A stretch of DNA of 64,000 bases from Arthrobacter hankyongi. GTDB lineage: Bacteria; Actinomycetota; Actinomycetes; Actinomycetales; Micrococcaceae. Positions 1 to 64,000 of the stretch are shown here, piece by piece. The notes below the pieces were generated by a model. It was given only the letters and a program-made list of their open reading frames with translations. It made no database searches and had not been told where the DNA came from. The position numbers and the translations under genes were made by a program. Every line of letters starts with the position of its first letter. The first letter of the stretch is position 1. Where the stretch lies: positions 1-64,000 of the forward strand of contig NZ_JAKLTQ010000014.1 in the NCBI RefSeq assembly GCF_022012395.1. The letters are read 5' to 3'.

Positions 1-314
1 ACGGCATCGTAGAGGTCGCGGAAATCCTTCAGCGTCAGATCACGGCCGTAGTTGACATTGCCCAGGAACCGGATGTCGCCGCGGTCCAGCACCTTGTGCA
101 GCGCCGTGACGATCCCCTTGATCCGCGGGTGGTCCGGGGCCACGCCGTAGCGGATCAGGCCGTAGGGCGCCGGGTACTGGTCGAACAGGTCGATGCTGAC
201 CTCGAAGTCCCGCTCGGCCTTGGTCAGGATGTCGGCGGCATAGACACCGGCGGGGCCGGCGCCGACAATGGCCACTCGCAAAGGTCGCTGATGCTCCGCG
301 GCTGGGTTCGACAC
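1..314 (-). CDS. fprA: ferredoxin--NADP+ reductase, FprA type (partial, N-terminal part)
   Basis: The first 104 codons of a leftward gene that runs off the left edge. FprA-type flavoenzymes move electrons between NADPH and ferredoxins in the cytosol. The N-terminus carries a Rossmann FAD-binding signature (VAIVGAGPAGVYAA), followed by YGLIRYGVAPDHPRIKGI, which is typical of the adrenodoxin-reductase/FprA family (the GVAPDHP motif). The start is GTG at 314, with AAGGA six bases upstream. The family is normally about 450 residues, so roughly three quarters of the gene is missing. The gene is divergent from rarD. Confidence in the family is high; the physiological partner is unknown. Confidence 0.9.
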   Translation of the reverse strand, partial: MSNPAAEHQRPLRVAIVGAGPAGVYAADILTKAERDFEVSIDLFDQYPAPYGLIRYGVAPDHPRIKGIVTALHKVLDRGDIRFLGNVNYGRDLTLKDFRDLYDA

Positions 315-489
315 GAATAGTCCTTCTTCCGGGGGAAAGCTGCTGCGCAATAAGCGCACAGTTGACTATTCTAAATCGCCCGCGGGCCTGCGCCCAAAGC
401 TGCCAGGGTCTCTCAAGTCCGCCGGCCTGGTGCGGAGCCGGCGCCGCCTCCGTCAGCAGGCTTGGAATTCTGTGGTGCGCGGTGGTGTT

Positions 490-1554
490 ATGGCCACTGT
501 GCCTAGCAACCCCATCCCGCCCAACCCGCGCGCCGCAGCGCCGGACGACCTTCTGGCTCCCCCGCAGGACGGTCCGCCCGGCGCCGACCCCGTTGCGGCC
601 CCGGAGGCAGCCGCCGTGCAGCCGCAGCCGGGAGGGCGACGGCGGCGCAGCGAGGGCGGGATCGGCCTGGCGTTCGGCCTGGCCGCCTACGGGCTCTGGG
701 GCGTGCTGCCGCTGTACTTCGCGGTGCTGGTCCCGGCCGGGCCGCTGGAGATCGTGGCAAACCGCGTCGTCTGGTCGCTGCTGTTCTGTCTGCTCCTGGT
801 GACGGCCATCCGCGGCTGGGCAGCATTCAGGGCGGCGCTGGCCGCGCCGCGGATCCTGGGCACTCTGGCCCTGGCGGCGGCCCTCATCGCGGTCAACTGG
901 TTTACCTACACCCTGGCCGTCGTCAATGCGGAGACGATCCAGGCCTCGCTCGGCTACTTCATCAACCCGCTGGTGTCCGTCCTGCTCGGCGTGCTCATCC
1001 TGAAGGAACGGCTGCGGGTCATCCAATGGGTGGCCTTGGGCATTGCCCTGCTGGCGGTGCTGGTGCTCAGCTTCGCCTACGGGGCGGTGCCTTGGCTCGC
1101 GCTGGTACTGGCCCTCTCGTTCGGCTTCTACGGGCTGGTGAAGAAGAATGTCGGCGCCAAGGTCGACGCCGTGACCAGCCTGAGCGTGGAGACCCTGGTC
1201 CTGACGCCCGTCTCCCTCGTGGTCATGGCCGTGCTGTTGACCGGCGGTTCCGCCACCCTGCTGACGCAGGGCCCGGGGCACTTCTGGCTGATGGCCGCCG
1301 GCGGCCTGATCACCGCCCTGCCGCTGCTGTTCTTTGGCGCCGCGGCGCGCCGGCTGCCGCTGAGCACCGTGGGCATGCTCCAGTACCTCGCCCCGCTGAT
1401 GCAGTTCGTCATCGCCCTGACGGTCTTCCACGAACCGATGCCGCCGGAGCGCTGGGCGGGCTTCGGCCTGATCTGGCTGTCCCTGATCCTCCTGACTGCG
1501 GACATGATCCGGACCTACAGCGCCGCCCGGCGGCAGCCGGCCATAGTCTGCTAG
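490..1554 (+). CDS. rarD: RarD/EamA-family membrane transporter
   Basis: A 354-residue multi-spanning membrane protein. It has an N-terminal Pro/Ala-rich cytosolic extension of about 55 residues, then roughly ten hydrophobic helices forming two EamA repeats. Motifs such as GLAAYGLWGVLPLYF, VNWFTYTLAVV and SLGYFINPLVSVLLG are characteristic of RarD, the drug/metabolite transporter subgroup originally linked to chloramphenicol sensitivity. The real substrate of the family is not established. ATG 490 was chosen; an in-frame ATG at 430 would only lengthen the disordered tail, and neither has a strong ribosome-binding site. The 3' end overlaps the convergent stress-protein gene by four bases. Confidence 0.88.
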   Translation: MATVPSNPIPPNPRAAAPDDLLAPPQDGPPGADPVAAPEAAAVQPQPGGRRRRSEGGIGLAFGLAAYGLWGVLPLYFAVLVPAGPLEIVANRVVWSLLFCLLLVTAIRGWAAFRAALAAPRILGTLALAAALIAVNWFTYTLAVVNAETIQASLGYFINPLVSVLLGVLILKERLRVIQWVALGIALLAVLVLSFAYGAVPWLALVLALSFGFYGLVKKNVGAKVDAVTSLSVETLVLTPVSLVVMAVLLTGGSATLLTQGPGHFWLMAAGGLITALPLLFFGAAARRLPLSTVGMLQYLAPLMQFVIALTVFHEPMPPERWAGFGLIWLSLILLTADMIRTYSAARRQPAIVC

Positions 1555-2429
1555 GACGTCCGCAGCCCCTCCAGGCCGCCCTGATGGTCGCGCGGTACCA
1601 CCACCAGCGGTACCGGCAGCGCGCGCAGCACCTTGTTGGCGGTGCTGCCCAGGAAGAGCCGGTTCCGCTGCGCCAGCCGGCTGGAACCAATCATCGCGAT
1701 TTCCCCTTCCTCCCAATCCAGGCTGTCGATCGCTTCCTCGATGGTCCGCCCGTGGGCCACCTGGACCGTGGCCTGGTGCTCGGGGATCCTGGTCGCCGCC
1801 TCGGCCAGTACGGAATTGGCATGCAGGTGCGCCTGGTGCAGCGGTTCCCCGGTATCGCCGGGATCCTTCACGTCCAAGGCAACAATCGAAACCAGCCGCA
1901 GCGGCAGTTTGCGCCGCCGCGCCGCGTTGATGGCAATATCCCGGGCCGCCTGGGCGCCGGGGCGCTCGCCGATGAAGGCGGTCAGCCGCGTGACCGGTTC
2001 GGTACGCTGGTAGCCGCGGGGAGCCAGCGCCACCGGGACCGGCGAGGCGTGCAGCAGCGCGTTCGCCACGCTGCCGATGGTGGCGCGCTTGAACAGACCG
2101 TTGCTGGCGGCACCGACCACGACCAGCAGCGCCTGTACTTCCCCGGCCGCCTCGATCAGGCCCTCGGCGAAGGACTCGGCGGTCCGGACCTTGAACTCTG
2201 CAGGTACATCGTGCGGGACCAGGGCGAGCGCCTCTTCCCGGGCCCGGCTGATCATCTCCTCGCCGCTGCCGATCCGGGTTCCCAAGGCTGTCTCGGACAG
2301 GTAGGGGGCGTCCGAGGGCAGAACGTAGACCAAATCCAAGCCGGTGCCCTGGGTTCGGGCAATCGCGACGGCGAGCCGGACCGCGTCCGCTCCCCTGTCA
2401 TCCGGCTGGTATCCCACGACATAGCGCAT
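1551..2429 (-). CDS. tandem-domain universal stress protein (UspA family)
   Basis: A 292-residue cytosolic protein made of two UspA domains in tandem (about 1-145 and 150-292). Domain 1 begins MRYVVGYQPDDRGADAV; domain 2 ends with an ATP-loop-like stretch (IGSSRLAQRNRLFLGSTANKVL), similar to the G-2X-G-9X-G(S/T) loop of nucleotide-binding Usps. Such proteins are induced by stress or starvation in actinobacteria. The start is ATG 2429, with GAAGGGA nine bases upstream; another ATG at 2438 is possible. Its TAG and the rarD TAG interlock in a shared CTAG. Promoter and repeat DNA lie upstream. Confidence 0.88.
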   Translation of the reverse strand: MRYVVGYQPDDRGADAVRLAVAIARTQGTGLDLVYVLPSDAPYLSETALGTRIGSGEEMISRAREEALALVPHDVPAEFKVRTAESFAEGLIEAAGEVQALLVVVGAASNGLFKRATIGSVANALLHASPVPVALAPRGYQRTEPVTRLTAFIGERPGAQAARDIAINAARRRKLPLRLVSIVALDVKDPGDTGEPLHQAHLHANSVLAEAATRIPEHQATVQVAHGRTIEEAIDSLDWEEGEIAMIGSSRLAQRNRLFLGSTANKVLRALPVPLVVVPRDHQGGLEGLRTS

Positions 2430-2610
2430 CTGAACCATTCCCTTCGGCACCGGGCTGCGGCGGGAGCACCTGCGCTGGAGCATCGCCGTCGAAGCGTCCA
2501 AGCATCTGCAGTTCAGACTCTACCGCTGCGGCCCGGATGCGACGAGGGGCGGTCCGGCACCGTCCGCGGTTGCGGATGGCGCCGGACCGCCCCTCGGGCT
2601 GGCGCTGGCT

Positions 2611-2718
2611 GCTAGCGCGTCGCACTTTCCCACCGCTCGCTCCGCTCGCGGCGGGACCCTCGGTGCTAGCGCGTCACACCTTCCCACCGCTCGCTCCGCT
2701 CGCGGCGGGACCCTCGGT
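2611..2718. repeat. two tandem 54-bp direct repeats downstream of gabT
   Basis: Two near-identical 54-base units (2611-2664 and 2665-2718) each begin GCTAGCGCGTC and end GGGACCCTCGGT. A third GCTAGC at 2719-2724 contains the gabT stop codon. Each unit can fold on the minus strand as a 9-bp stem (TCCCGCCGC with GCGGTGGGA, one G-U pair) around an 11-base loop, so gabT transcripts would end in two consecutive hairpins. A 21-base core of the unit recurs after rex at 55588-55608. The remaining bases of 2430-2719 hold no recognisable gene and presumably the promoter of the stress-protein gene. Confidence 0.9.
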
Positions 2719-2719
2719 G

Positions 2720-4096
2720 CTAGCTGGCGGCGCGGATGGCCGCCTCGAGCACGTCGAGCGCGTCCGCGAGCAGTTCGTCGCTGATCACCAGCGGCGGCAG
2801 CAGGCGGATCACGTTGCCGTAGGTGCCGCAGGTGAGGATCACGACGCCGTTCTCCAGGCAGTTGGCCGCGATGGCCTTGGTGGCCTCCGGGTTCGGCTCC
2901 TTGGTGGTCGCGGCGGTGCCGGACTTGACGAACTCCAGCGCGAGCATGGCGCCGCGGCCGCGCACCTCGCCGATGATGCCGGATTCCTCGGCCAGCTTGT
3001 TCAGGCGCTCCTTGACCTGGACCTCAATGGCCTTGGCGCGGGCGTTCAGGTCCAGCTCCTCCATGGTGCGGATGGCGCCCAGGGCGGCGGCGCAGGCCAC
3101 CGGGTTGCCGCCGTAGGTGCCGCCGAGGCCGCCGCCGTGCACGGCGTCCAGCAGCTCGGCGCGGCCGGTGACGGCCGAGAGCGGCATGCCGCCGGCGATG
3201 CCCTTGGCCATGGTGATCAGGTCAGGAACGATGCCCTCGTGCTCGGAGGCGAACCAGGCGCCGGTGCGGCAGAAGCCGGCCTGGACCTCGTCCGCGATGA
3301 AGACGATGCCCTTCTCCTTGGCCCAGGCGGCCAGCGCCGGCAGGAAGCCCTCGGCCGGGACAATGAAGCCGCCCTCGCCCTGGATCGGTTCGATGATGAT
3401 GGCCGCGACGTTCTCGCCGCCGATCTGCTTCTCGATCATGGTGATCGCGCGCTGGGCGGCCTGGGCACCGGTGATCTGCGGGTTTTCCTCGCGGAACGGA
3501 TAGCTCATCGGCACCCGGTAGATCTCCGGTGCGAACGGTCCGAAGGAGCCGGCCGGGCTGGACTTGTACGGGTTGGCCTTGGCGGTCAGGCCCATGGTCA
3601 GGTTGGTGCGGCCGTGGTAGGCGTGGTCGAAGGCGACGACGGCGCTGCGGCCGGTGGCCAGCCGGGCCACCTTGACGGCGTTCTCGACAGCCTCGGCCCC
3701 GGAGTTGAACAGTACCGAGCGCTTCTCGTGGTCGCCCGGGGTCAGCTCGGCGAGCTTCTCGGCCACGGCGACATAACCCTCGTAGGGGCTGATCATGAAG
3801 CAGGTATGGGTGAAGTGCTGGACCTGCTCCTGTACTGCGGCAACCACTGCCGGGTCGGAGGCGCCGACACTGGTCACAGCAATGCCGGAGCCCAGGTCGA
3901 TGAAGCGGTTGCCGTCCACGTCCTCGATGATGCCGCCGTCGGCGTCGGCCACGTACACCGGAACGCTCGAGCTCACACCCGCGGCGACGACCTTCGCGCG
4001 ACGGACGGCGAGCTCGGTGGACTTGGGACCCGGGAACGTCCCGACCTTGCGCGTCTGCTCGAGGCGGTACTGCGGCTGGGTTGCCTGCGTGGTCAT
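2720..4096 (-). CDS. gabT: 4-aminobutyrate aminotransferase
   Basis: A 458-residue class III PLP aminotransferase that converts GABA and 2-oxoglutarate to succinate semialdehyde and glutamate in the cytosol. It shows FNSGAEAVENAVKVAR (phosphate-binding), AFDHAYHGRTN, IIIEPIQGEGGF, IADEVQAGFCRTG (Asp269, which pairs with the PLP ring) and TMAKGIAGGMPL with the Schiff-base Lys298. Length is normal for GabT. The start is ATG 4096 with AAAGG upstream. A succinate-semialdehyde dehydrogenase gene does not follow it here. It is divergent from a PucR-type regulator, the likely control gene. Ornithine-type specificity cannot be excluded from sequence alone. Confidence 0.93.
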   Translation of the reverse strand: MTTQATQPQYRLEQTRKVGTFPGPKSTELAVRRAKVVAAGVSSSVPVYVADADGGIIEDVDGNRFIDLGSGIAVTSVGASDPAVVAAVQEQVQHFTHTCFMISPYEGYVAVAEKLAELTPGDHEKRSVLFNSGAEAVENAVKVARLATGRSAVVAFDHAYHGRTNLTMGLTAKANPYKSSPAGSFGPFAPEIYRVPMSYPFREENPQITGAQAAQRAITMIEKQIGGENVAAIIIEPIQGEGGFIVPAEGFLPALAAWAKEKGIVFIADEVQAGFCRTGAWFASEHEGIVPDLITMAKGIAGGMPLSAVTGRAELLDAVHGGGLGGTYGGNPVACAAALGAIRTMEELDLNARAKAIEVQVKERLNKLAEESGIIGEVRGRGAMLALEFVKSGTAATTKEPNPEATKAIAANCLENGVVILTCGTYGNVIRLLPPLVISDELLADALDVLEAAIRAAS

Positions 4097-4293
4097 GGTT
4101 TGCCTTTCGTTATGGAAAACTGTCCGGTCACCCGGCCCGGTGGCCGCGGCGGCGTCGGAGGCCGCTTCTTAAGTTGAGGAAGGTGCGGCGGTGCCGCGAC
4201 ATAGCCGAGATTACGCCCCGGCGGCGGCCCCTGCCTATGGGTCAACGCACAACCGGACCGTAATCCGTGGTGCATCTGTACAACCGACGACCG

Positions 4294-4305
4294 TATAGTT
4301 GGCCC
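4294..4305 (+). promoter_or_regulatory. -10 element of a probable leaderless promoter (pucR-type gene)
   Basis: TATAGT at 4294-4299 lies six bases before ATG 4306, so transcription would start at or next to the A of the start codon. No ribosome-binding site is visible. The rest of the gabT/regulator gap (4097-4293) holds an imperfect dyad near 4270-4285 and nothing coding. Confidence 0.6.
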
Positions 4306-5748
4306 ATGGCTGTCACACTTGCCGACCTCCTGGCCACGCAGTCCCTCCACCTGATGCCCGCGGGGACGGCCAAGGGTAATCCCGACGCGCCGATCACCTG
4401 GGTGGCCTCGACCGAGCTCGAAGACCCGCTGCCCTTCCTCAGCGGCGGCGAAGTGGTGCTCACCACCGGGCTGCGCCAGACCAGCGCCTCGACCCAGCGC
4501 CGCTTTGTCCGCCGTGTCCACGAGGCCGGGGCGGTGGCCATCGGCTTTGCCCTGGGCCTGACCCACCGCCAGGTGCCGGCGGCCCTGCTGTCCGAGGCGG
4601 AGGTCCTGGACCTGCCGGTCTTCGAGGTCCCCTACGAGACTCCGTTCGTGGCCATCAGCCGCATGGTGGCCGATGCCATTTCGGCCGACCACTATGGAAA
4701 GCTCGAGCGCCTGCTGCGCGACCACCAGGCGCTGGCCGGCTCGCTGCTGGGCGGCGGCGGGCTGCCCGCGCTGCTGCGCGCGCTGTCGGTCATGGTGGGC
4801 ACCGACGTCGCCCTGTTCCAGTACGGAACGCAGCTGTTCAGCACCCGCCGCGGCAACGGCGGCGGCACCTGGGACCAGGTGCCGATTGCCACCGGGCTGA
4901 AGGACCGCTGCACGCTGGCGCTGGCCGAGCCCTACGAACGCAACGCCATCGTGGCCTATGCCCAAAGCCTGGTCTCGGTGGAACTGAGCAACCAGGCCCA
5001 GCGGCGCGCCGGCGACCGCCGCGTTGTGGGCCAGCTGCTGCAGGACATCATCCGGGGCACCCTGCAGGGACCGGACGCGGTCCTGCGCCTGAACACCGTC
5101 GGCATCGACGCCGGCCGGCGCCAGCGGGTGCTGCTGGTGCAGGCCGTGGGAGGCCAGCGCCGCGCCTTGCCCACCCTGCCGCTGCCGGCGGCGTTCGAGG
5201 ACGGGGCCAGCGGCATCCTGGACGAGCGCCTGGTGGTCGTGGTGCCGGATCCCAAGACATCCGCGTCGGCGCAGCGGCTGGGCGAGCAGCTGAGCAGCTA
5301 CCTGCACGAGGCCGGCCTGGCCGCCAACGTGGGCGTCGGCGGCAGCTACGCCCAGCCGAACGGGCTGCGCTGGAGCTACTTCGAGGCCAAGGAAGCGCTG
5401 ACCCGCGGCGGCCGGCTGAACCTGCCCGAGCGGCTCTCGCTGACCTCGCTGCTGCTGGCCTCGGAGGATGTGCCGCTGGCGGACCTGGCGGCGGAGGCCC
5501 TGCAGCCGCTCGAGGCCTTCGACGCAGCCCACGGCGCCGAACTGCTGTCGACGCTCGAAGCGTTCCTGGACCTGAACGGCTCGGTGGCCGCGGTGGCCGC
5601 GGCACTGGACCTGCACCGGAACTCGGTCCGGTACCGGCTTGCGCAGATCGTGGAACTGACCGGCTACGACCCGGCGCTTACCGCGGACCGGGTGCATCTG
5701 TGGCTGGCCCTGGCGGTGCGCCGGATGGGCACCGAAGCCGGGGCCTGA
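4306..5748 (+). CDS. PucR-family transcriptional regulator
   Basis: A 480-residue regulator with the standard PucR layout: an N-terminal PucR domain (about 1-125, starting MAVTLADLLATQSL), a GGDEF-like central region (about 160-380), and a C-terminal helix-turn-helix of the CdaR/PucR type (FLDLNGSVAAVAAALDLHRNSVRYRLAQI, about 425-455). PucR-type proteins usually activate nearby catabolic genes, such as purine or GABA genes, in response to the substrate. It is divergent from gabT with a 209-bp gap, so control of gabT is a reasonable inference. ATG 4306 is preferred over ATG 4267 because the promoter -10 box lies between them. Confidence 0.88.
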   Translation: MAVTLADLLATQSLHLMPAGTAKGNPDAPITWVASTELEDPLPFLSGGEVVLTTGLRQTSASTQRRFVRRVHEAGAVAIGFALGLTHRQVPAALLSEAEVLDLPVFEVPYETPFVAISRMVADAISADHYGKLERLLRDHQALAGSLLGGGGLPALLRALSVMVGTDVALFQYGTQLFSTRRGNGGGTWDQVPIATGLKDRCTLALAEPYERNAIVAYAQSLVSVELSNQAQRRAGDRRVVGQLLQDIIRGTLQGPDAVLRLNTVGIDAGRRQRVLLVQAVGGQRRALPTLPLPAAFEDGASGILDERLVVVVPDPKTSASAQRLGEQLSSYLHEAGLAANVGVGGSYAQPNGLRWSYFEAKEALTRGGRLNLPERLSLTSLLLASEDVPLADLAAEALQPLEAFDAAHGAELLSTLEAFLDLNGSVAAVAAALDLHRNSVRYRLAQIVELTGYDPALTADRVHLWLALAVRRMGTEAGA

Positions 5749-5806
5749 ACGGCCGCACGCCGCAATGGTATTGCGCCCGGACCCGGTCAGGCACAAGGCT
5801 TAGCCC

Positions 5807-6448
5807 ATGGCACACGAAACGCATGAGAGCCGCGTCTGCACCTGGCTCGGGGAGGACGATCCGACCCGCGCGGACACCGCGACCATCAACCTCGAACCCG
5901 AGCGGCTGACCGCTCACGGCGCCTCGCGCGCATCCGACTACGCCGCGAGCTGGTCCCTGAGCACCGGCGAGAACTGGATCACCGAGCACGTCACGGTCTC
6001 CGTCCATGGGACCGGCTGGAGCCGGCATCTGGACCTGCAGCGGGCCCCCAGCGGCAGCTGGACGGTCCGGGCTGCTTCCTTCGGCGATCCGGCGCAGGCC
6101 GGGCTGGCCGGCCTGCCCGAACCCGGCATCGCCGACCCGCACGCCCTGGACCAGGCGCTGGACTGCGACATCGAGTACTGTCCGGCCACCAACTCGATGC
6201 CCATCCTGCGCCTGGGCCTGGTCCACGACGCCGAGGCGGCCGCCGAGCTGACCATGGCCTGGATCCGGGTGCCCAGCCTGGCCGTGGAGACCTCGCAGCA
6301 GCTCTATGCCGGCAGCAGCGCCTACCGGGACGACGCCGGCGCCGCGGTGGTTTCCTACAGCAGCGGGGACTTCAGCTCCGAGCTGACGGTGGATCCGGAC
6401 GGCATCGTCATCGACTATCCGGGGCTGGCCGCCCGGCGCCGCGGCTGA
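5807..6448 (+). CDS. putative glycolipid-binding (DUF1089-type) protein
   Basis: A 213-residue cytosolic protein with no signal peptide. It matches the pattern of the Pfam 'putative glycolipid-binding' family formerly called DUF1089: an N-terminal RxCTWLGED, a central CDIEYCPATNSMPILRL, VPSLAVETSQQLYAG, and a C-terminal VDPDGIVIDYPGL. The family is built of beta-strands and its biochemical role is poorly known; the name rests on structural similarity. AAGG eight bases before ATG 5807 could be a weak ribosome-binding site. It lies 58 bp after the PucR-type gene and 84 bp before the next gene. The family call is recalled from motif pattern only. Confidence 0.7.
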   Translation: MAHETHESRVCTWLGEDDPTRADTATINLEPERLTAHGASRASDYAASWSLSTGENWITEHVTVSVHGTGWSRHLDLQRAPSGSWTVRAASFGDPAQAGLAGLPEPGIADPHALDQALDCDIEYCPATNSMPILRLGLVHDAEAAAELTMAWIRVPSLAVETSQQLYAGSSAYRDDAGAAVVSYSSGDFSSELTVDPDGIVIDYPGLAARRRG

Positions 6449-6532
6449 CCGTAGGATGGTCAATGCGGCCCGGCCGCAACCCGCCGGGCTCCGGCGGTGG
6501 AACCACAGCCAGGAATGTGAGCAAAGGAAACC

Positions 6533-6967
6533 ATGCCGGAAATGTTCGTGGATAAGTTCCGCGCCCTTGTCCCCAAGTACCTGGACCGCCAGTGGGCCGA
6601 AACGGACGGGATTTCCTACGAGGAACTCGAGGAACTGCTCGGGACCTACAAGTTCCACGTCCCACAGGCGCTCGTGGAGTTCTACCATGCGGTCGGCGGG
6701 TGCGAAGACCTGATGGAGGCCCACGACTTCTTCTGGGACCCGGACGAACTGGAAATCGAAGACGGGTTCCTGCTGTTCCTGGACGAAATGGATGAGGAGG
6801 CCAACTGGGGCATCCGGGCCGAACACCTTGCCGTGCCGGATCCGATCGTCTGGATCCGCACCAACAGCCCGGCGCCGAGCTGGCAGAGCGAGGAGGCGAC
6901 CTTCAGCGAGTTCGTCTTCGACATGTTCGACTGGGTCTTCGACGGCGACGTCGATGACGACGACTAA
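6533..6967 (+). CDS. SMI1/KNR4 (SUKH)-like acidic protein
   Basis: A 144-residue, strongly acidic protein ending GDVDDDD. The pattern LVEFYHAVGGCEDL, then FLLFLDEMDEEANWGIRAE, then DPIVWIRTN resembles SMI1/KNR4-fold (SUKH) proteins, with a helical N-terminus, the 'fy..vGg' turn and a 'flDEnq..w.wGi' strand. Members in bacteria are often immunity proteins paired with polymorphic toxins; others are orphan proteins of unknown role. No toxin gene is adjacent, so the immunity role is not supported here. AAAGGA lies before ATG 6533. A strong terminator follows. Confidence 0.55.
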   Translation: MPEMFVDKFRALVPKYLDRQWAETDGISYEELEELLGTYKFHVPQALVEFYHAVGGCEDLMEAHDFFWDPDELEIEDGFLLFLDEMDEEANWGIRAEHLAVPDPIVWIRTNSPAPSWQSEEATFSEFVFDMFDWVFDGDVDDDD

Positions 6968-6985
6968 CCGTTCCCTGCCCTTCCC

Positions 6986-7044
6986 ATCGATTTAACGGAT
7001 AACGCCGTTTTCGGCCGTGAAAGGCCGTTATCCGTCAAGTCGAT
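6986..7044. terminator. bidirectional terminator hairpin
   Basis: Nineteen-base arms at 6986-7004 and 7026-7044 (ATCGATTTAACGGATAACG and its complement, with two G-U-type differences) enclose a loop that itself pairs (GCCGTTTTC with GAAAGGC). It sits between the convergent SMI1-like gene and the polyprenyl synthase gene and could stop both transcripts. Confidence 0.8.
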
Positions 7045-7061
7045 GGCGCTGCGGCGCTTGC

Positions 7062-8162
7062 TTAAACTTCGCGGTCGACGACGCCTTCGGCGAAGGCGGC
7101 CAGGGCCAGCTTCACGGTGCCTTCGGGCAGCGGCTCCAGCACCGCCTTGGCCTCCTCGGCCCATTGGCGGGCCACGTCCCAGGCCCGGCCGGTGACCGGA
7201 TGCTCGCGCAGGGCCCGGACCGCCCGGGCCAGGGCCTCGTCGGACGTCAGGTCCGCGTCCACCAGCGCCAGCACCTCGGCCGCGGAGGCATCGCCGGTGG
7301 CGGCGTCCTGGCGCAGCAGCAGGACCGGCAGGGTGGGCACGCCCTCGCGCAGGTCGGTCCCCGGGGTCTTGCCCGATTTGGCCTTCAGACCGGCGACATC
7401 GATCACGTCGTCGGCAAGCTGGAACGCCACGCCCACCTTTTCGCCGTACTCGACCATGATCCGGACGACGTCGTCCGGAGCATTGGCGAACATCGCGCCG
7501 AACTGCCCGGCGGCGGCAATCAGCGATCCGGTCTTGTCCGCGATCACCGAAAGGTAGTGCTCTACCGGATCCTCGTCCTCGCGCGGGCCCACCGTCTCAT
7601 GCAGCTGGCCCAGGCATAGCCGTTCGAAGGTCCGGGCCTGGATGCCCACGGCCTCCGGCCCCAGCTCCGAGCACAGCAGCGAGGCACGGGCGAAAATCAG
7701 GTCGCCGGCCAGGATCGCCACATGGTTGCCCCAGACCTGGTGCGCGGTGGGTGCGCCGCGGCGGTACGGCGCCGAGTCCATGACGTCGTCGTGGTAGAGC
7801 GTGGCCAGATGCGTCAGCTCCACCACCACCGCGGCCTGGACAACCTCCGGCCGCGCCGCGTCGCCCAAGTGCGAGGCCAGGATGGTCAGCAAGGGCCGGA
7901 CCCGCTTGCCGCCGGCTTCCATCAGGTGCCGGCTGGTGGCGTCGGCTAGCGGGTCCGAGTGGGCGATCGCCGCGCGCAGCTGCTTTTCGACCCGGGCCAG
8001 CGACGTGGAAACACCCGGTCCGAGGTCCGGGTCCAGGGCGACGGCGGCAAAGCCCGCAGGCAGGTTCAGGTTCGTGGCGATGGCGGCGGTGGCCGCATCC
8101 AGATCCATGGATTCCGGCAGGCTGGCTCCGGCGGGGGTCCAGTTCGGTTTGGCGTCAGTCAC
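7062..8162 (-). CDS. long-chain all-trans polyprenyl diphosphate synthase (menaquinone side chain)
   Basis: A 366-residue trans-isoprenyl diphosphate synthase that adds isopentenyl diphosphate units to make the menaquinone tail precursor. The first Asp-rich motif is LYHDDVMD (125-129) followed by RRG; the second is QLADDVID (251-255). Small residues (Ala-Thr-Leu) just before the first motif fit a long-chain product. It has an extra N-terminal segment of about 50 residues. It is the third gene of menG-geranylgeranyl reductase-synthase; only three bases separate its GTG start (8162) from the upstream TGA. Exact chain length cannot be read from sequence. Confidence 0.9.
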   Translation of the reverse strand: MTDAKPNWTPAGASLPESMDLDAATAAIATNLNLPAGFAAVALDPDLGPGVSTSLARVEKQLRAAIAHSDPLADATSRHLMEAGGKRVRPLLTILASHLGDAARPEVVQAAVVVELTHLATLYHDDVMDSAPYRRGAPTAHQVWGNHVAILAGDLIFARASLLCSELGPEAVGIQARTFERLCLGQLHETVGPREDEDPVEHYLSVIADKTGSLIAAAGQFGAMFANAPDDVVRIMVEYGEKVGVAFQLADDVIDVAGLKAKSGKTPGTDLREGVPTLPVLLLRQDAATGDASAAEVLALVDADLTSDEALARAVRALREHPVTGRAWDVARQWAEEAKAVLEPLPEGTVKLALAAFAEGVVDREV

Positions 8163-8165
8163 GGT

Positions 8166-9485
8166 TCAACACTTACCAATCGTTGGGGCAGGTACTTTGC
8201 CGGCTGCGGCCACGCCGCCGGTCTGGTTGCTGGCCGGCGGTGCGAGCCGCTCCAGCAAATGGATAACTCTATCCTCAAATCCGCGGCCGCCTTCGTCCGT
8301 CAGGTTGGCCAGCATCCTGACCACGAACCGCATCAGCACCGGCACCGGCATACCCGTGCGCAGGGCGAGCTTCATGACCGCAGGCCGGCCGATCAGCTGG
8401 GCGAAGACGCTGCCGAGGGTGAAATGGCTGCCCCACTTGCCGCGGATCAGGCCAGCGTACCCGGCAAGGGTCCCGTCGAACAGCCGCGGTCCGGCGGCAT
8501 AGGCGTCGGCGATGACGCCGGCGGCGTAGCGGGCGGATTCCATGGCATAGGAGATGCCCTCGCCGTTGAACGGGCTCACCATACCGCCGGCATCCCCGAG
8601 CAGGAGCAGGCCGGGGCTGTAGTGCGGGGTCCGGTTGAAGCCCATCGGCAGGGCCGCCCCACGGATCTGGCCCACCTGGTTCGCCTCGGTGAAGCCCCAC
8701 TCGGCCGGCATACCTGCCGTCCAGTCCCGCAGCACCTGCTTGTAGTCCAGCCGGCCGAACGACTTCGAGGAGTTCAGGATGCCGAGGCCGACGTTGGAGG
8801 TGCCGTCCCCCACGCCGAAAACCCAGCCGTAGCCGGGCAGCGGATTCCCTGCCTTGTCCGGCAGCTCCAGCCAGCCCTCCATCCAGTCGTCCTCGTGGCG
8901 GGGGCTGGAGAAGTAGGTGCGCACCGCTACGCCCAGCGGCCGGTCGTCACGTTTGGCGATCCCCGCGCTAAGCGCGGCACGGGTCGAATTGCCGTCGGCC
9001 GCGAGCACGACGTCGGCGTGGAAGTCCCGGGTTTCCCCGGTCTTGCGTCCGGCGGCGTCGAGCAGCCCGGCCCGCACGCCGGTGACCCGCCCGGCGTCGT
9101 CCCGGAGCACAGTGGTCACCGAGTGGTGCTCGAGCACCGTGGCGCCGGCGGCCTGGGCGTGCCGGGCCAGCGCCTCGTCGAACCCGAGGCGGGTGCGGAT
9201 CAGGCCGTAGCCGGGGAAATCGCCCAGCTCCGGCCAGGGCAGCTCCAGCTGCCGGCCGCCGGCGATCAGCCGCAGGCCCTTGTTCCGCCGCCAGCCGGCC
9301 GACTCGGGGTGCGGCAGCCCCAGCAACTGGAGCTCGCGCACCGCGCGCGGGGTCAGCCCGTCGCCGCAGACCTTTTCCCGCGGGAAGGCGGTCTTCTCCA
9401 GCACCGTCACGTCGATCCCGGCCTTGGCCAGGTGGTATGCGGCCGTCGACCCGGCGGGTCCGGCACCGACAATCAGGACCGGCAC
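8166..9485 (-). CDS. geranylgeranyl reductase family FAD-dependent oxidoreductase
   Basis: A 439-residue flavoprotein. It starts almost directly with the FAD-binding Rossmann motif (VPVLIVGAGPAGSTAAYHLAKAGIDVTVLEK), then EKVCGDGLTPRAV, and the second FAD contact GDAGGMVSPFNGEGISYAMESARYAA. Mycobacterial relatives (MenJ) saturate one isoprene unit of the menaquinone tail, and a position between menG and a polyprenyl synthase fits that role. The start chosen is GTG 9485, one base after the menG TGA (TGA-C-GTG), which implies translational coupling; no other start exists in frame downstream of menG. Enzymatic specificity is inferred. Confidence 0.88.
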   Translation of the reverse strand: MPVLIVGAGPAGSTAAYHLAKAGIDVTVLEKTAFPREKVCGDGLTPRAVRELQLLGLPHPESAGWRRNKGLRLIAGGRQLELPWPELGDFPGYGLIRTRLGFDEALARHAQAAGATVLEHHSVTTVLRDDAGRVTGVRAGLLDAAGRKTGETRDFHADVVLAADGNSTRAALSAGIAKRDDRPLGVAVRTYFSSPRHEDDWMEGWLELPDKAGNPLPGYGWVFGVGDGTSNVGLGILNSSKSFGRLDYKQVLRDWTAGMPAEWGFTEANQVGQIRGAALPMGFNRTPHYSPGLLLLGDAGGMVSPFNGEGISYAMESARYAAGVIADAYAAGPRLFDGTLAGYAGLIRGKWGSHFTLGSVFAQLIGRPAVMKLALRTGMPVPVLMRFVVRMLANLTDEGGRGFEDRVIHLLERLAPPASNQTGGVAAAGKVPAPTIGKC

Positions 9486-9486
9486 G

Positions 9487-10248
9487 TCAGAATGCTGCCC
9501 GGGTGCCGCGGTGCCGCAGCGCGTCCTGCGCGCCGGCGTTGGCGGCCTCGTCCCGGCCGGGCTTCCGCGCCCGGTGGACGGCCACGATGCCGCCGCTGAG
9601 GTTGCGGTAGGCCACTTCCTGCCAGCCCGCCGCCGCGATCCGGGCGGCCAGCTCGTCCTGGTCGGGCCAGGCCCGGATGGATTCGGCCAAGTAGACATAG
9701 GAGTCCGGGTTGGACGAGATCTTGCTGGCGATGGCCGGCAGCGCCCGCATCAGGTACTCGGTGTACATGGTGCGCCAGAGCGGCACCACGGGGGTGGAGA
9801 ACTCGGCGATCACCAGGCGTCCGCCCGGTTTGACCACCCGGAACATTTCCGCCAGCGCGGCCGCCGGCTCGTTTACGTTGCGCAGGCCGAAGGAAATGGT
9901 CGCCGCATCGAAGGAGTTGTCGGCGAACGGCAGCCGGGTGGCATCGCCGGCGACGAAGTCGATGTCCGGCCGGCGGCGCTTGCCCACCCGCAGCATGCCC
10001 AGCGAGAAGTCGCAGGCAACCACGTGCACACCGGCGTCGGCATAGGGCTCGCTGGACGTACCGGTGCCGGCGGCCAAGTCCAGTACCTTCTGGCCCCGGC
10101 TGGCCCCTACCGCCTCGACCACGATGCGCCGCCACCGCCGGGCCTGCCCCATCGAAAGGACATCATTGACCACGTCGTACTTGGGGGCAACGCCGTCAAA
10201 CATGGCGGCTACTTCATCCGGGCGCTTGTCCAACGATGCACGATTCAC
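9487..10248 (-). CDS. menG: demethylmenaquinone methyltransferase
   Basis: A 253-residue SAM-dependent methyltransferase of the UbiE/MenG family. It carries out the last step of menaquinone synthesis, methylating the naphthoquinone ring. Motifs are [20 protein letters not shown] (N-terminal family signature), [12 protein letters not shown] (SAM motif I), [11 protein letters not shown] (UbiE signature 2) and [16 protein letters not shown]. The C-terminal 20 residues are a poorly conserved tail. It heads a three-gene leftward operon. GTG 10248 lies six bases after a GATACT box, which suggests a leaderless mRNA; it is divergent from menF. Confidence 0.94.
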
Positions 10249-10304
10249 CGGACCAGTATCTCAAAGTTCTGCCGCAAAGTTTCGCCCGAGTAGGCTTAAT
10301 GACC
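10249..10304. promoter_or_regulatory. divergent menG/menF promoter region
   Basis: Only 56 bp separate the two start codons. On the minus strand, GATACT (10260-10255) precedes the menG GTG by six bases. On the plus strand, TAGGCT (10291-10296) precedes the menF ATG 10305 by eight bases, with TTCTGC at 10267-10272 as a possible -35. The two promoters therefore overlap back to back. Confidence 0.55.
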
Positions 10305-11702
10305 ATGACCTTCCCGCTGTCCGCCCCCTCCGGCGTGCCCGAAACCCCGCCGGCCGCTGCGGATGTCCCCGTCCGGGACGCTGCCGCGCAGCTGCTGCCG
10401 GGCACCCTGCGCGGCATCACGATCCCGTGGCCGGCGCTGCCGGATGCCGCCGGGCTGCTGGACTACCTGATGCGCGACGACGTGCTCTGCTGGGTGCGGC
10501 GGGACGGCGGGCTCGTGGGCTTCGGCGAAGCCGCACGCTTCACCACCACGGGACCGGGACGCTTCCGCGAGGCGGCCGCCTGGTGGCGCACCGTCAGCGC
10601 GCAGGCCCAGGTCCGCAACCTGGTCCAGGGCCCGGGCACCGGCGCCATGGCCTTCGGTTCCTTCGCCTTCTCCCGAACCTCCGGACACCAGTCCCGGCTG
10701 ATCGTGCCGTCGGTGCTGGTGGGGCTGGACGGGGACCGCGGCTGGCTGACCTACCTGAGCTGCGATCCCGACGCCGAACTGGACGCCGCGGCCGCCGAAG
10801 CGGCCCTGGGTGGCTGGCTGGAGGCCGCCTCCCCCGGCCGGACCCGGGACAGCACCGACCGGCTGGTTTCCGGCCAGGTCTCTGAGCAGGACTACCGGGC
10901 GGCCGTTGCCGCCGGCGTCAAGCGCATCGAACGCGGCGAATTGAGCAAGCTGGTGCTGGCCCGCGACGTTGTCGCCGAACTGTCCTCGCCAATCGCCACC
11001 GCGCAGGTGCTGCGCGAACTCGCGGTGCGCTACCAGGACTGCTGGACCTACGGCGTGGACGGACTGATCGGTTCCACTCCGGAAATGCTGATCAAGGTGG
11101 AGGACAATGTGGCGCGCGCCCGGGTGCTCGCCGGCACGCTGGACCGCGACAACACCCGCAAGCTTGAGGGCGAAAGCGATGCCGGTTATGCCCAGCGGGT
11201 GCTGGCCGGCTCGGAGAAGCAGCGGCACGAGCACCAGATCGCCATCGACTCGCTCACCCGCAAACTCGAACCCTATACTTCGGCCATGACCTCGCACAGC
11301 GAGCCGTTCGTGCTGCAGCTGCCCAACGTCTGGCACCTGGCCTCGGATGTCTCCGCGGAACTGGCCGCCGGACCCGGGCCGGCGCCGTCGTCGCTGGAAC
11401 TGGCCGAAGCCGTGCACCCCACCGCCGCCGTCTGCGGCTCCCCCACCGAGGTGGCCGGGGCGCTGATCCGCGAACTGGAGGGCATGGACCGCGGCCCCTA
11501 TGCCGGGCCGGTCGGCTGGACCGATGCCGCCGGCAACGGCGAATGGGGCATCGCGCTGCGCGGGGCCGTGGTGGAATCCCCGACCCGGGCGCGCCTCTAT
11601 GCCGGCTGCGGCATCGTCGAGGGGTCCACGCCCGAGGCGGAACTGGCGGAGACCTGGGCCAAGTTCCGGCCCATGCTGGAGGCACTGGACCTGCACCGGT
11701 AA
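10305..11702 (+). CDS. menF: isochorismate synthase
   Basis: A 465-residue chorismate-binding enzyme that isomerises chorismate to isochorismate, the first committed step to menaquinone. The C-terminal two thirds is the chorismate-utilising fold, with ELSKLVLARDV, DGLIGSTPEML, AGTLDRDN, HPTAAVCGSPTEVA, GPYAGPVGW and YAGCGIVEGSTPEAE. The Mg2+- and substrate-binding pattern is intact. ATG 10305 is chosen because the probable -10 box lies just upstream; ATG 10299 is also possible. A siderophore isochorismate synthase (EntC/DhbC) has the same signature, but divergence from menG and the many men genes nearby favour MenF. Confidence 0.9.
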   Translation: MTFPLSAPSGVPETPPAAADVPVRDAAAQLLPGTLRGITIPWPALPDAAGLLDYLMRDDVLCWVRRDGGLVGFGEAARFTTTGPGRFREAAAWWRTVSAQAQVRNLVQGPGTGAMAFGSFAFSRTSGHQSRLIVPSVLVGLDGDRGWLTYLSCDPDAELDAAAAEAALGGWLEAASPGRTRDSTDRLVSGQVSEQDYRAAVAAGVKRIERGELSKLVLARDVVAELSSPIATAQVLRELAVRYQDCWTYGVDGLIGSTPEMLIKVEDNVARARVLAGTLDRDNTRKLEGESDAGYAQRVLAGSEKQRHEHQIAIDSLTRKLEPYTSAMTSHSEPFVLQLPNVWHLASDVSAELAAGPGPAPSSLELAEAVHPTAAVCGSPTEVAGALIRELEGMDRGPYAGPVGWTDAAGNGEWGIALRGAVVESPTRARLYAGCGIVEGSTPEAELAETWAKFRPMLEALDLHR

Positions 11703-11758
11703 CAGGGCCGCCCTTGTTGCCTTATATGCAATTCCTGTAGCCTGTGATGCACATCTCC

Positions 11759-11775
11759 TGTGACGTATTGTTACA
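11759..11775. promoter_or_regulatory. 17-bp imperfect dyad upstream of the amino acid ABC transporter
   Basis: TGTGACGTATTGTTACA is a near-symmetric site with two GTNAC half-sites ten bases apart, about 45 bp before the solute-binding protein gene. GTNAC half-sites are part of the actinobacterial GlnR box, but the spacing here is a base short, so nitrogen control is only a suggestion. The rest of 11703-11818 is the transporter leader. Confidence 0.35.
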
Positions 11776-11818
11776 GCTACACTTAAGCCTGTTTTCACCC
11801 GCGTAGAAGAGGTAGCAC

Positions 11819-12625
11819 ATGCGAGTCCGCGTTTCGATTGCCGCCAGGCTCCTGGCCGTCCTGGCTGCCGGCAGCCTGTCCTTGACCGCCTGCGGCAGCG
11901 GATCCTCCACCGGCGGCAGCAGCCCGGCCGCGGGCAATGAACTGGGCCTGATCACGCCCGGCACGCTGACCGTGTGCTCGGACATCCCCTACCCGCCGTT
12001 CGAGTTCGAAAAGGGCGGCGAATACACCGGGTTCGACATGGACATGATCCGTACGATCGCCGACGGCCTGGGCCTGAAGACCGAGATCAAGGACGTGGGC
12101 TTCGACGGCCTGCAGTCCGGTGCGTCGCTGGCAGCGGGCCAGTGCGACCTGGGGGCCAGCGCCATCACCATCACCGAGGAGCGGAAGAAGAACATCGGGC
12201 TTTCGGATCCGTACTACGATTCGCTGCAGTCGCTGCTGGTGCCCGCCGACTCGGCGGTCAAGACCAAGGCGGATCTGGCCGGCAAGAAGGTCGGCGTGCA
12301 GCAGGGCACCACCGGCGAGGCCTACGCCCGCAAAAACCTGCCCAGCGATGCCCAGATCCTGGCCTATCCCTCGGATGCCGAGCTCTTCCCGGCCCTGCAG
12401 TCCGGCAACGTCGACGCCGTGCTGCAGGACTACCCGGTGAACCTGGGCCACACCGAGGGCGGCAAATACAAGATCGTCGAAAAGTACCAGACCGACGAAC
12501 ACTACGGCTTCGCGGTCAAGAAGACCGGCAGCGAGGAACTGCTCAAGGCGGTCAACACCCAACTGGCCGAACTCAAGAAGAACGGCAAGTACCAGGAAAT
12601 CTACGACAAGTACTTCACGGAGTAA
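11819..12625 (+). CDS. polar amino acid ABC transporter, substrate-binding lipoprotein
   Basis: A 268-residue lipoprotein with a signal peptide ending in the lipobox LTAC (Cys25), so it should be anchored to the outer face of the membrane. The mature part is an SBP_bac_3 domain: GTLTVCSDIPYPPFEF, GEYTGFDMDMI, DLGASAITITEERKKNIGLSDPYY, and KADLAGKKVGVQQGTTGE. GAGG lies before ATG 11819. It is the first gene of a binding protein-permease-ATPase operon. The substrate is probably a polar amino acid such as glutamine, glutamate or arginine; this cannot be fixed from sequence. Confidence 0.92.
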   Translation: MRVRVSIAARLLAVLAAGSLSLTACGSGSSTGGSSPAAGNELGLITPGTLTVCSDIPYPPFEFEKGGEYTGFDMDMIRTIADGLGLKTEIKDVGFDGLQSGASLAAGQCDLGASAITITEERKKNIGLSDPYYDSLQSLLVPADSAVKTKADLAGKKVGVQQGTTGEAYARKNLPSDAQILAYPSDAELFPALQSGNVDAVLQDYPVNLGHTEGGKYKIVEKYQTDEHYGFAVKKTGSEELLKAVNTQLAELKKNGKYQEIYDKYFTE

Positions 12626-12628
12626 TCG

Positions 12629-13489
12629 ATGCGCACTGACAGCGGCGTCGCCCCCGGCACCGAGCCCGCAACGAAGACGGGCGCGGCGGCCGGCCGGACC
12701 AGGCTGAAGGCCTCAACGCGCCGGCGGCTGACCCGCGGCGCACTCTACGTCATCTTCGTCCTCGCGGTGCTGCTGGTGGTCTTCCTGGCCGACTGGACGG
12801 CGATCCGGACCAATTTCCTGGACCTGGACGTGGCCCGGGCCATGTTCCCGGACATCATCATCACGGCCACCAAGAACACCATCATCTACACGATCATCGC
12901 CTTCATCGGCGGCCTCGTCCTGGGCCTGATCCTGGCCCTGATGAAGCTTTCCCCGGTGGGGCCGTACCGCTGGGTGGCCACCGGCTACGTGGAACTGTTC
13001 CGCGGCCTGCCGGCGCTGCTGGTCATCTTCGGCTTCGCCTTCGCCGTGCCGATCGCCTTCAACTGGCGTCCGCCGGGCGGCAGCGCCGGGGCCGGACTGA
13101 TCGCGCTGATCATCGTCTCGGCGGCCTACATCGCCGAAACCATCCGCGCGGGCATCCAGGCGGTGCCCGCCGGGCAGGTCGAAGCGGCCCGTTCACTGGG
13201 CATGGGCCCGGCATGGACCATGGTGTCGGTGGTGCTGCCGCAGGCTTTCCGCATCGTCACCCCGCCGCTGACCAACGAGCTGGTCATCCTGATCAAGGAC
13301 ACCTCGCTGCTGTTCATCGCCGGCATGACCCTGGGCGACCGGGAACTGACCACGTTCGCCCGCGACTCGGTCTCGCAGCAGGCCAACTCCACGCCGCTGG
13401 TGGTCGCCGCGCTCATGTACCTGATCATCACGCTCCCGCTGACCCGGCTCGTTGCCTGGCTGGAGCACCACAACAAGAGAGGCCGGTAG
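12629..13489 (+). CDS. polar amino acid ABC transporter permease
   Basis: A 286-residue inner-membrane permease of the HisM/GlnP type. It has a basic cytosolic N-terminus (about 1-35), then membrane segments beginning TRGALYVIFVLAVLLVV, and the family motif YVELFRGLPALLVIF. The EAA loop is ETIRAGIQAVPAGQVEAARSLGMGP, which contacts the ATPase. It starts three bases after the binding-protein stop. One permease gene is present, so the transporter probably uses a homodimer. Confidence 0.92.
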   Translation: MRTDSGVAPGTEPATKTGAAAGRTRLKASTRRRLTRGALYVIFVLAVLLVVFLADWTAIRTNFLDLDVARAMFPDIIITATKNTIIYTIIAFIGGLVLGLILALMKLSPVGPYRWVATGYVELFRGLPALLVIFGFAFAVPIAFNWRPPGGSAGAGLIALIIVSAAYIAETIRAGIQAVPAGQVEAARSLGMGPAWTMVSVVLPQAFRIVTPPLTNELVILIKDTSLLFIAGMTLGDRELTTFARDSVSQQANSTPLVVAALMYLIITLPLTRLVAWLEHHNKRGR

Positions 13490-13492
13490 GCC

Positions 13493-14284
13493 ATGGCTAC
13501 GGAACTTCCCGCCGACCAGCCGCTGCACACCTCCCGGGCCAAGGGGCCGGCCGCCGTGCCGGCCATAGAAGTGCGCAACCTGTGCAAGAGCTTCGGTGAC
13601 AACGCAGTCCTGAAAGGGATCGACTTCCATGTGGACCAGGGCGAGGTGGTCTGCGTCATCGGCCCCTCGGGCTCGGGCAAGTCCACCCTGCTGCGCTGCG
13701 TGAACCGGCTGGAGGAACCCACCAGCGGCACCGTGCTGGTGGAAGGCGTGGATATCACCGACCCGGAGACGGACTTGGACGCGGTCCGGACCCGGATCGG
13801 TATGGTCTTCCAGCAGTTCAACCTGTTCCCGCACCTGTCCGTGCTGCGCAACCTGACCCTGGCCCAGCAGCGCGCCAAGAAGCGGGGCAAGGCCGAGGCC
13901 ATCGAGATTGCCCGGAAGAACCTGGCCAAGGTGGGTCTGGCCCACCGTGAAGATGCCTACCCGGCCCAGCTCTCCGGCGGCCAGCAGCAGCGTGTGGCCA
14001 TCGCCCGTGCCCTGTCGATGAACCCGGACATGATGCTCTTCGACGAGCCCACCAGCGCGCTGGACCCGGAGCTGGTGGGGGACGTGCTCGAAGTCATGCG
14101 TCAGCTGGCCGCCGAGGGCATGACCATGATGGTGGTCACGCACGAGATGGGCTTTGCCCGCGAGGTGGGTGACCGGCTGGTCTTTATGGACGGCGGCGTG
14201 GTGGTCGAGCAAGGCGACCCGCGCGAGGTGCTCGGCAACCCGCAGCACGAGCGGACCCAGGCCTTCCTCTCCAAGGTCCTCTGA
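13493..14284 (+). CDS. polar amino acid ABC transporter ATP-binding protein
   Basis: A 263-residue ATPase of the GlnQ/HisP group. It shows Walker [14 protein letters not shown], the Q-loop [15 protein letters not shown], signature [16 protein letters not shown], Walker [15 protein letters not shown] and the switch His in [12 protein letters not shown]. About 25 extra residues precede the domain. It follows the permease after three bases and closes the operon, which then ends at a strong hairpin. Confidence 0.94.
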
Positions 14285-14312
14285 ATCCCCGGGCCGGCCT
14301 ACGCCGGCGCGC

Positions 14313-14376
14313 AAAATCCCTCGTTCCGGGATCCTGCTGGAGAAAATTCCTGCAGGATCCCGGAACGAGGGATTTT
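14313..14376. terminator. perfect 25-bp hairpin, bidirectional terminator
   Basis: Perfect 25-base arms (14313-14337 and 14352-14376) start with AAAATCCCTC and end with GAGGGATTTT around a 14-base loop, giving a U-run in both directions. It lies between the convergent ABC transporter operon and menD. It is followed by a short direct repeat, TTTTGTGTTGGAGTT, at about 14373 and 14392. Confidence 0.85.
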
Positions 14377-14425
14377 GTGTTGGAGTTGCGGTTTTGTGTT
14401 GGAGTTTGGGGAAAGCGGTGGGGCG

Positions 14426-16123
14426 TCACAGCGGGCGGCGGCCCACAGCGTCCCGGACCGCTTCGCGGACGCGCGTGTGCAGCCGGCGCAGCCCGGCCCG
14501 GTCGGTGCGGATCTCCACGATGCCACGGCCGGTGAACTCCTCTTTGAGCACCGGCTCCAGCTGCGCCCGGTCCTGCACGAGCCGGTAGTCCAGGCCGTAG
14601 GCGGTGGCCAGCTGGGCGATTCCGACCCGGTGCGGGGTTCCGAAGAGCCGTTCGACGGCGGCGGCGTAGCGCGGCCGTCCGGCCACCTCGCCATGTTCGA
14701 GCAGCGAGAAAATCCCGCCGCCGGCGTCGTTGAGCACCACCAGCTGCAGGTCCGGTTCCGCTTCCCCATCGCCGAGCAGCAGCCCGCCGGCGTCATGCAG
14801 GAAGGTCAGGTCCCCGACCAGGGCCCGGGTCCGCTCCCCTGCGCCCAGGGCGATCCCGGTGGCCGTGGCGGTGGTGCCGTCGATCCCGGCCAGCCCGCGG
14901 TTGGCGTGGACCACGCATTGCGGGTCGGGCTGCGGCCGGCCGGCCAAATCCACATCGCGGATGGTGTTCGAGGAGCCCAGGACCAGCCGGCCCCGGGTGT
15001 GCTGCCAGACCGCTGCGGCGGCTTCGAAACCTGTCAGTTCCGGCCCGCCGGCCAGCACCGTGTCCAAGGCCGCGGCGGCAGCCCGGTCGGCGCGCTGCCA
15101 GTCCTCAAGCCAGCCGGCCGGGCCTTGGCCGGCGAAGGCGGCCAAGGCCTCGTCCCCGGTGATGATCCGCTCGCGCCTGCGGCCGGGCTGGAACCAGGCC
15201 ACCGGAGCAGGCATAAACAGCGCGGTCTGAACCTGCGGCCGGGACAGCAGGGCCGCCACCGGCCGGGACAGGGTGGGCCGGCCGAAGACCACCACCTTCT
15301 CGATGCCGGCGCCGGCGGTGTCCAGCAGCAGCCGGTATGGTCCGACGGCGTTGGGACCGAACCGCGCGTTCGAGGACGGCTCCGCCAGCAACGGCAGGCC
15401 ATGGGCCCGGGCAAAGGCCTCTGCGTAGCGGCCCGCGCCATGGCCGGCCACCACAACGGTACGGCAGGCTCCGGCCGTGGTGGCCGGCCCCGGCGGCTGG
15501 GCAACCTCCGCAGCCGCCGGCGCTGCGGCTGCGGGAGCCTGTCCGGCGGCCGGGAAACCGTCGTCGTCGGGCGCCGGGAACAGTGGATCGCGGAAGGCAA
15601 GGTTGATGTGCACCGGCCCCGCAGCACCCTGGTGCGGATCCTGCACCGTGCCCAGAGCGGCGAGCAGCCCGCGGCCGAGAGCGCCGGCAGGTTCCGCCCC
15701 GGCCGGGATGTCCACGGCGTAGCGCACATGGCTGCCGAACAGTCCCGGCTGCACCGTGGTCTGGTTGGCTCCGGTCCCGCGCAGTTCCTCGGGTCGGTCC
15801 GCAGAAATGACCACGAGCGGCACCGAGGCGTGGTTGGCTTCCATCACCGCCGGCAGCAACTCGCCGACGGCAGTGCCGGAGGTGGTCACCACTGGGACGG
15901 GCCGGAGCGAGGCCAGCGACAGGCCGAGCGCGGTGAAGCCCGCCGCCCGCTCGTCGATGCGCACGTGCAGGCGCAGCTCGCCGCGGGACTCTGCCTCGGC
16001 CAGCGCATAGGCCAGCGGAGCGCTGCGCGAGCCGGGGGCAACCACCACGTCCCGCACCCCCTCGCGGACCAGGACGGCGACGGCCGAGCGTGCGGCTTCC
16101 ATCGAGCTGAGCAAGGCGTTCAC
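14426..16123 (-). CDS. menD: 2-succinyl-5-enolpyruvyl-6-hydroxy-3-cyclohexene-1-carboxylate synthase
   Basis: A 565-residue thiamine diphosphate enzyme that joins isochorismate and 2-oxoglutarate in menaquinone synthesis. The N-terminal PYR domain has VVVAPGSRSAPLAYAL, IDERAAGFTALGLS and VVTTSGTAVGELLPAVMEA (all strong MenD signatures), followed by ISADRPEELRGTGANQTT. The C-terminal PP domain has ALVGDLTFLHDAGGLL and LVVLNDAGGGIFSLLEHGE, the ThDP-Mg site. The start is GTG 16123, six bases after a TAGGAT box, so it is probably leaderless. A Pro/Ala-rich linker lies around residues 175-205. Confidence 0.95.
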   Translation of the reverse strand: MNALLSSMEAARSAVAVLVREGVRDVVVAPGSRSAPLAYALAEAESRGELRLHVRIDERAAGFTALGLSLASLRPVPVVTTSGTAVGELLPAVMEANHASVPLVVISADRPEELRGTGANQTTVQPGLFGSHVRYAVDIPAGAEPAGALGRGLLAALGTVQDPHQGAAGPVHINLAFRDPLFPAPDDDGFPAAGQAPAAAAPAAAEVAQPPGPATTAGACRTVVVAGHGAGRYAEAFARAHGLPLLAEPSSNARFGPNAVGPYRLLLDTAGAGIEKVVVFGRPTLSRPVAALLSRPQVQTALFMPAPVAWFQPGRRRERIITGDEALAAFAGQGPAGWLEDWQRADRAAAAALDTVLAGGPELTGFEAAAAVWQHTRGRLVLGSSNTIRDVDLAGRPQPDPQCVVHANRGLAGIDGTTATATGIALGAGERTRALVGDLTFLHDAGGLLLGDGEAEPDLQLVVLNDAGGGIFSLLEHGEVAGRPRYAAAVERLFGTPHRVGIAQLATAYGLDYRLVQDRAQLEPVLKEEFTGRGIVEIRTDRAGLRRLHTRVREAVRDAVGRRPL

Positions 16124-16135
16124 CTTCCCATCCTA
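16124..16135 (-). promoter_or_regulatory. -10 element of a leaderless menD promoter
   Basis: On the minus strand TAGGAT (16135-16130) is followed by six bases and then the menD GTG. No ribosome-binding site at a usable distance is present. Confidence 0.6.
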
Positions 16136-16232
16136 GGGCGGAACCGGGCCCCGGGAATCCGGCCGCCGGCGCAGGGTCCGCCGGCAGGCAGCCGGGACAG
16201 GCCGGCTGGCGGCCTCCGGGAACTGGCCGAAA

Positions 16233-16280
16233 CGAACCACGGCCGCGCCCACCCGCCAAGGTGGACGCGGCCGTGGTTCG
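16233..16280 (-). terminator. terminator hairpin after phoX
   Basis: Twenty-one-base arms (16233-16253 and 16260-16280; CGAACCACGGCCGCG and its complement, one mismatch further in) surround a six-base loop, starting eight bases past the phoX stop. It has no U-run but is very stable. Confidence 0.7.
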
Positions 16281-16287
16281 GGCTGCC

Positions 16288-18360
16288 CTAGCCCTTGTAC
16301 ATCTGGATCACGGACGGGCGGGGCAGCGCGGCCTTGCCCTTGCCCGGCTTCGATCCGGCCTTCACGTAGTCCGGGAACATGGACGTCTGGGCATCCCACT
16401 TGCCGTCCTCGCCCGGATGCTGGACCGCCACGAAGACCAGTCCGTCCTCGTCGTGGATCAGCGGGCCGCAGGTCTCGGCCTCGGCGGGAACCGCCATGAA
16501 CTGCTCGAGCTTGCCGCGCTGCGGACCCTCGAGCGTGACCCGGAACAGGCCGTCATTGCGCCCGATGGTGCCCGGCTGGCCGTCGGTGGAGATCCACAGG
16601 TTGCCGGCGGCGTCGAACGCCAGGTTGTCCGGGCAGGAAATCGGCTGGACCTCGTCCGCCGGGTAGCCGGCGAAGTAGACATTCTTGTCCACCGCCGGGT
16701 CCCCCGCCATCAGCAGGATGTTCCAGGTGAACGCCAGCGAATCCTGCTCGCCCAGCTCGTCGATCTCGATGACGTGGCCGTTCTTGTTTTCCTTCCGCGG
16801 GTTGGCCTCGTCCACCCCGGGATTGGTGCCCTTGGCGCGGTTCGTGTTGTTGGTGCAGGCCATGTAGACCTTGCCGGTGCGCGGGTTGATTTCCACGTCC
16901 TCGGGCCGGTCCATCTTCGTGCCGCCGGCCTTGTCGGCGGCCAGCCGGGTGTACACCAGCACCTGCTCGACGCTCATGCCCTCGACCATGCTCGCGCCGT
17001 TCTGGACCAGCGGCAGCCACATGCCCACGCCGTCGAAGCCGCCGTCCGAGGGCAGCGTGCCGGAACCGTCGATCTGGTTCTTCGGGGCGTCGCCGACAAA
17101 CTTGGCCACGTACAGGTCGCCCTCGGTCAGCAGGGTCATGTTGTGGGTCTTGTCGCCCTCGACGTACTTGCCCTTGGAGACGAACTTGTACAGGTAGTCG
17201 AAGCGCTCGTCGTCGCCGGAGTAGGCGACGGCGTGGCCGGACTCGGCGATGATGACGTTGGCGCCCTCATGCTTGAAACGGCCCAGCGCCGTGTGCTTGC
17301 GCGGCGTGGAGGTTGGATCGAACGGGTCCACCTCCACGATCCAGCCGAAGCGGTTCTCCTCGTTCCGGCCGTCTTCGGTACCCAGGTCGAAGCGCACTTC
17401 TTCCTGGTGCCAGCCGCGCGAGGGGTTCGCGTCCGTGATGCCGTAGCGGCGCTGCTCGGCGGTCGGCGACGCCGCCTTGAAGTACTGGTTGAAGTTCTCC
17501 TCGCCGGAGAGCACCGTGCCCCACGGGGTGGTGCCGCCGGCGCAGTTGTTCAGTGTGCCCAGCACCTTGCGTCCGGTGGCATCGGCCTTGGTCTTCAGCA
17601 GGTCGGAACCGGCGGCGGGCCCGGTCAGCTCGTACTCGGTATCGATCAGGAAGCGGCGGTTCAGCTTGGCCCCGCGCACGTACTTCCACGGCTGGCCCTT
17701 GCCCCGGCGCTCGAGTTCGACGACGGTCAGGCCGTGCGCGGCCATCGCCGTCTTGCGGACGTCTGAGGCGGACATCGTGGCCGGGAACATGATCGGCTCG
17801 TTGGTGTACTCGTGGTTGGAGAACAGCACCGCGCGCTTGCCGCGGCTGCCCGGGATCTCGATGATGTCCAGGTAGTCGTTGTTGTAGCCGAACTGGCCGG
17901 CCTGGGACTGAGGGGTCTGGTTCTCCGGGTCGAACTCCACCGAGTCCTTGAACAGCGGATCGCCCCAGCGGATGATCGGCTCCCAGGTGTAGCCCCGGGG
18001 AACGGTGACGTCGTCAACCGTCTTGGCTACCGCCTTGATGCCGGTGAACTGCAGCCGGCTCCGGTTGCCGAAAGCCTTGGCTGCCGGGGCCAGGCCGCCG
18101 GCGGTGCCCGCCGCCGCGGGTGCCGCGCCGCCGGCAGCGGCACCGCCGAGCATCAGCGCCAACGCCCCGACGCCGCCGACGCCCAGCATGGAGCGGCGGG
18201 AAAAGCCCGCGGACGCCACATCGCGGAAATAGCTGTTGCCGGAGGTGTTGCAGACCTCGTGCGCGCAGGCGTTGTTGCACTTGAGCGCGCAGGTCACGGC
18301 GCTTCGGTTGCCCTTGGTGTGGCCCAGCATCGGCAGCAGGCGCTTCTTGAATTCAGTCAC
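16288..18360 (-). CDS. phoX: PhoX-type (DUF839) exported phosphatase
   Basis: A 690-residue protein of the PhoX family, Ca/Fe-dependent alkaline phosphatases exported by the Tat system. A twin-arginine signal, FSRRSMLGVGGVGALALMLGG, is at residues 53-73. The catalytic body contains NHEYTNEPI, NCAGGTTPWGTVLSGEENFN, RFKHEGANVI and RPEDVEINPRTGKVYMACTNN. The twin arginines are unusually far from the start and are preceded by a Cys-rich stretch (Cys24, 28, 32, 37). GTG 18360 with GGAAGG upstream is chosen; the longer reading frame to 18423 lacks support. It probably scavenges phosphate outside the cell. Confidence 0.88.
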   Translation of the reverse strand: MTEFKKRLLPMLGHTKGNRSAVTCALKCNNACAHEVCNTSGNSYFRDVASAGFSRRSMLGVGGVGALALMLGGAAAGGAAPAAAGTAGGLAPAAKAFGNRSRLQFTGIKAVAKTVDDVTVPRGYTWEPIIRWGDPLFKDSVEFDPENQTPQSQAGQFGYNNDYLDIIEIPGSRGKRAVLFSNHEYTNEPIMFPATMSASDVRKTAMAAHGLTVVELERRGKGQPWKYVRGAKLNRRFLIDTEYELTGPAAGSDLLKTKADATGRKVLGTLNNCAGGTTPWGTVLSGEENFNQYFKAASPTAEQRRYGITDANPSRGWHQEEVRFDLGTEDGRNEENRFGWIVEVDPFDPTSTPRKHTALGRFKHEGANVIIAESGHAVAYSGDDERFDYLYKFVSKGKYVEGDKTHNMTLLTEGDLYVAKFVGDAPKNQIDGSGTLPSDGGFDGVGMWLPLVQNGASMVEGMSVEQVLVYTRLAADKAGGTKMDRPEDVEINPRTGKVYMACTNNTNRAKGTNPGVDEANPRKENKNGHVIEIDELGEQDSLAFTWNILLMAGDPAVDKNVYFAGYPADEVQPISCPDNLAFDAAGNLWISTDGQPGTIGRNDGLFRVTLEGPQRGKLEQFMAVPAEAETCGPLIHDEDGLVFVAVQHPGEDGKWDAQTSMFPDYVKAGSKPGKGKAALPRPSVIQMYKG

Positions 18361-18485
18361 GGGTAAATTGCCTTCCAAATCTGCGAGTGAGGGCCGGCGG
18401 ACATGCCCCGGAGGACCGGCCATGCCGAGCCTCGCAGTGGAATTCGTCTGGAAAGCCTAGCGAAGGTGAATTTCGGTCAAACTTC

Positions 18486-19484
18486 TCACGTTTCACCGGC
18501 CAGCCGGGCGTAGGTCCGGCCGAGCCGGTCCAGCCACCACTGCCGGCGGTCCCCGGCGGCGGCATAGCGCTCCAGCAGCTCCTCGTCCGCCGCGACGGCC
18601 CCCACGCGCAGCTGCCCGCCCACCGGCACCAGCGGCCGGGCCGCAACATCCCCGGCCATCAGCGACACCGTCCCCAGTCCGCAGGCGTACGGCAGGTCCG
18701 GCAGGGCCGCGGCCAGCGCGACGCCGGCGCTGATGCCCACCGACGAATCCAGGGCGGAGCTGACGACGGCGGGCAGGCCCGCCTCGGCGACGATCCGCAG
18801 CGCACGTCGCACCCCGCCCAGCGGCTGCACCTTGACCACGATCAGGTCCGCGGCATCCTCGCGCGCCACGCGCAGCGGGTCCGATTCCTTGCGCACGCTC
18901 TCGTCCGCCGCGACCGGCACGTCGATACCGGCCCGGCGCAGCTGTTCGCGGACCCGGCGCAGCCCGGCGATGTCCATCACCGGCTGCTCGGCGTACTGCA
19001 GCCGGTACCCGGACAGCCGGCCCAGAGCATCCACCGCGGTGGGCACGTCCCAGCCGCCGTTGGCGTCCACCCGCAGCGCGGCCTGAGGCAGCACCGCACG
19101 CACCGCCGCCACCCGGGCCACGTCCTCGTCAACGCTCTGGCCGCGCTCGGCCACCTTGACCTTGACCGTCTGCGTGCCGTCATAGCGCGCCAGCACCGCC
19201 GGCACGTCCCCGGGCGCCACCGCCGGCACCGTGGCATTGACCGGTACCGCGGCGCGCAGCGGCGCGGGGAACCCGTGCCAGCCCGCCTCGATGGCCGCAC
19301 GCAGCCACGGCACGGCCTCACCGTCGTCGTACTCGGTGAACGGGGAAAACTCCGCCCAGCCGGCCGGCCCGCGGAAGAGCAGTGCCTCGCGCTGCAGCAC
19401 GCCGCGGAACCTGACCTTCATCGGCAGGCTCACCACCCGTGCCGTGGCCAGCAGTTCGTCCAGGTCCGGGAAGTTGTCGTTCAC
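18486..19484 (-). CDS. menC: o-succinylbenzoate synthase
   Basis: A 332-residue enolase-superfamily enzyme that dehydrates SHCHC to o-succinylbenzoate. Motifs are VKVKVAERG (catalytic Lys pair), ALRVDANGGWD (Asp metal ligand), YAEQPV (Glu ligand), VAADESVRK (Asp ligand) and VVKVQPLGGVRRAL (second catalytic Lys). SSALDSSVGISAGVALAAALP is typical of actinobacterial MenC. GTG 19484 is chosen because it lies six bases after a TACAGT -10 box; the longer open frame upstream is antisense to the PAP2 gene. It is divergent from that gene. Confidence 0.93.
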   Translation of the reverse strand: MNDNFPDLDELLATARVVSLPMKVRFRGVLQREALLFRGPAGWAEFSPFTEYDDGEAVPWLRAAIEAGWHGFPAPLRAAVPVNATVPAVAPGDVPAVLARYDGTQTVKVKVAERGQSVDEDVARVAAVRAVLPQAALRVDANGGWDVPTAVDALGRLSGYRLQYAEQPVMDIAGLRRVREQLRRAGIDVPVAADESVRKESDPLRVAREDAADLIVVKVQPLGGVRRALRIVAEAGLPAVVSSALDSSVGISAGVALAAALPDLPYACGLGTVSLMAGDVAARPLVPVGGQLRVGAVAADEELLERYAAAGDRRQWWLDRLGRTYARLAGET

Positions 19485-19496
19485 CGCTCCACTGTA
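19485..19496 (-). promoter_or_regulatory. -10 element of a leaderless menC promoter
   Basis: On the minus strand TACAGT (19496-19491) precedes GTG 19484 by exactly six bases. Confidence 0.6.
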
Positions 19497-19586
19497 CGCC
19501 CGGCGAACAGGCGCCCGGCCCCGGCGCAGCGGGCGGATGGCACCCGGACAGCCGGGGCACAGCCAGGTGTGGCAACCTGTTAATTG

Positions 19587-20513
19587 ATGAGTTCCCCGCG
19601 TCCGCAGTCCCGCGTCCGCACCCGCGCCGCCGTCCCGCACCGGCCCCGGCGGGCCGGCCGTACCCCCGTGCTCTTCTGGCTCGGGGCGGCGCTGTGTGCC
19701 GCCGCCTTCGCCTGCACCTACTATGTCTTCGTCCAAACCACCACCGGCCAGTTCCTGGACGAATCCGCCTGGGCCGAGGCCGCCACCGGCTGGCAGCTGG
19801 GCCGCGGCCTGTCGCTGGAGTTCCTGGCGCTGCTGCCGGACATCTCCGCCGCGCTGGCCACGCTGGTGCTGCTCTGGGTGACGCTGGCGCGGCGGCGCTG
19901 GCGTGCCGCCGCGGTCGCTGCCGGCGTGGTGGCGGCCTCGGCTGCCACCAGCTGGCTGCTGAAGAACCTGCTGCTGGAGCGGCCGGACCGCGGCGTGTCC
20001 ATGCTGGACCACAATTCGCTGCCCTCCGGACACACCACCATCGCGGCCGCCGCGGCGCTGGCCATCTTCCTGGTGGTCTCGCCCAGATGGCGGCCCTTCA
20101 CCGCCGCCGCCGGCGGGATCTATGCCGTGCTGGCCGGCTCCGCCACGCTGATCAACGGCTGGCACCGGCCGGCCGACGTGCTGGCGGCCTTCCTGGTGGC
20201 CGGCTTCTGGACGCTGCTGGCCGGGCCGCTGGTGCTGCGCTCCGGCGGGGACTGGAATGTGTTCCGCGGCTACGGTACCTCCTGGCCGTCCTCCCGCTGG
20301 TGGCCGCGGCTGTGCTGGCTGCTGGCGCTGCTGGGTACCGCCACGGCGGCCGTGCTGTACTGGGTCATCGCCCGGGCCGGCGCCGCCCCGACCCCCGGAA
20401 CCGGGCTGCTGCCGCTGTTCTTCTGGGCCGGGATGGCGCTGATCACCGCCGCCGGCATGCTGCTCAGCGCGCTGCTGACCTGGCTGTTCAGCCTGCAGGC
20501 GGGACGGACCTAG
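19587..20513 (+). CDS. PAP2-family membrane phosphatase
   Basis: A 308-residue membrane protein with about six hydrophobic segments and the three-part phosphatidic acid phosphatase signature: KNLLLERPDRG (KX6RP type), NSLPSGHTTIAAA (PSGH) and INGWHRPADVLAAF (the R/H-X5-HXXXD-like third motif, shortened). Enzymes of this family hydrolyse lipid phosphates such as undecaprenyl or phosphatidyl phosphates on the outer face of the membrane. ATG 19587 is used; TTG 19584 is adjacent. The TAG stop interlocks with that of the convergent gene. Confidence 0.85.
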   Translation: MSSPRPQSRVRTRAAVPHRPRRAGRTPVLFWLGAALCAAAFACTYYVFVQTTTGQFLDESAWAEAATGWQLGRGLSLEFLALLPDISAALATLVLLWVTLARRRWRAAAVAAGVVAASAATSWLLKNLLLERPDRGVSMLDHNSLPSGHTTIAAAAALAIFLVVSPRWRPFTAAAGGIYAVLAGSATLINGWHRPADVLAAFLVAGFWTLLAGPLVLRSGGDWNVFRGYGTSWPSSRWWPRLCWLLALLGTATAAVLYWVIARAGAAPTPGTGLLPLFFWAGMALITAAGMLLSALLTWLFSLQAGRT

Positions 20514-21349
20514 CGGGCCGTCCGGGCCAGCCGCTCAAGCAGCACGCGGGACTGTACCGGCCCGTAGGGCAGGATCGGGATCGCCTTGGTGGAATCCGAC
20601 GGCGTCTCCCGGCTGGCCGTACTGGCCATCCGCACCGCCAGTGCCATGGTTTCCCACATGCTCTTGACGAAGGCGTAGCTGACTGTCTGCCCGTGGCCGG
20701 GCACCAGCACCTCGTACTCGTGCCGCAGCGCCGAAATCCGCCGCAGGGTGTCCACCCAGTCCCGCGGGTAGGAATCCTCGAACTGCGGATAGCCGCCCTG
20801 TTCCACCAGGTCCCCGGCGAAGAGCGTGGACGGGGTGCCGACCAGCAGGTCACCGTCCGTATGGCCGCGGCCCAGGTAGAACAGCTTGACCGGCAGGTTG
20901 CCCAGATCCACCGTGACCGGTGTGTCGTCCACCAGCCGGGTGGGCACCCGGATCCCGGTGTGCCGGCCGGTGGCCTCCGCCATCTCCGGCTCGGTGCTGG
21001 CCGCCAGCTGGCGCTGGTCGGCGCCGGACTCGGCCATGTCGTGGCCGCAATTGCGGTGCGCATAGAACTCGTGCACACCGTTCTCGGCAAAGAAGGCGTT
21101 GCCAAAGACATGGTCGAAGTGCGAGTGGGTGTTCACCACGACCAGGGGAAGCTTCGTCAGGGAACGCACCGCTTGGTAGATCAGGCGGGCCTGGCGCGGG
21201 CCGGCGCCGGTATCGATCACCATGGCCTTGTCCCGGCCGACCACCAGTCCGCTGTTGAGCCGGTAGTCCCCGGGCCGGATCACGTAGTTTCCGGGCGCCA
21301 CCTGCACGTAGTCGGCCTTGGCTTGTTCGGCTTGTGCGGCATCGCTCAT
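20510..21349 (-). CDS. metallo-beta-lactamase-fold hydrolase
   Basis: A 279-residue cytosolic metallohydrolase. Zinc motifs are NTHSHFDHVFGN (HXHXDH), a distal His in YLGRGHTDGDLLV, the bridging Asp in LFAGDLVEQGGYPQF, and a C-terminal His in LVPGHGQTV. The subgroup includes Zn-dependent hydrolases of unknown substrate, with glyoxalase II-like members; nothing here specifies the substrate. The start is ATG 21349 with a strong GGAGGGGAG site. It is convergent with the PAP2 gene and overlaps it by four bases. Confidence 0.83.
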   Translation of the reverse strand: MSDAAQAEQAKADYVQVAPGNYVIRPGDYRLNSGLVVGRDKAMVIDTGAGPRQARLIYQAVRSLTKLPLVVVNTHSHFDHVFGNAFFAENGVHEFYAHRNCGHDMAESGADQRQLAASTEPEMAEATGRHTGIRVPTRLVDDTPVTVDLGNLPVKLFYLGRGHTDGDLLVGTPSTLFAGDLVEQGGYPQFEDSYPRDWVDTLRRISALRHEYEVLVPGHGQTVSYAFVKSMWETMALAVRMASTASRETPSDSTKAIPILPYGPVQSRVLLERLARTAR

Positions 21350-21504
21350 GCGGGCCGGCTCCCCTCCACGGTATTAGTCCCCGGCGGCCCATGGCCGCCG
21401 CTTGCTCAAGTGTGGGGCGGACGGGTCCCGGTGCGGCACCAGCGCCGGACCGGACCTTGCAGCACCTGCCCCAGCTTCCCAAGTTACCGTGCCTGCGGGC
21501 ATGA

Positions 21505-21534
21505 CTGCACACCGGCGCAGCTGCCGGTGTGCAG
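21505..21534 (-). terminator. terminator hairpin after a small gene
   Basis: Perfect 12-base arms CTGCACACCGGC (21505-21516) and GCCGGTGTGCAG (21523-21534) with a six-base loop start three bases beyond the stop of the 65-residue protein gene. No U-run follows. Confidence 0.7.
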
Positions 21535-21536
21535 TG

Positions 21537-21734
21537 TCAGTCTTCCTCGCGCACTTCCCCGTACGGGATCCGCTCGTCGACGAGGGCCTGCACGTAGTGG
21601 GTGCCCGCACCGCGGATCAACACCCCGTGTTCGCGTTCGGCCACCGACTCCAGGAAAATCGGGCGCAAGGCCTCCGCGTGCGCGCTTCCGATCCGGTCCA
21701 GATAGCGCTGATATGCCTCCGGCAGCTGTGTCAT
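21537..21734 (-). CDS. small hypothetical protein (65 aa)
   Basis: I do not recognise this protein. It is 65 residues, begins MTQLPEAYQRYLDRIG, is acidic at the C-terminus (GEVREED), has no membrane segment or signal, and is probably helical then beta. Support that it is a gene: codon use like its neighbours, ATG 21734 exactly six bases after a TACGCT -10 box, and a clean terminator right after the stop. It lies 57 bp after the bkdC stop on the same strand. Confidence 0.65.
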   Translation of the reverse strand: MTQLPEAYQRYLDRIGSAHAEALRPIFLESVAEREHGVLIRGAGTHYVQALVDERIPYGEVREED

Positions 21735-21791
21735 GGACCTAGCGTAGCGGCGCACCTGCGGCCGGGCCAGAGGTGCGCCGCTGCCTGGCGC

Positions 21792-23192
21792 CTACAGGTC
21801 GGCCAGCACCGCGGCCGGGTTCTCGATCGCGTCCGCCACGTAGCGCAGGAAGCCGCCGGCGGTGCCGCCGTCGCAGATCCGGTGGTCGAAGACCAGCACC
21901 AGTTCGGCCACCTTGCGTACCGCCAGCTGGCCGTGGGCCACCCAGGGCCTGTCGATGATCCGGCCGACCCCGAGGATCGCAGCCTCCGGGTAGTTGATGA
22001 TGGCGGCGCTGCCGTCCACCCCGAATACCCCGTAGTTGTTCAGCGTGAAGGTTCCGCTGGTCAGGTCCGCCGGGCTCGCCTTGCCGTCGCGGGCGACGGC
22101 GGTGAGCCGCCGGATTTCGGCGTCCAGGCCGCGGGCATTGAGCCGGTCGGCGCCCCGGATGCTGGGCACCAGCAGTCCCCGGTCCGTCTGGGCGGCAAAG
22201 CCGAGGTTGACCCCGTCGAACCGGACGATTTCCCCGTCCTCGATCCGCGAGTTCAGTTCCGGGAACCGGGCCAGGCCGGCCAGCACGAAGCGCGCGATGA
22301 AGGCGAGCAGCCCGGGGGTGTTCTCCGGGTCCCGCTCCTTCAGGTCCCGGCGCAGTTCCACCAGGGCCGTCGCGTCCACGTCCACCCATACGGTGGCCTC
22401 GGGGATCTCGGTGCGGCTGCGGGACATCGCCTCGGCTACCGCCTTGCGCACCCCGCGCAGCGGCGTCCGGGCCGCGATCCCCAGCCCGGTCCGGGCATCC
22501 GTGCCGCCGGCAGCGGCGGCCGGTCCGGGCCCCGGGGCGGAGACCGGCGCAGAAGCCGGGGCGCCGGCGGCGAGCGCCGCTTCGACGTCGCGGCGGCGCA
22601 CCAGTCCGTCCGGGCCGCTGCCGGCAATCTGCTCGAGCCGCAGCCCGCCGTCGCGCGCGAGCTTGCGCACCAGCGGCGAGACCACCAGCGGCGCCCGGTC
22701 CGGGCCGGACGCCGCAGCGGCCGGAGCAGGCGCGCCGGCGCCGCGCGGTGGCCCGCCGGCTTTGGGTCGGCGGGTGCGCCGGGCCGAGCCGAGTCCGCCA
22801 GGCGTGCCGTAGCCGATCAGCACGTTGCCGGAGCCCGCGTCCGCGGAGCCGTCCGCGGGACTGTCCGTCCGGCCCGGCCCGGCCAGCTCGACCGCCGGCG
22901 GCTTCGCCCCGGCGCGCTCTTCGGTCCGGTAGGCGTCGGCGGCCGGTGCCCCGGCGCCGTCCACTGAAATCAATGGCTTGCCGACGTCGATCACGTCGCC
23001 GGCGCTGCCGTGCAGCGTCGCCACCGTCCCGGCATAGGGACTGGGCACCTCCACCAGCGACTTGGCGGTCTCCACCTCGGCCACGGGCTGGTCCACCCGG
23101 ATTTCGTCGCCCACGTTGACCAGCCAGTTGACCAGTTCGGCGTTGGTCAGGCCTTCGCCCAGGTCCGGCAGCATGAATACTTGTCGGGACAT
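21792..23192 (-). CDS. bkdC: dihydrolipoamide acyltransferase E2 of branched-chain 2-oxoacid dehydrogenase
   Basis: A 466-residue E2 subunit. An N-terminal lipoyl domain (1-78) has the lipoylated Lys44 in EVETAKSLVEVPS. A peripheral-subunit-binding domain (about 168-205; VSPLVRKLARDGGLRLEQIAGSG) follows, then the catalytic acyltransferase domain ending with the HRICDGGTAGGFLRYVADA motif (HXXXDG). Pro/Ala linkers separate the domains. It transfers the acyl group to CoA. It starts one base after the E1 beta stop, with GGAGGAGG as ribosome-binding site. The E3 gene is not in this operon. Branched-chain rather than pyruvate specificity rests on the separate E1 alpha and beta genes and the Lrp regulator. 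Confidence 0.9.
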   Translation of the reverse strand: MSRQVFMLPDLGEGLTNAELVNWLVNVGDEIRVDQPVAEVETAKSLVEVPSPYAGTVATLHGSAGDVIDVGKPLISVDGAGAPAADAYRTEERAGAKPPAVELAGPGRTDSPADGSADAGSGNVLIGYGTPGGLGSARRTRRPKAGGPPRGAGAPAPAAAASGPDRAPLVVSPLVRKLARDGGLRLEQIAGSGPDGLVRRRDVEAALAAGAPASAPVSAPGPGPAAAAGGTDARTGLGIAARTPLRGVRKAVAEAMSRSRTEIPEATVWVDVDATALVELRRDLKERDPENTPGLLAFIARFVLAGLARFPELNSRIEDGEIVRFDGVNLGFAAQTDRGLLVPSIRGADRLNARGLDAEIRRLTAVARDGKASPADLTSGTFTLNNYGVFGVDGSAAIINYPEAAILGVGRIIDRPWVAHGQLAVRKVAELVLVFDHRICDGGTAGGFLRYVADAIENPAAVLADL

Positions 23193-23193
23193 G

Positions 23194-24210
23194 CTAGGCC
23201 TCCTCCCACTGAAGTTCGTCCACCGTGTCCAGGATCCTGTCCACGCTGGGCAGGTAGTACTGCTCCAGCTTCGGCGCCGGATACGGAATGTCGAAGCCGG
23301 TCACGCGCAGGACCGGGGCGGCCAGTGAATGGAAGCAGCGTTCCTGCACCCGGGCCGCGATCTCGGAAGCCACCGACGCGAAGCCGGGAGCCTCGGCGAT
23401 GACCACGGCGCGGCCGGTCCGGCGCACCGAGGCACACACGGTCTCGTCGTCGAACGGGACGATCGAGCGCACGTCGATGACCTCCAGGGACCTGCCCTCG
23501 GCCGCGGCGGCCTCGGCGGCGCGCAACGCCGTCGGTACGGCCGGACCGTAGGCGATCAGCGTGGCGTCGGCACCCGGGCGGGCCACGACGGCCCGGCCGA
23601 TCCCGGCCGCACCGGCGCGCAGGGCCTCCAGGTCCACCTCCTCGGTGGACCAGTACAGCTTCTTCGGCTCCAGGAACACCACCGGGTCCGGATGCCGGAT
23701 CGCCTCGCGCAGCAGCGTGTACGCGTCCGGCACGGTGGCCGGCGAGACCACCGTCAGGCCCGGGGTGTGCGCGTAGTAGGACTCCGAGGAATCGCAGTGG
23801 TGCTCCACGCCGCCGATGCCGCCGGCATAGGGAATCCGGATCACCAGCGGCAGCTTGACCTTGCCGCGGGTGCGGTTGGGCATCTTGGCCACGTGCGAGA
23901 CCACCTGCTCGAAGGCCGGGTAGGCAAAGGCGTCGAACTGCATCTCCACCACCGGGCGCAGCCCGTTCATCGCCATCCCCACGGCCATGCCCATGATGCC
24001 GGACTCGGCCAGCGGGGTATCGAAGCAGCGTTCCTCGCCGAAGCGGGCGGTCAGCCCGTCGGTGACGCGGAAGACCCCGCCGAGCGGGCCGACGTCTTCG
24101 CCGAAGACGACGACGGTCTGGTCCGCTGCCATTTCATCGGCCAGGGCGGTGTTCAGCGCCTTGGCGAAGGTCAGCGTGGTGCCTGTTGCGGTTGCAGTCA
24201 TGTCAGCCAT
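23194..24210 (-). CDS. bkdB: 2-oxoisovalerate dehydrogenase E1 beta subunit
   Basis: A 338-residue transketolase-like subunit. It shows VVFGEDVGPLGGVFRVT, RCFDTPLAESGIMGMAVGMAMNG, VVEMQFDAFAYPAFEQ, RIPYAGGIGGVEHHCDSSESYYAHTPGL and VFLEPKKLYW, all typical of BCKDH and actinobacterial pyruvate-type E1 beta proteins. With E1 alpha it forms the heterotetramer that decarboxylates 2-oxo acids from valine, leucine and isoleucine. It lies between E1 alpha and E2; the ATG is 12 bases after the E1 alpha stop, and a second ATG at 24201 is possible. Confidence 0.92.
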   Translation of the reverse strand: MADMTATATGTTLTFAKALNTALADEMAADQTVVVFGEDVGPLGGVFRVTDGLTARFGEERCFDTPLAESGIMGMAVGMAMNGLRPVVEMQFDAFAYPAFEQVVSHVAKMPNRTRGKVKLPLVIRIPYAGGIGGVEHHCDSSESYYAHTPGLTVVSPATVPDAYTLLREAIRHPDPVVFLEPKKLYWSTEEVDLEALRAGAAGIGRAVVARPGADATLIAYGPAVPTALRAAEAAAAEGRSLEVIDVRSIVPFDDETVCASVRRTGRAVVIAEAPGFASVASEIAARVQERCFHSLAAPVLRVTGFDIPYPAPKLEQYYLPSVDRILDTVDELQWEEA

Positions 24211-24222
24211 TCCGGTTCGGTC

Positions 24223-25389
24223 TCAGACGGTTTCGCGCGAGAGTTCTTCGCGCAGCTTCGCCGCCTGCTCACGCAGCTGGGCGGTCTTCTCGGTGTAGAC
24301 AAAGCGGAACAAGTCCTCGGGATCCACCTGCACTTCGGCGTTGAGGCCGTCGCGCATCCGGGCGGCCACCGTCTCCGCATCGCGGGCGAATTCCTCTTCC
24401 TTCTGCTCGGTCAGCAGGTGCAGCCCGGTCAGGTAGCTGCGCAGCCGGATGATCGGGTCCCGCGGCAGCCAGGCCTGGACTTCCTCGTCCGTGCGGTAGC
24501 GGGTCGCATCGTCGGCATTGGTGTGGGACTGCATCCGGTAGGTGAAGGCCTCGACCAGGACCGGCCCGCCGCCGGCGCGGGCGCGGTCCACGCCCTTGAG
24601 CAGGACTCCCAGCAGCGCGGCCAGGTCGTTGCCGTCCACCCGTTCGCCCGGCATGCCGTAACCGATGGCCTTGTGGGCCAGCGACGGAGCCACCGACTGG
24701 TGCTTGAGCGGCACCGAAATGGCGTACTGGTTGTTCTGCACGAAGAAGACCACCGGCAGGTGGAACACCGCCGCGAAGTTCAAGGCTTCGTGGAAATCCC
24801 CTTCGCTGGTGGCGCCGTCGCCGCACATGGCCAGGACCACGGTGTCCTCGCCCTTGAGCTTGGCCGCGTGGGCCACGCCGACGGCGTGCAGCAGCTGGGT
24901 GGCCAGCGGCGTGGCCTGGATGGAGACCTTGTGCTCGTAGGGGTCGTAGCCCGAGTGCCAGTCCCCGCGCAGCAGCGTCAGGGTCTGGATCGGGTCCACG
25001 CCGCGGGCCATGACGGCGACAGTGTCGCGGTAGGTCGGGAACATCCAGTCCTGGCCCTGGAGGCAGGCGGCCGCGGCGACCTGGCAGGCCTCCTGACCGT
25101 GCGAGGACGGGTAGACGGCCAGCCGGCCCTGGCGCACCAGGGCGTTGGCCTGTTCGTTCACCCGGCGGCCGATCACCAGCTGCCGGTACTCGGCCAGCAG
25201 AGTCTGCCCGTCCGGCAGCGGATACATGTCGTTGTGCACGTGCCTGCCGTCCGGGTCGACCAGCTGGACCGGCGCGGCCTGGGGCAGCATAAAGGACTCG
25301 GCGCCGTCCTGCGCCGCGGCGGTCTGGGCCATGTGGTCCAAAGGATGCCCCACGGGATCCCTGCGCGGCTTTCCGGTTGAGGTAGTCAT
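24223..25389 (-). CDS. bkdA: 2-oxoisovalerate dehydrogenase E1 alpha subunit
   Basis: A 388-residue thiamine diphosphate subunit. The ThDP motif runs from CGDGATSEGDFHEALNFAA to VQNNQYAIS, and the phosphorylation-loop-like region is YRMQSHTNADDATRYR, typical of branched-chain 2-oxoacid dehydrogenases. AGGAGG lies before ATG 25389. It is the first gene of bkdABC and is divergent, across 187 bp, from an Lrp-type regulator that probably responds to branched-chain amino acids or their oxo acids. Confidence 0.92.
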   Translation of the reverse strand: MTTSTGKPRRDPVGHPLDHMAQTAAAQDGAESFMLPQAAPVQLVDPDGRHVHNDMYPLPDGQTLLAEYRQLVIGRRVNEQANALVRQGRLAVYPSSHGQEACQVAAAACLQGQDWMFPTYRDTVAVMARGVDPIQTLTLLRGDWHSGYDPYEHKVSIQATPLATQLLHAVGVAHAAKLKGEDTVVLAMCGDGATSEGDFHEALNFAAVFHLPVVFFVQNNQYAISVPLKHQSVAPSLAHKAIGYGMPGERVDGNDLAALLGVLLKGVDRARAGGGPVLVEAFTYRMQSHTNADDATRYRTDEEVQAWLPRDPIIRLRSYLTGLHLLTEQKEEEFARDAETVAARMRDGLNAEVQVDPEDLFRFVYTEKTAQLREQAAKLREELSRETV

Positions 25390-25576
25390 GGTGCCTCCTG
25401 CACGTCCGGCGGTTCGGGTAACGATTTTGGTGGAAGATACTGCGTGAGTTCAGTATGGAATCGGTGCACTATTCGTATCCACTTCCGGGCCAAACGGTGG
25501 AAATTTTCATTCCAATTGCCTATTCTTGAAGACGGATTGCAATTGTGAGCTGGATTACCAACCGAGGTGTGGACAC

Positions 25577-26029
25577 GTGGCCGAAGCCCCTTCCGTGAAG
25601 CTGGACGAAATCGACCGGCGGATCCTGGCCGAACTCACCCGGGACGGCAGGCTGTCGGTGACGGCCGTGGCCGAAAACGTGCACATTTCGCGCGCCCACG
25701 CATATTCACGGATTGCGCGCCTGACCGAATCCGGCGTGCTGACCAAGTTCACCGCGCTGGTGGACCCGATCAAGGCCGGGCTGCGGGCGTCCGCCTATGT
25801 GACCCTGAAGCTGCGCCAGCACTCCTGGCGGGCGCTGAAGGACGCACTCAGGGCCATCCCGGAGGTGCACCACATCGCCCTGGTGGGCGGAAACTTCGAC
25901 GTCATCCTGCTGGTCCGCGCGGTGGACAATGTGGACCTGCGCCGGGTCATCTTCGACCAGATCCAGTCCATGCCCGGTATCATCGATACGCAGACCTTCC
26001 TGGTCTTCGAGGACATGGACACCCGGTGA
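25577..26029 (+). CDS. bkdR: Lrp/AsnC-family regulator, probable bkd regulator
   Basis: A 150-residue protein of normal Lrp size: an N-terminal winged HTH (KLDEIDRRILAELTRDGRLSVTAVAENVHISRAHAYSRIARL, about 8-50), then the RAM ligand-binding domain (TLKLRQHSWRALKDAL ... VHHIALVGGNFDVILLV). Lrp proteins bind amino acids and form octamers. The open frame extends to TTG 25526, but GTG 25577 with GAGG nine bases upstream gives the family-typical length. A TATTCT box at 25520-25525 is a possible -10. Divergence from bkdA suggests it controls that operon; the symbol is by context. Confidence 0.85.
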   Translation: MAEAPSVKLDEIDRRILAELTRDGRLSVTAVAENVHISRAHAYSRIARLTESGVLTKFTALVDPIKAGLRASAYVTLKLRQHSWRALKDALRAIPEVHHIALVGGNFDVILLVRAVDNVDLRRVIFDQIQSMPGIIDTQTFLVFEDMDTR

Positions 26030-26053
26030 CGGGCAACGAAAAGGATCGCACGC

Positions 26054-26560
26054 GTGGCAGAAAACAACACGGCAACAGGGCAGCTGCATGACATCGGCCT
26101 GACCATGCTCGATGGCGCTGAGGCGAGTTTCGGGGATTTCAAGGGCAAGACCGTCCTGGTGGTCAACGTCGCGTCCAAGTGCGGCCTGACCCCGCAGTAC
26201 GGGGACCTGGAGGCACTGCAGCGCAAGTACCAGGACCAGGCCTTCACGGTGCTGGGCGTGCCCTGCAACCAGTTCAAGGGCCAGGAGCCGGGCAGCTCGG
26301 AGCAGATCCAGGAATTCTGCAGCGTCACCTACGGCGTGACGTTCCCGTTGACCGCGAAGGCCGACGTCAACGGCGCCGCACGCCATCCGCTGTACACGGC
26401 CCTGACCAGCTTCCGCACGGACGAACTGCAGGACGAGATCACCTGGAACTTCGAAAAGTTCCTGGTCAGCGGCGAGGGCGAGGTCCTCGCCCGGTTCTCC
26501 CCGAAGACCGCTCCGGATTCCCCCGAGGTCATCGCGGCCATCGAGTCCGCACTCAACTGA
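26054..26560 (+). CDS. glutathione peroxidase family protein
   Basis: A 168-residue thioredoxin-fold peroxidase. Motifs are VVNVASKCGLTPQY (peroxidatic Cys in place of selenocysteine), VLGVPCNQFKGQEPGSSEQI (Gln and second Cys) and ITWNFEKFLV (Trp and Asn of the catalytic tetrad). Actinobacterial members usually use thioredoxin or mycothiol-linked reduction rather than glutathione. GTG 26054 has AAAGGA upstream. It follows the Lrp gene by 24 bp and may be co-transcribed; a perfect terminator follows. Confidence 0.92.
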   Translation: MAENNTATGQLHDIGLTMLDGAEASFGDFKGKTVLVVNVASKCGLTPQYGDLEALQRKYQDQAFTVLGVPCNQFKGQEPGSSEQIQEFCSVTYGVTFPLTAKADVNGAARHPLYTALTSFRTDELQDEITWNFEKFLVSGEGEVLARFSPKTAPDSPEVIAAIESALN

Positions 26561-26577
26561 CCCCCGCCTGACGCAGG

Positions 26578-26619
26578 AAAGCCAGCCGCCGCCGGATTTC
26601 TCCGGCGGCGGCTGGCTTT
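26578..26619 (+). terminator. strong intrinsic terminator
   Basis: Perfect 19-base arms (26578-26596 and 26601-26619) with a TTTC loop; the hairpin starts with AAAGCC and ends with GGCTTT followed by C's. It ends the peroxidase transcript. The remaining 26620-26866 shows no gene or clear signal to me. Confidence 0.85.
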
Positions 26620-26866
26620 CCCCTCGGGACCGGGGCGCTGCCGCCCCGCTCCTGGCCTGGGCGGTTCCCCTGACTGGTGGCAGCCGCGGGCGCGGCCGCC
26701 CTCCCCCATAAGGCGCTCCTTGAGGGAACCACGGGCCTTTCGCAAATTGCCGCCGGATCCGGCTTCCCGCCCCGGGCAGGCAATTCGATGGACAAATCCT
26801 CCTCGGCAGCCCCGCCGCCGTCAAGGCTTCCCGGCGGAAATACCGTGGCTGATTAAAGCTTTGATA

Positions 26867-27652
26867 TCAGGCCAGACCCTTGAACACCGGCCTGCGCTTC
26901 TCCTGGAAGGCTTTGAACCCTTCGGCGTAGTCCTCGCTCTTGCACAGTTGGCCCTGGGCCACGTTCTCCTCCTCGGTGGCCAGCCACAGGCCCAGCCGCT
27001 GGTCCCGGATGTGCGCCACGAGCTCCTTGGACGCCCGGAATGCCCCGGTGGCGCCGTCCGCGACCCGGGCCACGATGGCCCGGGTGCTGGCCAGCAGTTC
27101 CTCGGCCGGCATCGCCCGGCTGAACAGGCCGGAGGCCACCGCCTCGCGGCCGCTCATCAGCTCGGCGGTGTAGATCAGGTCCAGGGTCCGGTGCGCGCCC
27201 AGGCGCTCGGTGAACAGCCAGTGCCCGCCCGAGTCCAGCGTCGCGCCCAGGTTGGCGAACGGCGAACCGATCTTCGCATTTTCCGCCACGTAGACGACGT
27301 CGGTGGCGATCAGCAGGCCCAGCCCGACGCCGAGCGCCGGCCCCTGCACGGCGGCGAAGGTGGGCGCCGGAAAGGCGGCCATCTTCTGCAGCAGCGGAGT
27401 GACCAGGTTGCCCAGGTAGTTGTAGGCGTCATCGGTCGCCGGCACGACGCCGGCGATGTCCCGGCCGGCGCAAAAGCCGCGGCCCTCGCCGCGCAGCAGC
27501 AGCGCACGGACGCTGCCGCCGGCAGCGGCGGCCGCGGCGTCGTCGTACGCCGCACCCAGGTCGATGAGCGCCTGCTCGTCCAGCGCATTCATCTTCTGCG
27601 GTGCATTGAGCACCACCTCGGCAACATTGTTCTCAATCTTGAGCTCGATCAT
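26867..27652 (-). CDS. paaG: 1,2-epoxyphenylacetyl-CoA isomerase (crotonase family)
   Basis: A 261-residue crotonase-fold enzyme. It carries the oxyanion-hole segments GFCAGRDIAG and VQGPALGVGLGLLIATD. The first hydratase glutamate is absent (GVGLGLL instead of GGG-E-L), and the second site reads LGATLDSGGHW with Asp, as in PaaG isomerases that convert ring-epoxide to oxepin-CoA. That residue pattern and its place after paaABCDE support PaaG. The start is ATG 27652 with AAGGAG upstream; the longer frame upstream is a repeat region. A 146-bp gap with nested palindromes separates it from paaE. Confidence 0.8.
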   Translation of the reverse strand: MIELKIENNVAEVVLNAPQKMNALDEQALIDLGAAYDDAAAAAAGGSVRALLLRGEGRGFCAGRDIAGVVPATDDAYNYLGNLVTPLLQKMAAFPAPTFAAVQGPALGVGLGLLIATDVVYVAENAKIGSPFANLGATLDSGGHWLFTERLGAHRTLDLIYTAELMSGREAVASGLFSRAMPAEELLASTRAIVARVADGATGAFRASKELVAHIRDQRLGLWLATEEENVAQGQLCKSEDYAEGFKAFQEKRRPVFKGLA

Positions 27653-27686
27653 GCTCACCTGGTTCTCCTTGCTTCGGACGGACGAG

Positions 27687-27790
27687 GCCGGACATGCCTT
27701 CGGGAAAGGCGGCTTTAATATTTCCTGCGAGCTCTGCGAGCCGGAAATTTCGTTGCCGCCGGCCGAAGGCATGTCCGGCTGGCGGCAACG
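27687..27790. repeat. nested palindromes in the paaE-paaG gap
   Basis: A perfect 17-base inverted repeat, GCCGGACATGCCTTCGG (27687-27703) with CCGAAGGCATGTCCGGC (27763-27779), spans a 59-base loop. Its right arm also lies inside a second hairpin, CGTTGCCGCCGGCC with GGCTGGCGGCAACG (about 27751-27790, one mismatch). The two structures cannot form together. The region lies inside the paa operon, so it could be an internal attenuator or a relic of a small mobile element. Confidence 0.7.
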
Positions 27791-27798
27791 GCCACATC

Positions 27799-28965
27799 CT
27801 AGGCGTCGTAGTCTACGGTGATTTCGTCGCTGGTCGGATGGGTCTGGCAGGTCAGCACGTAGCCGCGCTCGATCTCCTCCGGCTCCAGCGCATAGTTCTC
27901 GTCCATTTCGAACGTGCCGGACACCACCTTGGCGCGGCAGGTGCCGCAGACACCGCCGGCGCACGCGAACGGAACATCCGGGCGCACCCGCAGCGCCGCG
28001 TTGAGCACGGACTCACGGGCATGCTTGGGGCTGGCCACGGTGCCGGACAATCCGTCCAGGCGGAAGTTGATCGCGAAGTTGTCCGCATTCGGGTCCACCT
28101 CGACCGGCCGGCCGATGCTGCCCTGCGGCTTGGTGGGTTCGCCGGTGCTGAACAGTTCGTAACGGACCTTCTCGGCGGACACCCCGCGCTCGGCCAGGGT
28201 GTCCCGGACCAGCTGGACCAGCTCGAACGGCCCGCAGAGGAACCACTCGTCCACGTCGTCGGTGCGCAGGACGTTGTCGAACAGGCTGGTCAGCTTTTCG
28301 GCGTCGATCCGGCCGGACAGCAGCGGCGAGATGCGCTGTTCGCGCGAGAGCACGTGGTGCAGCGCGAAGCGGGAGGGGTACTTGTCCTTCAGGTCAGCCA
28401 GTTCCTCCACGAACATCACGTCCATGGCGGCCTTGTTGGCGTAGACCAGGTCGAAGCGGACGTGGTCGTTGGCGGCCAGCACGGTGCGCGCGATGGAGAT
28501 CACCGGGGTAATGCCCGAGCCGGCGGCAAAGGCTACGAAGACGTCCTCGTTGTCCGTGTCGATGTCCTCGGGGCGGTTCAGCGACGTCATCTGGTGCTTG
28601 GAGATGAACGCACCGGCCGGGCTCATCACGTCCAGTACGTCGCCGGCCCTGAGGTTGTCGTTGGCCCAGTTCGAAAACAGCCCGCCCAGGTCCCGCTTGA
28701 TCGCCACGCGGATCTCGCCGGGTGTGGGCTCGGCGCAGATGGAATAGCTGCGGCGGACTTCCTTGCCCTCCAGCTGGGTGCGCAGGGCAACATACTGGCC
28801 CGGAATGTAGTCGAACTGTCCGTGCAGCTCATCGGGGACGGCGAAGGTGACCTCAATCGCCTCGTCGGTGAGACGGCGGACATCAGCGACGGCGAGCGGA
28901 TGGAAGCTGCCCCGGCGCTTGGCAGCGGAGTCGGCCGCGGAGGCCTCGGGGGTTGAAGTAGTCAT
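27799..28965 (-). CDS. paaE: phenylacetyl-CoA epoxidase reductase subunit
   Basis: A 388-residue electron-transfer subunit. It has an FAD-binding ferredoxin reductase domain (about 20-125; RRSYSICAEP), an NADPH-binding domain (about 130-250; FAAGSGITPVISI, LVYANKAAMDVMF, WFLCGPFELVQ), and a C-terminal plant-type [2Fe-2S] domain with the CAGGVCGTCRAKVV cluster ligands and a last Cys in VLTCQTHPTS. It passes electrons from NADPH to the PaaA di-iron site. The ATG immediately follows the paaD TAG. Confidence 0.95.
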   Translation of the reverse strand: MTTSTPEASAADSAAKRRGSFHPLAVADVRRLTDEAIEVTFAVPDELHGQFDYIPGQYVALRTQLEGKEVRRSYSICAEPTPGEIRVAIKRDLGGLFSNWANDNLRAGDVLDVMSPAGAFISKHQMTSLNRPEDIDTDNEDVFVAFAAGSGITPVISIARTVLAANDHVRFDLVYANKAAMDVMFVEELADLKDKYPSRFALHHVLSREQRISPLLSGRIDAEKLTSLFDNVLRTDDVDEWFLCGPFELVQLVRDTLAERGVSAEKVRYELFSTGEPTKPQGSIGRPVEVDPNADNFAINFRLDGLSGTVASPKHARESVLNAALRVRPDVPFACAGGVCGTCRAKVVSGTFEMDENYALEPEEIERGYVLTCQTHPTSDEITVDYDA

Positions 28966-29505
28966 CTAGAGCACCTTGAAATAGTCGAAAGGTTCTTTGC
29001 AGTCGTTGCACTGGTACAGCGCCTTGCAGGAGGTGGACCCGAAGCGGGTGATCTCCCGGGTGTTCAGCGAGTTGCAGCGCGGGCATTTCACGCTCAGGCC
29101 CAGGCGCACCGGTCCGGTGCGGACCCCGGCCAGACCGGTCGGCGGCGCGATGCCGTACTGCTCGAGCTTGGCCTTGCCCTCGCCCGTCATCCAGTCGGTG
29201 GTCCAGGCCGGGGCCAGGACCAGCTTCACCCGCACGTCCGCATAGCCGTGCCGGCCCAGCGCCGCCACGATGTCGTCCCGGATGGTGTCCATCGCCGGGC
29301 AGCCGGAGTAGGTCGGCGTGATGGTGACCTCGACCGCCGGGGTGCCGGCGGCGTCGTACTCCCCGGGCACCACGGCCACGGCGCGCAGGATACCCAGGTC
29401 CTCGATGGTCAGGACGGGGATCTCCGGGTCGCAGATCGTCGCGGCGATATCCCAGGCTTTGGCGGCCGGCGCTTCCGCGGGCCGGACTGCAGTATTAGTG
29501 GACAT
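28966..29505 (-). CDS. paaD: phenylacetyl-CoA epoxidase maturation subunit
   Basis: A 179-residue protein with an N-terminal MIP18/DUF59 domain (CDPEIPVLTIEDLGILR, ITPTYSGCPAMDTIRDDI) and a C-terminal zinc-ribbon (VKCPRCNSLNT ... YQCNDCKEPFDYFKVL). PaaD proteins are thought to help mature the metal centres of the epoxidase. It overlaps neither neighbour and lies tightly between paaC (15 bp) and paaE. Confidence 0.95.
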   Translation of the reverse strand: MSTNTAVRPAEAPAAKAWDIAATICDPEIPVLTIEDLGILRAVAVVPGEYDAAGTPAVEVTITPTYSGCPAMDTIRDDIVAALGRHGYADVRVKLVLAPAWTTDWMTGEGKAKLEQYGIAPPTGLAGVRTGPVRLGLSVKCPRCNSLNTREITRFGSTSCKALYQCNDCKEPFDYFKVL

Positions 29506-29520
29506 GGCTGTGCCGGTCTC

Positions 29521-30348
29521 CTACCAGGTGGCGCCGGGATGTTCGCGGGCGACGACCTGCATCTCCGCCAGGAGGTAGCCCAGGTGCTCGCTGTGCCGGG
29601 TGCCGCGGTTGCCGGTCATGGCCGGCTGCACGTCCGGGACCTCCAGCGTGGCCTCGCCCAGGACCTGGGCCAGCAGCGCGTCGAAGGGAGCGCGCAGTTC
29701 CGAGGGGCGCACGGCCACGCCGGGCAGCCGCTCGATCAGCTCGTCGTCGACGAACAGCTCGTGCACGTACGGCCAGACGGAGTTCAGGCCCTCCTGCATG
29801 CGGCGGTGCGATTCCTCGGTGCCGTCGCCCAGGCGCAGCGTCCACTGGATGGCGTGGTCGCGGTGGTAGTCCACTTCCTTGAGCGACTTGGCCGCGATGG
29901 CCGCCAGGGTTTCGTCGGCCGAGTCCACCAGCCGCGAGTAGAGCTCGTGCTGGTAGATGGAGAAGACCAGCTGGCGCGCGATGGTCTTGCCGAAGTCACC
30001 GTTGGGCTGCTCGACCAGGAAGCAGGACCGGAATTCGCTCTCCTGGCGCCAGTAGGCCAGGTCGTCCTCGCTCTTGCCCCAGGCCGAGCCGGCGTAGGTC
30101 AGGAAGGACCGGGCGTGCCCGAGCAGGTCCAGGGCGACGTTGCCCAGGGCGATGTCCTCTTCGATTTCCGGAGCCCGCGAAATCCACCAGCTCAGGCGCT
30201 GGGCCAGGATCAATGCGTCGTCGCCGAGGCGGAGGGCGTATTCGGCCACATCCTCGGAAACCTTGGTGCCGGCAGCCACCTGTTCGGCGATGTCCTCCGG
30301 GCGCAGGGCGTTGCCCGGGGTGATGCGGGTTGCGCTTTCGCCGCTCAC
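29521..30348 (-). CDS. paaC: phenylacetyl-CoA epoxidase structural subunit
   Basis: A 275-residue helical ferritin-like subunit that lacks a full di-iron site and supports PaaA. Recognisable segments are YALRLGDDALILAQRLSWW, LGNVALDLLGHARSFLTYAG, SLKEVDYHRDHAIQWTLRLGDGTEESHRRMQ and HLGYLLAEMQVVAREHPGATW. The start is GTG 30348, whose GTGA overlaps the paaB TGA by four bases, with GAAGGGG upstream inside paaB. The much longer open frame upstream is antisense noise. Confidence 0.94.
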   Translation of the reverse strand: MSGESATRITPGNALRPEDIAEQVAAGTKVSEDVAEYALRLGDDALILAQRLSWWISRAPEIEEDIALGNVALDLLGHARSFLTYAGSAWGKSEDDLAYWRQESEFRSCFLVEQPNGDFGKTIARQLVFSIYQHELYSRLVDSADETLAAIAAKSLKEVDYHRDHAIQWTLRLGDGTEESHRRMQEGLNSVWPYVHELFVDDELIERLPGVAVRPSELRAPFDALLAQVLGEATLEVPDVQPAMTGNRGTRHSEHLGYLLAEMQVVAREHPGATW

Positions 30349-30701
30349 AGGTGCTTCACCCCTTCGCTCTTCTTGTAGTACATGGCATGGCGGTAGTCCT
30401 TGCCCTGCGGCGACTCGAAGAACGCCCCCTTGGCGTCCGGGTCGCTGGCCACAATGGCCGAGGCCGGGACCACCCAGAGGGAGACACCCTCGTTGCGCCG
30501 GGTGTACAGGTCGCGTGCATTGCGCACGGCCATCTCGGCATCCGGGGCATGGAGCGATCCGGCGTGTACGTGGGACAGGCCGCGTGCGGAACGGACGAAG
30601 ACCTCCCACAGCGGCCAGGAGCTGCGGTCCACCGGGTGGGCCGCCTCGGCCGCCGGCGTCTTGGCCGAAGTGCTCATTGCTGTCTGGTCTGATGTTGCCA
30701 T
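30345..30701 (-). CDS. paaB: phenylacetyl-CoA epoxidase small subunit
   Basis: A 118-residue subunit of the epoxidase. The conserved part is SSWPLWEVFVRSARGLSHVHAGSLHAPDAEMAVRNARDLYTRRNEGVSLWVV, followed by GKDYRHAMYYKKSEGVKHL. Its N-terminal 25 residues are a variable tail, and a second start at 30677 is possible. ATG 30701 abuts the paaA stop (TAA-ATG), and its 3' end overlaps paaC. Confidence 0.94.
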   Translation of the reverse strand: MATSDQTAMSTSAKTPAAEAAHPVDRSSWPLWEVFVRSARGLSHVHAGSLHAPDAEMAVRNARDLYTRRNEGVSLWVVPASAIVASDPDAKGAFFESPQGKDYRHAMYYKKSEGVKHL

Positions 30702-31688
30702 TTAGGCCACCTGTGCTTTCTGTGACTGCTTTGCGGCGTAGGCGGACGCGGCCTCGCGCACCCACGCACCGTTCTCGTGCGCCTCGCGGCGGCGTTCCAT
30801 CCGCTGCGCGTTGCAGGGACCGCGGCCCTTGAGGACTTCGTAGAATTCGTTCCAGTCCAGCTCGCCGTATTCCCATTTGCCGGTTTCCTCGTTGAACCGG
30901 ATCTGGTCATCGGGCAGGGTCAGGCCCAGGACCTTGACCTGCTCCTGGATCATGCCCACGAAGCGCTGGCGCAGCTCGTCGTTCGAGAACCGCTTGATGT
31001 TCCAGCGCATGGACTGCTGCGAGTTCGGCGATTCGTCGTCGTTCGGGCCGAACATCATCAGGGCCGGGGCGTAGAAGCGGTTGATGGCGTCCTGCGCCAT
31101 CTGCTTCTGCGCCTCGGTGCCGTTGGCCAGCTCGAGCAGGATCTCGAAGCCCTGGCGCTGGTGGAAGGACTCTTCCTTGCACACGCGCACCATCGCCCGG
31201 CCGTAGGGGCCGTAGGAGGCCCGGCAGAGCGGCACCTGGTTGACGATCGCGGCGCCGTCGACCAACCAGCCGATCGCCCCCATGTCCGCCCAGGTCAGGG
31301 CCGGATAGTTGAAGATCGAGGAGTACTTGGCCTTGCCTGTCAGCAGCTGGTCGAAGAGCTCCTCGCGCGGGGTGCCCAGCGTCTCGGCCGCGGAATAGAG
31401 GTACAGGCCGTGGCCCGCCTCGTCCTGCACCTTGGCCATCAGGATCGCCTTGCGCTTGAGCGACGGGGCGCGGGTGATGAAGTTGGCCTCCGGCTGCATG
31501 CCGATGATCTCCGAATGCGCATGCTGGGAAATCTGCCGGGTCAGGGTCTTGCGGTATCCCTCGGGCATCCAGTCCGCCGGCTCGATCCGCGAGTCGTCGG
31601 CGATGATCTTGTCGAAGTACGCCTGACCGGCCTGGTCCTCTTCGGACCCAACCGCATGCAGGTCACGCACATCCGTCTGCGTTGCCAT
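30702..31688 (-). CDS. paaA: phenylacetyl-CoA epoxidase catalytic subunit
   Basis: A 328-residue di-iron oxygenase subunit that epoxidises the ring of phenylacetyl-CoA. The ferritin-like core supplies iron ligands in the EANFI region, [15 protein letters not shown] (ExxH) and [17 protein letters not shown] (ExxH). [21 protein letters not shown] closes the conserved region. ATG 31688 with GAGGTGG upstream fits the family start. It is the first gene of paaABCDEG and has a sigma-70-like promoter overlapped by an operator. Confidence 0.96.
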
Positions 31689-31729
31689 GGTGGCCACCTC
31701 ACTGTGTGGATTGGAAGCTTGGAAATATT

Positions 31730-31774
31730 TACCGACCGTTCGTTCAGGATATAGTCCCGCAGAAGCCCCGTCAA
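31730..31774 (-). promoter_or_regulatory. paaA promoter with overlapping PaaR-type operator
   Basis: On the minus strand TTGACG (31774-31769), a 17-bp spacer and TATCCT (31751-31746) form a good promoter. The operator TACCGACCGTTCGTTCA (31730-31746) covers the likely transcription start, a layout that fits repression. Related sites precede paaI, paaR, paaZ and paaJ. Confidence 0.75.
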
Positions 31775-31821
31775 GAACAGCGGCGCCCACCCCGGGCCCG
31801 GACCTGCCCTTCCCCAGGCCC

Positions 31822-31889
31822 CCGGAACTTGGGCGGGATAGTTGTCGTTTTGGCGGGTCATAACAGCATCTATCCCGCCCAAGTTCCGG
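31822..31889. repeat. palindromic repeat, family member 1
   Basis: Perfect 19-base arms CCGGAACTTGGGCGGGATA (31822-31840) and its complement (31871-31889) around a 30-base centre. The arms share AACTTGGGCGGGATA with the repeat at 48817-48876, and the centre still keeps ATAACAGCATC from it. Here it lies between the divergent paaA and ptrB genes. Confidence 0.85.
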
Positions 31890-31929
31890 TAGTGGGGCGG
31901 GCCGCTGGGCCGGTCTATATATTGGTGCC

Positions 31930-34140
31930 ATGATGCACACCGCCGATACCGCCGCCCTGCCTGCCGACGACGGTGCGTCCCGCTTGGCCGCGGCGCACCC
32001 TCCCGTCCCGCGGAAAGCGCCGGTCGAACGGCGCCACCACGGCGACGTCTTCGTGGACAACTACGAATGGCTGCGGGCCAAGGAGGATCCCGCCGTCGTC
32101 GCCCATTTGGAGGCGGAAAACGCCTACACCGAGGCGGTGACCGGGCACCAGCAGCCGCTGCGCGAGGCGATCTTCAACGAGATCAGGAGCCGCACGCAGG
32201 AGACCGACCTCTCCGTGCCGATGCGCAAGGACGGCTGGTGGTACTACAACCGGATGCAGGAGGGCAAGCAGTACGCCATCCACTGCCGCGTGCAGGCCCG
32301 GGACACCGGGGACCTGGCCGCGGACTGGACGCCCCCGCAGGTGGATCCGGGCACCGCGGTCCCCGGCGAACAGCTGCTGCTCGACGGCAATGCCGAGGCG
32401 GAAGGCATGCCCTTCTTTGCGCTCGGCGGCACGGCCGTGACCAAGGACGGGAACCTTTTCGCCTATGCGGTGGACAACTCCGGGGACGAACGGTTCACCC
32501 TGCGGATCAAGGACCTGCGCAGCGGGCAGCTGCTGCCGGACGTAGTGGAGAACGTCTTCTACTCACCGGCCTTCTCCCCCGACGGCAGCCGCGTCTTCTA
32601 CACCGTGGTGGACCAGACCTGGCGCCCGCATCAGGTGAAATGCCATGTCCTGGGCACCTCGGTGGAGGCCGACACGGTCATCCACCAGGAAGACGACCCG
32701 GCGATGTGGACCGGTTTCGACCTCTCCGCGGACCGCCGCCACCTGGTGGTCTCAATCAGCTGCTCGGAGTACAGCGAGACTCGATTGCTGGACTTCGCGG
32801 ACCAGGACTCCGGCCTGCGCACGCTGATTCCCCGCGCCGAACGCATCCTCTACGACGCCGAGCCGTTCCTGCTGGACGGCCGGCAGATGGTGCTGCTGAC
32901 GCACAACAAGGACGCGGTCAATTCGATGGTCTCGCTCGCGGCCCTGGCGGAGTTCGACAAGCCGGTGGCCGAGCAGGAGTGGGCCACCGTGGTGGCGCAC
33001 GACGACGCCGTGCGCGTCAACGGCGCCGGCGTCACCGCCAGCCACGTAGTGCTGTCGGTGCGCAAGGACACCATCGAACGGGTCCAGGCCATCCCGCTGG
33101 CCGGGCTGGGCACCGGTGCTCAGGCCGCCCCGGCGGAGCCCGGCTTCGACGAGCAGCTGTTCACCGCCGGCTTCTCGGGCTCGGACTACGAGGCTCCGGT
33201 GGTCCGCCTCAGCTACACTTCCTTCTTCACTCCGCCGCGCGTCTACGACTACGAGCTGGCCACAGGCCGGCTGTGGCTGCGCAAGGAGACCCCGGTGCTG
33301 GGCGGCTACGACCGCAGCGCCTACGTGGCCGGACGCGAATGGGCCACGGCGCAGGACGGGACCAGGATTCCGCTCTCCGTGCTGCGCCGCGCCGGCGTGC
33401 GGCAGGACGGTTCGAACCCCGCCCTCGTCTATGCCTACGGCAGCTACGAGCACAGCATGGATCCGTGGTTCAGCACCGCGCGGCTGTCGCTGCTGGACCG
33501 CGGCGTCGTGATGGTCATCGCCCACGTCCGCGGCGGCGGCGAAATGGGCCGGAAGTGGTACGACGACGGCAAGAAGCTGCGGAAGAAGAACACCTTCACC
33601 GACTTCGTGGACGCCACCGACTGGCTGGCCGCCTCCGGATGGGCCGACCCGGCGCGGATCGCCGCCATGGGCGGCTCGGCCGGCGGCCTGCTGATGGGGG
33701 CGGTGGCCAATCTGGCGCCCGAAAAGTATGCGGCGATCCTGGCCCAGGTGCCGTTCGTGGACCCCCTGACCTCGATCCTTGACCCGGAGCTGCCGCTCTC
33801 GGCCCTGGAGTGGGAGGAATGGGGCAATCCGATCGAGGACCCCGCGGTGTATGCCTACATGAAGTCCTACAGCCCGTACGAGAACATCCGGCCGGTGCCG
33901 TATCCGCGGATCGCCGCGGTGACCAGCTTCAACGACACCCGCGTGCTCTATGTGGAGCCGGCCAAGTGGGTAGCCCGGCTGAGGGAGCTGGGCACCGGCA
34001 GCGAGCCGGTCGTGCTCAAGACCGAGATGGACGCCGGCCACGGCGGCGCCTCCGGCCGCTACGAGGCCTGGAAGGACGCCGCCTGGGATTATGCCTTCGT
34101 ACTCGACGCGCTCTGCGCCGTCAAACCGGTGAACGTCTAA
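31930..34140 (+). CDS. ptrB: oligopeptidase B (S9 prolyl oligopeptidase family)
   Basis: A 736-residue cytosolic serine peptidase. The N-terminal beta-propeller region begins [26 protein letters not shown], a typical oligopeptidase B opening. The catalytic domain has the nucleophile in [35 protein letters not shown], and the terminal His in [12 protein letters not shown]. Family members cut short peptides after basic residues. ATG 31930 is six bases after TATATT, so the gene is probably leaderless; ATG 31933 is adjacent. Its link to phenylacetate metabolism is not evident. Confidence 0.92.
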
Positions 34141-34151
34141 CCCCCGGCAAC

Positions 34152-34198
34152 TTGACAGGGGCCGCCCCGGGGGTATTACCTAATGAACATTCGGTATA
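34152..34198 (+). promoter_or_regulatory. paaI-paaK promoter with operator-like site
   Basis: TTGACA (34152-34157), a 16-bp spacer and TATTAC (34174-34179) form a promoter. TGAACATTCGGTATATA (34184-34200) follows immediately and matches 12 of 17 positions of the paaZ operator, so it is the weakest member of the set. The leader has GAGAGG before the paaI ATG. Confidence 0.6.
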
Positions 34199-34216
34199 TA
34201 AAGTGAGAGGCCTCAC

Positions 34217-34687
34217 ATGACCGGCATTGATGTCGAAACTGCCCCCGCACCGGCCCCGGTGCACCCTGCCTTTGTCAACGACCAGGCTGCCCGCTGGCTG
34301 GGCGTCGAAGTCGTACGCGCCGAGTTTGGCGACGTCGTGATCCGGATGACCATCCGCGACGAGATGCTCAACGGCTTTGGCATGGCCCAGGGCGGGATGA
34401 TCTTCGCGTTCGCGGACGTGGCGTTCGCCTTGGCGTGCAATGACCCGCACGGCGACGGCAGCACGCTCACGGTGGCCAGCGGCGTCGACATTAATTTCCT
34501 GAACCCCGGATTCGCAGGCCGGCAGCTCACCGCAACGGCCCGGCTGATCGGCCAGTCCGGACGCAGCGGGCTGTTCGATATCCAGGTCACCCAGGAAACG
34601 GCCGGCGGCGAAGCCACCGTCCTCGCCGAAGCGCGCGGCCGCTCCCGCACCATTCCCACCCCCGTAGCACCAAGGACCGCTGAATGA
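34217..34687 (+). CDS. paaI: hydroxyphenylacetyl-CoA thioesterase
   Basis: A 156-residue hotdog-fold thioesterase. The family core is NGFGMAQGGMIFAFADVAFALACN, with the catalytic Asp in FAFADVAFA, then ASGVDINFLNPGFAGRQLTATARLI. PaaI releases CoA from dead-end ring-hydroxylated phenylacetyl-CoA products and so protects the CoA pool. Its stop overlaps the paaK start in ATGA, so the two are translationally coupled. Confidence 0.92.
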   Translation: MTGIDVETAPAPAPVHPAFVNDQAARWLGVEVVRAEFGDVVIRMTIRDEMLNGFGMAQGGMIFAFADVAFALACNDPHGDGSTLTVASGVDINFLNPGFAGRQLTATARLIGQSGRSGLFDIQVTQETAGGEATVLAEARGRSRTIPTPVAPRTAE

Positions 34688-36024
34688 ACATCACTGCCGG
34701 AACCAAGGCCCGCAAATCCACCCCCGCCGAGCCGGAGACCCTCGATCCCGAGGAGCTGATGAGCCGCGACGAACTGGAGGCCCTGCAGCTGCAGCGCCTG
34801 CAGCACACTGTGGCGTACGCGTACGAGCGGGTGCCGATGTACAAGCAGAAGTTCGACGACGCCGGCGTGCACCCGTCGGACCTGAAGGAACTGGCCGATC
34901 TGGGCAAGTTCCCCTACACCGACAAGGAAGACCTGCGCCAGAATTACCCGTTCGGGATGTTCGCCGTGCCGCAGCAGGAAGTGGCCCGCATCCATGCCTC
35001 CTCCGGCACCACCGGCCGGGCCACCGTCGTCGGCTACACCAAGGGCGACCTGGAGCGCTGGGAAACCCTCTTCGCCCGCTCGCTGCGCGCCTCCGGCGTC
35101 AAGCGCGGCTGGAAGGTCCACAACGCCTACGGCTACGGCCTGTTCACCGGCGGCCTGGGCGCCCACTACGGCGCCGAGAAGCTCGGCTGCACCGTGATCC
35201 CGATGTCCGGCGGCCAGACCGAGAAGCAGATCCAGCTGATCCAGGACTTCGAGCCGGACGCGATCCTGTGCACCCCGACCTACCTGCTGACCATCGTGGA
35301 CGCAATGGAACAGCGCGGCATCGACCCGGCCGGCACCTCGCTGAAGGTCGCGGTACTCGGCGCCGAGCCTTGGACCGAGGAGATGCGCCACGAGCTCGAA
35401 ACCAAGCTCGACATCGACGCCTGCGACATCTACGGCCTCTCCGAGGTCATGGGCCCGGGCGTGGCCGGCGAGTGCATCGACTACAAGGACGGTTCAACCA
35501 TCTGGGAGGACCACTTCCGCCCCGAGATCGTCGACCCGCTGACCAACACCGTGCTGCCTGACGGGGAGCCCGGCGAACTGGTCTTCACCTCGCTGACCAA
35601 GGAGGCCATGCCGGTCATCCGCTACCGCACCCACGACCTGACCCGGCTGCTGCCGGGCACCGGGCGGCCGAACATGCGCCGGATCGGACGGATCACCGGC
35701 CGGTCCGACGACATGATCATCCTGCGCGGGGTGAACCTGTTCCCGACCCAGATCGAGGAGATCGCGCTGCGGATCCCGGGCCTGAGCCCGCACTTCGTGC
35801 TCGAGATCACCCGCCCGCACCGGATGGACGAGCTGACCGTGAAGATCGAACGGCGGGAGGACTGCAGCACCGAAACCGCCGCCGCGGCCGCCAAGGACCT
35901 GCAGAAGCAGATCAAGATCCATGTCGGCTCCTCCTGCCGGATCGAGATCGCCGAACCCGGCACCCTGGCCCGCTCCAGCGGCAAGCTCCGCCGCATCTAC
36001 GACCTGCGCAACCAGGGAGCGTAG
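34684..36024 (+). CDS. paaK: phenylacetate--CoA ligase
   Basis: A 446-residue adenylate-forming enzyme that activates phenylacetate to its CoA thioester, the entry step of the pathway. It shows RIHASSGTTGRATVVGYTKGD (P-loop-like), YGYGLFTGGLGAHYGAEKLGC, GLSEVMGPGVAGEC, RYRTHDLTRLLPGTGRPNMRRIGRITGRSDDMIILRGVNLFPTQIEE and the C-terminal SSGKLRRIYDLR with the catalytic Lys. Length matches the family. Confidence 0.96.
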   Translation: MNITAGTKARKSTPAEPETLDPEELMSRDELEALQLQRLQHTVAYAYERVPMYKQKFDDAGVHPSDLKELADLGKFPYTDKEDLRQNYPFGMFAVPQQEVARIHASSGTTGRATVVGYTKGDLERWETLFARSLRASGVKRGWKVHNAYGYGLFTGGLGAHYGAEKLGCTVIPMSGGQTEKQIQLIQDFEPDAILCTPTYLLTIVDAMEQRGIDPAGTSLKVAVLGAEPWTEEMRHELETKLDIDACDIYGLSEVMGPGVAGECIDYKDGSTIWEDHFRPEIVDPLTNTVLPDGEPGELVFTSLTKEAMPVIRYRTHDLTRLLPGTGRPNMRRIGRITGRSDDMIILRGVNLFPTQIEEIALRIPGLSPHFVLEITRPHRMDELTVKIERREDCSTETAAAAAKDLQKQIKIHVGSSCRIEIAEPGTLARSSGKLRRIYDLRNQGA

Positions 36025-36043
36025 CCCGGCACGGCCGTGCCTA

Positions 36044-36060
36044 TCCGACCGAACGTTCGT
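36044..36060. promoter_or_regulatory. PaaR-type operator before paaR
   Basis: TCCGACCGAACGTTCGT shares CCGACCG-NN-CGTTC with the paaA, paaZ and paaJ sites. It lies in the 51-bp gap between paaK and paaR, 15 bp before the paaR start, and suggests autoregulation. Confidence 0.65.
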
Positions 36061-36075
36061 GGAAGAATGAAAGCC

Positions 36076-36705
36076 ATGCCTACCTCGAAGATCCCAGAGA
36101 CCGCACGCCGCGGCCGGCCCGGCTACGACCAGCAGTCCGTGCTGAGCGTGGCGGTCACGGTCTTCAACAAGCATGGCTACGAGGCCACCTCGATGGGGAT
36201 CCTGGCCGAAAACCTGGGCATCTCCAAGAGCGCCATCTACCACCATGTTCCGTCCAAGGGGGACCTGCTGCGGCTGGCCCTGGACGAGGCGCTGGATTCG
36301 CTCGAAGCCATCCTGGAGCAGCCCGGCGCCTCGTCCGGACGGGCCGACGCACGGCTGGAGTACGTCCTGCGCAGCACCATCCGGGTGCTGACCGAGAAGC
36401 TGCCCTACGTGACCCTGCTGCTGCGGCTTCGCGGCAACACGGAGATCGAGCGCAGCGCCCTGGAGCGCAGGCGCGCCTTCGACCGGCAGGTGGCCGACCT
36501 GGTGGAGGCGGCCCGGGCCGAGGGCTCGCTGCGCAGCGACATCGATCCGCGGACCACCACGCGGCTGCTCTTCGGTACCATCAACTCGATCGTGGAGTGG
36601 TACAAGCCCGGCGGCAAGCTGACCGCTGAGAAGCTCGCGGACGACATGCTGAGCATGATCTTCGACGGGCTGCACCTGCCGACGGCGGCCCGCATCCTGG
36701 CCTGA
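36076..36705 (+). CDS. paaR: TetR-family regulator of phenylacetate genes
   Basis: A 209-residue TetR protein. The N-terminal DNA-binding domain (about 10-60) has SVAVTVFNKHGYEATSMGILAENLGISKSAIYHHVPSKGDLLRLAL. The remaining helices form the ligand-binding and dimerisation domain. PaaR regulators respond to phenylacetyl-CoA. ATG 36076 has GGAAG ten bases upstream; ATG 36067 is an alternative. Its position inside the island and the repeated operator motif before every paa transcript support the assignment, which is still by context. Confidence 0.87.
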   Translation: MPTSKIPETARRGRPGYDQQSVLSVAVTVFNKHGYEATSMGILAENLGISKSAIYHHVPSKGDLLRLALDEALDSLEAILEQPGASSGRADARLEYVLRSTIRVLTEKLPYVTLLLRLRGNTEIERSALERRRAFDRQVADLVEAARAEGSLRSDIDPRTTTRLLFGTINSIVEWYKPGGKLTAEKLADDMLSMIFDGLHLPTAARILA

Positions 36706-36739
36706 CCCCGCCCGCATCCCGCCCCTCCCTCGGGTCGAT

Positions 36740-36783
36740 GTACACAGCAAGGGCGGCCCCGCGGGGCCGCCCTTGCTGTGTAC
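36740..36783. terminator. 44-bp perfect palindrome, bidirectional terminator
   Basis: Bases 36740-36783 read the same on both strands, from GTACACAGCAAGGGCGGCCCC through a central GC. It lies between convergent paaR and paaZ and ends ten bases before the paaZ stop. No U-run is present. Confidence 0.85.
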
Positions 36784-36793
36784 CGGGCTCCTG

Positions 36794-38866
36794 CTACTTG
36801 GCCACGAGGGTCAGCACGTCGTAGGTGGCGACGATCTCGTCATTCTGGTTCGTCAGCACGGTATCCCAGGCGACCTCGCCGTATTCGTCCGTCTCGCGCG
36901 GGGTGATCTTCTTGGCGGTGATCGTCACGCGGATGGAGTCGCCCGCGGCCACCGGGGTGATGAAGCGCGCGTCATCCAGCCCGTAGTTGGCCAGCACCGG
37001 TCCCGGCTCGGGCGAGACGAACAACCCGGCGGCCCAGGACAGCAGCAGGTAGCCGTGGGCGACAATTCCGGGGAAGAACGGATTGGCGGCGGCCGCTTCC
37101 TGGTTGGTGTGGGCGTAGAAGGTATCCCCGGTCTCGTTCGCGAACGCGGTGATGTCCTTGAGCGTGACCTGGCGCAGTTCGGACCGGAAGGCATCGCCGA
37201 TCTTCAGCTCGTAGAGGCTCTTGCGGAAGGGATGCACGTCGCCGAAGTTCTGGTCCGCGCCCGTGTGCCAGACGCCGGTGACGGCAGTGAGCATATTGGG
37301 CGAGCCCTGGATCGCGGTGCGCTGCATGTGGTGCAGCACCGAGCGGATACCGCCCAGCTCCTCGCCGCCGCCGGCCCGGCCGGGGCCGCCGTGGATCAGG
37401 TGCGGCACCGGTGAGCCGTGGCCGGTGGAGGTTTTGGCGTCCTCGCGGTTGAGCACCAGCACGCGGCCGTGGTGCGCCGCGATGCCGGTGACCAGCTGCT
37501 GGGCCACGGCAGGGTCATTGGTGGCCACGGTGGCCACCAGTGACCCGGCGCCCTTGGCCGCCAGCCGGACGGCGTCGTCGAGGTCCTCGTAGCCGATGAC
37601 GGAGGACACCGGGCCGAAGGCCTCCAGCGAATGCACCGCGTCGGCATCCGCATCGGCCCAAGTGAGCAGGAGAGGCGACATAAAGGCCCCGTCCTCGACG
37701 ACGCCGACGGCGCCGTCCGCCTGCTTGGCCTGGGGCGAATCCAGCGTGCCGTAGGCCAGTTCGCCGCCGGCGTCCAGCATCGACTGCACCGCAGCGCGCA
37801 CGTCCGCCAGCTGCTCCAGCGAGGCGAGCGCACCCATGGTCACCCCTTCGGCCCGGGGATCGCCGACGACGACGCGTTCGTTGATCCGGGCGCCGACGGC
37901 GGCGACGACGTCGTCCACCACCGCGCGGGGCACGATCGCACGTCGGATGGAGGTGCACTTCTGCCCGGCCTTGGCCGTCATCTCAGTGACCAGCGACTTC
38001 ACGAAGGCGTCGAACTCGGGGGTGCCGGGAACCGCGTCCGGACCCAGGATCGCCGCATTGAGCGAGTCCGCCTCGGAGGTGAAGCGGACCCCGCCGCGGG
38101 CCACGTTCGGATGGGCCTTGAGCATGTTGGCGGTGCCGGCCGAGCCGGTGAAGGATACCGCGTCGCGGTAGTCCAGATGGTCCAGCAGGTCCCGGGCGGA
38201 GCCGGAGACCAGCTGCAGCGATCCTGCCGGCAGGATGTTGGACTCGATGATGAACTTCACCGCGGCCGCGGCCACGTATCCGGTGGGCGTGGCCGGCTTC
38301 ACGATGGTGGGCACGCCGGCGATGAAGGCCGGGGCGAACTTCTCCAGCATGCCCCAGATCGGGAAGTTGAAGGCGTTGATCTGCACTGCCACGCCCGGGA
38401 TCCGGGTATAGATGTGTTCGCCGACGAAGGAACCGTCCTTGGCGAGCCGTTCGGCCGGGCCGTCCACGATGACCTGGGCGTTGGGCAGTTCGCGCCGGCC
38501 CTTGGAACCGAAGGTGAACAGCACGCCGATGCCGCCGTCGACGTCGATCAGGTTGTCGATCTTCGTCGCCCCGGTCCGGTGCGAGAGCTCATAGAGCGCC
38601 TCGCGGCGGCCGTTGAGGTACTGGGCCAGCTCCTTGAGCTTCAGCGCCCGCTGATGGAAGGTCAGCTTTCCGAGCCCGGCCTGGCCCACGGTGCGGCCGT
38701 GCTCGACCACGGCGGCCAGGTCCAGGCCTTCGGTGCTGACCTTGGCAATGACGGCGCCGGTGCTGGCATCGCGCACGTCGGTGCCGGCCACCTCCCCCTC
38801 GGGGGTCCACCAGGCATCCTGCACAAAGCTCGGGACAATCTCGACACCAACAGCGGTAGAGGTCAT
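36794..38866 (-). CDS. paaZ: bifunctional oxepin-CoA hydrolase / semialdehyde dehydrogenase
   Basis: A 690-residue fusion. The N-terminal aldehyde dehydrogenase domain (about 1-530) has GSAGTANMLKAHP and the catalytic Cys304 in AGQKCTSIRRA. The C-terminal MaoC-type hydratase domain (about 545-690) has RQVTLKDITAFANETGDTFYAH and FFPGIVAHGYLLLSWAAGL. The hydratase opens the oxepin ring, and the dehydrogenase oxidises the resulting aldehyde. GAAAGG precedes ATG 38866. Confidence 0.95.
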   Translation of the reverse strand: MTSTAVGVEIVPSFVQDAWWTPEGEVAGTDVRDASTGAVIAKVSTEGLDLAAVVEHGRTVGQAGLGKLTFHQRALKLKELAQYLNGRREALYELSHRTGATKIDNLIDVDGGIGVLFTFGSKGRRELPNAQVIVDGPAERLAKDGSFVGEHIYTRIPGVAVQINAFNFPIWGMLEKFAPAFIAGVPTIVKPATPTGYVAAAAVKFIIESNILPAGSLQLVSGSARDLLDHLDYRDAVSFTGSAGTANMLKAHPNVARGGVRFTSEADSLNAAILGPDAVPGTPEFDAFVKSLVTEMTAKAGQKCTSIRRAIVPRAVVDDVVAAVGARINERVVVGDPRAEGVTMGALASLEQLADVRAAVQSMLDAGGELAYGTLDSPQAKQADGAVGVVEDGAFMSPLLLTWADADADAVHSLEAFGPVSSVIGYEDLDDAVRLAAKGAGSLVATVATNDPAVAQQLVTGIAAHHGRVLVLNREDAKTSTGHGSPVPHLIHGGPGRAGGGEELGGIRSVLHHMQRTAIQGSPNMLTAVTGVWHTGADQNFGDVHPFRKSLYELKIGDAFRSELRQVTLKDITAFANETGDTFYAHTNQEAAAANPFFPGIVAHGYLLLSWAAGLFVSPEPGPVLANYGLDDARFITPVAAGDSIRVTITAKKITPRETDEYGEVAWDTVLTNQNDEIVATYDVLTLVAK

Positions 38867-38961
38867 CGTTGACAGCCTTTCCTTCCCCGCCCCGGCCTAC
38901 TCACGGCCCGCGCGGTACATTCTGGACATCGAACCGGACAGACATACTGACACATACATAC

Positions 38962-38978
38962 TGAACGATCGGTCGGTA
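38962..38978. promoter_or_regulatory. PaaR-type operator in the paaZ upstream region
   Basis: TGAACGATCGGTCGGTA, the complement of TACCGACCGATCGTTCA, differs from the paaA site only in the two central bases. It lies about 95 bp before paaZ, with TAGATA/TATGTT just upstream on the minus strand as possible -10 boxes. The rest of 38867-39227 contains no recognisable gene. Confidence 0.7.
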
Positions 38979-39227
38979 ACATATCTAGCCTACATGACCG
39001 TGCCGCCGGACACAGCGGGGAGGTCCGGGAATTTCCGGCTCGCGGCATATGCCGTCAGGCGCGCCAGTATAGGCGTGGCAGGCAGACAAGTCGAGAGGCC
39101 GGAGGCCTGTAATGTGTCGGTCCCACCGGGTACCTTGGGCATATCGGCCCGTTACAGGGCCGGGCACCGGACTTTGGGGGCCGGATCCCGCGCCATCTGG
39201 CCAGCGGGCCGGGCCGGTGCCGGATGC

Positions 39228-39269
39228 GCCGGTGGCGGTGGCAGTTGGGGGATTGCCGCCGCCACCGGC
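39228..39269 (-). terminator. terminator hairpin after the phosphatase gene
   Basis: Arms GCCGGTGGCGGTGGC (39228-39242) and GCCGCCGCCACCGGC (39255-39269), complementary except for one pair, with a 12-base loop. It lies 36 bp past the stop of the tyrosine phosphatase gene and would end the paaJ-F-H transcript. Confidence 0.6.
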
Positions 39270-39304
39270 GACACCGTTTTGCCGCCGGCAGCACGACGGC
39301 GGGT

Positions 39305-39994
39305 TCAGGCCATCCGCCGGCGCAGGCACCCGATCTCCCGGGCTGTCACGCCGGCGGCCAGCAGGTAGGCTTCGGCGTCGAGCCCTTCCAGCGCGGCGAG
39401 GAACGCAGCGCGGGTGTCCGCAATCCGCTCGCGCAGCTCATCCTCGGCCAAGTACCGTTCCGTCGGGTGCGGGTACGGACTGATCCGGTGCCACTCGTTG
39501 ATGCCCCGCAGCCCCGCCACATAGTGGTCCGCATTGGCTTGGACGGTGGCTCCGGCCAGCTGCAGCAGCAGCATGGAAACCAGGCCGGTCCGGTCCCGCC
39601 CGGCGGAGCAGTTGATCACGACGGCGCCGCGGGCGGCGGCCAGTGCCCGGAACACCTCCGCGATCCGGTCCGGGAACAGGCGCAGGCAGTCCAGGTAGGA
39701 CCGCGGGTGTGCCATGTAGCGGCCGAACACCGCGTCGAACTGCTCGTGCGCGGGGTCCTCGGTGGGCCGGTGCAGGACGGTGAAACAGGCCAGGGCCTCG
39801 GGCGGCACCGCGGGATCGGTGGGCCGGCGGGTCCGTTCGCCGTCGTTGCGCAGGTCCACCAGGGTGCGCACGCCGTCGTCGTACGCCTGCTGCCAGCCGC
39901 GCACGGTCAGCCACTCCGAACGGCCCATCCGGTAGATATCACCGGCCAGCAGCCGGGCGTTGACGGCGCCTTCCCACCGCACTTCCTTCATCAC
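39305..39994 (-). CDS. tyrosine/serine phosphatase family protein in the paa operon
   Basis: A 229-residue cytosolic phosphatase. The P-loop is VVINCSAGRDRTGLVSMLLL (C-X5-R). An N-terminal segment has NARLLAGDIYRMGRSEWLT, and VRTLVDLRNDGERTRRPTD is the general 'phosphatase 3' pattern. These enzymes dephosphorylate proteins or lipids such as phosphoinositides; the substrate is unknown. GTG 39994 has GGAGG eight bases upstream, and the gene begins 16 bp after the paaH stop, so it should be co-transcribed with paaJ-F-H. No role in phenylacetate breakdown is known to me. Confidence 0.83.
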   Translation of the reverse strand: MMKEVRWEGAVNARLLAGDIYRMGRSEWLTVRGWQQAYDDGVRTLVDLRNDGERTRRPTDPAVPPEALACFTVLHRPTEDPAHEQFDAVFGRYMAHPRSYLDCLRLFPDRIAEVFRALAAARGAVVINCSAGRDRTGLVSMLLLQLAGATVQANADHYVAGLRGINEWHRISPYPHPTERYLAEDELRERIADTRAAFLAALEGLDAEAYLLAAGVTAREIGCLRRRMA

Positions 39995-40010
39995 CCGCGG
40001 TGCCTCCGGT

Positions 40011-40877
40011 TTACTGCCAGTCGAAGAAACCCTTGCCGCTCTTGCGGCCTAGTTCGCCCCGGGCCACCTTGTCGCGCAGGATCTGCGGCGGCGCGAAGCG
40101 CTCCCCCAGCGTCGAGGCCAGGTACTCCGCAATGCCCAGCCGCACGTCCAGGCCCACGATGTCGGTGGTCTTCAGCGGTCCCACCGGATGCTTGTAGCCG
40201 AGCACCATCGCGGCGTCGATATCCTCGGCCGATGCCACGCCCTCCTCGACCATCCGCATGGCCTCGAGGGCGATCGCCACCCCGAGGCGGGAGGAGGCGA
40301 AGCCCGGGGCGTCATGGACGACGACGGCGGTCTTGGCAAGTGCCTCGACCCAGGCCTTGGCGGCGGCGGCCAGCTCGGGCGACGTCTCCTGCGCCAGTAC
40401 CACCTCGACCAGCAGCGAAGCCGGGACCGGGTTGAAGAAGTGCAGGCCGCAGAAGTTCGCCGGCCGCTGCAGGGTTTCGGCCAGCTTGGCCACCGACAGC
40501 GACGACGTGTTGGTCGCCAGCCAGGCCGAGGGCGCCAACTGCTCCTCGACAGCCTTCAGCGCGGCGGATTTGAGCTCGAAGTCTTCCGGAACTGCCTCGA
40601 CCACGAGGCCGCACGAGCCGAAGTCCGCATAGTCGGTGGAGACGTCCAGCCGCTGGGCCCAGACATCCAGGTTCCCGTCGATGGCGCCGCGTTCGAGCGA
40701 CTTGGCCAGCGAACTTTCCACCCGCTCCCGGGCGCCGGCTGCTGCCTGCTCGTCGCGCTCCACGACGACGACTTCGGCGCCGGCGAGCAGGAAGGCATGG
40801 GCGATGCCCGCACCCATCCGGCCGCCGCCGAGCACGCCGACCTTCGCGGGGACTGCGGTATTTACTGTTGCGCTCAC
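40011..40877 (-). CDS. paaH: 3-hydroxyacyl-CoA dehydrogenase (3-hydroxyadipyl-CoA)
   Basis: A 288-residue NAD-dependent dehydrogenase. The Rossmann motif is VGVLGGGRMGAGIAHAFLLAGAEVVVVERD; then come LATNTSSLSVAKLAE, GLHFFNPVPASLLVEVV (catalytic His-Phe-Phe-Asn-Pro) and DAPGFASSRLGVAIALEAMRMVEEGVAS. In the pathway it oxidises 3-hydroxyadipyl-CoA. GTG 40877 overlaps the upstream TGA by four bases (GTGA). Confidence 0.9.
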   Translation of the reverse strand: MSATVNTAVPAKVGVLGGGRMGAGIAHAFLLAGAEVVVVERDEQAAAGARERVESSLAKSLERGAIDGNLDVWAQRLDVSTDYADFGSCGLVVEAVPEDFELKSAALKAVEEQLAPSAWLATNTSSLSVAKLAETLQRPANFCGLHFFNPVPASLLVEVVLAQETSPELAAAAKAWVEALAKTAVVVHDAPGFASSRLGVAIALEAMRMVEEGVASAEDIDAAMVLGYKHPVGPLKTTDIVGLDVRLGIAEYLASTLGERFAPPQILRDKVARGELGRKSGKGFFDWQ

Positions 40878-41701
40878 TGTCGGGCCTCCTGCTGGGTCTG
40901 GTCCTGGGCCGCCCGGGCGGCGGCCTTTGCGGCCTTACGGGCCGCGTTCTTGTCGAGAAAGGCCTGCATGCGGTCGAACTTGGCCTGGGATTCGAAGAGG
41001 ATGCCCTGGGCCAGCTGGTCGATCACCGGGTGCGCCTCGACGGGCGCGTGGAACACACTCTTGGTGATGCGTACCGCCAGCGGATCCTGCAGGCCGATCC
41101 GGTCCGCGAGCTCATGTGCCGCCTGCAGGAGGTCCTCGGACGGGTGGATCTCGGTGATCAGGTGGACGGCCTTGGCCTCCTCGGCACCGAGCACCTTGCC
41201 CGCGAGCAGGATCTCCTTGGCCACCGGCTCGCCGACCAGTTCGCGCAGCCGCCACGAGGCACCGGCGGCGGCCAGGATGCCCAGGCCGGTCTCCGGGTTG
41301 CCGATCTTCAGCGTCGGGGTGCCGATGCGGAAGTCCGCGGCATAGGCCAGCTCGGCCCCGCCGCCGAGCGCGTAGCCGTCCAGCGCCGCGATGACCGGCA
41401 TGGGCAGCTGGGCGATGCGCACGAAGATGCCCGAATTAATGCCCATCAGGGCGTCTTCGCGGCGGCGCTCGCGCAGCTGGGCGATGTCGGCCCCGGAGGC
41501 GAACACCCCGGCGGTGCCGGACAGGATCATGATCCGGGGCGTTTTTTCCAGCACTGCGCAGACCTCGTGCAGTTCGTCGACCATCTGCTGGTCGATGGCG
41601 TTGCGGACCTCGGGCCGGTTCAGCCGGACATGGATCCGGTCCGGCCGGTCGTCGGACTCGTCGATGAGCAGGGTCTGGAAGCTGCTGTCCAGGAAGAGCA
41701 T
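40874..41701 (-). CDS. paaF: enoyl-CoA hydratase (2,3-dehydroadipyl-CoA hydratase)
   Basis: A 275-residue crotonase-fold enzyme with both hydratase glutamates in place (GGGAELAYAADF and NPETGLGILAAAGASWRL), unlike the PaaG-type gene at 26867. The oxyanion segment is VFASGADIAQL. A Lys/Ala/Arg-rich tail ends the protein. ATG 41701 shares its A with the thiolase TGA (TGATG). The order thiolase-hydratase-dehydrogenase forms the lower beta-oxidation part of the paa pathway. Confidence 0.88.
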   Translation of the reverse strand: MLFLDSSFQTLLIDESDDRPDRIHVRLNRPEVRNAIDQQMVDELHEVCAVLEKTPRIMILSGTAGVFASGADIAQLRERRREDALMGINSGIFVRIAQLPMPVIAALDGYALGGGAELAYAADFRIGTPTLKIGNPETGLGILAAAGASWRLRELVGEPVAKEILLAGKVLGAEEAKAVHLITEIHPSEDLLQAAHELADRIGLQDPLAVRITKSVFHAPVEAHPVIDQLAQGILFESQAKFDRMQAFLDKNAARKAAKAAARAAQDQTQQEARQ

Positions 41702-42915
41702 CAGGCGAGCTCGACGATCATCGAGGTGCCCTGGCCCACGCCCACGCACATGGTGGCCAGGCCGTGCCGCGCGCCTTCGCGCTCCATCCGGCCCAGCAGC
41801 GTGATCGCGATGCGGGACCCGGAGGATCCCAGCGGATGGCCGAGCGCGATCGCCCCGCCGTCGTTGTTCACGATGCCCTGGTCGAGACCGAGCCGGCGCA
41901 TAACGGCCAGCGACTGGGTGGCGAACGCCTCGTTCAGTTCGACGGCGCCGATCGCATCCAGGGACAGGCCGGCCTTGGCCAGCACCTTCTGCGTGGCCGG
42001 CACCGGCCCGATGCCCATAACCTCGGGCGCAACGCCGGCGGAAGCACCCTCGACCACGCGGGCGCGCGGGGTCAGGCCGAACTTCTTCACGGCCGCCTCG
42101 GAGGCCACCACGATGGCGGAGGCGCCGTCGTTGAGCGAACTGGAGTTGCCCGCGGTGACGATGCCGCCGGGCTTGACCACCGGGCGCAGCCCGGCCAGCA
42201 CCTCGAGGCTGGTCCCGGGGCGCGGCCCCTCGTCCGTGTCCACCATGGTCGTCTGGCCCTTGCGGCCGTGGACGGCCACCGGCACGATTTCTTCCTTGAA
42301 CCGTCCGCCCTCGATGGCGGCGATGGCCCGTTCGTGGGAGCGGACCGCAAACGCGTCCGCATCCTCGCGGCTGATGTTATCCACCGCAGCGACCTCCTCG
42401 GCCGTCTCCGGCATGGAGTAGGTCATCTTGCCGCCGCGGGCCAGATCCCCGTGGGTGAAGTGGTGGTTGACGAAGCGCCAGCCGATCGAGGTGTCGAAGA
42501 CCTCGCCGGGCTTGGCAAAGGCCTTCGCCGGCTTCTCCATCACCCACGGCGCGCGGCTCATCGATTCCACACCACCGGCGACAACGATGTCCGCGGCGCC
42601 GGACTTGACCATCTGGGACGCCATGATGATCGCGCTCAGGCCCGAGGCGCAGAGCCGGTTCACGGTGATGCCCGGCACGTGGTCGGGGAAGCCGGCCAGC
42701 AGCCAGGCCATGCGGGCCACGTTGCGGTTCTCCTCGCCGGCACCGTTGGCGTTGCCGAGGATGACCTCTTCGACGGCGTCCGGATCGACGCCGGCCCGCA
42801 TCACGGCTTCCTTGACGGCCACTGCAGCCAGATCATCCGGGCGGACCGACGACAGTGCCCCTCCATAGCGTCCAACCGGGGTGCGCGCCCCGCCAATCAG
42901 GAATGCCTCAGCCAT
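41701..42915 (-). CDS. paaJ: 3-oxoadipyl-CoA thiolase
   Basis: A 404-residue thiolase that cleaves 3-oxoadipyl-CoA to succinyl-CoA and acetyl-CoA. The acyl-accepting Cys89 is in VNRLCASGLSAII, the catalytic His in GGAIALGHPLGSSGSR, and the second Cys390 in LATMCVGVGQG. Length and motifs match the PaaJ/PcaF group, although a general acetyl-CoA acyltransferase cannot be excluded. It heads the paaJ-F-H-phosphatase operon and has an operator-like site 65 bp upstream. Confidence 0.9.
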   Translation of the reverse strand: MAEAFLIGGARTPVGRYGGALSSVRPDDLAAVAVKEAVMRAGVDPDAVEEVILGNANGAGEENRNVARMAWLLAGFPDHVPGITVNRLCASGLSAIIMASQMVKSGAADIVVAGGVESMSRAPWVMEKPAKAFAKPGEVFDTSIGWRFVNHHFTHGDLARGGKMTYSMPETAEEVAAVDNISREDADAFAVRSHERAIAAIEGGRFKEEIVPVAVHGRKGQTTMVDTDEGPRPGTSLEVLAGLRPVVKPGGIVTAGNSSSLNDGASAIVVASEAAVKKFGLTPRARVVEGASAGVAPEVMGIGPVPATQKVLAKAGLSLDAIGAVELNEAFATQSLAVMRRLGLDQGIVNNDGGAIALGHPLGSSGSRIAITLLGRMEREGARHGLATMCVGVGQGTSMIVELA

Positions 42916-42979
42916 TGAATTTCCCTCGCGTCTGAACTTCGTAATTTGGATCGCGGAACACCGGCGCCGTAGCCGAAAT

Positions 42980-42996
42980 TACCGACCGACCGTTCT
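42980..42996. promoter_or_regulatory. PaaR-type operator before paaJ
   Basis: TACCGACCGACCGTTCT differs from the paaA site mainly in the two central bases. On the minus strand TATAGA abuts it (a likely -10), so a bound repressor would cover the transcription start. The rest of 42997-43123 holds no gene. Confidence 0.7.
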
Positions 42997-43123
42997 ATAA
43001 AGAATCCCACGGCGGGCAGGAGGGGTCAACCGAAGGCCCGGACCGGCCGTAATACCGGCGTGGCCCGCCGGGATCACCGGCACCGGACCGGACGGACAGG
43101 GCAACGCTTCGGGCGGCCGTCGA

Positions 43124-44836
43124 TCAGAAGGGCGGCGGGGTGAGATCGGTGGGATAGCCGTTGTGCGTCACATGGGCGTCGGGCGGCCGCAGCGGGTGCA
43201 GCTTGTCCCAGTGTGTCTTGAGCAGCCGGTTGAGATCCTCGATCTGGTGCCGTTCGAGAATAGTAGCCAGTTCATCCGGCTGGGTCACGACCGGCGGTTC
43301 GGGGCCGCCGGAATACCGCTGTCCTCCGGCGGTGGTCCACACAATGGTGCCTGGGCTCGGCTGCTCCGCAGAACAGTACCCGGCCGTCTTGAGTGCGTGG
43401 TGGAGTTTGCAGAAGCAGCACATCCGATCCACATCGGTCCTGCCACCCTGCGACCAGGGGCATGTGTGATCGGCTTCGCAGTGGATGGCGGCCCGGTTAC
43501 ACCCGGCAGCACGGCAGGTCCGGTCCCGCTGGCGCAGGAAGCGCCGTTGGGCACGGGTGGGCCGGTACCGGGTCCGGTCCATGGCCAGCACTTCAGGGCG
43601 GACCGGGTCGGTCAGGAACCGGGTGAAGGACGGGGCGTCGGCGCACAGCCGGCGGGCGACGTCCGGTGCGACGGGACCGTAGCCCTCAAGTTCCGCGGGT
43701 TCGCCGCCCTGTCCGATCAGGGTCAGCATCGGGACGGTCAGGTTTACGTGGGCGGCGATCCGCGGGCCGGGCCTGCCCATCCGGGGTCCGTCGGTGGTGC
43801 CGGTGAGCAGCAGGTCCGCGGCGACGTCCGCGCACAACTGGGTCAGGGTGCGGGGTTCGTCCGGCCCCTGCAGCGAGGCGGCCGTGGACCGGATGCGATT
43901 GAAGGCTGCCACCGCGTCCTCGACGGGCAGGTAGGCCTTGAGCCAGGCCATGCCGTCTTGATCCGGGTGCAGCTCGACCCGCCGGCCCCCCACGGCCTTG
44001 GCACGGCGGACGGTGGCCGACTCCGGATGCCTCCGTTCGCGCAGCCGGCGTGCCCGATCTGCCAGCTTCGGCCTGTTCATGTCGTCCATCGTGGCCGCCG
44101 GCAGCAGGCACTGCTCGAAGTCTTTCCAGGCTTCCGGCGGAATCGACCCGGCCTGGCCGATGATCACATCGGCGAGCGCCAAGGTGGTGTCCCCGCGCTC
44201 GAGGGCGGCCTGGGTTCCGGTGAAGCCGCCGGTCAGTTTGAGGGAGAGGTCCAGCCGGGCCGCGGCGGACTGACGCGGAATCCTCAAGGCGCAGGCGATT
44301 TCCTCGACGACGGCGCATTCGCCGAACCCGGTGCCGGGATGCAGGCCTTCGGGCCGGAGTCGCGCCGGCCAGCCTTCGGGCCGCTCGGCCACTGCCTGTG
44401 CATGCAGTCGCGACGCGAGCCGGCAGATCAGCGCCTCGAGCCGGGCGGCGGAGCGGCCGGCCTGCTTCAGCCTGGCGGCAGCCTCGTTGTAGCTCAGCTG
44501 CTCCGGCGCAGGGCTGGCCAGGGTGCCGAGCCATGCCGCCTCGGGGCCGGGGCAGGAATCGCCGTCGTCCGGGCCTGGGAACACCGGATCGCCGCCCCAA
44601 AACACATCTTCGTCCGGACCAGGGACATCGCAGTCATCCGGATCTTCCCCATTTGGCAGCGCCGTGTCCCGGTCATCCCACACAGCCCGCACCTCGGCCA
44701 GCCAGTCCCTGTCGGGATCGACCGGGATGCCATCCGCGTCATAGTCCGGGATCGTGGACACGGGGCGCCATCCGCTCGCGGAAACCCCCGGCAGGCTTGC
44801 CGGGTCTTCAGGAGTCTCCGAGGGGGAGGGTGCCAT
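43124..44836 (-). CDS. DUF222 domain protein with C-terminal HNH endonuclease motif
   Basis: A 570-residue protein of the 13E12/DUF222-HNH type common, and often multicopy, in actinobacteria. An acidic N-terminal region (about 1-110) precedes the helical DUF222 region (about 125-400; QSAAARLDLSLKLTGGF, WKDFEQCLLPAAT). The C-terminal HNH motif is RDRTCRAAGCNRAAIHCEADHTCPWSQGGRTDVDRMCCFCKLHH, with the core Glu-Ala-Asp-His intact. The function of the family is not established. ATG 44836 lies six bases after TACCAT. It is divergent from menB and unrelated to the men or paa genes, so it may be an insertion. Confidence 0.88.
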   Translation of the reverse strand: MAPSPSETPEDPASLPGVSASGWRPVSTIPDYDADGIPVDPDRDWLAEVRAVWDDRDTALPNGEDPDDCDVPGPDEDVFWGGDPVFPGPDDGDSCPGPEAAWLGTLASPAPEQLSYNEAAARLKQAGRSAARLEALICRLASRLHAQAVAERPEGWPARLRPEGLHPGTGFGECAVVEEIACALRIPRQSAAARLDLSLKLTGGFTGTQAALERGDTTLALADVIIGQAGSIPPEAWKDFEQCLLPAATMDDMNRPKLADRARRLRERRHPESATVRRAKAVGGRRVELHPDQDGMAWLKAYLPVEDAVAAFNRIRSTAASLQGPDEPRTLTQLCADVAADLLLTGTTDGPRMGRPGPRIAAHVNLTVPMLTLIGQGGEPAELEGYGPVAPDVARRLCADAPSFTRFLTDPVRPEVLAMDRTRYRPTRAQRRFLRQRDRTCRAAGCNRAAIHCEADHTCPWSQGGRTDVDRMCCFCKLHHALKTAGYCSAEQPSPGTIVWTTAGGQRYSGGPEPPVVTQPDELATILERHQIEDLNRLLKTHWDKLHPLRPPDAHVTHNGYPTDLTPPPF

Positions 44837-44961
44837 GCCTCCATGGTATTCGAATATAGATTCGATGACCAGATTATCGCATCGAAACTGTGGATAAGGT
44901 GCAGGGCCCGGCTGGCCGCCCCGGTGGGCCCCGCACAACGCACTCTAGGTAGACTCGCTAT
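44837..44961. promoter_or_regulatory. divergent DUF222/menB promoter region
   Basis: On the minus strand TACCAT (44848-44843) is six bases from ATG 44836. On the plus strand TAGACT (44950-44955) is six bases from GTG 44962. Both genes therefore look leaderless. Confidence 0.6.
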
Positions 44962-45936
44962 GTGAGTTCAGAGCAAGCCGCCCAACTGCCCGCCGTCCTG
45001 CCGGAAAAGGTTTCGGACATCTTCGACCCGGCCCGGTGGCGCGAGGTCCAGGGATTCGGATTCCAGGACCTGACCTACCACCGCCAGGTCGAGCGGGACG
45101 CCGAGGGCAGCATCGTCCGCGACCTGCCCACCGTGCGGATCGCCTTCAACCGGCCCGAGGTCCGCAACGCCTTCCGGCCCGGCACCGTGGACGAGCTCTA
45201 CCGCGCCCTGGACCATGTCCGGATGACCCCGGACGTGGCCACCGTGCTGCTCACCGGCAACGGCCCCTCCCCCAAGGACGGCGGACACTCATTCTGCTCC
45301 GGCGGGGACCAGCGCATCCGGGGCCGGGACGGCTACCGGTACGCACAGGGCGAAACCCAGGAGACCATCGATCCGGCCCGAGCCGGCCGCCTGCACATCC
45401 TGGAGGTCCAGCGGCTGATGCGCACGATGCCCAAGGTGGTCATCGCCGTCGTCAACGGCTGGGCGGCCGGCGGCGGACACAGCCTGCATGTGGTCGCGGA
45501 CCTGACCATCGCCTCCCGCCAACACGGCAGGTTCAAGCAGACCGATGCCACCGTGGGCAGCTTCGACGCCGGCTACGGCTCAGCGCTGCTGGCCCGCCAG
45601 ATCGGGCAGAAGGCGGCCCGCGAGATCTTCTTCCTTGCCCGCGAGTATTCGGCCGAGGACATGGTCCGGATGGGCGCGGTGAACGAGGCCGTGGAACACG
45701 GGCGGCTCGAGGAAGTGGCCCTGGAATACGCCGCGGACATCGCCCGGCAGTCCCCGCAGGCCATCCGCATGCTCAAGTTCGCGTTCAACCTGGCCGACGA
45801 CGGGCTGGCCGGCCAGCAGGTCTTCGCCGGAGAAGCGACCCGGCTGGCCTACATGACCGATGAGGCGGTGGAAGGCAAGGAAGCCTTCCTGGAGAAACGC
45901 GATCCGGACTGGTCCCGCTTCCCCTACTACTTCTAA
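44962..45936 (+). CDS. menB: 1,4-dihydroxy-2-naphthoyl-CoA synthase
   Basis: A 324-residue crotonase-family ring-closing enzyme of menaquinone synthesis. Signatures are RIAFNRPEVRNAFRP, HSFCSGGDQRIRGRDGYRY, NGWAAGGGHSLHVVADLTIAS, FKQTDATVGSFDAGYGSALLARQIGQKAAREIFF and the C-terminal KRDPDWSRFPYYF, all diagnostic of MenB. It starts with GTG six bases after TAGACT. menE follows after seven bases. Confidence 0.96.
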   Translation: MSSEQAAQLPAVLPEKVSDIFDPARWREVQGFGFQDLTYHRQVERDAEGSIVRDLPTVRIAFNRPEVRNAFRPGTVDELYRALDHVRMTPDVATVLLTGNGPSPKDGGHSFCSGGDQRIRGRDGYRYAQGETQETIDPARAGRLHILEVQRLMRTMPKVVIAVVNGWAAGGGHSLHVVADLTIASRQHGRFKQTDATVGSFDAGYGSALLARQIGQKAAREIFFLAREYSAEDMVRMGAVNEAVEHGRLEEVALEYAADIARQSPQAIRMLKFAFNLADDGLAGQQVFAGEATRLAYMTDEAVEGKEAFLEKRDPDWSRFPYYF

Positions 45937-45943
45937 GCACTGC

Positions 45944-47062
45944 GTGTCCGACACCATGGATCTCGATGCCGCCTGCACGGCGCTTGCCGCCGCCCTGGCC
46001 GGGACCGGCCCGGCCATTGAGCTGGCCCCGGACGGCACCCCCGTCCCCGTGCACGCCCCCGGCCTGGCCGCCGGCACGGCAGCGGTAGTGCGCACCTCCG
46101 GCTCCACCGGCACGCCCAAGGCCACCATGCTCGGCCGCGACGCGCTGGCCGCCTCCTCCGCCGCCACCGCGGCCCGGCTGGGCGGCGAAGGCCAGTGGCT
46201 GCTGACGCTGAGCCCGAACTACGTCGCCGGCCTGCAGGTGCTGGCCCGGTCCGTCCACGCCGGCACCCGGCCGGTGGTCACCGACCTGTCCGCCCGGTTC
46301 ACCGCCGCCGGCTTCACCGAGGCCGCGGCCGGGCTGACCCACCGGTTCCGGATCACCTCCTTGGTGCCCACCCAGCTGCACCGGCTGCTCGCCGACCCGG
46401 CCGGCGACACGGTCAAGGCGCTGCGGCGCTTCGACGCCATCCTGCTCGGCGGAGCCAGGGCCCCGCAGGAGCTGCTCGCGGCGTCCCGGTGGCACGGGTT
46501 GAAACTGGTGCGCACCTACGGCATGAGCGAGACCTGCGGCGGCTGCGTGTACGACGGCGTGCCACTGGACGGCGTGCGCGTCCGGCTCGACGCCGGGCGG
46601 GTGGTGATTGGCGGCGCAGTCTTGGCCTCCGGCTACCTGGACAACGCCGAACTGACCGCGGCGCACTTTGGCCGCGGTCCGGACGGCACCGCCTGGTTCC
46701 GCACCGAGGACATGGGCGAACTCAACGGCGGGGTACTGACCGTCACCGGACGGGCCGACGACGTGCTCATCACCGGCGGCGTCAAGGTCTCCGCCGCCGC
46801 CGTGGCGGCGGCCATCGAAGCGGTACCGGGCGTGGACGCCGTCCTCGTCGCCGGCGTCGCGGACCCCGAATGGGGCACCCAGGTGGCCTGCGCCGTCGTC
46901 GGCAGCGCACCGGCGGAACAGATCAGGGCCGCGGTGCGCGCCGAACTCGGACCGGCCGCCGCCCCGCGGACCATCCTGGCCCTGGACGAACTGCCGCTGC
47001 TGTCCAACGGCAAGCCGGACCGCCTCGCGGTGGCCCGAATGCTCCAGGCCGCCGCCGGGTAG
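45944..47062 (+). CDS. menE: o-succinylbenzoate--CoA ligase
   Basis: A 372-residue adenylate-forming enzyme, short in the N-terminal region as in mycobacterial MenE. It shows VVRTSGSTGTPKATML (P-loop), LTLSPNYVAGLQVLARSV, ILLGGARAPQELL, LVRTYGMSETCGGCVYDG, WFRTEDMGEL, TGRADDVLITGGVKVSAAAV and a C-terminal LLSNGKPDRLAV with the catalytic Lys. It activates o-succinylbenzoate for MenB. GTG 45944 is preferred; ATG 45956 is possible. Confidence 0.94.
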   Translation: MSDTMDLDAACTALAAALAGTGPAIELAPDGTPVPVHAPGLAAGTAAVVRTSGSTGTPKATMLGRDALAASSAATAARLGGEGQWLLTLSPNYVAGLQVLARSVHAGTRPVVTDLSARFTAAGFTEAAAGLTHRFRITSLVPTQLHRLLADPAGDTVKALRRFDAILLGGARAPQELLAASRWHGLKLVRTYGMSETCGGCVYDGVPLDGVRVRLDAGRVVIGGAVLASGYLDNAELTAAHFGRGPDGTAWFRTEDMGELNGGVLTVTGRADDVLITGGVKVSAAAVAAAIEAVPGVDAVLVAGVADPEWGTQVACAVVGSAPAEQIRAAVRAELGPAAAPRTILALDELPLLSNGKPDRLAVARMLQAAAG

Positions 47063-47114
47063 CCGGCCGGCCTCCCCTCCCCCACTACAAACACCAGCAA
47101 AGGATAGGACGTAC

Positions 47115-47996
47115 GTGGCCACAGCAGCCCAATGGATCCAAGGGGCGCGCCCCCGCACCCTGCCGATGGCGATCGCTCCGGTGGTGGTGGGCAGCGCGGC
47201 GGCCTTCGCCCTGGGGTCGTTCCGGCCATTCCTGGCCGTGCTCGCGGCGCTGGTCGGCATCCTGTTCCAGGTTGGCGTGAACTACGCCAACGACTACTCC
47301 GACGGCGTGCGCGGCACCGATGACCAGCGGGTGGGACCGTTGCGCCTGACCGCCTCGGGCGCGGCACCGGCGCGCAACGTGAAGCAGGCGGCGTTCCTGT
47401 GCTTCGGGCTGGCGATGCTGGCGGGCCTGCTCCTGGTCATCCTGTCCCGGACCTGGCCGCTGCTGCTGGTCGGCATCGGCTGCGTGATCGCCGCGTGGGG
47501 CTATACCGGCGGCCGCAATCCCTACGGCTACCGGGGCCTGGGCGAGATCTTCGTCTTTATCTTCTTCGGCATCGTGGCCACCATGGGCACCACGTACACC
47601 CAGGCGCTGCAGGTGAGCTGGCCGTCCTTCATCGGCGCCGTCGGCACCGGGCTGATCGCCACCGCGCTGCTGATGGCCAACAACGTGCGCGACATTCCGA
47701 CCGACCGCGAGGTGGGCAAGCGCACGCTGGCGGTACGCCTCGGGGACGAGGCGGCGCGGATCAGCTACGTGATGATGCTGGCCGTGGCCGTGCTGCTGCC
47801 GCTGGCACTGACTCCGGACTACCCGTGGGTGCTGCTGGTCCTGCTGCTGGTGCCGCTGTGCCTGCAGCCCAGCTGGACAATGCTCAAGAGCCAGCAGCGA
47901 CAGAACCTGATCCCGGTCCTGCAGCAGACGGGCATGATCAACCTCGGCTTCGCCCTGACGTACGGCCTGGGGCTGGTCCTGAGCACCGTGGTGTAG
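47115..47996 (+). CDS. menA: 1,4-dihydroxy-2-naphthoate polyprenyltransferase
   Basis: A 293-residue membrane prenyltransferase with about nine hydrophobic helices. Asp-rich motifs are NYANDYSDGVRGTDDQRVGP (NDXXD type) and NNVRDIPTDREVGKRTLAVRLG. It attaches the polyprenyl tail to the naphthoate ring at the membrane, using the product of the synthase at 7062-8162. GTG 47115 has AAAGGA upstream. It lies 52 bp after menE. The 3' end is 16 bp from a convergent gene with no terminator between them. Confidence 0.95.
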   Translation: MATAAQWIQGARPRTLPMAIAPVVVGSAAAFALGSFRPFLAVLAALVGILFQVGVNYANDYSDGVRGTDDQRVGPLRLTASGAAPARNVKQAAFLCFGLAMLAGLLLVILSRTWPLLLVGIGCVIAAWGYTGGRNPYGYRGLGEIFVFIFFGIVATMGTTYTQALQVSWPSFIGAVGTGLIATALLMANNVRDIPTDREVGKRTLAVRLGDEAARISYVMMLAVAVLLPLALTPDYPWVLLVLLLVPLCLQPSWTMLKSQQRQNLIPVLQQTGMINLGFALTYGLGLVLSTVV

Positions 47997-48012
47997 CGGC
48001 GCGGCCGTGCGT

Positions 48013-48321
48013 CTAGCTGCCGGGCTGCTGCCGGCGGTCCGGATCCGGCCGGACACCGTCCTGCTCCACGATGGCGTCCTCCGCCATCGCATCGGAGATT
48101 TCGGTGGAGGTGCGGATGGACCCGGCCTTGCCGGAGAACCGGTAGGCCACGGCCTCGGCGGCAGCATCCCGCCAGGAGCGGAAGAACAGGTACGTGACGC
48201 ACCAGGCGATGATGGCCGACGCGATGGCCGAGTAGAGGATGCCCAGACCCAGATAGAGGCAGGCGACGAAGACGGCAGCCATCAGGCCGACGCGCAGTGC
48301 AGTGAATTTCCAGAAAGCCAC
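48013..48321 (-). CDS. DUF4229 small membrane protein
   Basis: A 102-residue protein with two hydrophobic segments (about 10-50) followed by a charged cytosolic tail. FWKFTALRVGLMAAVF and WRDAAAEAVAYRFSG recall DUF4229 actinobacterial proteins. Function unknown. GTG 48321 lies exactly six bases after TAAACT on the minus strand; the preceding codon is also GTG. Divergent from the PLDc_N protein; relatives near men and ccs genes are known in other actinobacteria. Confidence 0.75.
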   Translation of the reverse strand: MAFWKFTALRVGLMAAVFVACLYLGLGILYSAIASAIIAWCVTYLFFRSWRDAAAEAVAYRFSGKAGSIRTSTEISDAMAEDAIVEQDGVRPDPDRRQQPGS

Positions 48322-48406
48322 CACACAAGTTTACGCTGCCCGCCCGGTGGTTCCGGCGCCGGGCTTGACAGCCGGGCGGGCAGGACCGCTCAACTACAAT
48401 TGGGCT
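48322..48406. promoter_or_regulatory. divergent leaderless promoters
   Basis: On the minus strand TAAACT (48333-48328) is six bases before GTG 48321. On the plus strand TACAAT (48395-48400) is six bases before ATG 48407. No ribosome-binding sites are visible for either gene. Confidence 0.6.
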
Positions 48407-48790
48407 ATGGCCCGTCTCTATATTCTGCTGGTTGTGCTGGCAGTGTCCGTCATTGTTTATGCGCTCATCGAGTGCATCCGGTCGGCGCCATCCGAAGTCC
48501 GGAGCATCCCGAAGGCCGGCTGGATCCTGGCCATCCTGTTCGTGCCGCTGATCGGCGCCGGCCTGTGGTTCCTCTTCGGCCGGCCGCGGCCGGGCGGCCC
48601 GGTTCCGCAGGGACCGCGCAGCGGCCCGCTGGCCCCCGACGAGGACACCGCTTTCCTGCGCAGCCTGGACGCGCAGCGGCGCCAGCAACTACGCGAAGAA
48701 GAACTGCGCCGGCGCGAGCAGGAACTGCGGGACCGCGACAAGAGCCTGGGCGAGGAAGAACAGGACAACAACGACGGAAGCACCCGCTGA
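48407..48790 (+). CDS. PLDc_N-domain membrane protein
   Basis: A 127-residue protein with two membrane segments (about 3-22 and 38-58) and the PLDc_N pattern YALIECIRSAPSEVRSIPKAGWILAILFVPLIGAGLWFLFGRP. The C-terminus is a long charged helix rich in Arg, Gln and Glu (about 88-120), likely a coiled coil. The family name comes from the N-terminus of cardiolipin synthases; stand-alone members have no known activity. Confidence 0.82.
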   Translation: MARLYILLVVLAVSVIVYALIECIRSAPSEVRSIPKAGWILAILFVPLIGAGLWFLFGRPRPGGPVPQGPRSGPLAPDEDTAFLRSLDAQRRQQLREEELRRREQELRDRDKSLGEEEQDNNDGSTR

Positions 48791-48816
48791 CCTTCGCCAC
48801 TCCCCCTCCCACACAC

Positions 48817-48876
48817 AACTTGGGCGGGATAGATGCTCTTATCCACACGGATAACAGCATCTATCCCGCCCAAGTT
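48817..48876. repeat. palindromic repeat, family member 2
   Basis: Twenty-eight-base arms (48817-48844 and 48849-48876) with one mismatch and a four-base loop. The arm begins AACTTGGGCGGGATAGATGC and continues into TTATCC. It lies between convergent genes here, whereas the related copy at 31822 is between divergent genes. Confidence 0.88.
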
Positions 48877-48916
48877 CGTGAGGTGGGGTGGGTTGAGGCC
48901 GGGAAGGACCGGGCGG

Positions 48917-49960
48917 TTAGTTCAGCCCGGAGTAGCTGTGCAGGCCGGAGAAGAAGACGTTCACCACGGTGAAGTTGAAGACCACGCAGAGGTAGCCCAC
49001 GATGGACAGCCAGGCGGCACGGGTGCCGGTCCATCCCCGGGTGGCGCGGGCGTGCAGGTAGCCGGCGTAGACCACCCAGATCACGAAGGTCCAGACCTCT
49101 TTGGTGTCCCAGCCCCAGTAGCGGCCCCAGGCCTTCTCGGCCCAGATCGCCCCGGCCATCAGGGTGAAGGTCCAGAGTACGAAGGAAACGGCGTTGATCC
49201 GGTAGGCGACGTTCTCCAAGGTCAGCGCCGTAGGCACCAGGCGCATGAAGCCCAGCCGGTCCGGCTGGCCGGCCCGGGACCGGGCCTCGCGGTGGGACTG
49301 CAGCAGCTGCAGGACGGACATGGCGAAGGTCAGCGTGAACAGCGAGGAGGAAATCACCGCTACGGAGACGTGGATGATCAGCCAGTAGCTCTGCAGCGCC
49401 GGAACCAGGTGGGCCACCGGCGTCGGGAAGCCGATCGCCGCGGCGCACAGCATGATCACCACGAGGCCGATCACGAACGAACCCAGGAAGCGCAGGTCCT
49501 TGCGGGTCAAGGCCAGCAGGAACACTACCGATACCACGAGCGCACCGGTGGTGCAGAACTCGTACATGTTGCCCCACGGCACCCGGTGCGCCGCGATGCC
49601 GCGCGAAATGACGCCCGCGGCCAGAATCAGGGTGCCGAGAGCGGCGAGGGCGACGCCGATCCGTGCCGCCGGGCGGCGCCGGCCGCCGTAGTCCAGGGAA
49701 TCGCCGGCCGTTTCAAGCCCCGTCTCCGCGGACGCGGTGCTTCCGGCGCCCGCCGCTGCACCGTTCCGGGCGCCGGCGCCGACCAGTGCCGCTTCGGCCG
49801 GCGCCTGCTGGCGGGCGAGCCGGTCCTCGACCGCCTGCAGGGTCTTGCTGGCGGTGGCCAGGTCCCAGCAGAACGAGATCAGTGCCACGGTAAAGGTCAT
49901 GGCGGCCAGCAGGATGAACAGCTCGCTGTATTGGCCCAAGGTTTCGTCAATGGATGGCAT
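48917..49960 (-). CDS. ccsB: cytochrome c biogenesis protein CcsB/CcsA (haem-handling membrane subunit)
   Basis: A 347-residue membrane protein of the haem-handling family used in system II cytochrome c maturation. It has about eight membrane segments. The tryptophan-rich haem-binding motif is AIWAEKAWGRYWGWDTKEVWTFVIW, with conserved His in VPWGNMYEF-containing and WLIIHVSVAVIS regions. With ResB it exports haem and attaches it to apocytochrome c. It follows resB by eight bases. Confidence 0.94.
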   Translation of the reverse strand: MPSIDETLGQYSELFILLAAMTFTVALISFCWDLATASKTLQAVEDRLARQQAPAEAALVGAGARNGAAAGAGSTASAETGLETAGDSLDYGGRRRPAARIGVALAALGTLILAAGVISRGIAAHRVPWGNMYEFCTTGALVVSVVFLLALTRKDLRFLGSFVIGLVVIMLCAAAIGFPTPVAHLVPALQSYWLIIHVSVAVISSSLFTLTFAMSVLQLLQSHREARSRAGQPDRLGFMRLVPTALTLENVAYRINAVSFVLWTFTLMAGAIWAEKAWGRYWGWDTKEVWTFVIWVVYAGYLHARATRGWTGTRAAWLSIVGYLCVVFNFTVVNVFFSGLHSYSGLN

Positions 49961-49968
49961 GGGGTTCC

Positions 49969-51729
49969 TTAGGAGTTCTTGGTGCCTGAGCTTGCGGCAC
50001 CGGCCTTCTTGCTATTGTCCGCGGGCCGGTCCGGACGGGCCAGCCATTCTTTCTCCAGCAGCTTCCGGATGGCTGTTGCCTCGGCCGCGAGCCGGTGGTC
50101 CTCGCCGCGGGCCAGCAGCGCCCACTCCACCATCGTGCGCCCGTCGGGGTGCGTCCCCGCCCGCACCCAGACACGGCGCCGGCCGATGAACAGGGAGGCA
50201 CAGAGCCCGGCCAGCGCGAGGGTCGAGAACAGCAGCGCTCCGCCCTGGCCCGGATCTGAGGTGATGTCCAGCGCCACATAGCGCTTGAGTCCGTCGAAGG
50301 TGATGGTGCCCAGTCCGTCGGGCAGGGTGAACGTCTCCTTGGGCCCGAGCACGATGCCGCCGCTCTTCTGGGTGCGGTCGTTGAGCACCTTGAGCTTGGT
50401 GGTGTCCAGCACGTAGACGTTCTTCGGATCGCCCTTGTCCAGGCCCAGGTTCCCGGCATAGGAGTTCAGGTACAGCCGCGGGTTGAACGGATCGGGGTCG
50501 CTGCCGAAGGCCACCCCCTTCTCGTTCTCCAGGGCGGTGGGCAGGAACAGTCCCACGAAACCGAGCTGCTCCGGCTTGGCATCGGGCACCTTGAGCACCA
50601 TGGTGGAGGTGTAGGCGCCGTCGCTGGGCACCGAAACCACCGGGCCCTGGTGGGCGATGTTGCCGTCGCCGTCCCGGACGGTGATCACCGGTGCATAGCC
50701 GTTGCCCACCAGGTACACCTGGGTTCCGCCGATCTCCAGCGGCTCGTTGACCTTGAGCGTCTGCGGGCGCGGCGCGGCATCCGGGCCGTCCTTGGTGGTC
50801 ATCGTGGCAGTGAAGTCCAGCGGCTGCCCGTAGTGGGTCTTGGACTCGCGGTCGAACTGGACCTGGAACTTGTCCAGCTGCAGCGAGAACGGTGCCAGCT
50901 GCGTTTCGGAGAAATTGGTTCCCGGCGAGAAGTTGTCATAGCCGACCAGGGTGTTCACGAAGGAATCGCCCTCGACGATGACCTTCTGCCCCCGGTAGCC
51001 GAACAGCCCGCCCACGGCCACCGAGACCAGCACGCCGATCAGGCTGACGTGGAAGACCAGGTTGCCGAGTTCCTTCAGGAAGCCGCGCTCGGCGCCGACG
51101 GAGGGCATACTGGTGTCCGTGCCGCGCACTTCGACCCGGTAGCCCCGCCGCTTCAGCAGCCGTGCGGCGTTCTCGACCGCGGTAACGGCCGTCACCGGAG
51201 ATCCGGTGTCCAGCGCCAGGGCGCCGTATTCGGGCAGCCGGGACAGCCGCCGGGGGGTCCGCGGTGGCTGTGAGCGCATCGCCTTCCAGTGCTGGATGGC
51301 CCGCGGGATCACGCAGCCGATCAGCGAGATGAACAGCAGCAGGTAGATGGCCGAGAACCAGACGGAGGAATACACGTCGAACAGCTGGAACCGGTCCAGC
51401 CAGGGACCGGTGGCGGGGTTGTCCTGGATGTACTGGGTCACCACCGCCGGGTTGGCCGGCCGCTGCGGGAACAGCGAACCGGGGACCGCGGCAACGGCCA
51501 GCAGCAGCAGGAGGAACAAAGCGGTACGCATACTGGTCAGCTGGGTCCAGGCCCAGCGCAGCATCCCGATGAACCCCAGCGAGGGCAGGGTCACATCCTG
51601 GGCCGCGGACGGTCTCGTGGCCGTTTTGTGCCCGTCGATCTGCCGCACGAACTCCTCCGCGGCATCGGGCACCCCGGATTCGGCTGGCTCCCCGGCGGGG
51701 TTCCGGGTGGTCTTGGCTGTCTCGCTCAT
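49969..51729 (-). CDS. resB: cytochrome c biogenesis protein ResB
   Basis: A 586-residue membrane protein. Early segments are WAWTQLTSMRTALFLLLLLAVAAVPGSLFPQR and SVWFSAIYLLLFISLIGCVIPRA; then NLVFHVSLIGVLVSVAVGGLFGYRG. A large extracytoplasmic domain (about 250-480) precedes a last membrane helix. It is the partner of CcsB in system II. Its ATG shares a base with the ccdA stop (TGATG). Confidence 0.94.
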   Translation of the reverse strand: MSETAKTTRNPAGEPAESGVPDAAEEFVRQIDGHKTATRPSAAQDVTLPSLGFIGMLRWAWTQLTSMRTALFLLLLLAVAAVPGSLFPQRPANPAVVTQYIQDNPATGPWLDRFQLFDVYSSVWFSAIYLLLFISLIGCVIPRAIQHWKAMRSQPPRTPRRLSRLPEYGALALDTGSPVTAVTAVENAARLLKRRGYRVEVRGTDTSMPSVGAERGFLKELGNLVFHVSLIGVLVSVAVGGLFGYRGQKVIVEGDSFVNTLVGYDNFSPGTNFSETQLAPFSLQLDKFQVQFDRESKTHYGQPLDFTATMTTKDGPDAAPRPQTLKVNEPLEIGGTQVYLVGNGYAPVITVRDGDGNIAHQGPVVSVPSDGAYTSTMVLKVPDAKPEQLGFVGLFLPTALENEKGVAFGSDPDPFNPRLYLNSYAGNLGLDKGDPKNVYVLDTTKLKVLNDRTQKSGGIVLGPKETFTLPDGLGTITFDGLKRYVALDITSDPGQGGALLFSTLALAGLCASLFIGRRRVWVRAGTHPDGRTMVEWALLARGEDHRLAAEATAIRKLLEKEWLARPDRPADNSKKAGAASSGTKNS

Positions 51730-52526
51730 CAGATGGGGAGCCTCACTTCATTCGCAAACCAATCCTGCAATTGCGTCACCCAGCTCCCCCAGAGCCCGGC
51801 GGCCATCAGCACGCCCAAAACTACCAGCACGGCGCCGCCGGTACGCTGCAGCACCAGCCGGTGGCGGCGGAAGAAGGCCATCGCGCCCATGCCCCGGCGT
51901 ACGCCCAAGGCGATGAGCAGGAACGGAATGCCCAGGCCCAGGCAGTAGATGAAGGCCAGGAAGGCCCCCTTGGCGGCGTCCGCCCCGCCGGAATAGGCCA
52001 GCGCCTGCACCGCCGAGAAGGTCGGCCCGATGCAGGGAGCCCAGCCGAGTCCGAACGTCATGCCCAGCACGGGGGCGCCCCAGAGACCGGCAGGCGGGCG
52101 GCTGTGCAGCTTGCGGTCCCGCTGGAAGAAGGACAGTCCGCCCATGAAGATAACGCCCATGATGATGACGACGACGCCGAGCAGCTGGGTGACCCAGGCG
52201 GCGTCGGTGCCCTTCAGCCAGGCGCCGAGTTGGCCGAAGACCGCCCCGATGGCCACGAAGACCACCGAGAAGCCGAGCACGAACAGTCCGATGCCGGCGA
52301 TCATCCTGCCCCGCCGCTGCTGTGCCAGGTCCACACCGGTCAGGCCGGTGACATAGCCGAGGTAGCCGGGCACCAGCGGCAGCACGCACGGGGAGAGGAA
52401 GGAGATCAGCCCGGCGAGCATCGCCACCGGGATGGCCAGCAGGACCGAGCCGTTGAGCACGGCGTCGCCGAAAGCGCTGCCGATGCTCAGGGGCAGCGAG
52501 GCGGTGAGGAATGTCGTGGGACCCAC
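51729..52526 (-). CDS. ccdA: thiol-disulfide transport protein CcdA
   Basis: A 265-residue membrane protein with six hydrophobic segments. Two redox cysteines are in ISFLSPCVLPLVPGYLGYVTG and FGLGWAPCIGPTFSAV. It carries reducing power from cytosolic thioredoxin to the outside, where the thioredoxin-like partner reduces apocytochrome c cysteines. GTG 52526 starts two bases after the upstream stop. Confidence 0.95.
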   Translation of the reverse strand: MGPTTFLTASLPLSIGSAFGDAVLNGSVLLAIPVAMLAGLISFLSPCVLPLVPGYLGYVTGLTGVDLAQQRRGRMIAGIGLFVLGFSVVFVAIGAVFGQLGAWLKGTDAAWVTQLLGVVVIIMGVIFMGGLSFFQRDRKLHSRPPAGLWGAPVLGMTFGLGWAPCIGPTFSAVQALAYSGGADAAKGAFLAFIYCLGLGIPFLLIALGVRRGMGAMAFFRRHRLVLQRTGGAVLVVLGVLMAAGLWGSWVTQLQDWFANEVRLPI

Positions 52527-52528
52527 GG

Positions 52529-53155
52529 CTACTCGGCCACGGCGTCTTTGATCAGGGTCTTGAGGGTACCCTTGTCGGCCACCCCGAGGATCCGTGCCGA
52601 CACCCGGCCCTGCTTGTCCAGCACGAGCGTGGTGGGCACGGCCTGCGGCGGAACATAGCTGGTCATGGCCAGCAGGATGTTGCCGTTCTTGTCCGCAAAG
52701 CTGGGATAGGTGATGCCGAAATTGCGTTCGAACGCCTCCGCGGTGCGCACCTCGTCGCGGATGTTCACCCCGAAGAACTGCGCCTGGCCCTTGTATTCCT
52801 GGCTCAGCGCCTGCAGGTCGGGTGCTTCCAGCCGGCAGGGCGCGCAGGCGGCGTACCAGAAGTTCAGCACGGTCACCTTGCCGGCCCAGTCGGCCGAATC
52901 CACTGCGGTGCCGTCGAAGAGTTTGGCCGCCAGCTTCACCGGTTCCCCGCGCTGGCCCGGCGCGTACTCGGTGACCGAGCCGTCCCCGGCGATGTAGTTC
53001 TTGTTGTCCCCGGCGTTGGCCTGTTGGGCCAGCGGGTCTTCCACGCTGCAGGCGGCCAGCGACAACGTCAGCGAGACGGCAGCAGCCAGCCCCGCACCGG
53101 CTTTCAGCAGGGAGCGGCGGTTGATTGGTTCAGGGATTTTCGCAGTCACGTTCAC
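52529..53155 (-). CDS. TlpA/ResA-like thioredoxin lipoprotein of cytochrome c maturation
   Basis: A 208-residue exported thioredoxin-fold protein. The N-terminus has INRRSLLKAGAGLAAAVSLTLSLAAC, combining a twin-arginine-like stretch with a lipobox (Cys36). The redox motif is WYAACAPCRLEAPDLQAL (C-A-P-C), then FGVNIRDEVRTAEAFERNFGITYPSF. It would reduce cysteines of apocytochrome c using electrons from CcdA. GTG 53155 is used; a second in-frame GTG at 53149 is possible. It is the first gene of the ccs operon. Confidence 0.92.
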   Translation of the reverse strand: MNVTAKIPEPINRRSLLKAGAGLAAAVSLTLSLAACSVEDPLAQQANAGDNKNYIAGDGSVTEYAPGQRGEPVKLAAKLFDGTAVDSADWAGKVTVLNFWYAACAPCRLEAPDLQALSQEYKGQAQFFGVNIRDEVRTAEAFERNFGITYPSFADKNGNILLAMTSYVPPQAVPTTLVLDKQGRVSARILGVADKGTLKTLIKDAVAE

Positions 53156-53209
53156 ACTCTTCTTTGCGGGCCGCGGCGATACCCGCTTCTACAACGCGTA
53201 GTAATACTA

Positions 53210-53872
53210 TTACGCTCCGGGCAGGTTTGCCGCGCCGGGCAGCAGGTCTGCGCTCGGTTCCGCATAGCGGACAGTCAGCAACCTGTCGCCGTCGAACTCG
53301 AGCGTGGTCACCGAAGTCAGGGTGCATTGCCGGCGCCGCGGGTCGTGCCACAGGCTGCGTGACTCGGCCGCGCGCCGGGTCACCCAGATCGGCAGCTGGT
53401 GGCCGACCAGGACCGCCTCGGCGCCGTCCCCGGCCAGCCCGACGGCGATCCGCCGCGCGTCGCCGACGGCCGCCATCATGCGCCGGACCTGGCTGCGGTA
53501 GGGCTCGCCCCAGGACGGCCGGAACGGATTGAGCAGGTACGGCCAATGCCGCGGGTCCCGCAGCTGGCCCCGGATATTGGCCAGTCCCTCGAAATGGTTC
53601 AGTGCCTCAAGCAGGCGCTCGTCGGTGACCACGTCGAGGCCCAGGGCCTGCGCCGTCGGCCGGGCGGTCTCCTGCGCCCGGGTCAGCGGCGAGGCCGCCA
53701 GGTACGCGAAGTTGGCGCCCGCGCGGGCCCGCTCGGCAAAGTAGCCGGCAGCCCGCTCAGCCATCTGGCGTCCCAGTTCCGAGAGGTGGAAATTCGGCAG
53801 CCGGCCGTAGAGCACGTGGTCCGGATTGTGGACCTCGCCGTGGCGGAGCAGATGGACGCTGGAACGGGGCAT
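53210..53872 (-). CDS. histidine phosphatase family protein
   Basis: A 220-residue phosphoglycerate-mutase-like phosphatase. The catalytic motif is VHLLRHGEVHNPDHVLYGR; ASPLTRAQETARPTAQAL and AVLVGHQLPIWVTRR supply the second Arg and the second His. ATG 53872 is the family-typical start. It precedes the ccs operon by 54 bp on the same strand, an arrangement also found in mycobacteria. The substrate is unknown. Confidence 0.9.
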   Translation of the reverse strand: MPRSSVHLLRHGEVHNPDHVLYGRLPNFHLSELGRQMAERAAGYFAERARAGANFAYLAASPLTRAQETARPTAQALGLDVVTDERLLEALNHFEGLANIRGQLRDPRHWPYLLNPFRPSWGEPYRSQVRRMMAAVGDARRIAVGLAGDGAEAVLVGHQLPIWVTRRAAESRSLWHDPRRRQCTLTSVTTLEFDGDRLLTVRYAEPSADLLPGAANLPGA

Positions 53873-53994
53873 GGGCTTAAGTGTCTCAAAGCGAAGGGCA
53901 TTGCCCAAAAACCGGTCGTCCCGAAGAATGGCAGGGACGGCCGGTGCGGCTGCCGAATGCTCCAATCCTTCCGCCCTATCCCGAGGAGATAACG

Positions 53995-54540
53995 ATGACG
54001 CTGCCCAAGGAATTGAGCCCCGGTGTCTGGAAGCTGGACATGTCCCACAGCGAGATCGGTTTCACCGTCCGGCACGCCGGGATCAGCAAGGTCCGGGGAC
54101 GGTTTACCAGCGCCGAGGCCGAGGCGCGGGTGGGCGAATCCCTGGCCGACTCGACCCTGCATGCCACCGTGCAGACCGCGAGCTTCGACTCCGGCGACGC
54201 CAACCGCGATGCCCACGTACGCAGCGCCGACTTCTTTGACGTGGAACAATTTCCGGTCATGACCTTCAAGGCGACCAGCGTCGAAGGCGACGGGGAGGAC
54301 TACACCCTGACCGGCGACCTGACCATCCGCGATGTGACCAAGCCGGTTGAACTTGAAGTGGAGTTTGGCGGCGTGGCCGTGGATCCGTTCGGCAACACCC
54401 GCGCCGGCTTCACCGCCGAAACGGAAATCAGCCGCAAGCAGTTCGGCCTGACCTGGAACGCGGCACTGGAGGCCGGTGGCCTGCTGGTCAGTGACAAGGT
54501 CAAGATCAGCCTGGACGCGGCACTGGTCAAGCAGGCCTAG
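53995..54540 (+). CDS. YceI family protein
   Basis: A 181-residue beta-barrel lipid-binding protein (YceI fold) without a signal peptide. It shows GVWKLDMSHSEIGFTVRHAGISKVRGRF, ANRDAHVRSADFFDVEQFPVMTFKAT, LTIRDVTKPVELEVEFGG and RAGFTAETEISRKQFGLTWNAALE. Family members bind polyprenoids or amphiphiles, and some are linked to stress resistance; a link to quinones here is only suggestive. GAGGAG lies before ATG 53995. Confidence 0.9.
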   Translation: MTLPKELSPGVWKLDMSHSEIGFTVRHAGISKVRGRFTSAEAEARVGESLADSTLHATVQTASFDSGDANRDAHVRSADFFDVEQFPVMTFKATSVEGDGEDYTLTGDLTIRDVTKPVELEVEFGGVAVDPFGNTRAGFTAETEISRKQFGLTWNAALEAGGLLVSDKVKISLDAALVKQA

Positions 54541-54546
54541 GCTCCG

Positions 54547-54608
54547 AGCCCGGCACAGGCTGCCTTCCGCCTCCGGCGGCAGGGGTGCAGGGCAGCCGGT
54601 GCCGGGCT
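54547..54608 (+). terminator. terminator hairpin after yceI
   Basis: AGCCCGGCAC (54547-54556) pairs with GTGCCGGGCT (54599-54608), and GGCTGCC (54558-54564) with GGCAGCC (54591-54597), giving a long interrupted stem with an inner hairpin. Confidence 0.65.
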
Positions 54609-54747
54609 GCAGCTGGCTGGCAGGATCATCCTTTCGGCGCAGTCCCGGTGGACGGGCCGCATTGTAGGGTGGAAGCAAGTGCAGCGGTGGCTGCAGCAGG
54701 CAGTCCAGCCCCGCGTCGAGAGTTCCCCCGAGGAAAAGGATCCGGCC

Positions 54748-55509
54748 ATGAGTACGCCAGAGAACACCCCCAACGAACCGGGCAGCGGGCAGCCGGGCGG
54801 CCCCGTCCCGGGACCGGGCCAGCAGCCGCCCCAGTACGGGCAGCCGGCGCCGCAATATGGCCAGCAGGCACCGCAATACGGCCAGAACCTTCCCCCCTAC
54901 GGTCAGCAGGTGCCGCAGTACGGCCAGCCGGCGCCGCAATATGGCCAGCCGGCACCCCAGTACGGCCAGAACCTTCCCGCGTACGGCTATCAGAAGCCGA
55001 TGCCGGGCCAGTACGGTCAGCCGCAGTACGGCGGCAAGCTCACACCCCCGCGCGAGGTGCTCATCGCCTTCTGGCTGATCATCGCGGCGGCTGTCGTGAA
55101 CCTGGTCAATTCCTTCATCCTCGCCGGGACAGCCCACCAGGCCATCTCCGCCGTCTGGAACGATCCCGCCTTCCAGGACCAGCTCCGGCAGGCCGCCCAG
55201 GGACAGGACATTTCCTCGATCACCCCGGACCTGGTCGCCGGGATGGTCGGCACCATGTACATCGTCGGCGCGCTGATCGCGGCCGCTCTGTACCTGCTGG
55301 TGGCCTTCGGCGTGAAGGCCGGACGGAACTGGGCGCGCATCCTCGGTACCGTCTTCGCCGTGCTCTCGCTGGTGCTGCTGGCCTTCGGGGTGCTGGGCGT
55401 GCTGACCTTCCTGCTCGGCGCGGCGGCCATCGTGCTGCTGTTCCTGCCGGTCTCCAGCGCCTTCTTCAAGGAGGCAGCCGCCCGCAAGTCCGGCTACTAC
55501 GCCGGATAG
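54748..55509 (+). CDS. membrane protein with N-terminal Pro-Gln-Tyr-Gly repeats
   Basis: A 253-residue protein. The first 95 residues are disordered and made of about ten degenerate repeats of the type QYGQPAPQYGQ. They are followed by a membrane domain with about three to four helices (VLIAFWLIIAAAVVNLVNSFIL, MYIVGALIAAALYLLVAFGV, VFAVLSLVLLAFGVLGVLTF, FLLGAAAIVLLFLP). Such tails are common in actinobacterial envelope proteins and vary by slippage; function unknown. AAAAGGA precedes ATG 54748. Confidence 0.8.
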   Translation: MSTPENTPNEPGSGQPGGPVPGPGQQPPQYGQPAPQYGQQAPQYGQNLPPYGQQVPQYGQPAPQYGQPAPQYGQNLPAYGYQKPMPGQYGQPQYGGKLTPPREVLIAFWLIIAAAVVNLVNSFILAGTAHQAISAVWNDPAFQDQLRQAAQGQDISSITPDLVAGMVGTMYIVGALIAAALYLLVAFGVKAGRNWARILGTVFAVLSLVLLAFGVLGVLTFLLGAAAIVLLFLPVSSAFFKEAAARKSGYYAG

Positions 55510-55537
55510 GGCGTTACGCTCTCCCGTTCGCAGCCTG

Positions 55538-55560
55538 CCCCACGCGCTCCGCGCGCGGGG
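55538..55560. terminator. GC-rich terminator hairpin
   Basis: CCCCACGCGC-TCC-GCGCGCGGGG forms a nine-pair stem with one A-C mismatch between the convergent membrane-protein gene and rex. Confidence 0.6.
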
Positions 55561-55570
55561 ACCCCGGGCC

Positions 55571-55614
55571 GCTCTCTTCGCCCGCTTCGCTCGCGGCGGG
55601 ACCCTCGGCGCCAG
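55571..55614 (-). repeat. dispersed copy of the gabT 3' repeat
   Basis: Contains CGCTCGCGGCGGGACCCTCGG (55588-55608), identical over 21 bases to the core of both repeat units after gabT, and like them placed within about ten bases of the stop codon of a leftward gene. Confidence 0.8.
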
Positions 55615-56322
55615 CTACTGCGCCGACCGGGCGCGGGAACCGGACTCCGTTTCCTGCGCCCGCTGGGCATGGTAGGCCAGGATCTGGAGTTCGGTGCCCA
55701 TGTCCACCTTGCGCACCTGCACGTGCGGTGGCACCTGCAGGACCACGGGCGCGAAGCTGAGGATGCTGGTCACGCCGGCCGCCACCAGACGGTCGCACAG
55801 CTGCTGGGCCACCGCCGCGGGAACGGCGAGCACCGCCATGTTGGTCTGCGTGCGCTCGAGCTCGAATTCCAGGTTGTCCGCATTGCTGACCGTGAGCCAG
55901 CCGATCCTGGTCCCGACGATCCGTTCGTCCGCATCGAACACGGCCACCACCTCGAAGCCCCGGCTGGCAAAACCGCTATAGCGGGCCAGCGCCCGGCCCA
56001 GGTTCCCGGCGCCGACAATCGCCACACGCCATTCCTGCGACAGGCCCAGCAGCGCGGAGATCTTCTGGCTCACGAACTGGACATCGTACCCAACACCCCG
56101 GGTACCGAAGGAGCCGAGGTAGGACAGATCCTTGCGCAGCATGGCGGACTTCACGCCGGCCGCCTCGGCAAGTTCCTCGGATGAGACCCGTTCTACCGAA
56201 TCCGCCAGCATGGCGTTGAGTGCGCGCAGGTAGATAGGCAGCCTGGCCAGGGACGCCGGAGGAATCTTCCGGCCGGACTCCTCCGTGCCGGAAGCGGTCT
56301 CTGGATGGTCCGGCACGCTCAC
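55615..56322 (-). CDS. rex: redox-sensing transcriptional repressor Rex
   Basis: A 235-residue regulator. The N-terminal winged helix (about 25-90) has LARLPIYLRALNAMLADSVERVSSEELAEAAGVKSAMLRKDLSYLGSFGTRGVGYDV. The C-terminal Rossmann domain has VAIVGAGNLGRALARYSGF. Rex binds DNA when NAD+ is high and lets go when NADH rises, controlling respiratory and fermentative genes. GTG 56322 is six bases after TAAGGT, so it is probably leaderless. I found no clear Rex operator in the window. Confidence 0.95.
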   Translation of the reverse strand: MSVPDHPETASGTEESGRKIPPASLARLPIYLRALNAMLADSVERVSSEELAEAAGVKSAMLRKDLSYLGSFGTRGVGYDVQFVSQKISALLGLSQEWRVAIVGAGNLGRALARYSGFASRGFEVVAVFDADERIVGTRIGWLTVSNADNLEFELERTQTNMAVLAVPAAVAQQLCDRLVAAGVTSILSFAPVVLQVPPHVQVRKVDMGTELQILAYHAQRAQETESGSRARSAQ

Positions 56323-56418
56323 CCCCTTACCTTATGCGCTGCCCTGCGGGCCACCAACCTGATGACCATGGGACGCCGGTTCCCGCAGGCCGGCCCCTAC
56401 CCGGGAACAGTCCGGTGC

Positions 56419-56679
56419 TCAGGCCGACAGCAGCCGGCGCAGGCGCTCCGGGTCGATATGCCAGAAGTCACGCTGCACGCCGTCGATCATCACCACCGGA
56501 ATCTCCTCGGCGAAGCGGGCCTCCAGCGCCGGATCGTCCAGGATGGACTTTTCCTCCCACGGCACCCCCGTCTCGGCGGCGACGGCGGCAACAGTCCGGC
56601 GGGCCGCTTCGCAGAGGTGGCAATCGGGTTTCGTCAGCAGCACAAGGTGATGCTGCGGTCGCGTCTCTGGTTGCGTCAT
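56419..56679 (-). CDS. glutaredoxin-like small protein
   Basis: An 86-residue thioredoxin-fold protein of the glutaredoxin-like (DUF836) type. It has LVLLTKPDCHLCEAARRTV with the C-X2-C redox site, VPWEEKSILDDPAL, and EEIPVVMIDGVQRDFWHID with the cis-Pro. Actinobacterial relatives sit near hemA/rex genes. ATG 56679 is seven bases after a TACTTT box and divergent from the HAD gene 68 bp away. Confidence 0.88.
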   Translation of the reverse strand: MTQPETRPQHHLVLLTKPDCHLCEAARRTVAAVAAETGVPWEEKSILDDPALEARFAEEIPVVMIDGVQRDFWHIDPERLRRLLSA

Positions 56680-56747
56680 AGCTTAAAAAGTAGCCGCCCG
56701 ACAGCCCGGCCGGACAATCCCGGCCGCCCTGTGGCTAGACTCGTTAC

Positions 56748-57584
56748 ATGGCCAAAGCCTCCAGCCGCCGCGCCGGCCGGGCCGCGGCGCCTGCGGATCC
56801 GGGTCCCGCCGGTGCGGCGGCCTTCTTCGACATCGACAACACCATGATGCGCGGCGCCAGCCTGTTCCATGTGGCCTACCAGATGTACCGCCGCGGCATC
56901 TTCGGCCTCCGGGACCTGGCTGGCATCGCGCTGAAGCAGGTCCGGTTCAGTCTCCGGGGCGAGAACCTGAAGGATATCCAGGCCGCGCGCGACCGGGCCC
57001 TGGCCCTGGCCACCGGCCTGCTGGCCGCCGACGTCAAGGCGCTCGGCGAGGAAGTTTATGACGAGATCATCGCCTCGCGGATCTGGCCGGGCACGCGCGC
57101 CCTGGCGGACCAGCACCTGCGCGCCGGCCGCCGTGTCTGGCTGGTCTCGGCTACACCGGTGGAAGTGGCGTCCGTGATCGCGGACCGGCTGGGCCTGGCC
57201 GGAGCCCTTGGAACCGTCGGCGAAATCGCGGACGGCGCGTATACCGGGCGCCTGGTCGGCGAGATCCTGCATGGTCCGGCCAAGGCCGTGGCGGTGCGGG
57301 AGCTGGCAGTCCGGGAAGGCCTGGAGCTGGCCCGCTGCTGGGCCTACAGCGACTCGTACAACGACGTTCCGCTGCTGTCCCTGGTGGGCTACCCGGTGGC
57401 CATCAATCCGGACGCACGGCTGCGCCGCTACGCCCGGGAGCGCAACTGGCCGGTCTACGATTTCCGCAGCGGCCGGCGCGCCGCCACGCTGGGCCTGAAG
57501 CTGGCCACCGGAGCCGGGGCCGCCTATGGCCTCTGGCGGGGGTTCAGCAGGTTCCGCGGACCGACCAGCGGCCCGGCGGCTTAA
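56748..57584 (+). CDS. HAD-superfamily IB phosphatase (SerB-like)
   Basis: A 278-residue cytosolic phosphatase. HAD motif I is AAFFDIDNTMMRG, motif II VWLVSATP, motif III Lys within HGPAKAVAVREL, and motif IV AYSDSYNDVPLLSLVG. It belongs to the HAD-IB group with SerB1/CicA-like proteins; activity on phosphoserine is not assured. The C-terminal 40 residues contain a weak hydrophobic, glycine-rich segment. ATG 56748 is exactly six bases after TAGACT. Confidence 0.9.
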   Translation: MAKASSRRAGRAAAPADPGPAGAAAFFDIDNTMMRGASLFHVAYQMYRRGIFGLRDLAGIALKQVRFSLRGENLKDIQAARDRALALATGLLAADVKALGEEVYDEIIASRIWPGTRALADQHLRAGRRVWLVSATPVEVASVIADRLGLAGALGTVGEIADGAYTGRLVGEILHGPAKAVAVRELAVREGLELARCWAYSDSYNDVPLLSLVGYPVAINPDARLRRYARERNWPVYDFRSGRRAATLGLKLATGAGAAYGLWRGFSRFRGPTSGPAA

Positions 57585-57591
57585 ACAGCAA

Positions 57592-57621
57592 ACGGTCCGC
57601 CAGGCGAACCTGGCGGACCGT
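57592..57621. terminator. bidirectional terminator hairpin
   Basis: Perfect 13-base arms ACGGTCCGCCAGG (57592-57604) and CCTGGCGGACCGT (57609-57621) with a CGAA loop lie between the convergent HAD and bS22 genes. Confidence 0.85.
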
Positions 57622-57647
57622 GAAGCCTTAAGCAGAGCCGGCTGGCC

Positions 57648-57746
57648 CTACTTCTTGTTGCGGCGCTGGTGGCGCGTCTTGCGAAGCAGCTTGCGGTGCT
57701 TCTTCTTGGCCATACGCTTGCGGCGCTTCTTGATAACCGAACCCAT
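57648..57746 (-). CDS. small ribosomal protein bS22 (AURKAIP1/COX24-domain)
   Basis: A 32-residue, extremely basic protein, MGSVIKKRRKRMAKKKHRKL and on to the end HQRRNKK, encoded on the minus strand and easily missed because of its size. Mycobacterial bS22, of nearly identical sequence, is a small-subunit ribosomal protein. GAGGAACTCC precedes ATG 57746. It lies beside the excisionase-type HTH gene, as in many actinobacteria, and ends at a terminator. Confidence 0.93.
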   Translation of the reverse strand: MGSVIKKRRKRMAKKKHRKLLRKTRHQRRNKK

Positions 57747-57944
57747 GGAGTTCCTCACAAATCCATTAGCACCCGCGGACAGGCTCCGCCCGCTAGGGGC
57801 GCACCTGGACCGGCGGATTCCTACAATGATACAAAATCCTGCACCGGCGCAGCTGGCCGCGGCGAGGCAGGAAGTTCCTTAACAGGGTACCGCCTTAACT
57901 CCCCTGTCAATGACCGTCCGTCCGGGGACGGGCGGTGATTGCCC

Positions 57945-58157
57945 TCAGGCAGTCTCCGAGCGGCCGTCGACGACGGCGCTGCGCAGGTACTGCTCGACGG
58001 CGGCCTCGGGCACCCGGAACGAGCGGCCGAAACGCACGGCGGGCAGTTGGCCCGAATGCACCAGCCGGTAGACGGTCATCTTGGACACGCGCATCACCTC
58101 GGCCACTTCCGACACGGTTAGGAAGCGCACCTGGGAAAAATTGCCCTCGTCAGCCAT
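57945..58157 (-). CDS. excisionase-family HTH DNA-binding protein
   Basis: A 70-residue MerR/excisionase-type protein. Nearly the whole length is one winged HTH: VRFLTVSEVAEVMRVSKMTVYRLVHSGQLPAVRFGRSFRVPEAAVEQYL. The highly conserved chromosomal actinobacterial form sits next to bS22 and is not phage-derived. GAAGGA precedes ATG 58157. Target genes are unknown. The 198-bp gap to bS22 (57747-57944) holds nothing else I recognise beyond the bS22 leader. Confidence 0.9.
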   Translation of the reverse strand: MADEGNFSQVRFLTVSEVAEVMRVSKMTVYRLVHSGQLPAVRFGRSFRVPEAAVEQYLRSAVVDGRSETA

Positions 58158-58273
58158 TGTTCCAAATCCTTCACTTGCGGCATTTCCGACGGCGTGCCGG
58201 CTTGCCAAGCGCGAATCCGCCCTGAGTGGATACTTTAGTGCCAGGAGTGACCAAAGTGAAAGTCCGTGTCTGC

Positions 58274-59422
58274 CTACCCCAAGGCCGTCCTGCGCACCAG
58301 CGGGTGCCCGCCGGAGCGGGTGCGGGCCCCGCGCGCCAGCTGCTCCAGCACGCCGGCGGTCATCTCCCAGTCCATGCACGCATCTGTCACGCTCTGGCCG
58401 TAGACCAGGCCCGGCGCCGGCTGGTCCGCGCGCACCCCGGCGGCCGGGAGCTCAAGCTTCTGCGCTCCCGGCATCAGGAAGCTTTCCAGCATGACGCCGG
58501 AAATCGCCTCGGCGCCGGGGCCGCCGGCTTCCAGCCGGGCGGCCAGTTCCACTGCCACTTCGGCCTGGCGGTGGTGGCTCTTGCCGCTGTTGCCGTGGCT
58601 GGCATCGACGATCAGCCGTGGATTGAGCCCCGCCGCGGCCAGCCGTGCGGAGGCTGCGGCGATGTGCTCGGGATCGTAGTTGGGTCCGGCGCTGCCGCCA
58701 CGCAGGATCAGGTGGGTATCCGGGTTGCCCGCGGTAGCCAGCAGGCTGGCCCGGCCCTGCTGATCCATGCCCAGGAAGGTCTGCGCCGCGGCGGCCGCCG
58801 TGCAGGCGTCCAACGCCACCTGCAGGCCGCCGTCGGTCCCATTCTTGAAACCGGCCGGCATCGGCAATCCGGAGACCAGCTGGCGGTGGATCTGGCTCTC
58901 GGTGGTGCGGGCACCGATGGCGCCCCAGCCGACGAGGTCGCTGAGGTAGAGGGTGCTGACCGGCTCGAGGAATTCGGTGGCGACCGGCAGGCCCAGGTCC
59001 GCGACGTCGAGCAGGAACCGGCGGGCGGTGCGCAGGCCCGCGGCAATGTCATGGGAACCGTCCAGGTGCGGGTCGTTGATCAGGCCTTTCCAGCCGACCG
59101 TGGTCCGGGGTTTCTCGAAGTAGGTCCGCATGACCACCAGCAGGTCGCTGCTGTGCTGGCGCGCCGCGGCCGCCAGCCGGCGGGCGTAGTCCAGCCCGGC
59201 CTCGGGATCATGGATGGAGCAGGGCCCGGCAATGACCAGCAGCCGGTCGTCGACGCCGTTGAGCACCGCCCGGATCTCGTCGCGGCCGCGTTCGACGGCG
59301 GCGGCCAGCCGGGCGGGCAACGGCAGTTCCGCGCGCAGTTCGGCCGGCGAGGGCAGCGGGACGCAGTGGTCCGCGCCGGCCGCGTGCGGATTGCCGGCGG
59401 CCAATTCGGTGGTGGTGGTCAT
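58274..59422 (-). CDS. aroF: 3-deoxy-7-phosphoheptulonate synthase, class I (AroF/G/H type)
   Basis: A 382-residue DAHP synthase that condenses phosphoenolpyruvate and erythrose 4-phosphate, the first step of the shikimate pathway. It shows LLVIAGPCSIHDPEAGLDYA, VVMRTYFEKPRTTVGWKGLINDP, RFLLDVADLGLPVATEFLEPVS, GWGAIGARTTESQIHR, GLPMPAGFKNGTDGG and LIVDASHGNSGK. It is the allosteric AroFGH class, not the AroG class II enzyme of mycobacteria. Its 179-base leader encodes an aromatic leader peptide and a terminator-like hairpin, so expression is probably attenuated by aromatic amino acid supply. Confidence 0.95.
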   Translation of the reverse strand: MTTTTELAAGNPHAAGADHCVPLPSPAELRAELPLPARLAAAVERGRDEIRAVLNGVDDRLLVIAGPCSIHDPEAGLDYARRLAAAARQHSSDLLVVMRTYFEKPRTTVGWKGLINDPHLDGSHDIAAGLRTARRFLLDVADLGLPVATEFLEPVSTLYLSDLVGWGAIGARTTESQIHRQLVSGLPMPAGFKNGTDGGLQVALDACTAAAAAQTFLGMDQQGRASLLATAGNPDTHLILRGGSAGPNYDPEHIAAASARLAAAGLNPRLIVDASHGNSGKSHHRQAEVAVELAARLEAGGPGAEAISGVMLESFLMPGAQKLELPAAGVRADQPAPGLVYGQSVTDACMDWEMTAGVLEQLARGARTRSGGHPLVRRTALG

Positions 59423-59480
59423 GGGGTCGTCCCGTCTGTCAGGGCGGGAGCCTCATCAGAACCCGCCGGAGAAATGGCGA

Positions 59481-59504
59481 AGGGCAGAGAATGATCTCTG
59501 CCCT
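59481..59504 (-). terminator. terminator-like hairpin in the aroF leader
   Basis: On the minus strand AGGGCAGAG (59504-59496) pairs perfectly with CTCTGCCCT (59489-59481) around six bases, 58 bp before the aroF start. It is preceded directly by CAGAGCCAAC (59514-59505), which pairs perfectly with GTTGGCTCTG inside the leader ORF (59572-59563). The arrangement resembles ribosome-mediated attenuation, although a clean alternative antiterminator is not obvious by eye. Confidence 0.65.
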
Positions 59505-59538
59505 GTTGGCTCTGAAGGTTTGTTGGATGCGCACGCCG

Positions 59539-59601
59539 TCAGGCAGTCACGTCAGGCCCCTCCAGAGCCAACGCAAAATACGCATACCAACGGTTTGTCA
59601 T
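59539..59601 (-). CDS. aromatic leader peptide of aroF (20 aa)
   Basis: A 20-codon ORF encoding MTNRWYAYFALALEGPDVTA, with Trp5, Tyr6, Tyr8 and Phe9 clustered near the start, ends 117 bp before aroF. Its ATG is exactly six bases after a TAGGCT -10 box, so the mRNA should begin at the start codon. A ribosome stalled at the W-Y-A-Y-F codons would cover or free the GTTGGCTCTG segment immediately downstream. An analogous leader peptide gene (aroR) is known before aroF in Corynebacterium glutamicum. This is inferred from sequence only. Confidence 0.75.
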   Translation of the reverse strand: MTNRWYAYFALALEGPDVTA

Positions 59602-59607
59602 GGTGCG

Positions 59608-59637
59608 AGCCTACGCCCGGCACGTCGGCTTGTGCAA
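59608..59637 (-). promoter_or_regulatory. aroF leader promoter
   Basis: TTGCAC (59637-59632), an 18-bp spacer and TAGGCT (59613-59608) on the minus strand form a recognisable sigma-70-type promoter six bases before the leader ATG. Confidence 0.7.
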
Positions 59638-59664
59638 AGCCGGCGCAGAAATATGACGGACGGC

Positions 59665-60609
59665 TCAGGCCAGCCCGGCCAGCACGTCGACCCCGAAGAC
59701 CGGTTCCCGGTCCAGGCAGGCCACCTCGGTGATCCCGTGCGGGGCCAGGGCACGGAGGATGCCCTCCCGGATCAGCGGCACCTTGGCGCCCAGGCCGCCG
59801 CCGAGGATGACCGGGCCTGCGATGCCCAACTGGCGTGCCACCTGCAGGATCTGCCCGGCCACCGCCTCCGTGCCGGCGTCCAGGATGCTGCGTGCCGCGC
59901 TGTCGCCGGCCTCGGCCGCCGCGACGACCACCCGCGCCAGCGCTGCCCAGTAGCCGCGGTCCGGACCATTCCGGCCGGCGGTGCCGAGGCCGTGGAAGCG
60001 CGCAATGAAGGCCACCGGGCGGTCCAGTCCGCAGGCTGCCAGCAACTGCGTGCACAACAGGTCGGGGGCCAGGCCAAGATCGTGGCGGTGCAGGCAGTGC
60101 CGGACGGCCTCGCGGGCAAGCCAGTAGCCGCTGCCCTCGTCCCCCAACAGGTGGCCCCACCCGCCCGCGCGCGCCTGCCGGCTGCCGTCGGTACCCCAGA
60201 CGGCGGTGCCGGTGCCGATGATCACCGCAATTCCGGTGCGGGCCCGTCCGGCAGCGAGCACCAGCCGGGAATCGTGCACCACATGGATGCTGGCTGCGGG
60301 CACCAGCGGCGCGATCAGCGCCCGCAGGGAGGCGGCGTCGTCGTCGGTATCGATGCCGCCGGCGCCGGCATAGACCTCCTGCACGTCCCCCGCGCCGACG
60401 GCGGCGATGGCCTCCGCCAGTGCCGCGGCGGCCGCGGCCCGGTCCGTGTTCTGCAGGTTGGCGCTGCCGGCCACCGCCTCGGCGGCCAGCCGGCCCGCCT
60501 CGAGCCGGATGGCGTGGGTCTTGGTCCCGCCGATATCCAGTCCCAGGATCGTCCTGGCCGGTGTCCCGGACGGGTCACCGGCCGCATGCTGTGGGTGCGA
60601 AGCCGGCAT
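59665..60609 (-). CDS. BadF/BadG-type ATPase, probable N-acetylglucosamine kinase
   Basis: A 314-residue protein of the actin-like ATPase fold. Phosphate-1 motif GLDIGGTKTHAIRL, IGTGTAVWGTDG (phosphate 2), GGWGHLLGDEGSGYWLAREAVRH and GPVILGGGLGAKVPLI (adenosine motif) fit the BadF family that includes eukaryotic-type N-acetylglucosamine kinases; the GDEGSGYWL stretch favours that sugar. Substrate is inferred. It starts 17 bp after the gdhA stop and may be co-transcribed with it. The ribosome-binding site is weak. Confidence 0.82.
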   Translation of the reverse strand: MPASHPQHAAGDPSGTPARTILGLDIGGTKTHAIRLEAGRLAAEAVAGSANLQNTDRAAAAAALAEAIAAVGAGDVQEVYAGAGGIDTDDDAASLRALIAPLVPAASIHVVHDSRLVLAAGRARTGIAVIIGTGTAVWGTDGSRQARAGGWGHLLGDEGSGYWLAREAVRHCLHRHDLGLAPDLLCTQLLAACGLDRPVAFIARFHGLGTAGRNGPDRGYWAALARVVVAAAEAGDSAARSILDAGTEAVAGQILQVARQLGIAGPVILGGGLGAKVPLIREGILRALAPHGITEVACLDREPVFGVDVLAGLA

Positions 60610-60626
60610 GGCAGGCGGCCCGGGCC

Positions 60627-62006
<1,380 letters not shown>

Positions 62007-62143
62007 TTAACGGACTGGCATCGTCCGGTCCTCTGACCGCATGATGCCCCGGCAACTTCATTGGTGCCCGTAAAAGGGAACCACATTCGGTGAGAAGTTG
62101 GAAACACGGCCGAAACATGCGGTTACCGGCGCGTAACCGCCGT

Positions 62144-62665
62144 TCAGCCTTTCTTCCGGCGGCGCAGCGGCGGCAGATTGGGCAAGTTGGGCTTCGAGAG
62201 GTGCGCCAGGAAGTCGGCTGCCTTGTTCGCGGCCCGGTCCGCTGCCTGGCCCAGCGTGCGTGCACGCGCCGCCGGCCGGTCGATTGCGGGCACGGTCTGG
62301 GGATGATGCGCTCCGGGCGCAGTGCCGGCCGGCAGCGCAGCCGCCGCACCCGGCAACCGGACGGGCACGGCCGCGGCCGGGACCTGCTCCGGGGCCGCTG
62401 CGCCATCGAGTCCGAAGGCCAGGACCCAATCGGCGACGGCCTCGAGCGGGTCCACGACCAGCGAGTAGAAACGCTTCTGACCCTGGGCGCGCATCGACAC
62501 CAGCCCCGCCTCGCGCAGGACCTTCAAGTGCTTGGACACCGTCGGCTGGCTGACTTCGAGCTCGTCGACCAGCTCGCCCACCGCCTTGTCGCCGTCGTGC
62601 AGCGAACGCAGGATCCGGCGGCGGGTGGATTCGGCAATCACGGCGAAGACATCATCGATGACCAT
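62144..62665 (-). CDS. ArsR-family regulator with C-terminal extension
   Basis: A 173-residue protein. The N-terminal ArsR winged HTH (about 1-75) has VFAVIAESTRRRILRSLHDGDKAVGELVDELEVSQPTVSKHLKVLREAGLVSMRAQGQKRFYSL. No metal-binding Cys pair of the ArsR/SmtB type is present. The last 90 residues are a Pro/Ala-rich linker ending in a basic segment (PNLPPLRRRKKG), unusual for the family. ATG 62665 is seven bases after TAGGGT; ATG 62671 is an alternative. A dyad overlaps the start, suggesting autoregulation. Confidence 0.85.
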   Translation of the reverse strand: MVIDDVFAVIAESTRRRILRSLHDGDKAVGELVDELEVSQPTVSKHLKVLREAGLVSMRAQGQKRFYSLVVDPLEAVADWVLAFGLDGAAAPEQVPAAAVPVRLPGAAAALPAGTAPGAHHPQTVPAIDRPAARARTLGQAADRAANKAADFLAHLSKPNLPNLPPLRRRKKG

Positions 62666-62687
62666 ATGCATTACCCTAACTGCATAT
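62664..62687. promoter_or_regulatory. inverted repeat overlapping the arsR-type start codon
   Basis: ATATGCA (62664-62670), ten bases, TGCATAT (62681-62687) form a perfect dyad that covers the start codons and the TAGGGT -10 box (62678-62673). This is a typical geometry for an autoregulatory ArsR operator. Confidence 0.65.
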
Positions 62688-62754
62688 ACCGCCCCGGATG
62701 GAACACGGACGTTCGGGACACGGATGCCGCGGCCGGCGGACCACCGCGCTGCGC

Positions 62755-63957
62755 CTAGTCGAACCAGGGATCCAGCCCGTGGTAGGGGAAGACTTCCTTG
62801 CGCGTGGCCATCACGGTCCGGTCCATGGCGTCGTTCGGGTCGTAGCCGACTTCCCAGGAGCGCCACCACAGCTCGGCGCCGTCGCCCATTAGCTGCGGAC
62901 CTTCCCGGCCGGAGCGCGCCCGCGCATGATCCCGCCAGGCCTGCGGCAGCTTGGCGTCCAGCGGCAGCGGCTGCCCGGAGGCGATGGCCAGTAGGTGCGT
63001 CCAGGACCGCGGCACCGTGTCGTAGACGTCGTAACCGCCGCCGCCGGTGGCCAGCCAGCGGTCGCCGCTTACCTCCCGGGCCAACTGGGCGACGTCGAGC
63101 ATCATCTGCCGCTGCGCATCTACGCTCAGGCGCAGGCTGCTGAGCACGTCCCGGGCATGGCCGTCGCAGCCGTGCTGGCTGACGATCACCTCGGGCCTGA
63201 AGGCCCGGGTGAGCTGCGGCACCACGGCATGGAAGGCGCGCATCCAGGCCGCGTCCCCGGTGCGCGGCGGCACGGCCACGTTGACCGCGCTGCCGAGGGC
63301 GGCCGGGCCGCCCACCTCGTTGGCGTAGCCCGTCCCGGGGAACAGATGCATGCCGGATTCGTGCAGGGATATGGTCATCACCCGGGGGTCGTCCCAGAAG
63401 ATGTTCTGCGTCCCGTCCCCGTGGTGCGCGTCCACGTCAAGGTAGAGCACCCGCTGCACGCCGTTGTCGAGCAGGCGCCTGATGGCCAGGGCACAGTCGT
63501 TGTAGATGCAGAAGCCGCTGGCCCGGTCCCGGGCGGCATGGTGCATTCCGCCGCCAAAATTCACCGCATGCAGCGCCGCCCCGCTGAGGATCGCGTCCGC
63601 AGCCTGCAGGCTGGCACCGGCCAGCCTCGCGCTGGCCTCATGCATGCCGGCGAAGGCCGGATCGTCCTCGGTCCCGAGCCCCCGGGCCTCGTCCGGGGTC
63701 GACGGATCGTCGCTGACCCGGTGCACGGCGGCGATGTAGTCGGCGTCGTGCACGGTCTGAAGTTCCTGGTCGGTGGCGATCCTGGAGGCCACCAGCGTCA
63801 CGTTCGGCCGGGCGAACAGTCCGAACTCGCCGGCCAGCCGGGCGGTCAGGTCCAGCCGTACCGGATTCATCGGATGATGCGGGCCGAAGTTGTAGGCCAG
63901 CATCGACTGGTCCCAGACAATGTGCGTGGGGACGGCGGGCGGCGGGTTGGCGGACAT
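62755..63957 (-). CDS. acuC: AcuC-type acetylpolyamine/histone deacetylase family protein
   Basis: A 400-residue zinc hydrolase of the class I/II deacetylase fold. It shows FGPHHPMNPVRLDLT, NFGGGMHHAARDRASGFCIYNDCALAIR (His-His catalytic pair), RVLYLDVDAHHGDGTQNIFWDDPRVMTISLHESG (Asp and His zinc ligands), SQHGCDGHARD and WLATGGGGYDVYDTV. AcuC removes acetyl groups from acetyl-CoA synthetase in Bacillus; the target here is not known. ATG 63957 is seven bases after TAGCCT. The arsR-type gene follows 83 bp downstream. Confidence 0.93.
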   Translation of the reverse strand: MSANPPPAVPTHIVWDQSMLAYNFGPHHPMNPVRLDLTARLAGEFGLFARPNVTLVASRIATDQELQTVHDADYIAAVHRVSDDPSTPDEARGLGTEDDPAFAGMHEASARLAGASLQAADAILSGAALHAVNFGGGMHHAARDRASGFCIYNDCALAIRRLLDNGVQRVLYLDVDAHHGDGTQNIFWDDPRVMTISLHESGMHLFPGTGYANEVGGPAALGSAVNVAVPPRTGDAAWMRAFHAVVPQLTRAFRPEVIVSQHGCDGHARDVLSSLRLSVDAQRQMMLDVAQLAREVSGDRWLATGGGGYDVYDTVPRSWTHLLAIASGQPLPLDAKLPQAWRDHARARSGREGPQLMGDGAELWWRSWEVGYDPNDAMDRTVMATRKEVFPYHGLDPWFD

Positions 63958-64000
63958 CCCCCTCAGGCTACGCGATCTGATGCGCCGGTCACACCCGGCA

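Follow-up and report, generated by a model that had tools for sequence, protein, structure and literature searches.

Outside Corynebacterium glutamicum, little has been described of how actinobacteria control the entry into aromatic biosynthesis. In that species the aroF leader is said, after work by Neshat in 2014, to be leaderless. This leader, aroR, precedes the gene for DAHP synthase (cg1129) and encodes a peptide with the motif F-Y-F (PMC4046766; for further literature on aroR, see PMC6892785), which bears out the remark in an initial annotation of the DNA studied here that such leaders are known in corynebacteria. According to the available part of one report, stalling raises aroF transcription under phenylalanine limitation, and the availability of tyrosine is reported to have no effect on the operon (PMC11802643). 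aroR has been replaced to relieve the control of aroF (PMC7356990).

Elsewhere in the literature there is little to build on. The accessible part of a 2005 survey describes no conserved RNA structures before phenylalanine or tyrosine operons (PMC1262725), and the main text of PMC11109978, as far as it is accessible, mentions neither aroF nor DAHP. In open-licence papers, supplements aside, we found no description of the element that is the subject of this study.

Here we analyse the leader of aroF in Arthrobacter hankyongi. It lies in a stretch of 64,000 nucleotides, which we call the window. Judged by comparison of sequences, the leader is real and conserved and is very probably a leaderless aromatic attenuator, with a telling switch of target gene.

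Results

The leader and its surroundings

The main features of the locus are as follows.

59632..59637, minus strand: possible -35 element TTGCAC, weak (from the sequence; no promoter by consensus scan)
59608..59613, minus strand: -10 element TAGGCT (TANNNT), six bases 5' of the leader ATG (from the sequence; TANNNT is conserved)
59539..59601, minus strand: predicted leaderless leader-peptide ORF, MTNRWYAYFALALEGPDVTA plus stop, 20 codons (translation, conservation, uniqueness across the window)
59429..59435, minus strand: SD region of aroF, ACGGGAC (from the sequence)
58274..59422, minus strand: aroF, type I DAHP synthase (PF00793, E 2e-78; TIGR00034 aroFGH)

Translation of the minus strand from 59601 to 59539 yields MTNRWYAYFALALEGPDVTA, with Trp5, Tyr6, Tyr8 and Phe9, just as the initial annotation had described a 20-residue ORF before aroF. 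The -10 box also lies where it had been placed, six bases 5' of the ATG (TAGGCT, 59613-59608). The promoter had been called good, and this holds in part: the TANNNT element is present, but the -35 element TTGCAC is poor and a sigma-70 consensus scan at the leader found no promoter. On both strands of the window, this is the sole ORF with TANNNT 6-8 nt 5' of its start and at least three aromatic residues within six codons. Twenty simulated windows gave a mean of 0.0 to 0.1 matches by the same criteria, and we reject a chance ORF on this ground.

aroF is the only PF00793 match in its genome. A second DAHP synthase is of type II (L212, G000:C9:46987-48279), and no aromatic leader of the aroF kind was found before it. 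On the 5' side of the leader, also on the minus strand, the window holds genes for a BadF/BcrAD-type ATPase family protein (sugar-kinase-like) and a Glu/Leu/Phe/Val dehydrogenase (59665-60609 and 60627-61967). Far from this locus, at 16233-16234 on the minus strand, a hairpin of 20 pairs, with TTTCGGCC after it, forms a strong terminator-like structure.

Competing helices in the leader RNA

Nine RNA segments and hairpins recur in the analysis below; they are listed in the 5' to 3' order of the transcript.

59579..59591, minus strand: segment 0, the aromatic-codon region, partner 0' (swap test z -6.6; 73.9% of cells paired, many gaps)
59560..59572, minus strand: segment A, GUUGGCUCUGGAG, within the ORF, partner B (covariation, scan, swap test)
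59554..59559, minus strand: segment A', GGGGCC, local hairpin with A (weak in the swap test, z -2.8, 13/2000)
59522..59534, minus strand: segment 0', 3' of the leader stop (alignment pairing, swap test)
59505..59518, minus strand: segment B, CCUUCAGAGCCAAC, partner A or D (covariation, fold, swap test)
59481..59504, minus strand: hairpin C:C', 10 pairs, tail UUCGCCAUUUC, a possible weak terminator (covariation; no terminator by scan)
59464..59479, minus strand: small hairpin E:E', CGCC...GGCG (fold; swap test z -4.5)
59457..59467, minus strand: segment D, GGCGGGUUCUG, partner B or D' (swap test; B:D is outside the top 45 scan pairs)
59443..59449, minus strand: segment D', UCCCGCC, partner D or the SD (D:D' covariation; D':SD weak)

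The 179-nt leader folds more stably than 200 of 200 dinucleotide shuffles (z -4.3). Within it GTTGGCTCTG (59572-59563), which overlaps the ORF, is perfectly complementary to CAGAGCCAAC (59514-59505), and the pairing proposed earlier is thereby confirmed from the sequence. In a 200-nt fold this A:B helix grows to 14 pairs. The 179-nt fold prefers its competitors 0:0', A:A' and B:D, so the two states must be close in energy. The adjoining hairpin, previously described as nine-pair and terminator-like, is indeed found at 59504-59481, but it has 10 pairs and makes an unconvincing intrinsic terminator here: its tail UUCGCCAU is U-poor, and a terminator scan at the leader found none. The leader RNA is more elaborate than two hairpins. 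B can pair with D instead of A, and D' competes for D and may itself pair with the aroF SD.

Known RNA families do not account for the element. Between 59300 and 60000 of the window, Rfam models (T-box, trp leader and others) gave only a miRNA model at E 1.6, and ten divergent loci searched at gathering scores gave 0 matches.

A predicted leaderless start is conserved

We compared 110 aroF loci, the best 80 of 559 from named genomes and 30 from the genome itself and its relatives. In this set an aromatic leader precedes aroF in 100 of 110 loci (the window included), with 98 distinct sequences. Nine loci have none: L042, L062, the Bifidobacterium loci L068 and L074-L076, and L077-L079, from records labelled as outside the class. 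Another Bifidobacterium locus, L069, was judged unrelated and excluded manually. One record labelled Sporosarcina beigongshangi (L021) carries an Arthrobacter-type aroF with its leader; the assembly is probably mislabelled or contaminated, or the locus was transferred.

Leader starts (88 ATG and 12 GTG among the 100) were chosen without use of the -10 box. Of 95 unique upstream sequences, 94 have TANNNT 6-8 nt 5' of the start (7 nt in 49, 6 in 42 and 8 in 3), against a background of 13 in 2193 windows at that spacing. No SD-like motif precedes the start in any of the 95 loci. Together these counts mark leaderless initiation as a probable conserved design feature, in line with the annotated layout without a ribosome-binding site. 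Transcription at our locus would then start at the leader AUG, at 59601.

Codons and RNA are constrained separately

Near relatives keep the nucleotides of the aromatic and A part of the leader almost fully, and RWYAYFxxALEGP is almost invariant among close relatives. Is it the codons or the RNA that is conserved? The seven codons that precede A include on average 3.2 aromatic residues (range 1-4) in 48 representatives of less than 75% identity, whereas the other two frames give 0.1 and 1.0; after A, aromatic residues make up 0.8%. This in-frame content, held across divergent sequences, argues that the control codons are kept as codons. The A element behaves differently. Most near relatives translate it as ALEGP or ALEEP, but in L064, L065, L067 and L130 another frame turns it into GSGGA. 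That A persists despite the change of frame argues that it is kept as RNA. The codon count required a TANNNT box at the leader start, so its presence in 48/48 representatives is not independent evidence of leaderless starts.

The initial annotation had held that a leaderless leader reading Trp, Tyr and Phe together would be unusual. It is instead the common form in the class: Trp occurs in 38, Tyr in 44 and Phe in 44 of the 48 representatives.

Covariation of the helices

Two alignments were examined. A1 (MAFFT) has 49 rows: L066, L072, L073 and L080 were left out before selection, and L047, which has an insert, was removed manually from the 50 selected. In A1 the set A:B, C:C' and D:D' is paired in 92.6% of cells, with 76 two-sided cells (0/500 shuffles; slid versions at most 53.2%). 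The set 0:0', A:A', B:D and C:C' reaches 84.8% and 75 cells (0/500), with 0:0' the poorest helix at 73.9%. A3 comprises the 94 of 100 sources retained at E 3e-5; it was fitted to the first set and leans to it, and there that set is paired in 96.4% of cells with 309 two-sided cells. An unbiased pair scan of A3 places C:C' and A:B on top and two D:D' pairs within the first 45, whereas none of these 45 belongs to B:D or 0:0'. The same scan on A1 alone was noisier.

A swap test over 48 clusters, whose statistics ignore phylogeny, asks whether native partners pair better than swapped ones. They do so with 0/2000 exceptions for C:C' (z -15.2), A:B (-11.1), 0:0' (-6.6), B:D (-6.1), D:D' (-5.1) and E:E' (-4.5). 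A:A' (z -2.8, 13/2000) and D':SD (z -2.3, 26/2000) are weaker, and seven control pairings (A:D, B:C, C:A, C':B, 0':B, A:SD and B:SD) range from -1.5 to +4.0. With start codons located, 84 of 100 loci were kept after 16 exclusions and gave 26 representatives, in which the SD region pairs with the 36 nt upstream at z -3.0 (8/5000). That stretch can hold both D and D', and many of the duplexes printed use D, so this test cannot tell which of the two is the partner of the SD. Of all the helices, D':SD is the weakest.

As in amino-acid leader-peptide attenuators, we find a short ORF with clustered end-product codons and mutually exclusive, covarying helices that overlap it (A:B against A:A' and B:D). 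Comparing the aroF leaders had been put forward as a check on conserved W/Y/F codons and covarying stems; both are conserved across the class.

Distribution and target genes

The covariance model R1 finds the leader in its own genome at E 1e-29 and nothing further below 0.4. Sixty of 394 genomes of the class, in several families, have one match each: 45 before aroF (the window included), 14 before chorismate mutase and one false. The false positive, in G192 (L171), overlaps tRNA-His. A hairpin with the tail CCCUUCGUCGUU lies 3' of that tRNA gene; the tail is of the kind seen after C:C' in many aroF leaders and may be a common actinobacterial terminator form.

All 14 chorismate mutase loci are matched by tblastn with the L154 protein, and in 12 the match spans both parts of that protein. 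At L164 and L166 it covers the chorismate mutase part only and an AzlC-like gene is next; we rejected this transporter as the gene after the leader, as the chorismate mutase frame lies between. Pfam searches with two proteins of this group gave CM_2 above the cut-off and DAHP_synth_1 below it. In L154, L152, L147 and their relatives, the place usually held by aroF is taken by a chorismate mutase joined to a DAHP synthase-like domain that is weak and partial.

Chorismate mutase leads to phenylalanine and tyrosine, not to tryptophan, and the codons of the leaders fit this branch. Trp codons occur in 38 of 41 aroF representatives and in 0 of 7 chorismate mutase representatives (Fisher P 2e-6, which is illustrative only because the seven are related). 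Trp is also absent before aroF in L118 and L134 (Micromonospora-like, by guess) and in L168. The middle hairpin differs as well. Its tail has a mean of 6.6 U of 8 (6-7) in the chorismate mutase group and 4.0 (range 3-6) in the aroF representatives, with 3 in our locus. C:C' thus looks like a terminator in the first group, by its predicted tail, and not clearly so in the second.

In the class sample 78 genomes have a type I aroF, 45 of them with an R1 match. Seven of the remaining 33 have a leaderless aromatic leader by our tests: L182 and six that form a second subtype, with YFWF or YYWF. Neither R1 nor the leader tests found a leader of this kind in the other 26 of 78. The second subtype (L179, L184, L186, L197, L206 and L208, with leaders such as VQRVYFWFSKPARGG) precedes aroF, and no C:C' was seen in its six genomes. 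Its B and D face each other directly, and on visual inspection the aroF SD seems to lie within a stem (CGUGGGU/ACCCACG, for example) that adjoins the start codon. Model R2, run on 396 genomes of the phylum, matched 11, ten of them in the class, and it matches L182 too. The eleventh match, in G575, was taken as chance: it is a palindromic stretch, found on both strands at E about 1e-3.

Discussion

Comparison across the class establishes four things about this predicted element: the leaderless design is conserved, the aromatic codons are in frame, the helices covary and the gene context is kept. These are what attenuation by aminoacyl-tRNA predicts. They support the initial proposal of attenuation by aromatic amino acids or their charged tRNAs, and we put the probability that the aroF leader responds to the supply of aromatic aminoacyl-tRNA at roughly 0.85.

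How might such a leader work? The transcription start, ribosome halting, the direction of the response and the output are what we infer, as follows. RNA polymerase would start at the AUG of the 20-codon leader, and ribosomes would translate it without an SD. The four aromatic codons, W5, Y6, Y8 and F9, just 5' of A, would act as control codons. When charged tRNA-Trp, tRNA-Tyr or tRNA-Phe is short, the ribosome would halt there; when supply is ample, it would run through A. Its position would select among the exclusive helices A:B, B:D, D:D' and D':SD and so set aroF expression, higher under shortage. A halt 5' of A would block 0:0' and leave A free for B (the ON state), whereupon D:D' could form and the SD would be open. 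Fast passage would break A:B, allowing B:D to form and D' to cover the SD (the OFF state), with C:C' as a possible terminator. This exact wiring, with A:B as ON and B:D plus D':SD as OFF, we propose tentatively and at somewhat less than even odds. We prefer it because the model for ilvBNC in C. glutamicum has its control codons just 5' of the antiterminator strand.

Classical masking would make B:D the ON state. On that opposite wiring a ribosome at Y8 or F9 masks A, B:D forms and keeps D from the SD or from D', and A:B is OFF. By eye, the last aromatic codon starts 8-11 nt 5' of the A core, so that A is covered by a ribosome at that codon. Folds in which the ribosome footprint was masked agree: in 39 hand-picked sequences (a further 12 were also picked by hand), A:B stands at 0.90 with the ribosome at the first aromatic codon, drops to 0.04 at the last and is 0.88 at the stop codon. 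In Arthrobacter L005, L007, L024 and L003, masking of A raises SD accessibility from 0.12-0.37 to 0.62-0.76, and in several of them D is able to form pairs with the SD region. With the ribosome at W5 or Y6, however, A stays unmasked, mean SD accessibility over the 39 hand-picked sequences is nearly unchanged (0.39 to 0.44), and the ilvBNC model, in the part of its description available, places the codons 5' of the antiterminator strand (PMC11857589). We regard the opposite wiring as possible but doubtful. Since A:B persists when the ribosome occupies the first aromatic codon but not when it occupies the last, Trp5/Tyr6 and Tyr8/Phe9 could act differently, and the reported response to Phe and not Tyr in C. 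glutamicum also argues against an equal reading of all codons.

Could termination at C:C' alone be the output, with the D, D' and SD pairings incidental? C:C' has the strongest covariation (z -15.2), the chorismate mutase group has 6-7 U of 8 in its tail, and the attenuators of C. glutamicum are described as transcriptional. This is nonetheless unlikely for aroF, where the tail averages 4.0 U of 8 (3 here) and the terminator scan is negative, where one subtype is without C:C' and where D:D' covaries. Nor do the covariation scan or the swap controls (B:C, C:A and C':B) give C or C' an alternative partner, and a classical antiterminator of that kind was rejected. A riboswitch or protein-binding RNA with an incidental ORF would explain why the nucleotides of the leader are so strongly conserved among near relatives; it is very improbable given that the aromatic content of the frame is kept below 75% identity and that codon content tracks the target gene. 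A functional small protein acting in trans is scarcely credible: RWYAYFxxALEGP is nearly invariant in close relatives, but ALEGP tracks the RNA element, becomes GSGGA in the four loci named above, and the peptide varies widely elsewhere. The probability of chance resemblance is practically nil, as the fold z, TANNNT spacing, unique ORF, in-frame codons and covariation all speak against it and we found no point in its favour.

In its widest form, the attenuation reading becomes a class-wide switch. One leaderless peptide would read Trp, Tyr and Phe and relay the result through 0:0', A:B, B:D, D:D' and D':SD to the SD of aroF, and in a Phe/Tyr-only sister before chorismate mutase the middle hairpin would be a canonical terminator, so that a single sensor would have two outputs. 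This is speculative, and we would lean against the scheme holding in full. The element, absent from Rfam, is a natural system in which to test how an RNA switch is operated by a ribosome on a leaderless message, how three amino acids are integrated by a single leader, and how outputs of the terminator type and the SD type change into each other. It is also relevant to engineering, for which aroR has been replaced in C. glutamicum (PMC7356990).

The best reading is that the element is of the same kind as aroR of C. glutamicum but spread across the class, and its RNA architecture is one that we have not found described. In both, a leader peptide with aromatic residues precedes the gene for a DAHP synthase (PMC4046766, PMC11802643). 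In its reported peptide and response, aroR differs in having F-Y-F without Trp and a response to Phe but not Tyr. The trp leaders of Streptomyces and Corynebacterium likewise combine a control-codon leader peptide with competing hairpins, and trpL1 of S. lividans is leaderless (PMC8079986); as far as described there, they have Trp codons only, precede trp genes and use U-tract terminators. The actinobacterial LEU element of leuA also has a leader peptide and a pairing that extends to the SD of the gene behind it, but in the account available its leucine codon run itself pairs with the SD, in a pseudoknot (PMC1262725). Corynebacterium ilvBNC (the ilvB-II motif) resembles our leader in its short ORF without a ribosome-binding site, its control codons just 5' of the antiterminator strand and its competing local hairpin (PMC11857589, PMC10272879). 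It responds to branched-chain amino acids and, in the parts of these sources available, its terminator and antiterminator overlap at a trinucleotide, unlike C:C' and A:B here.
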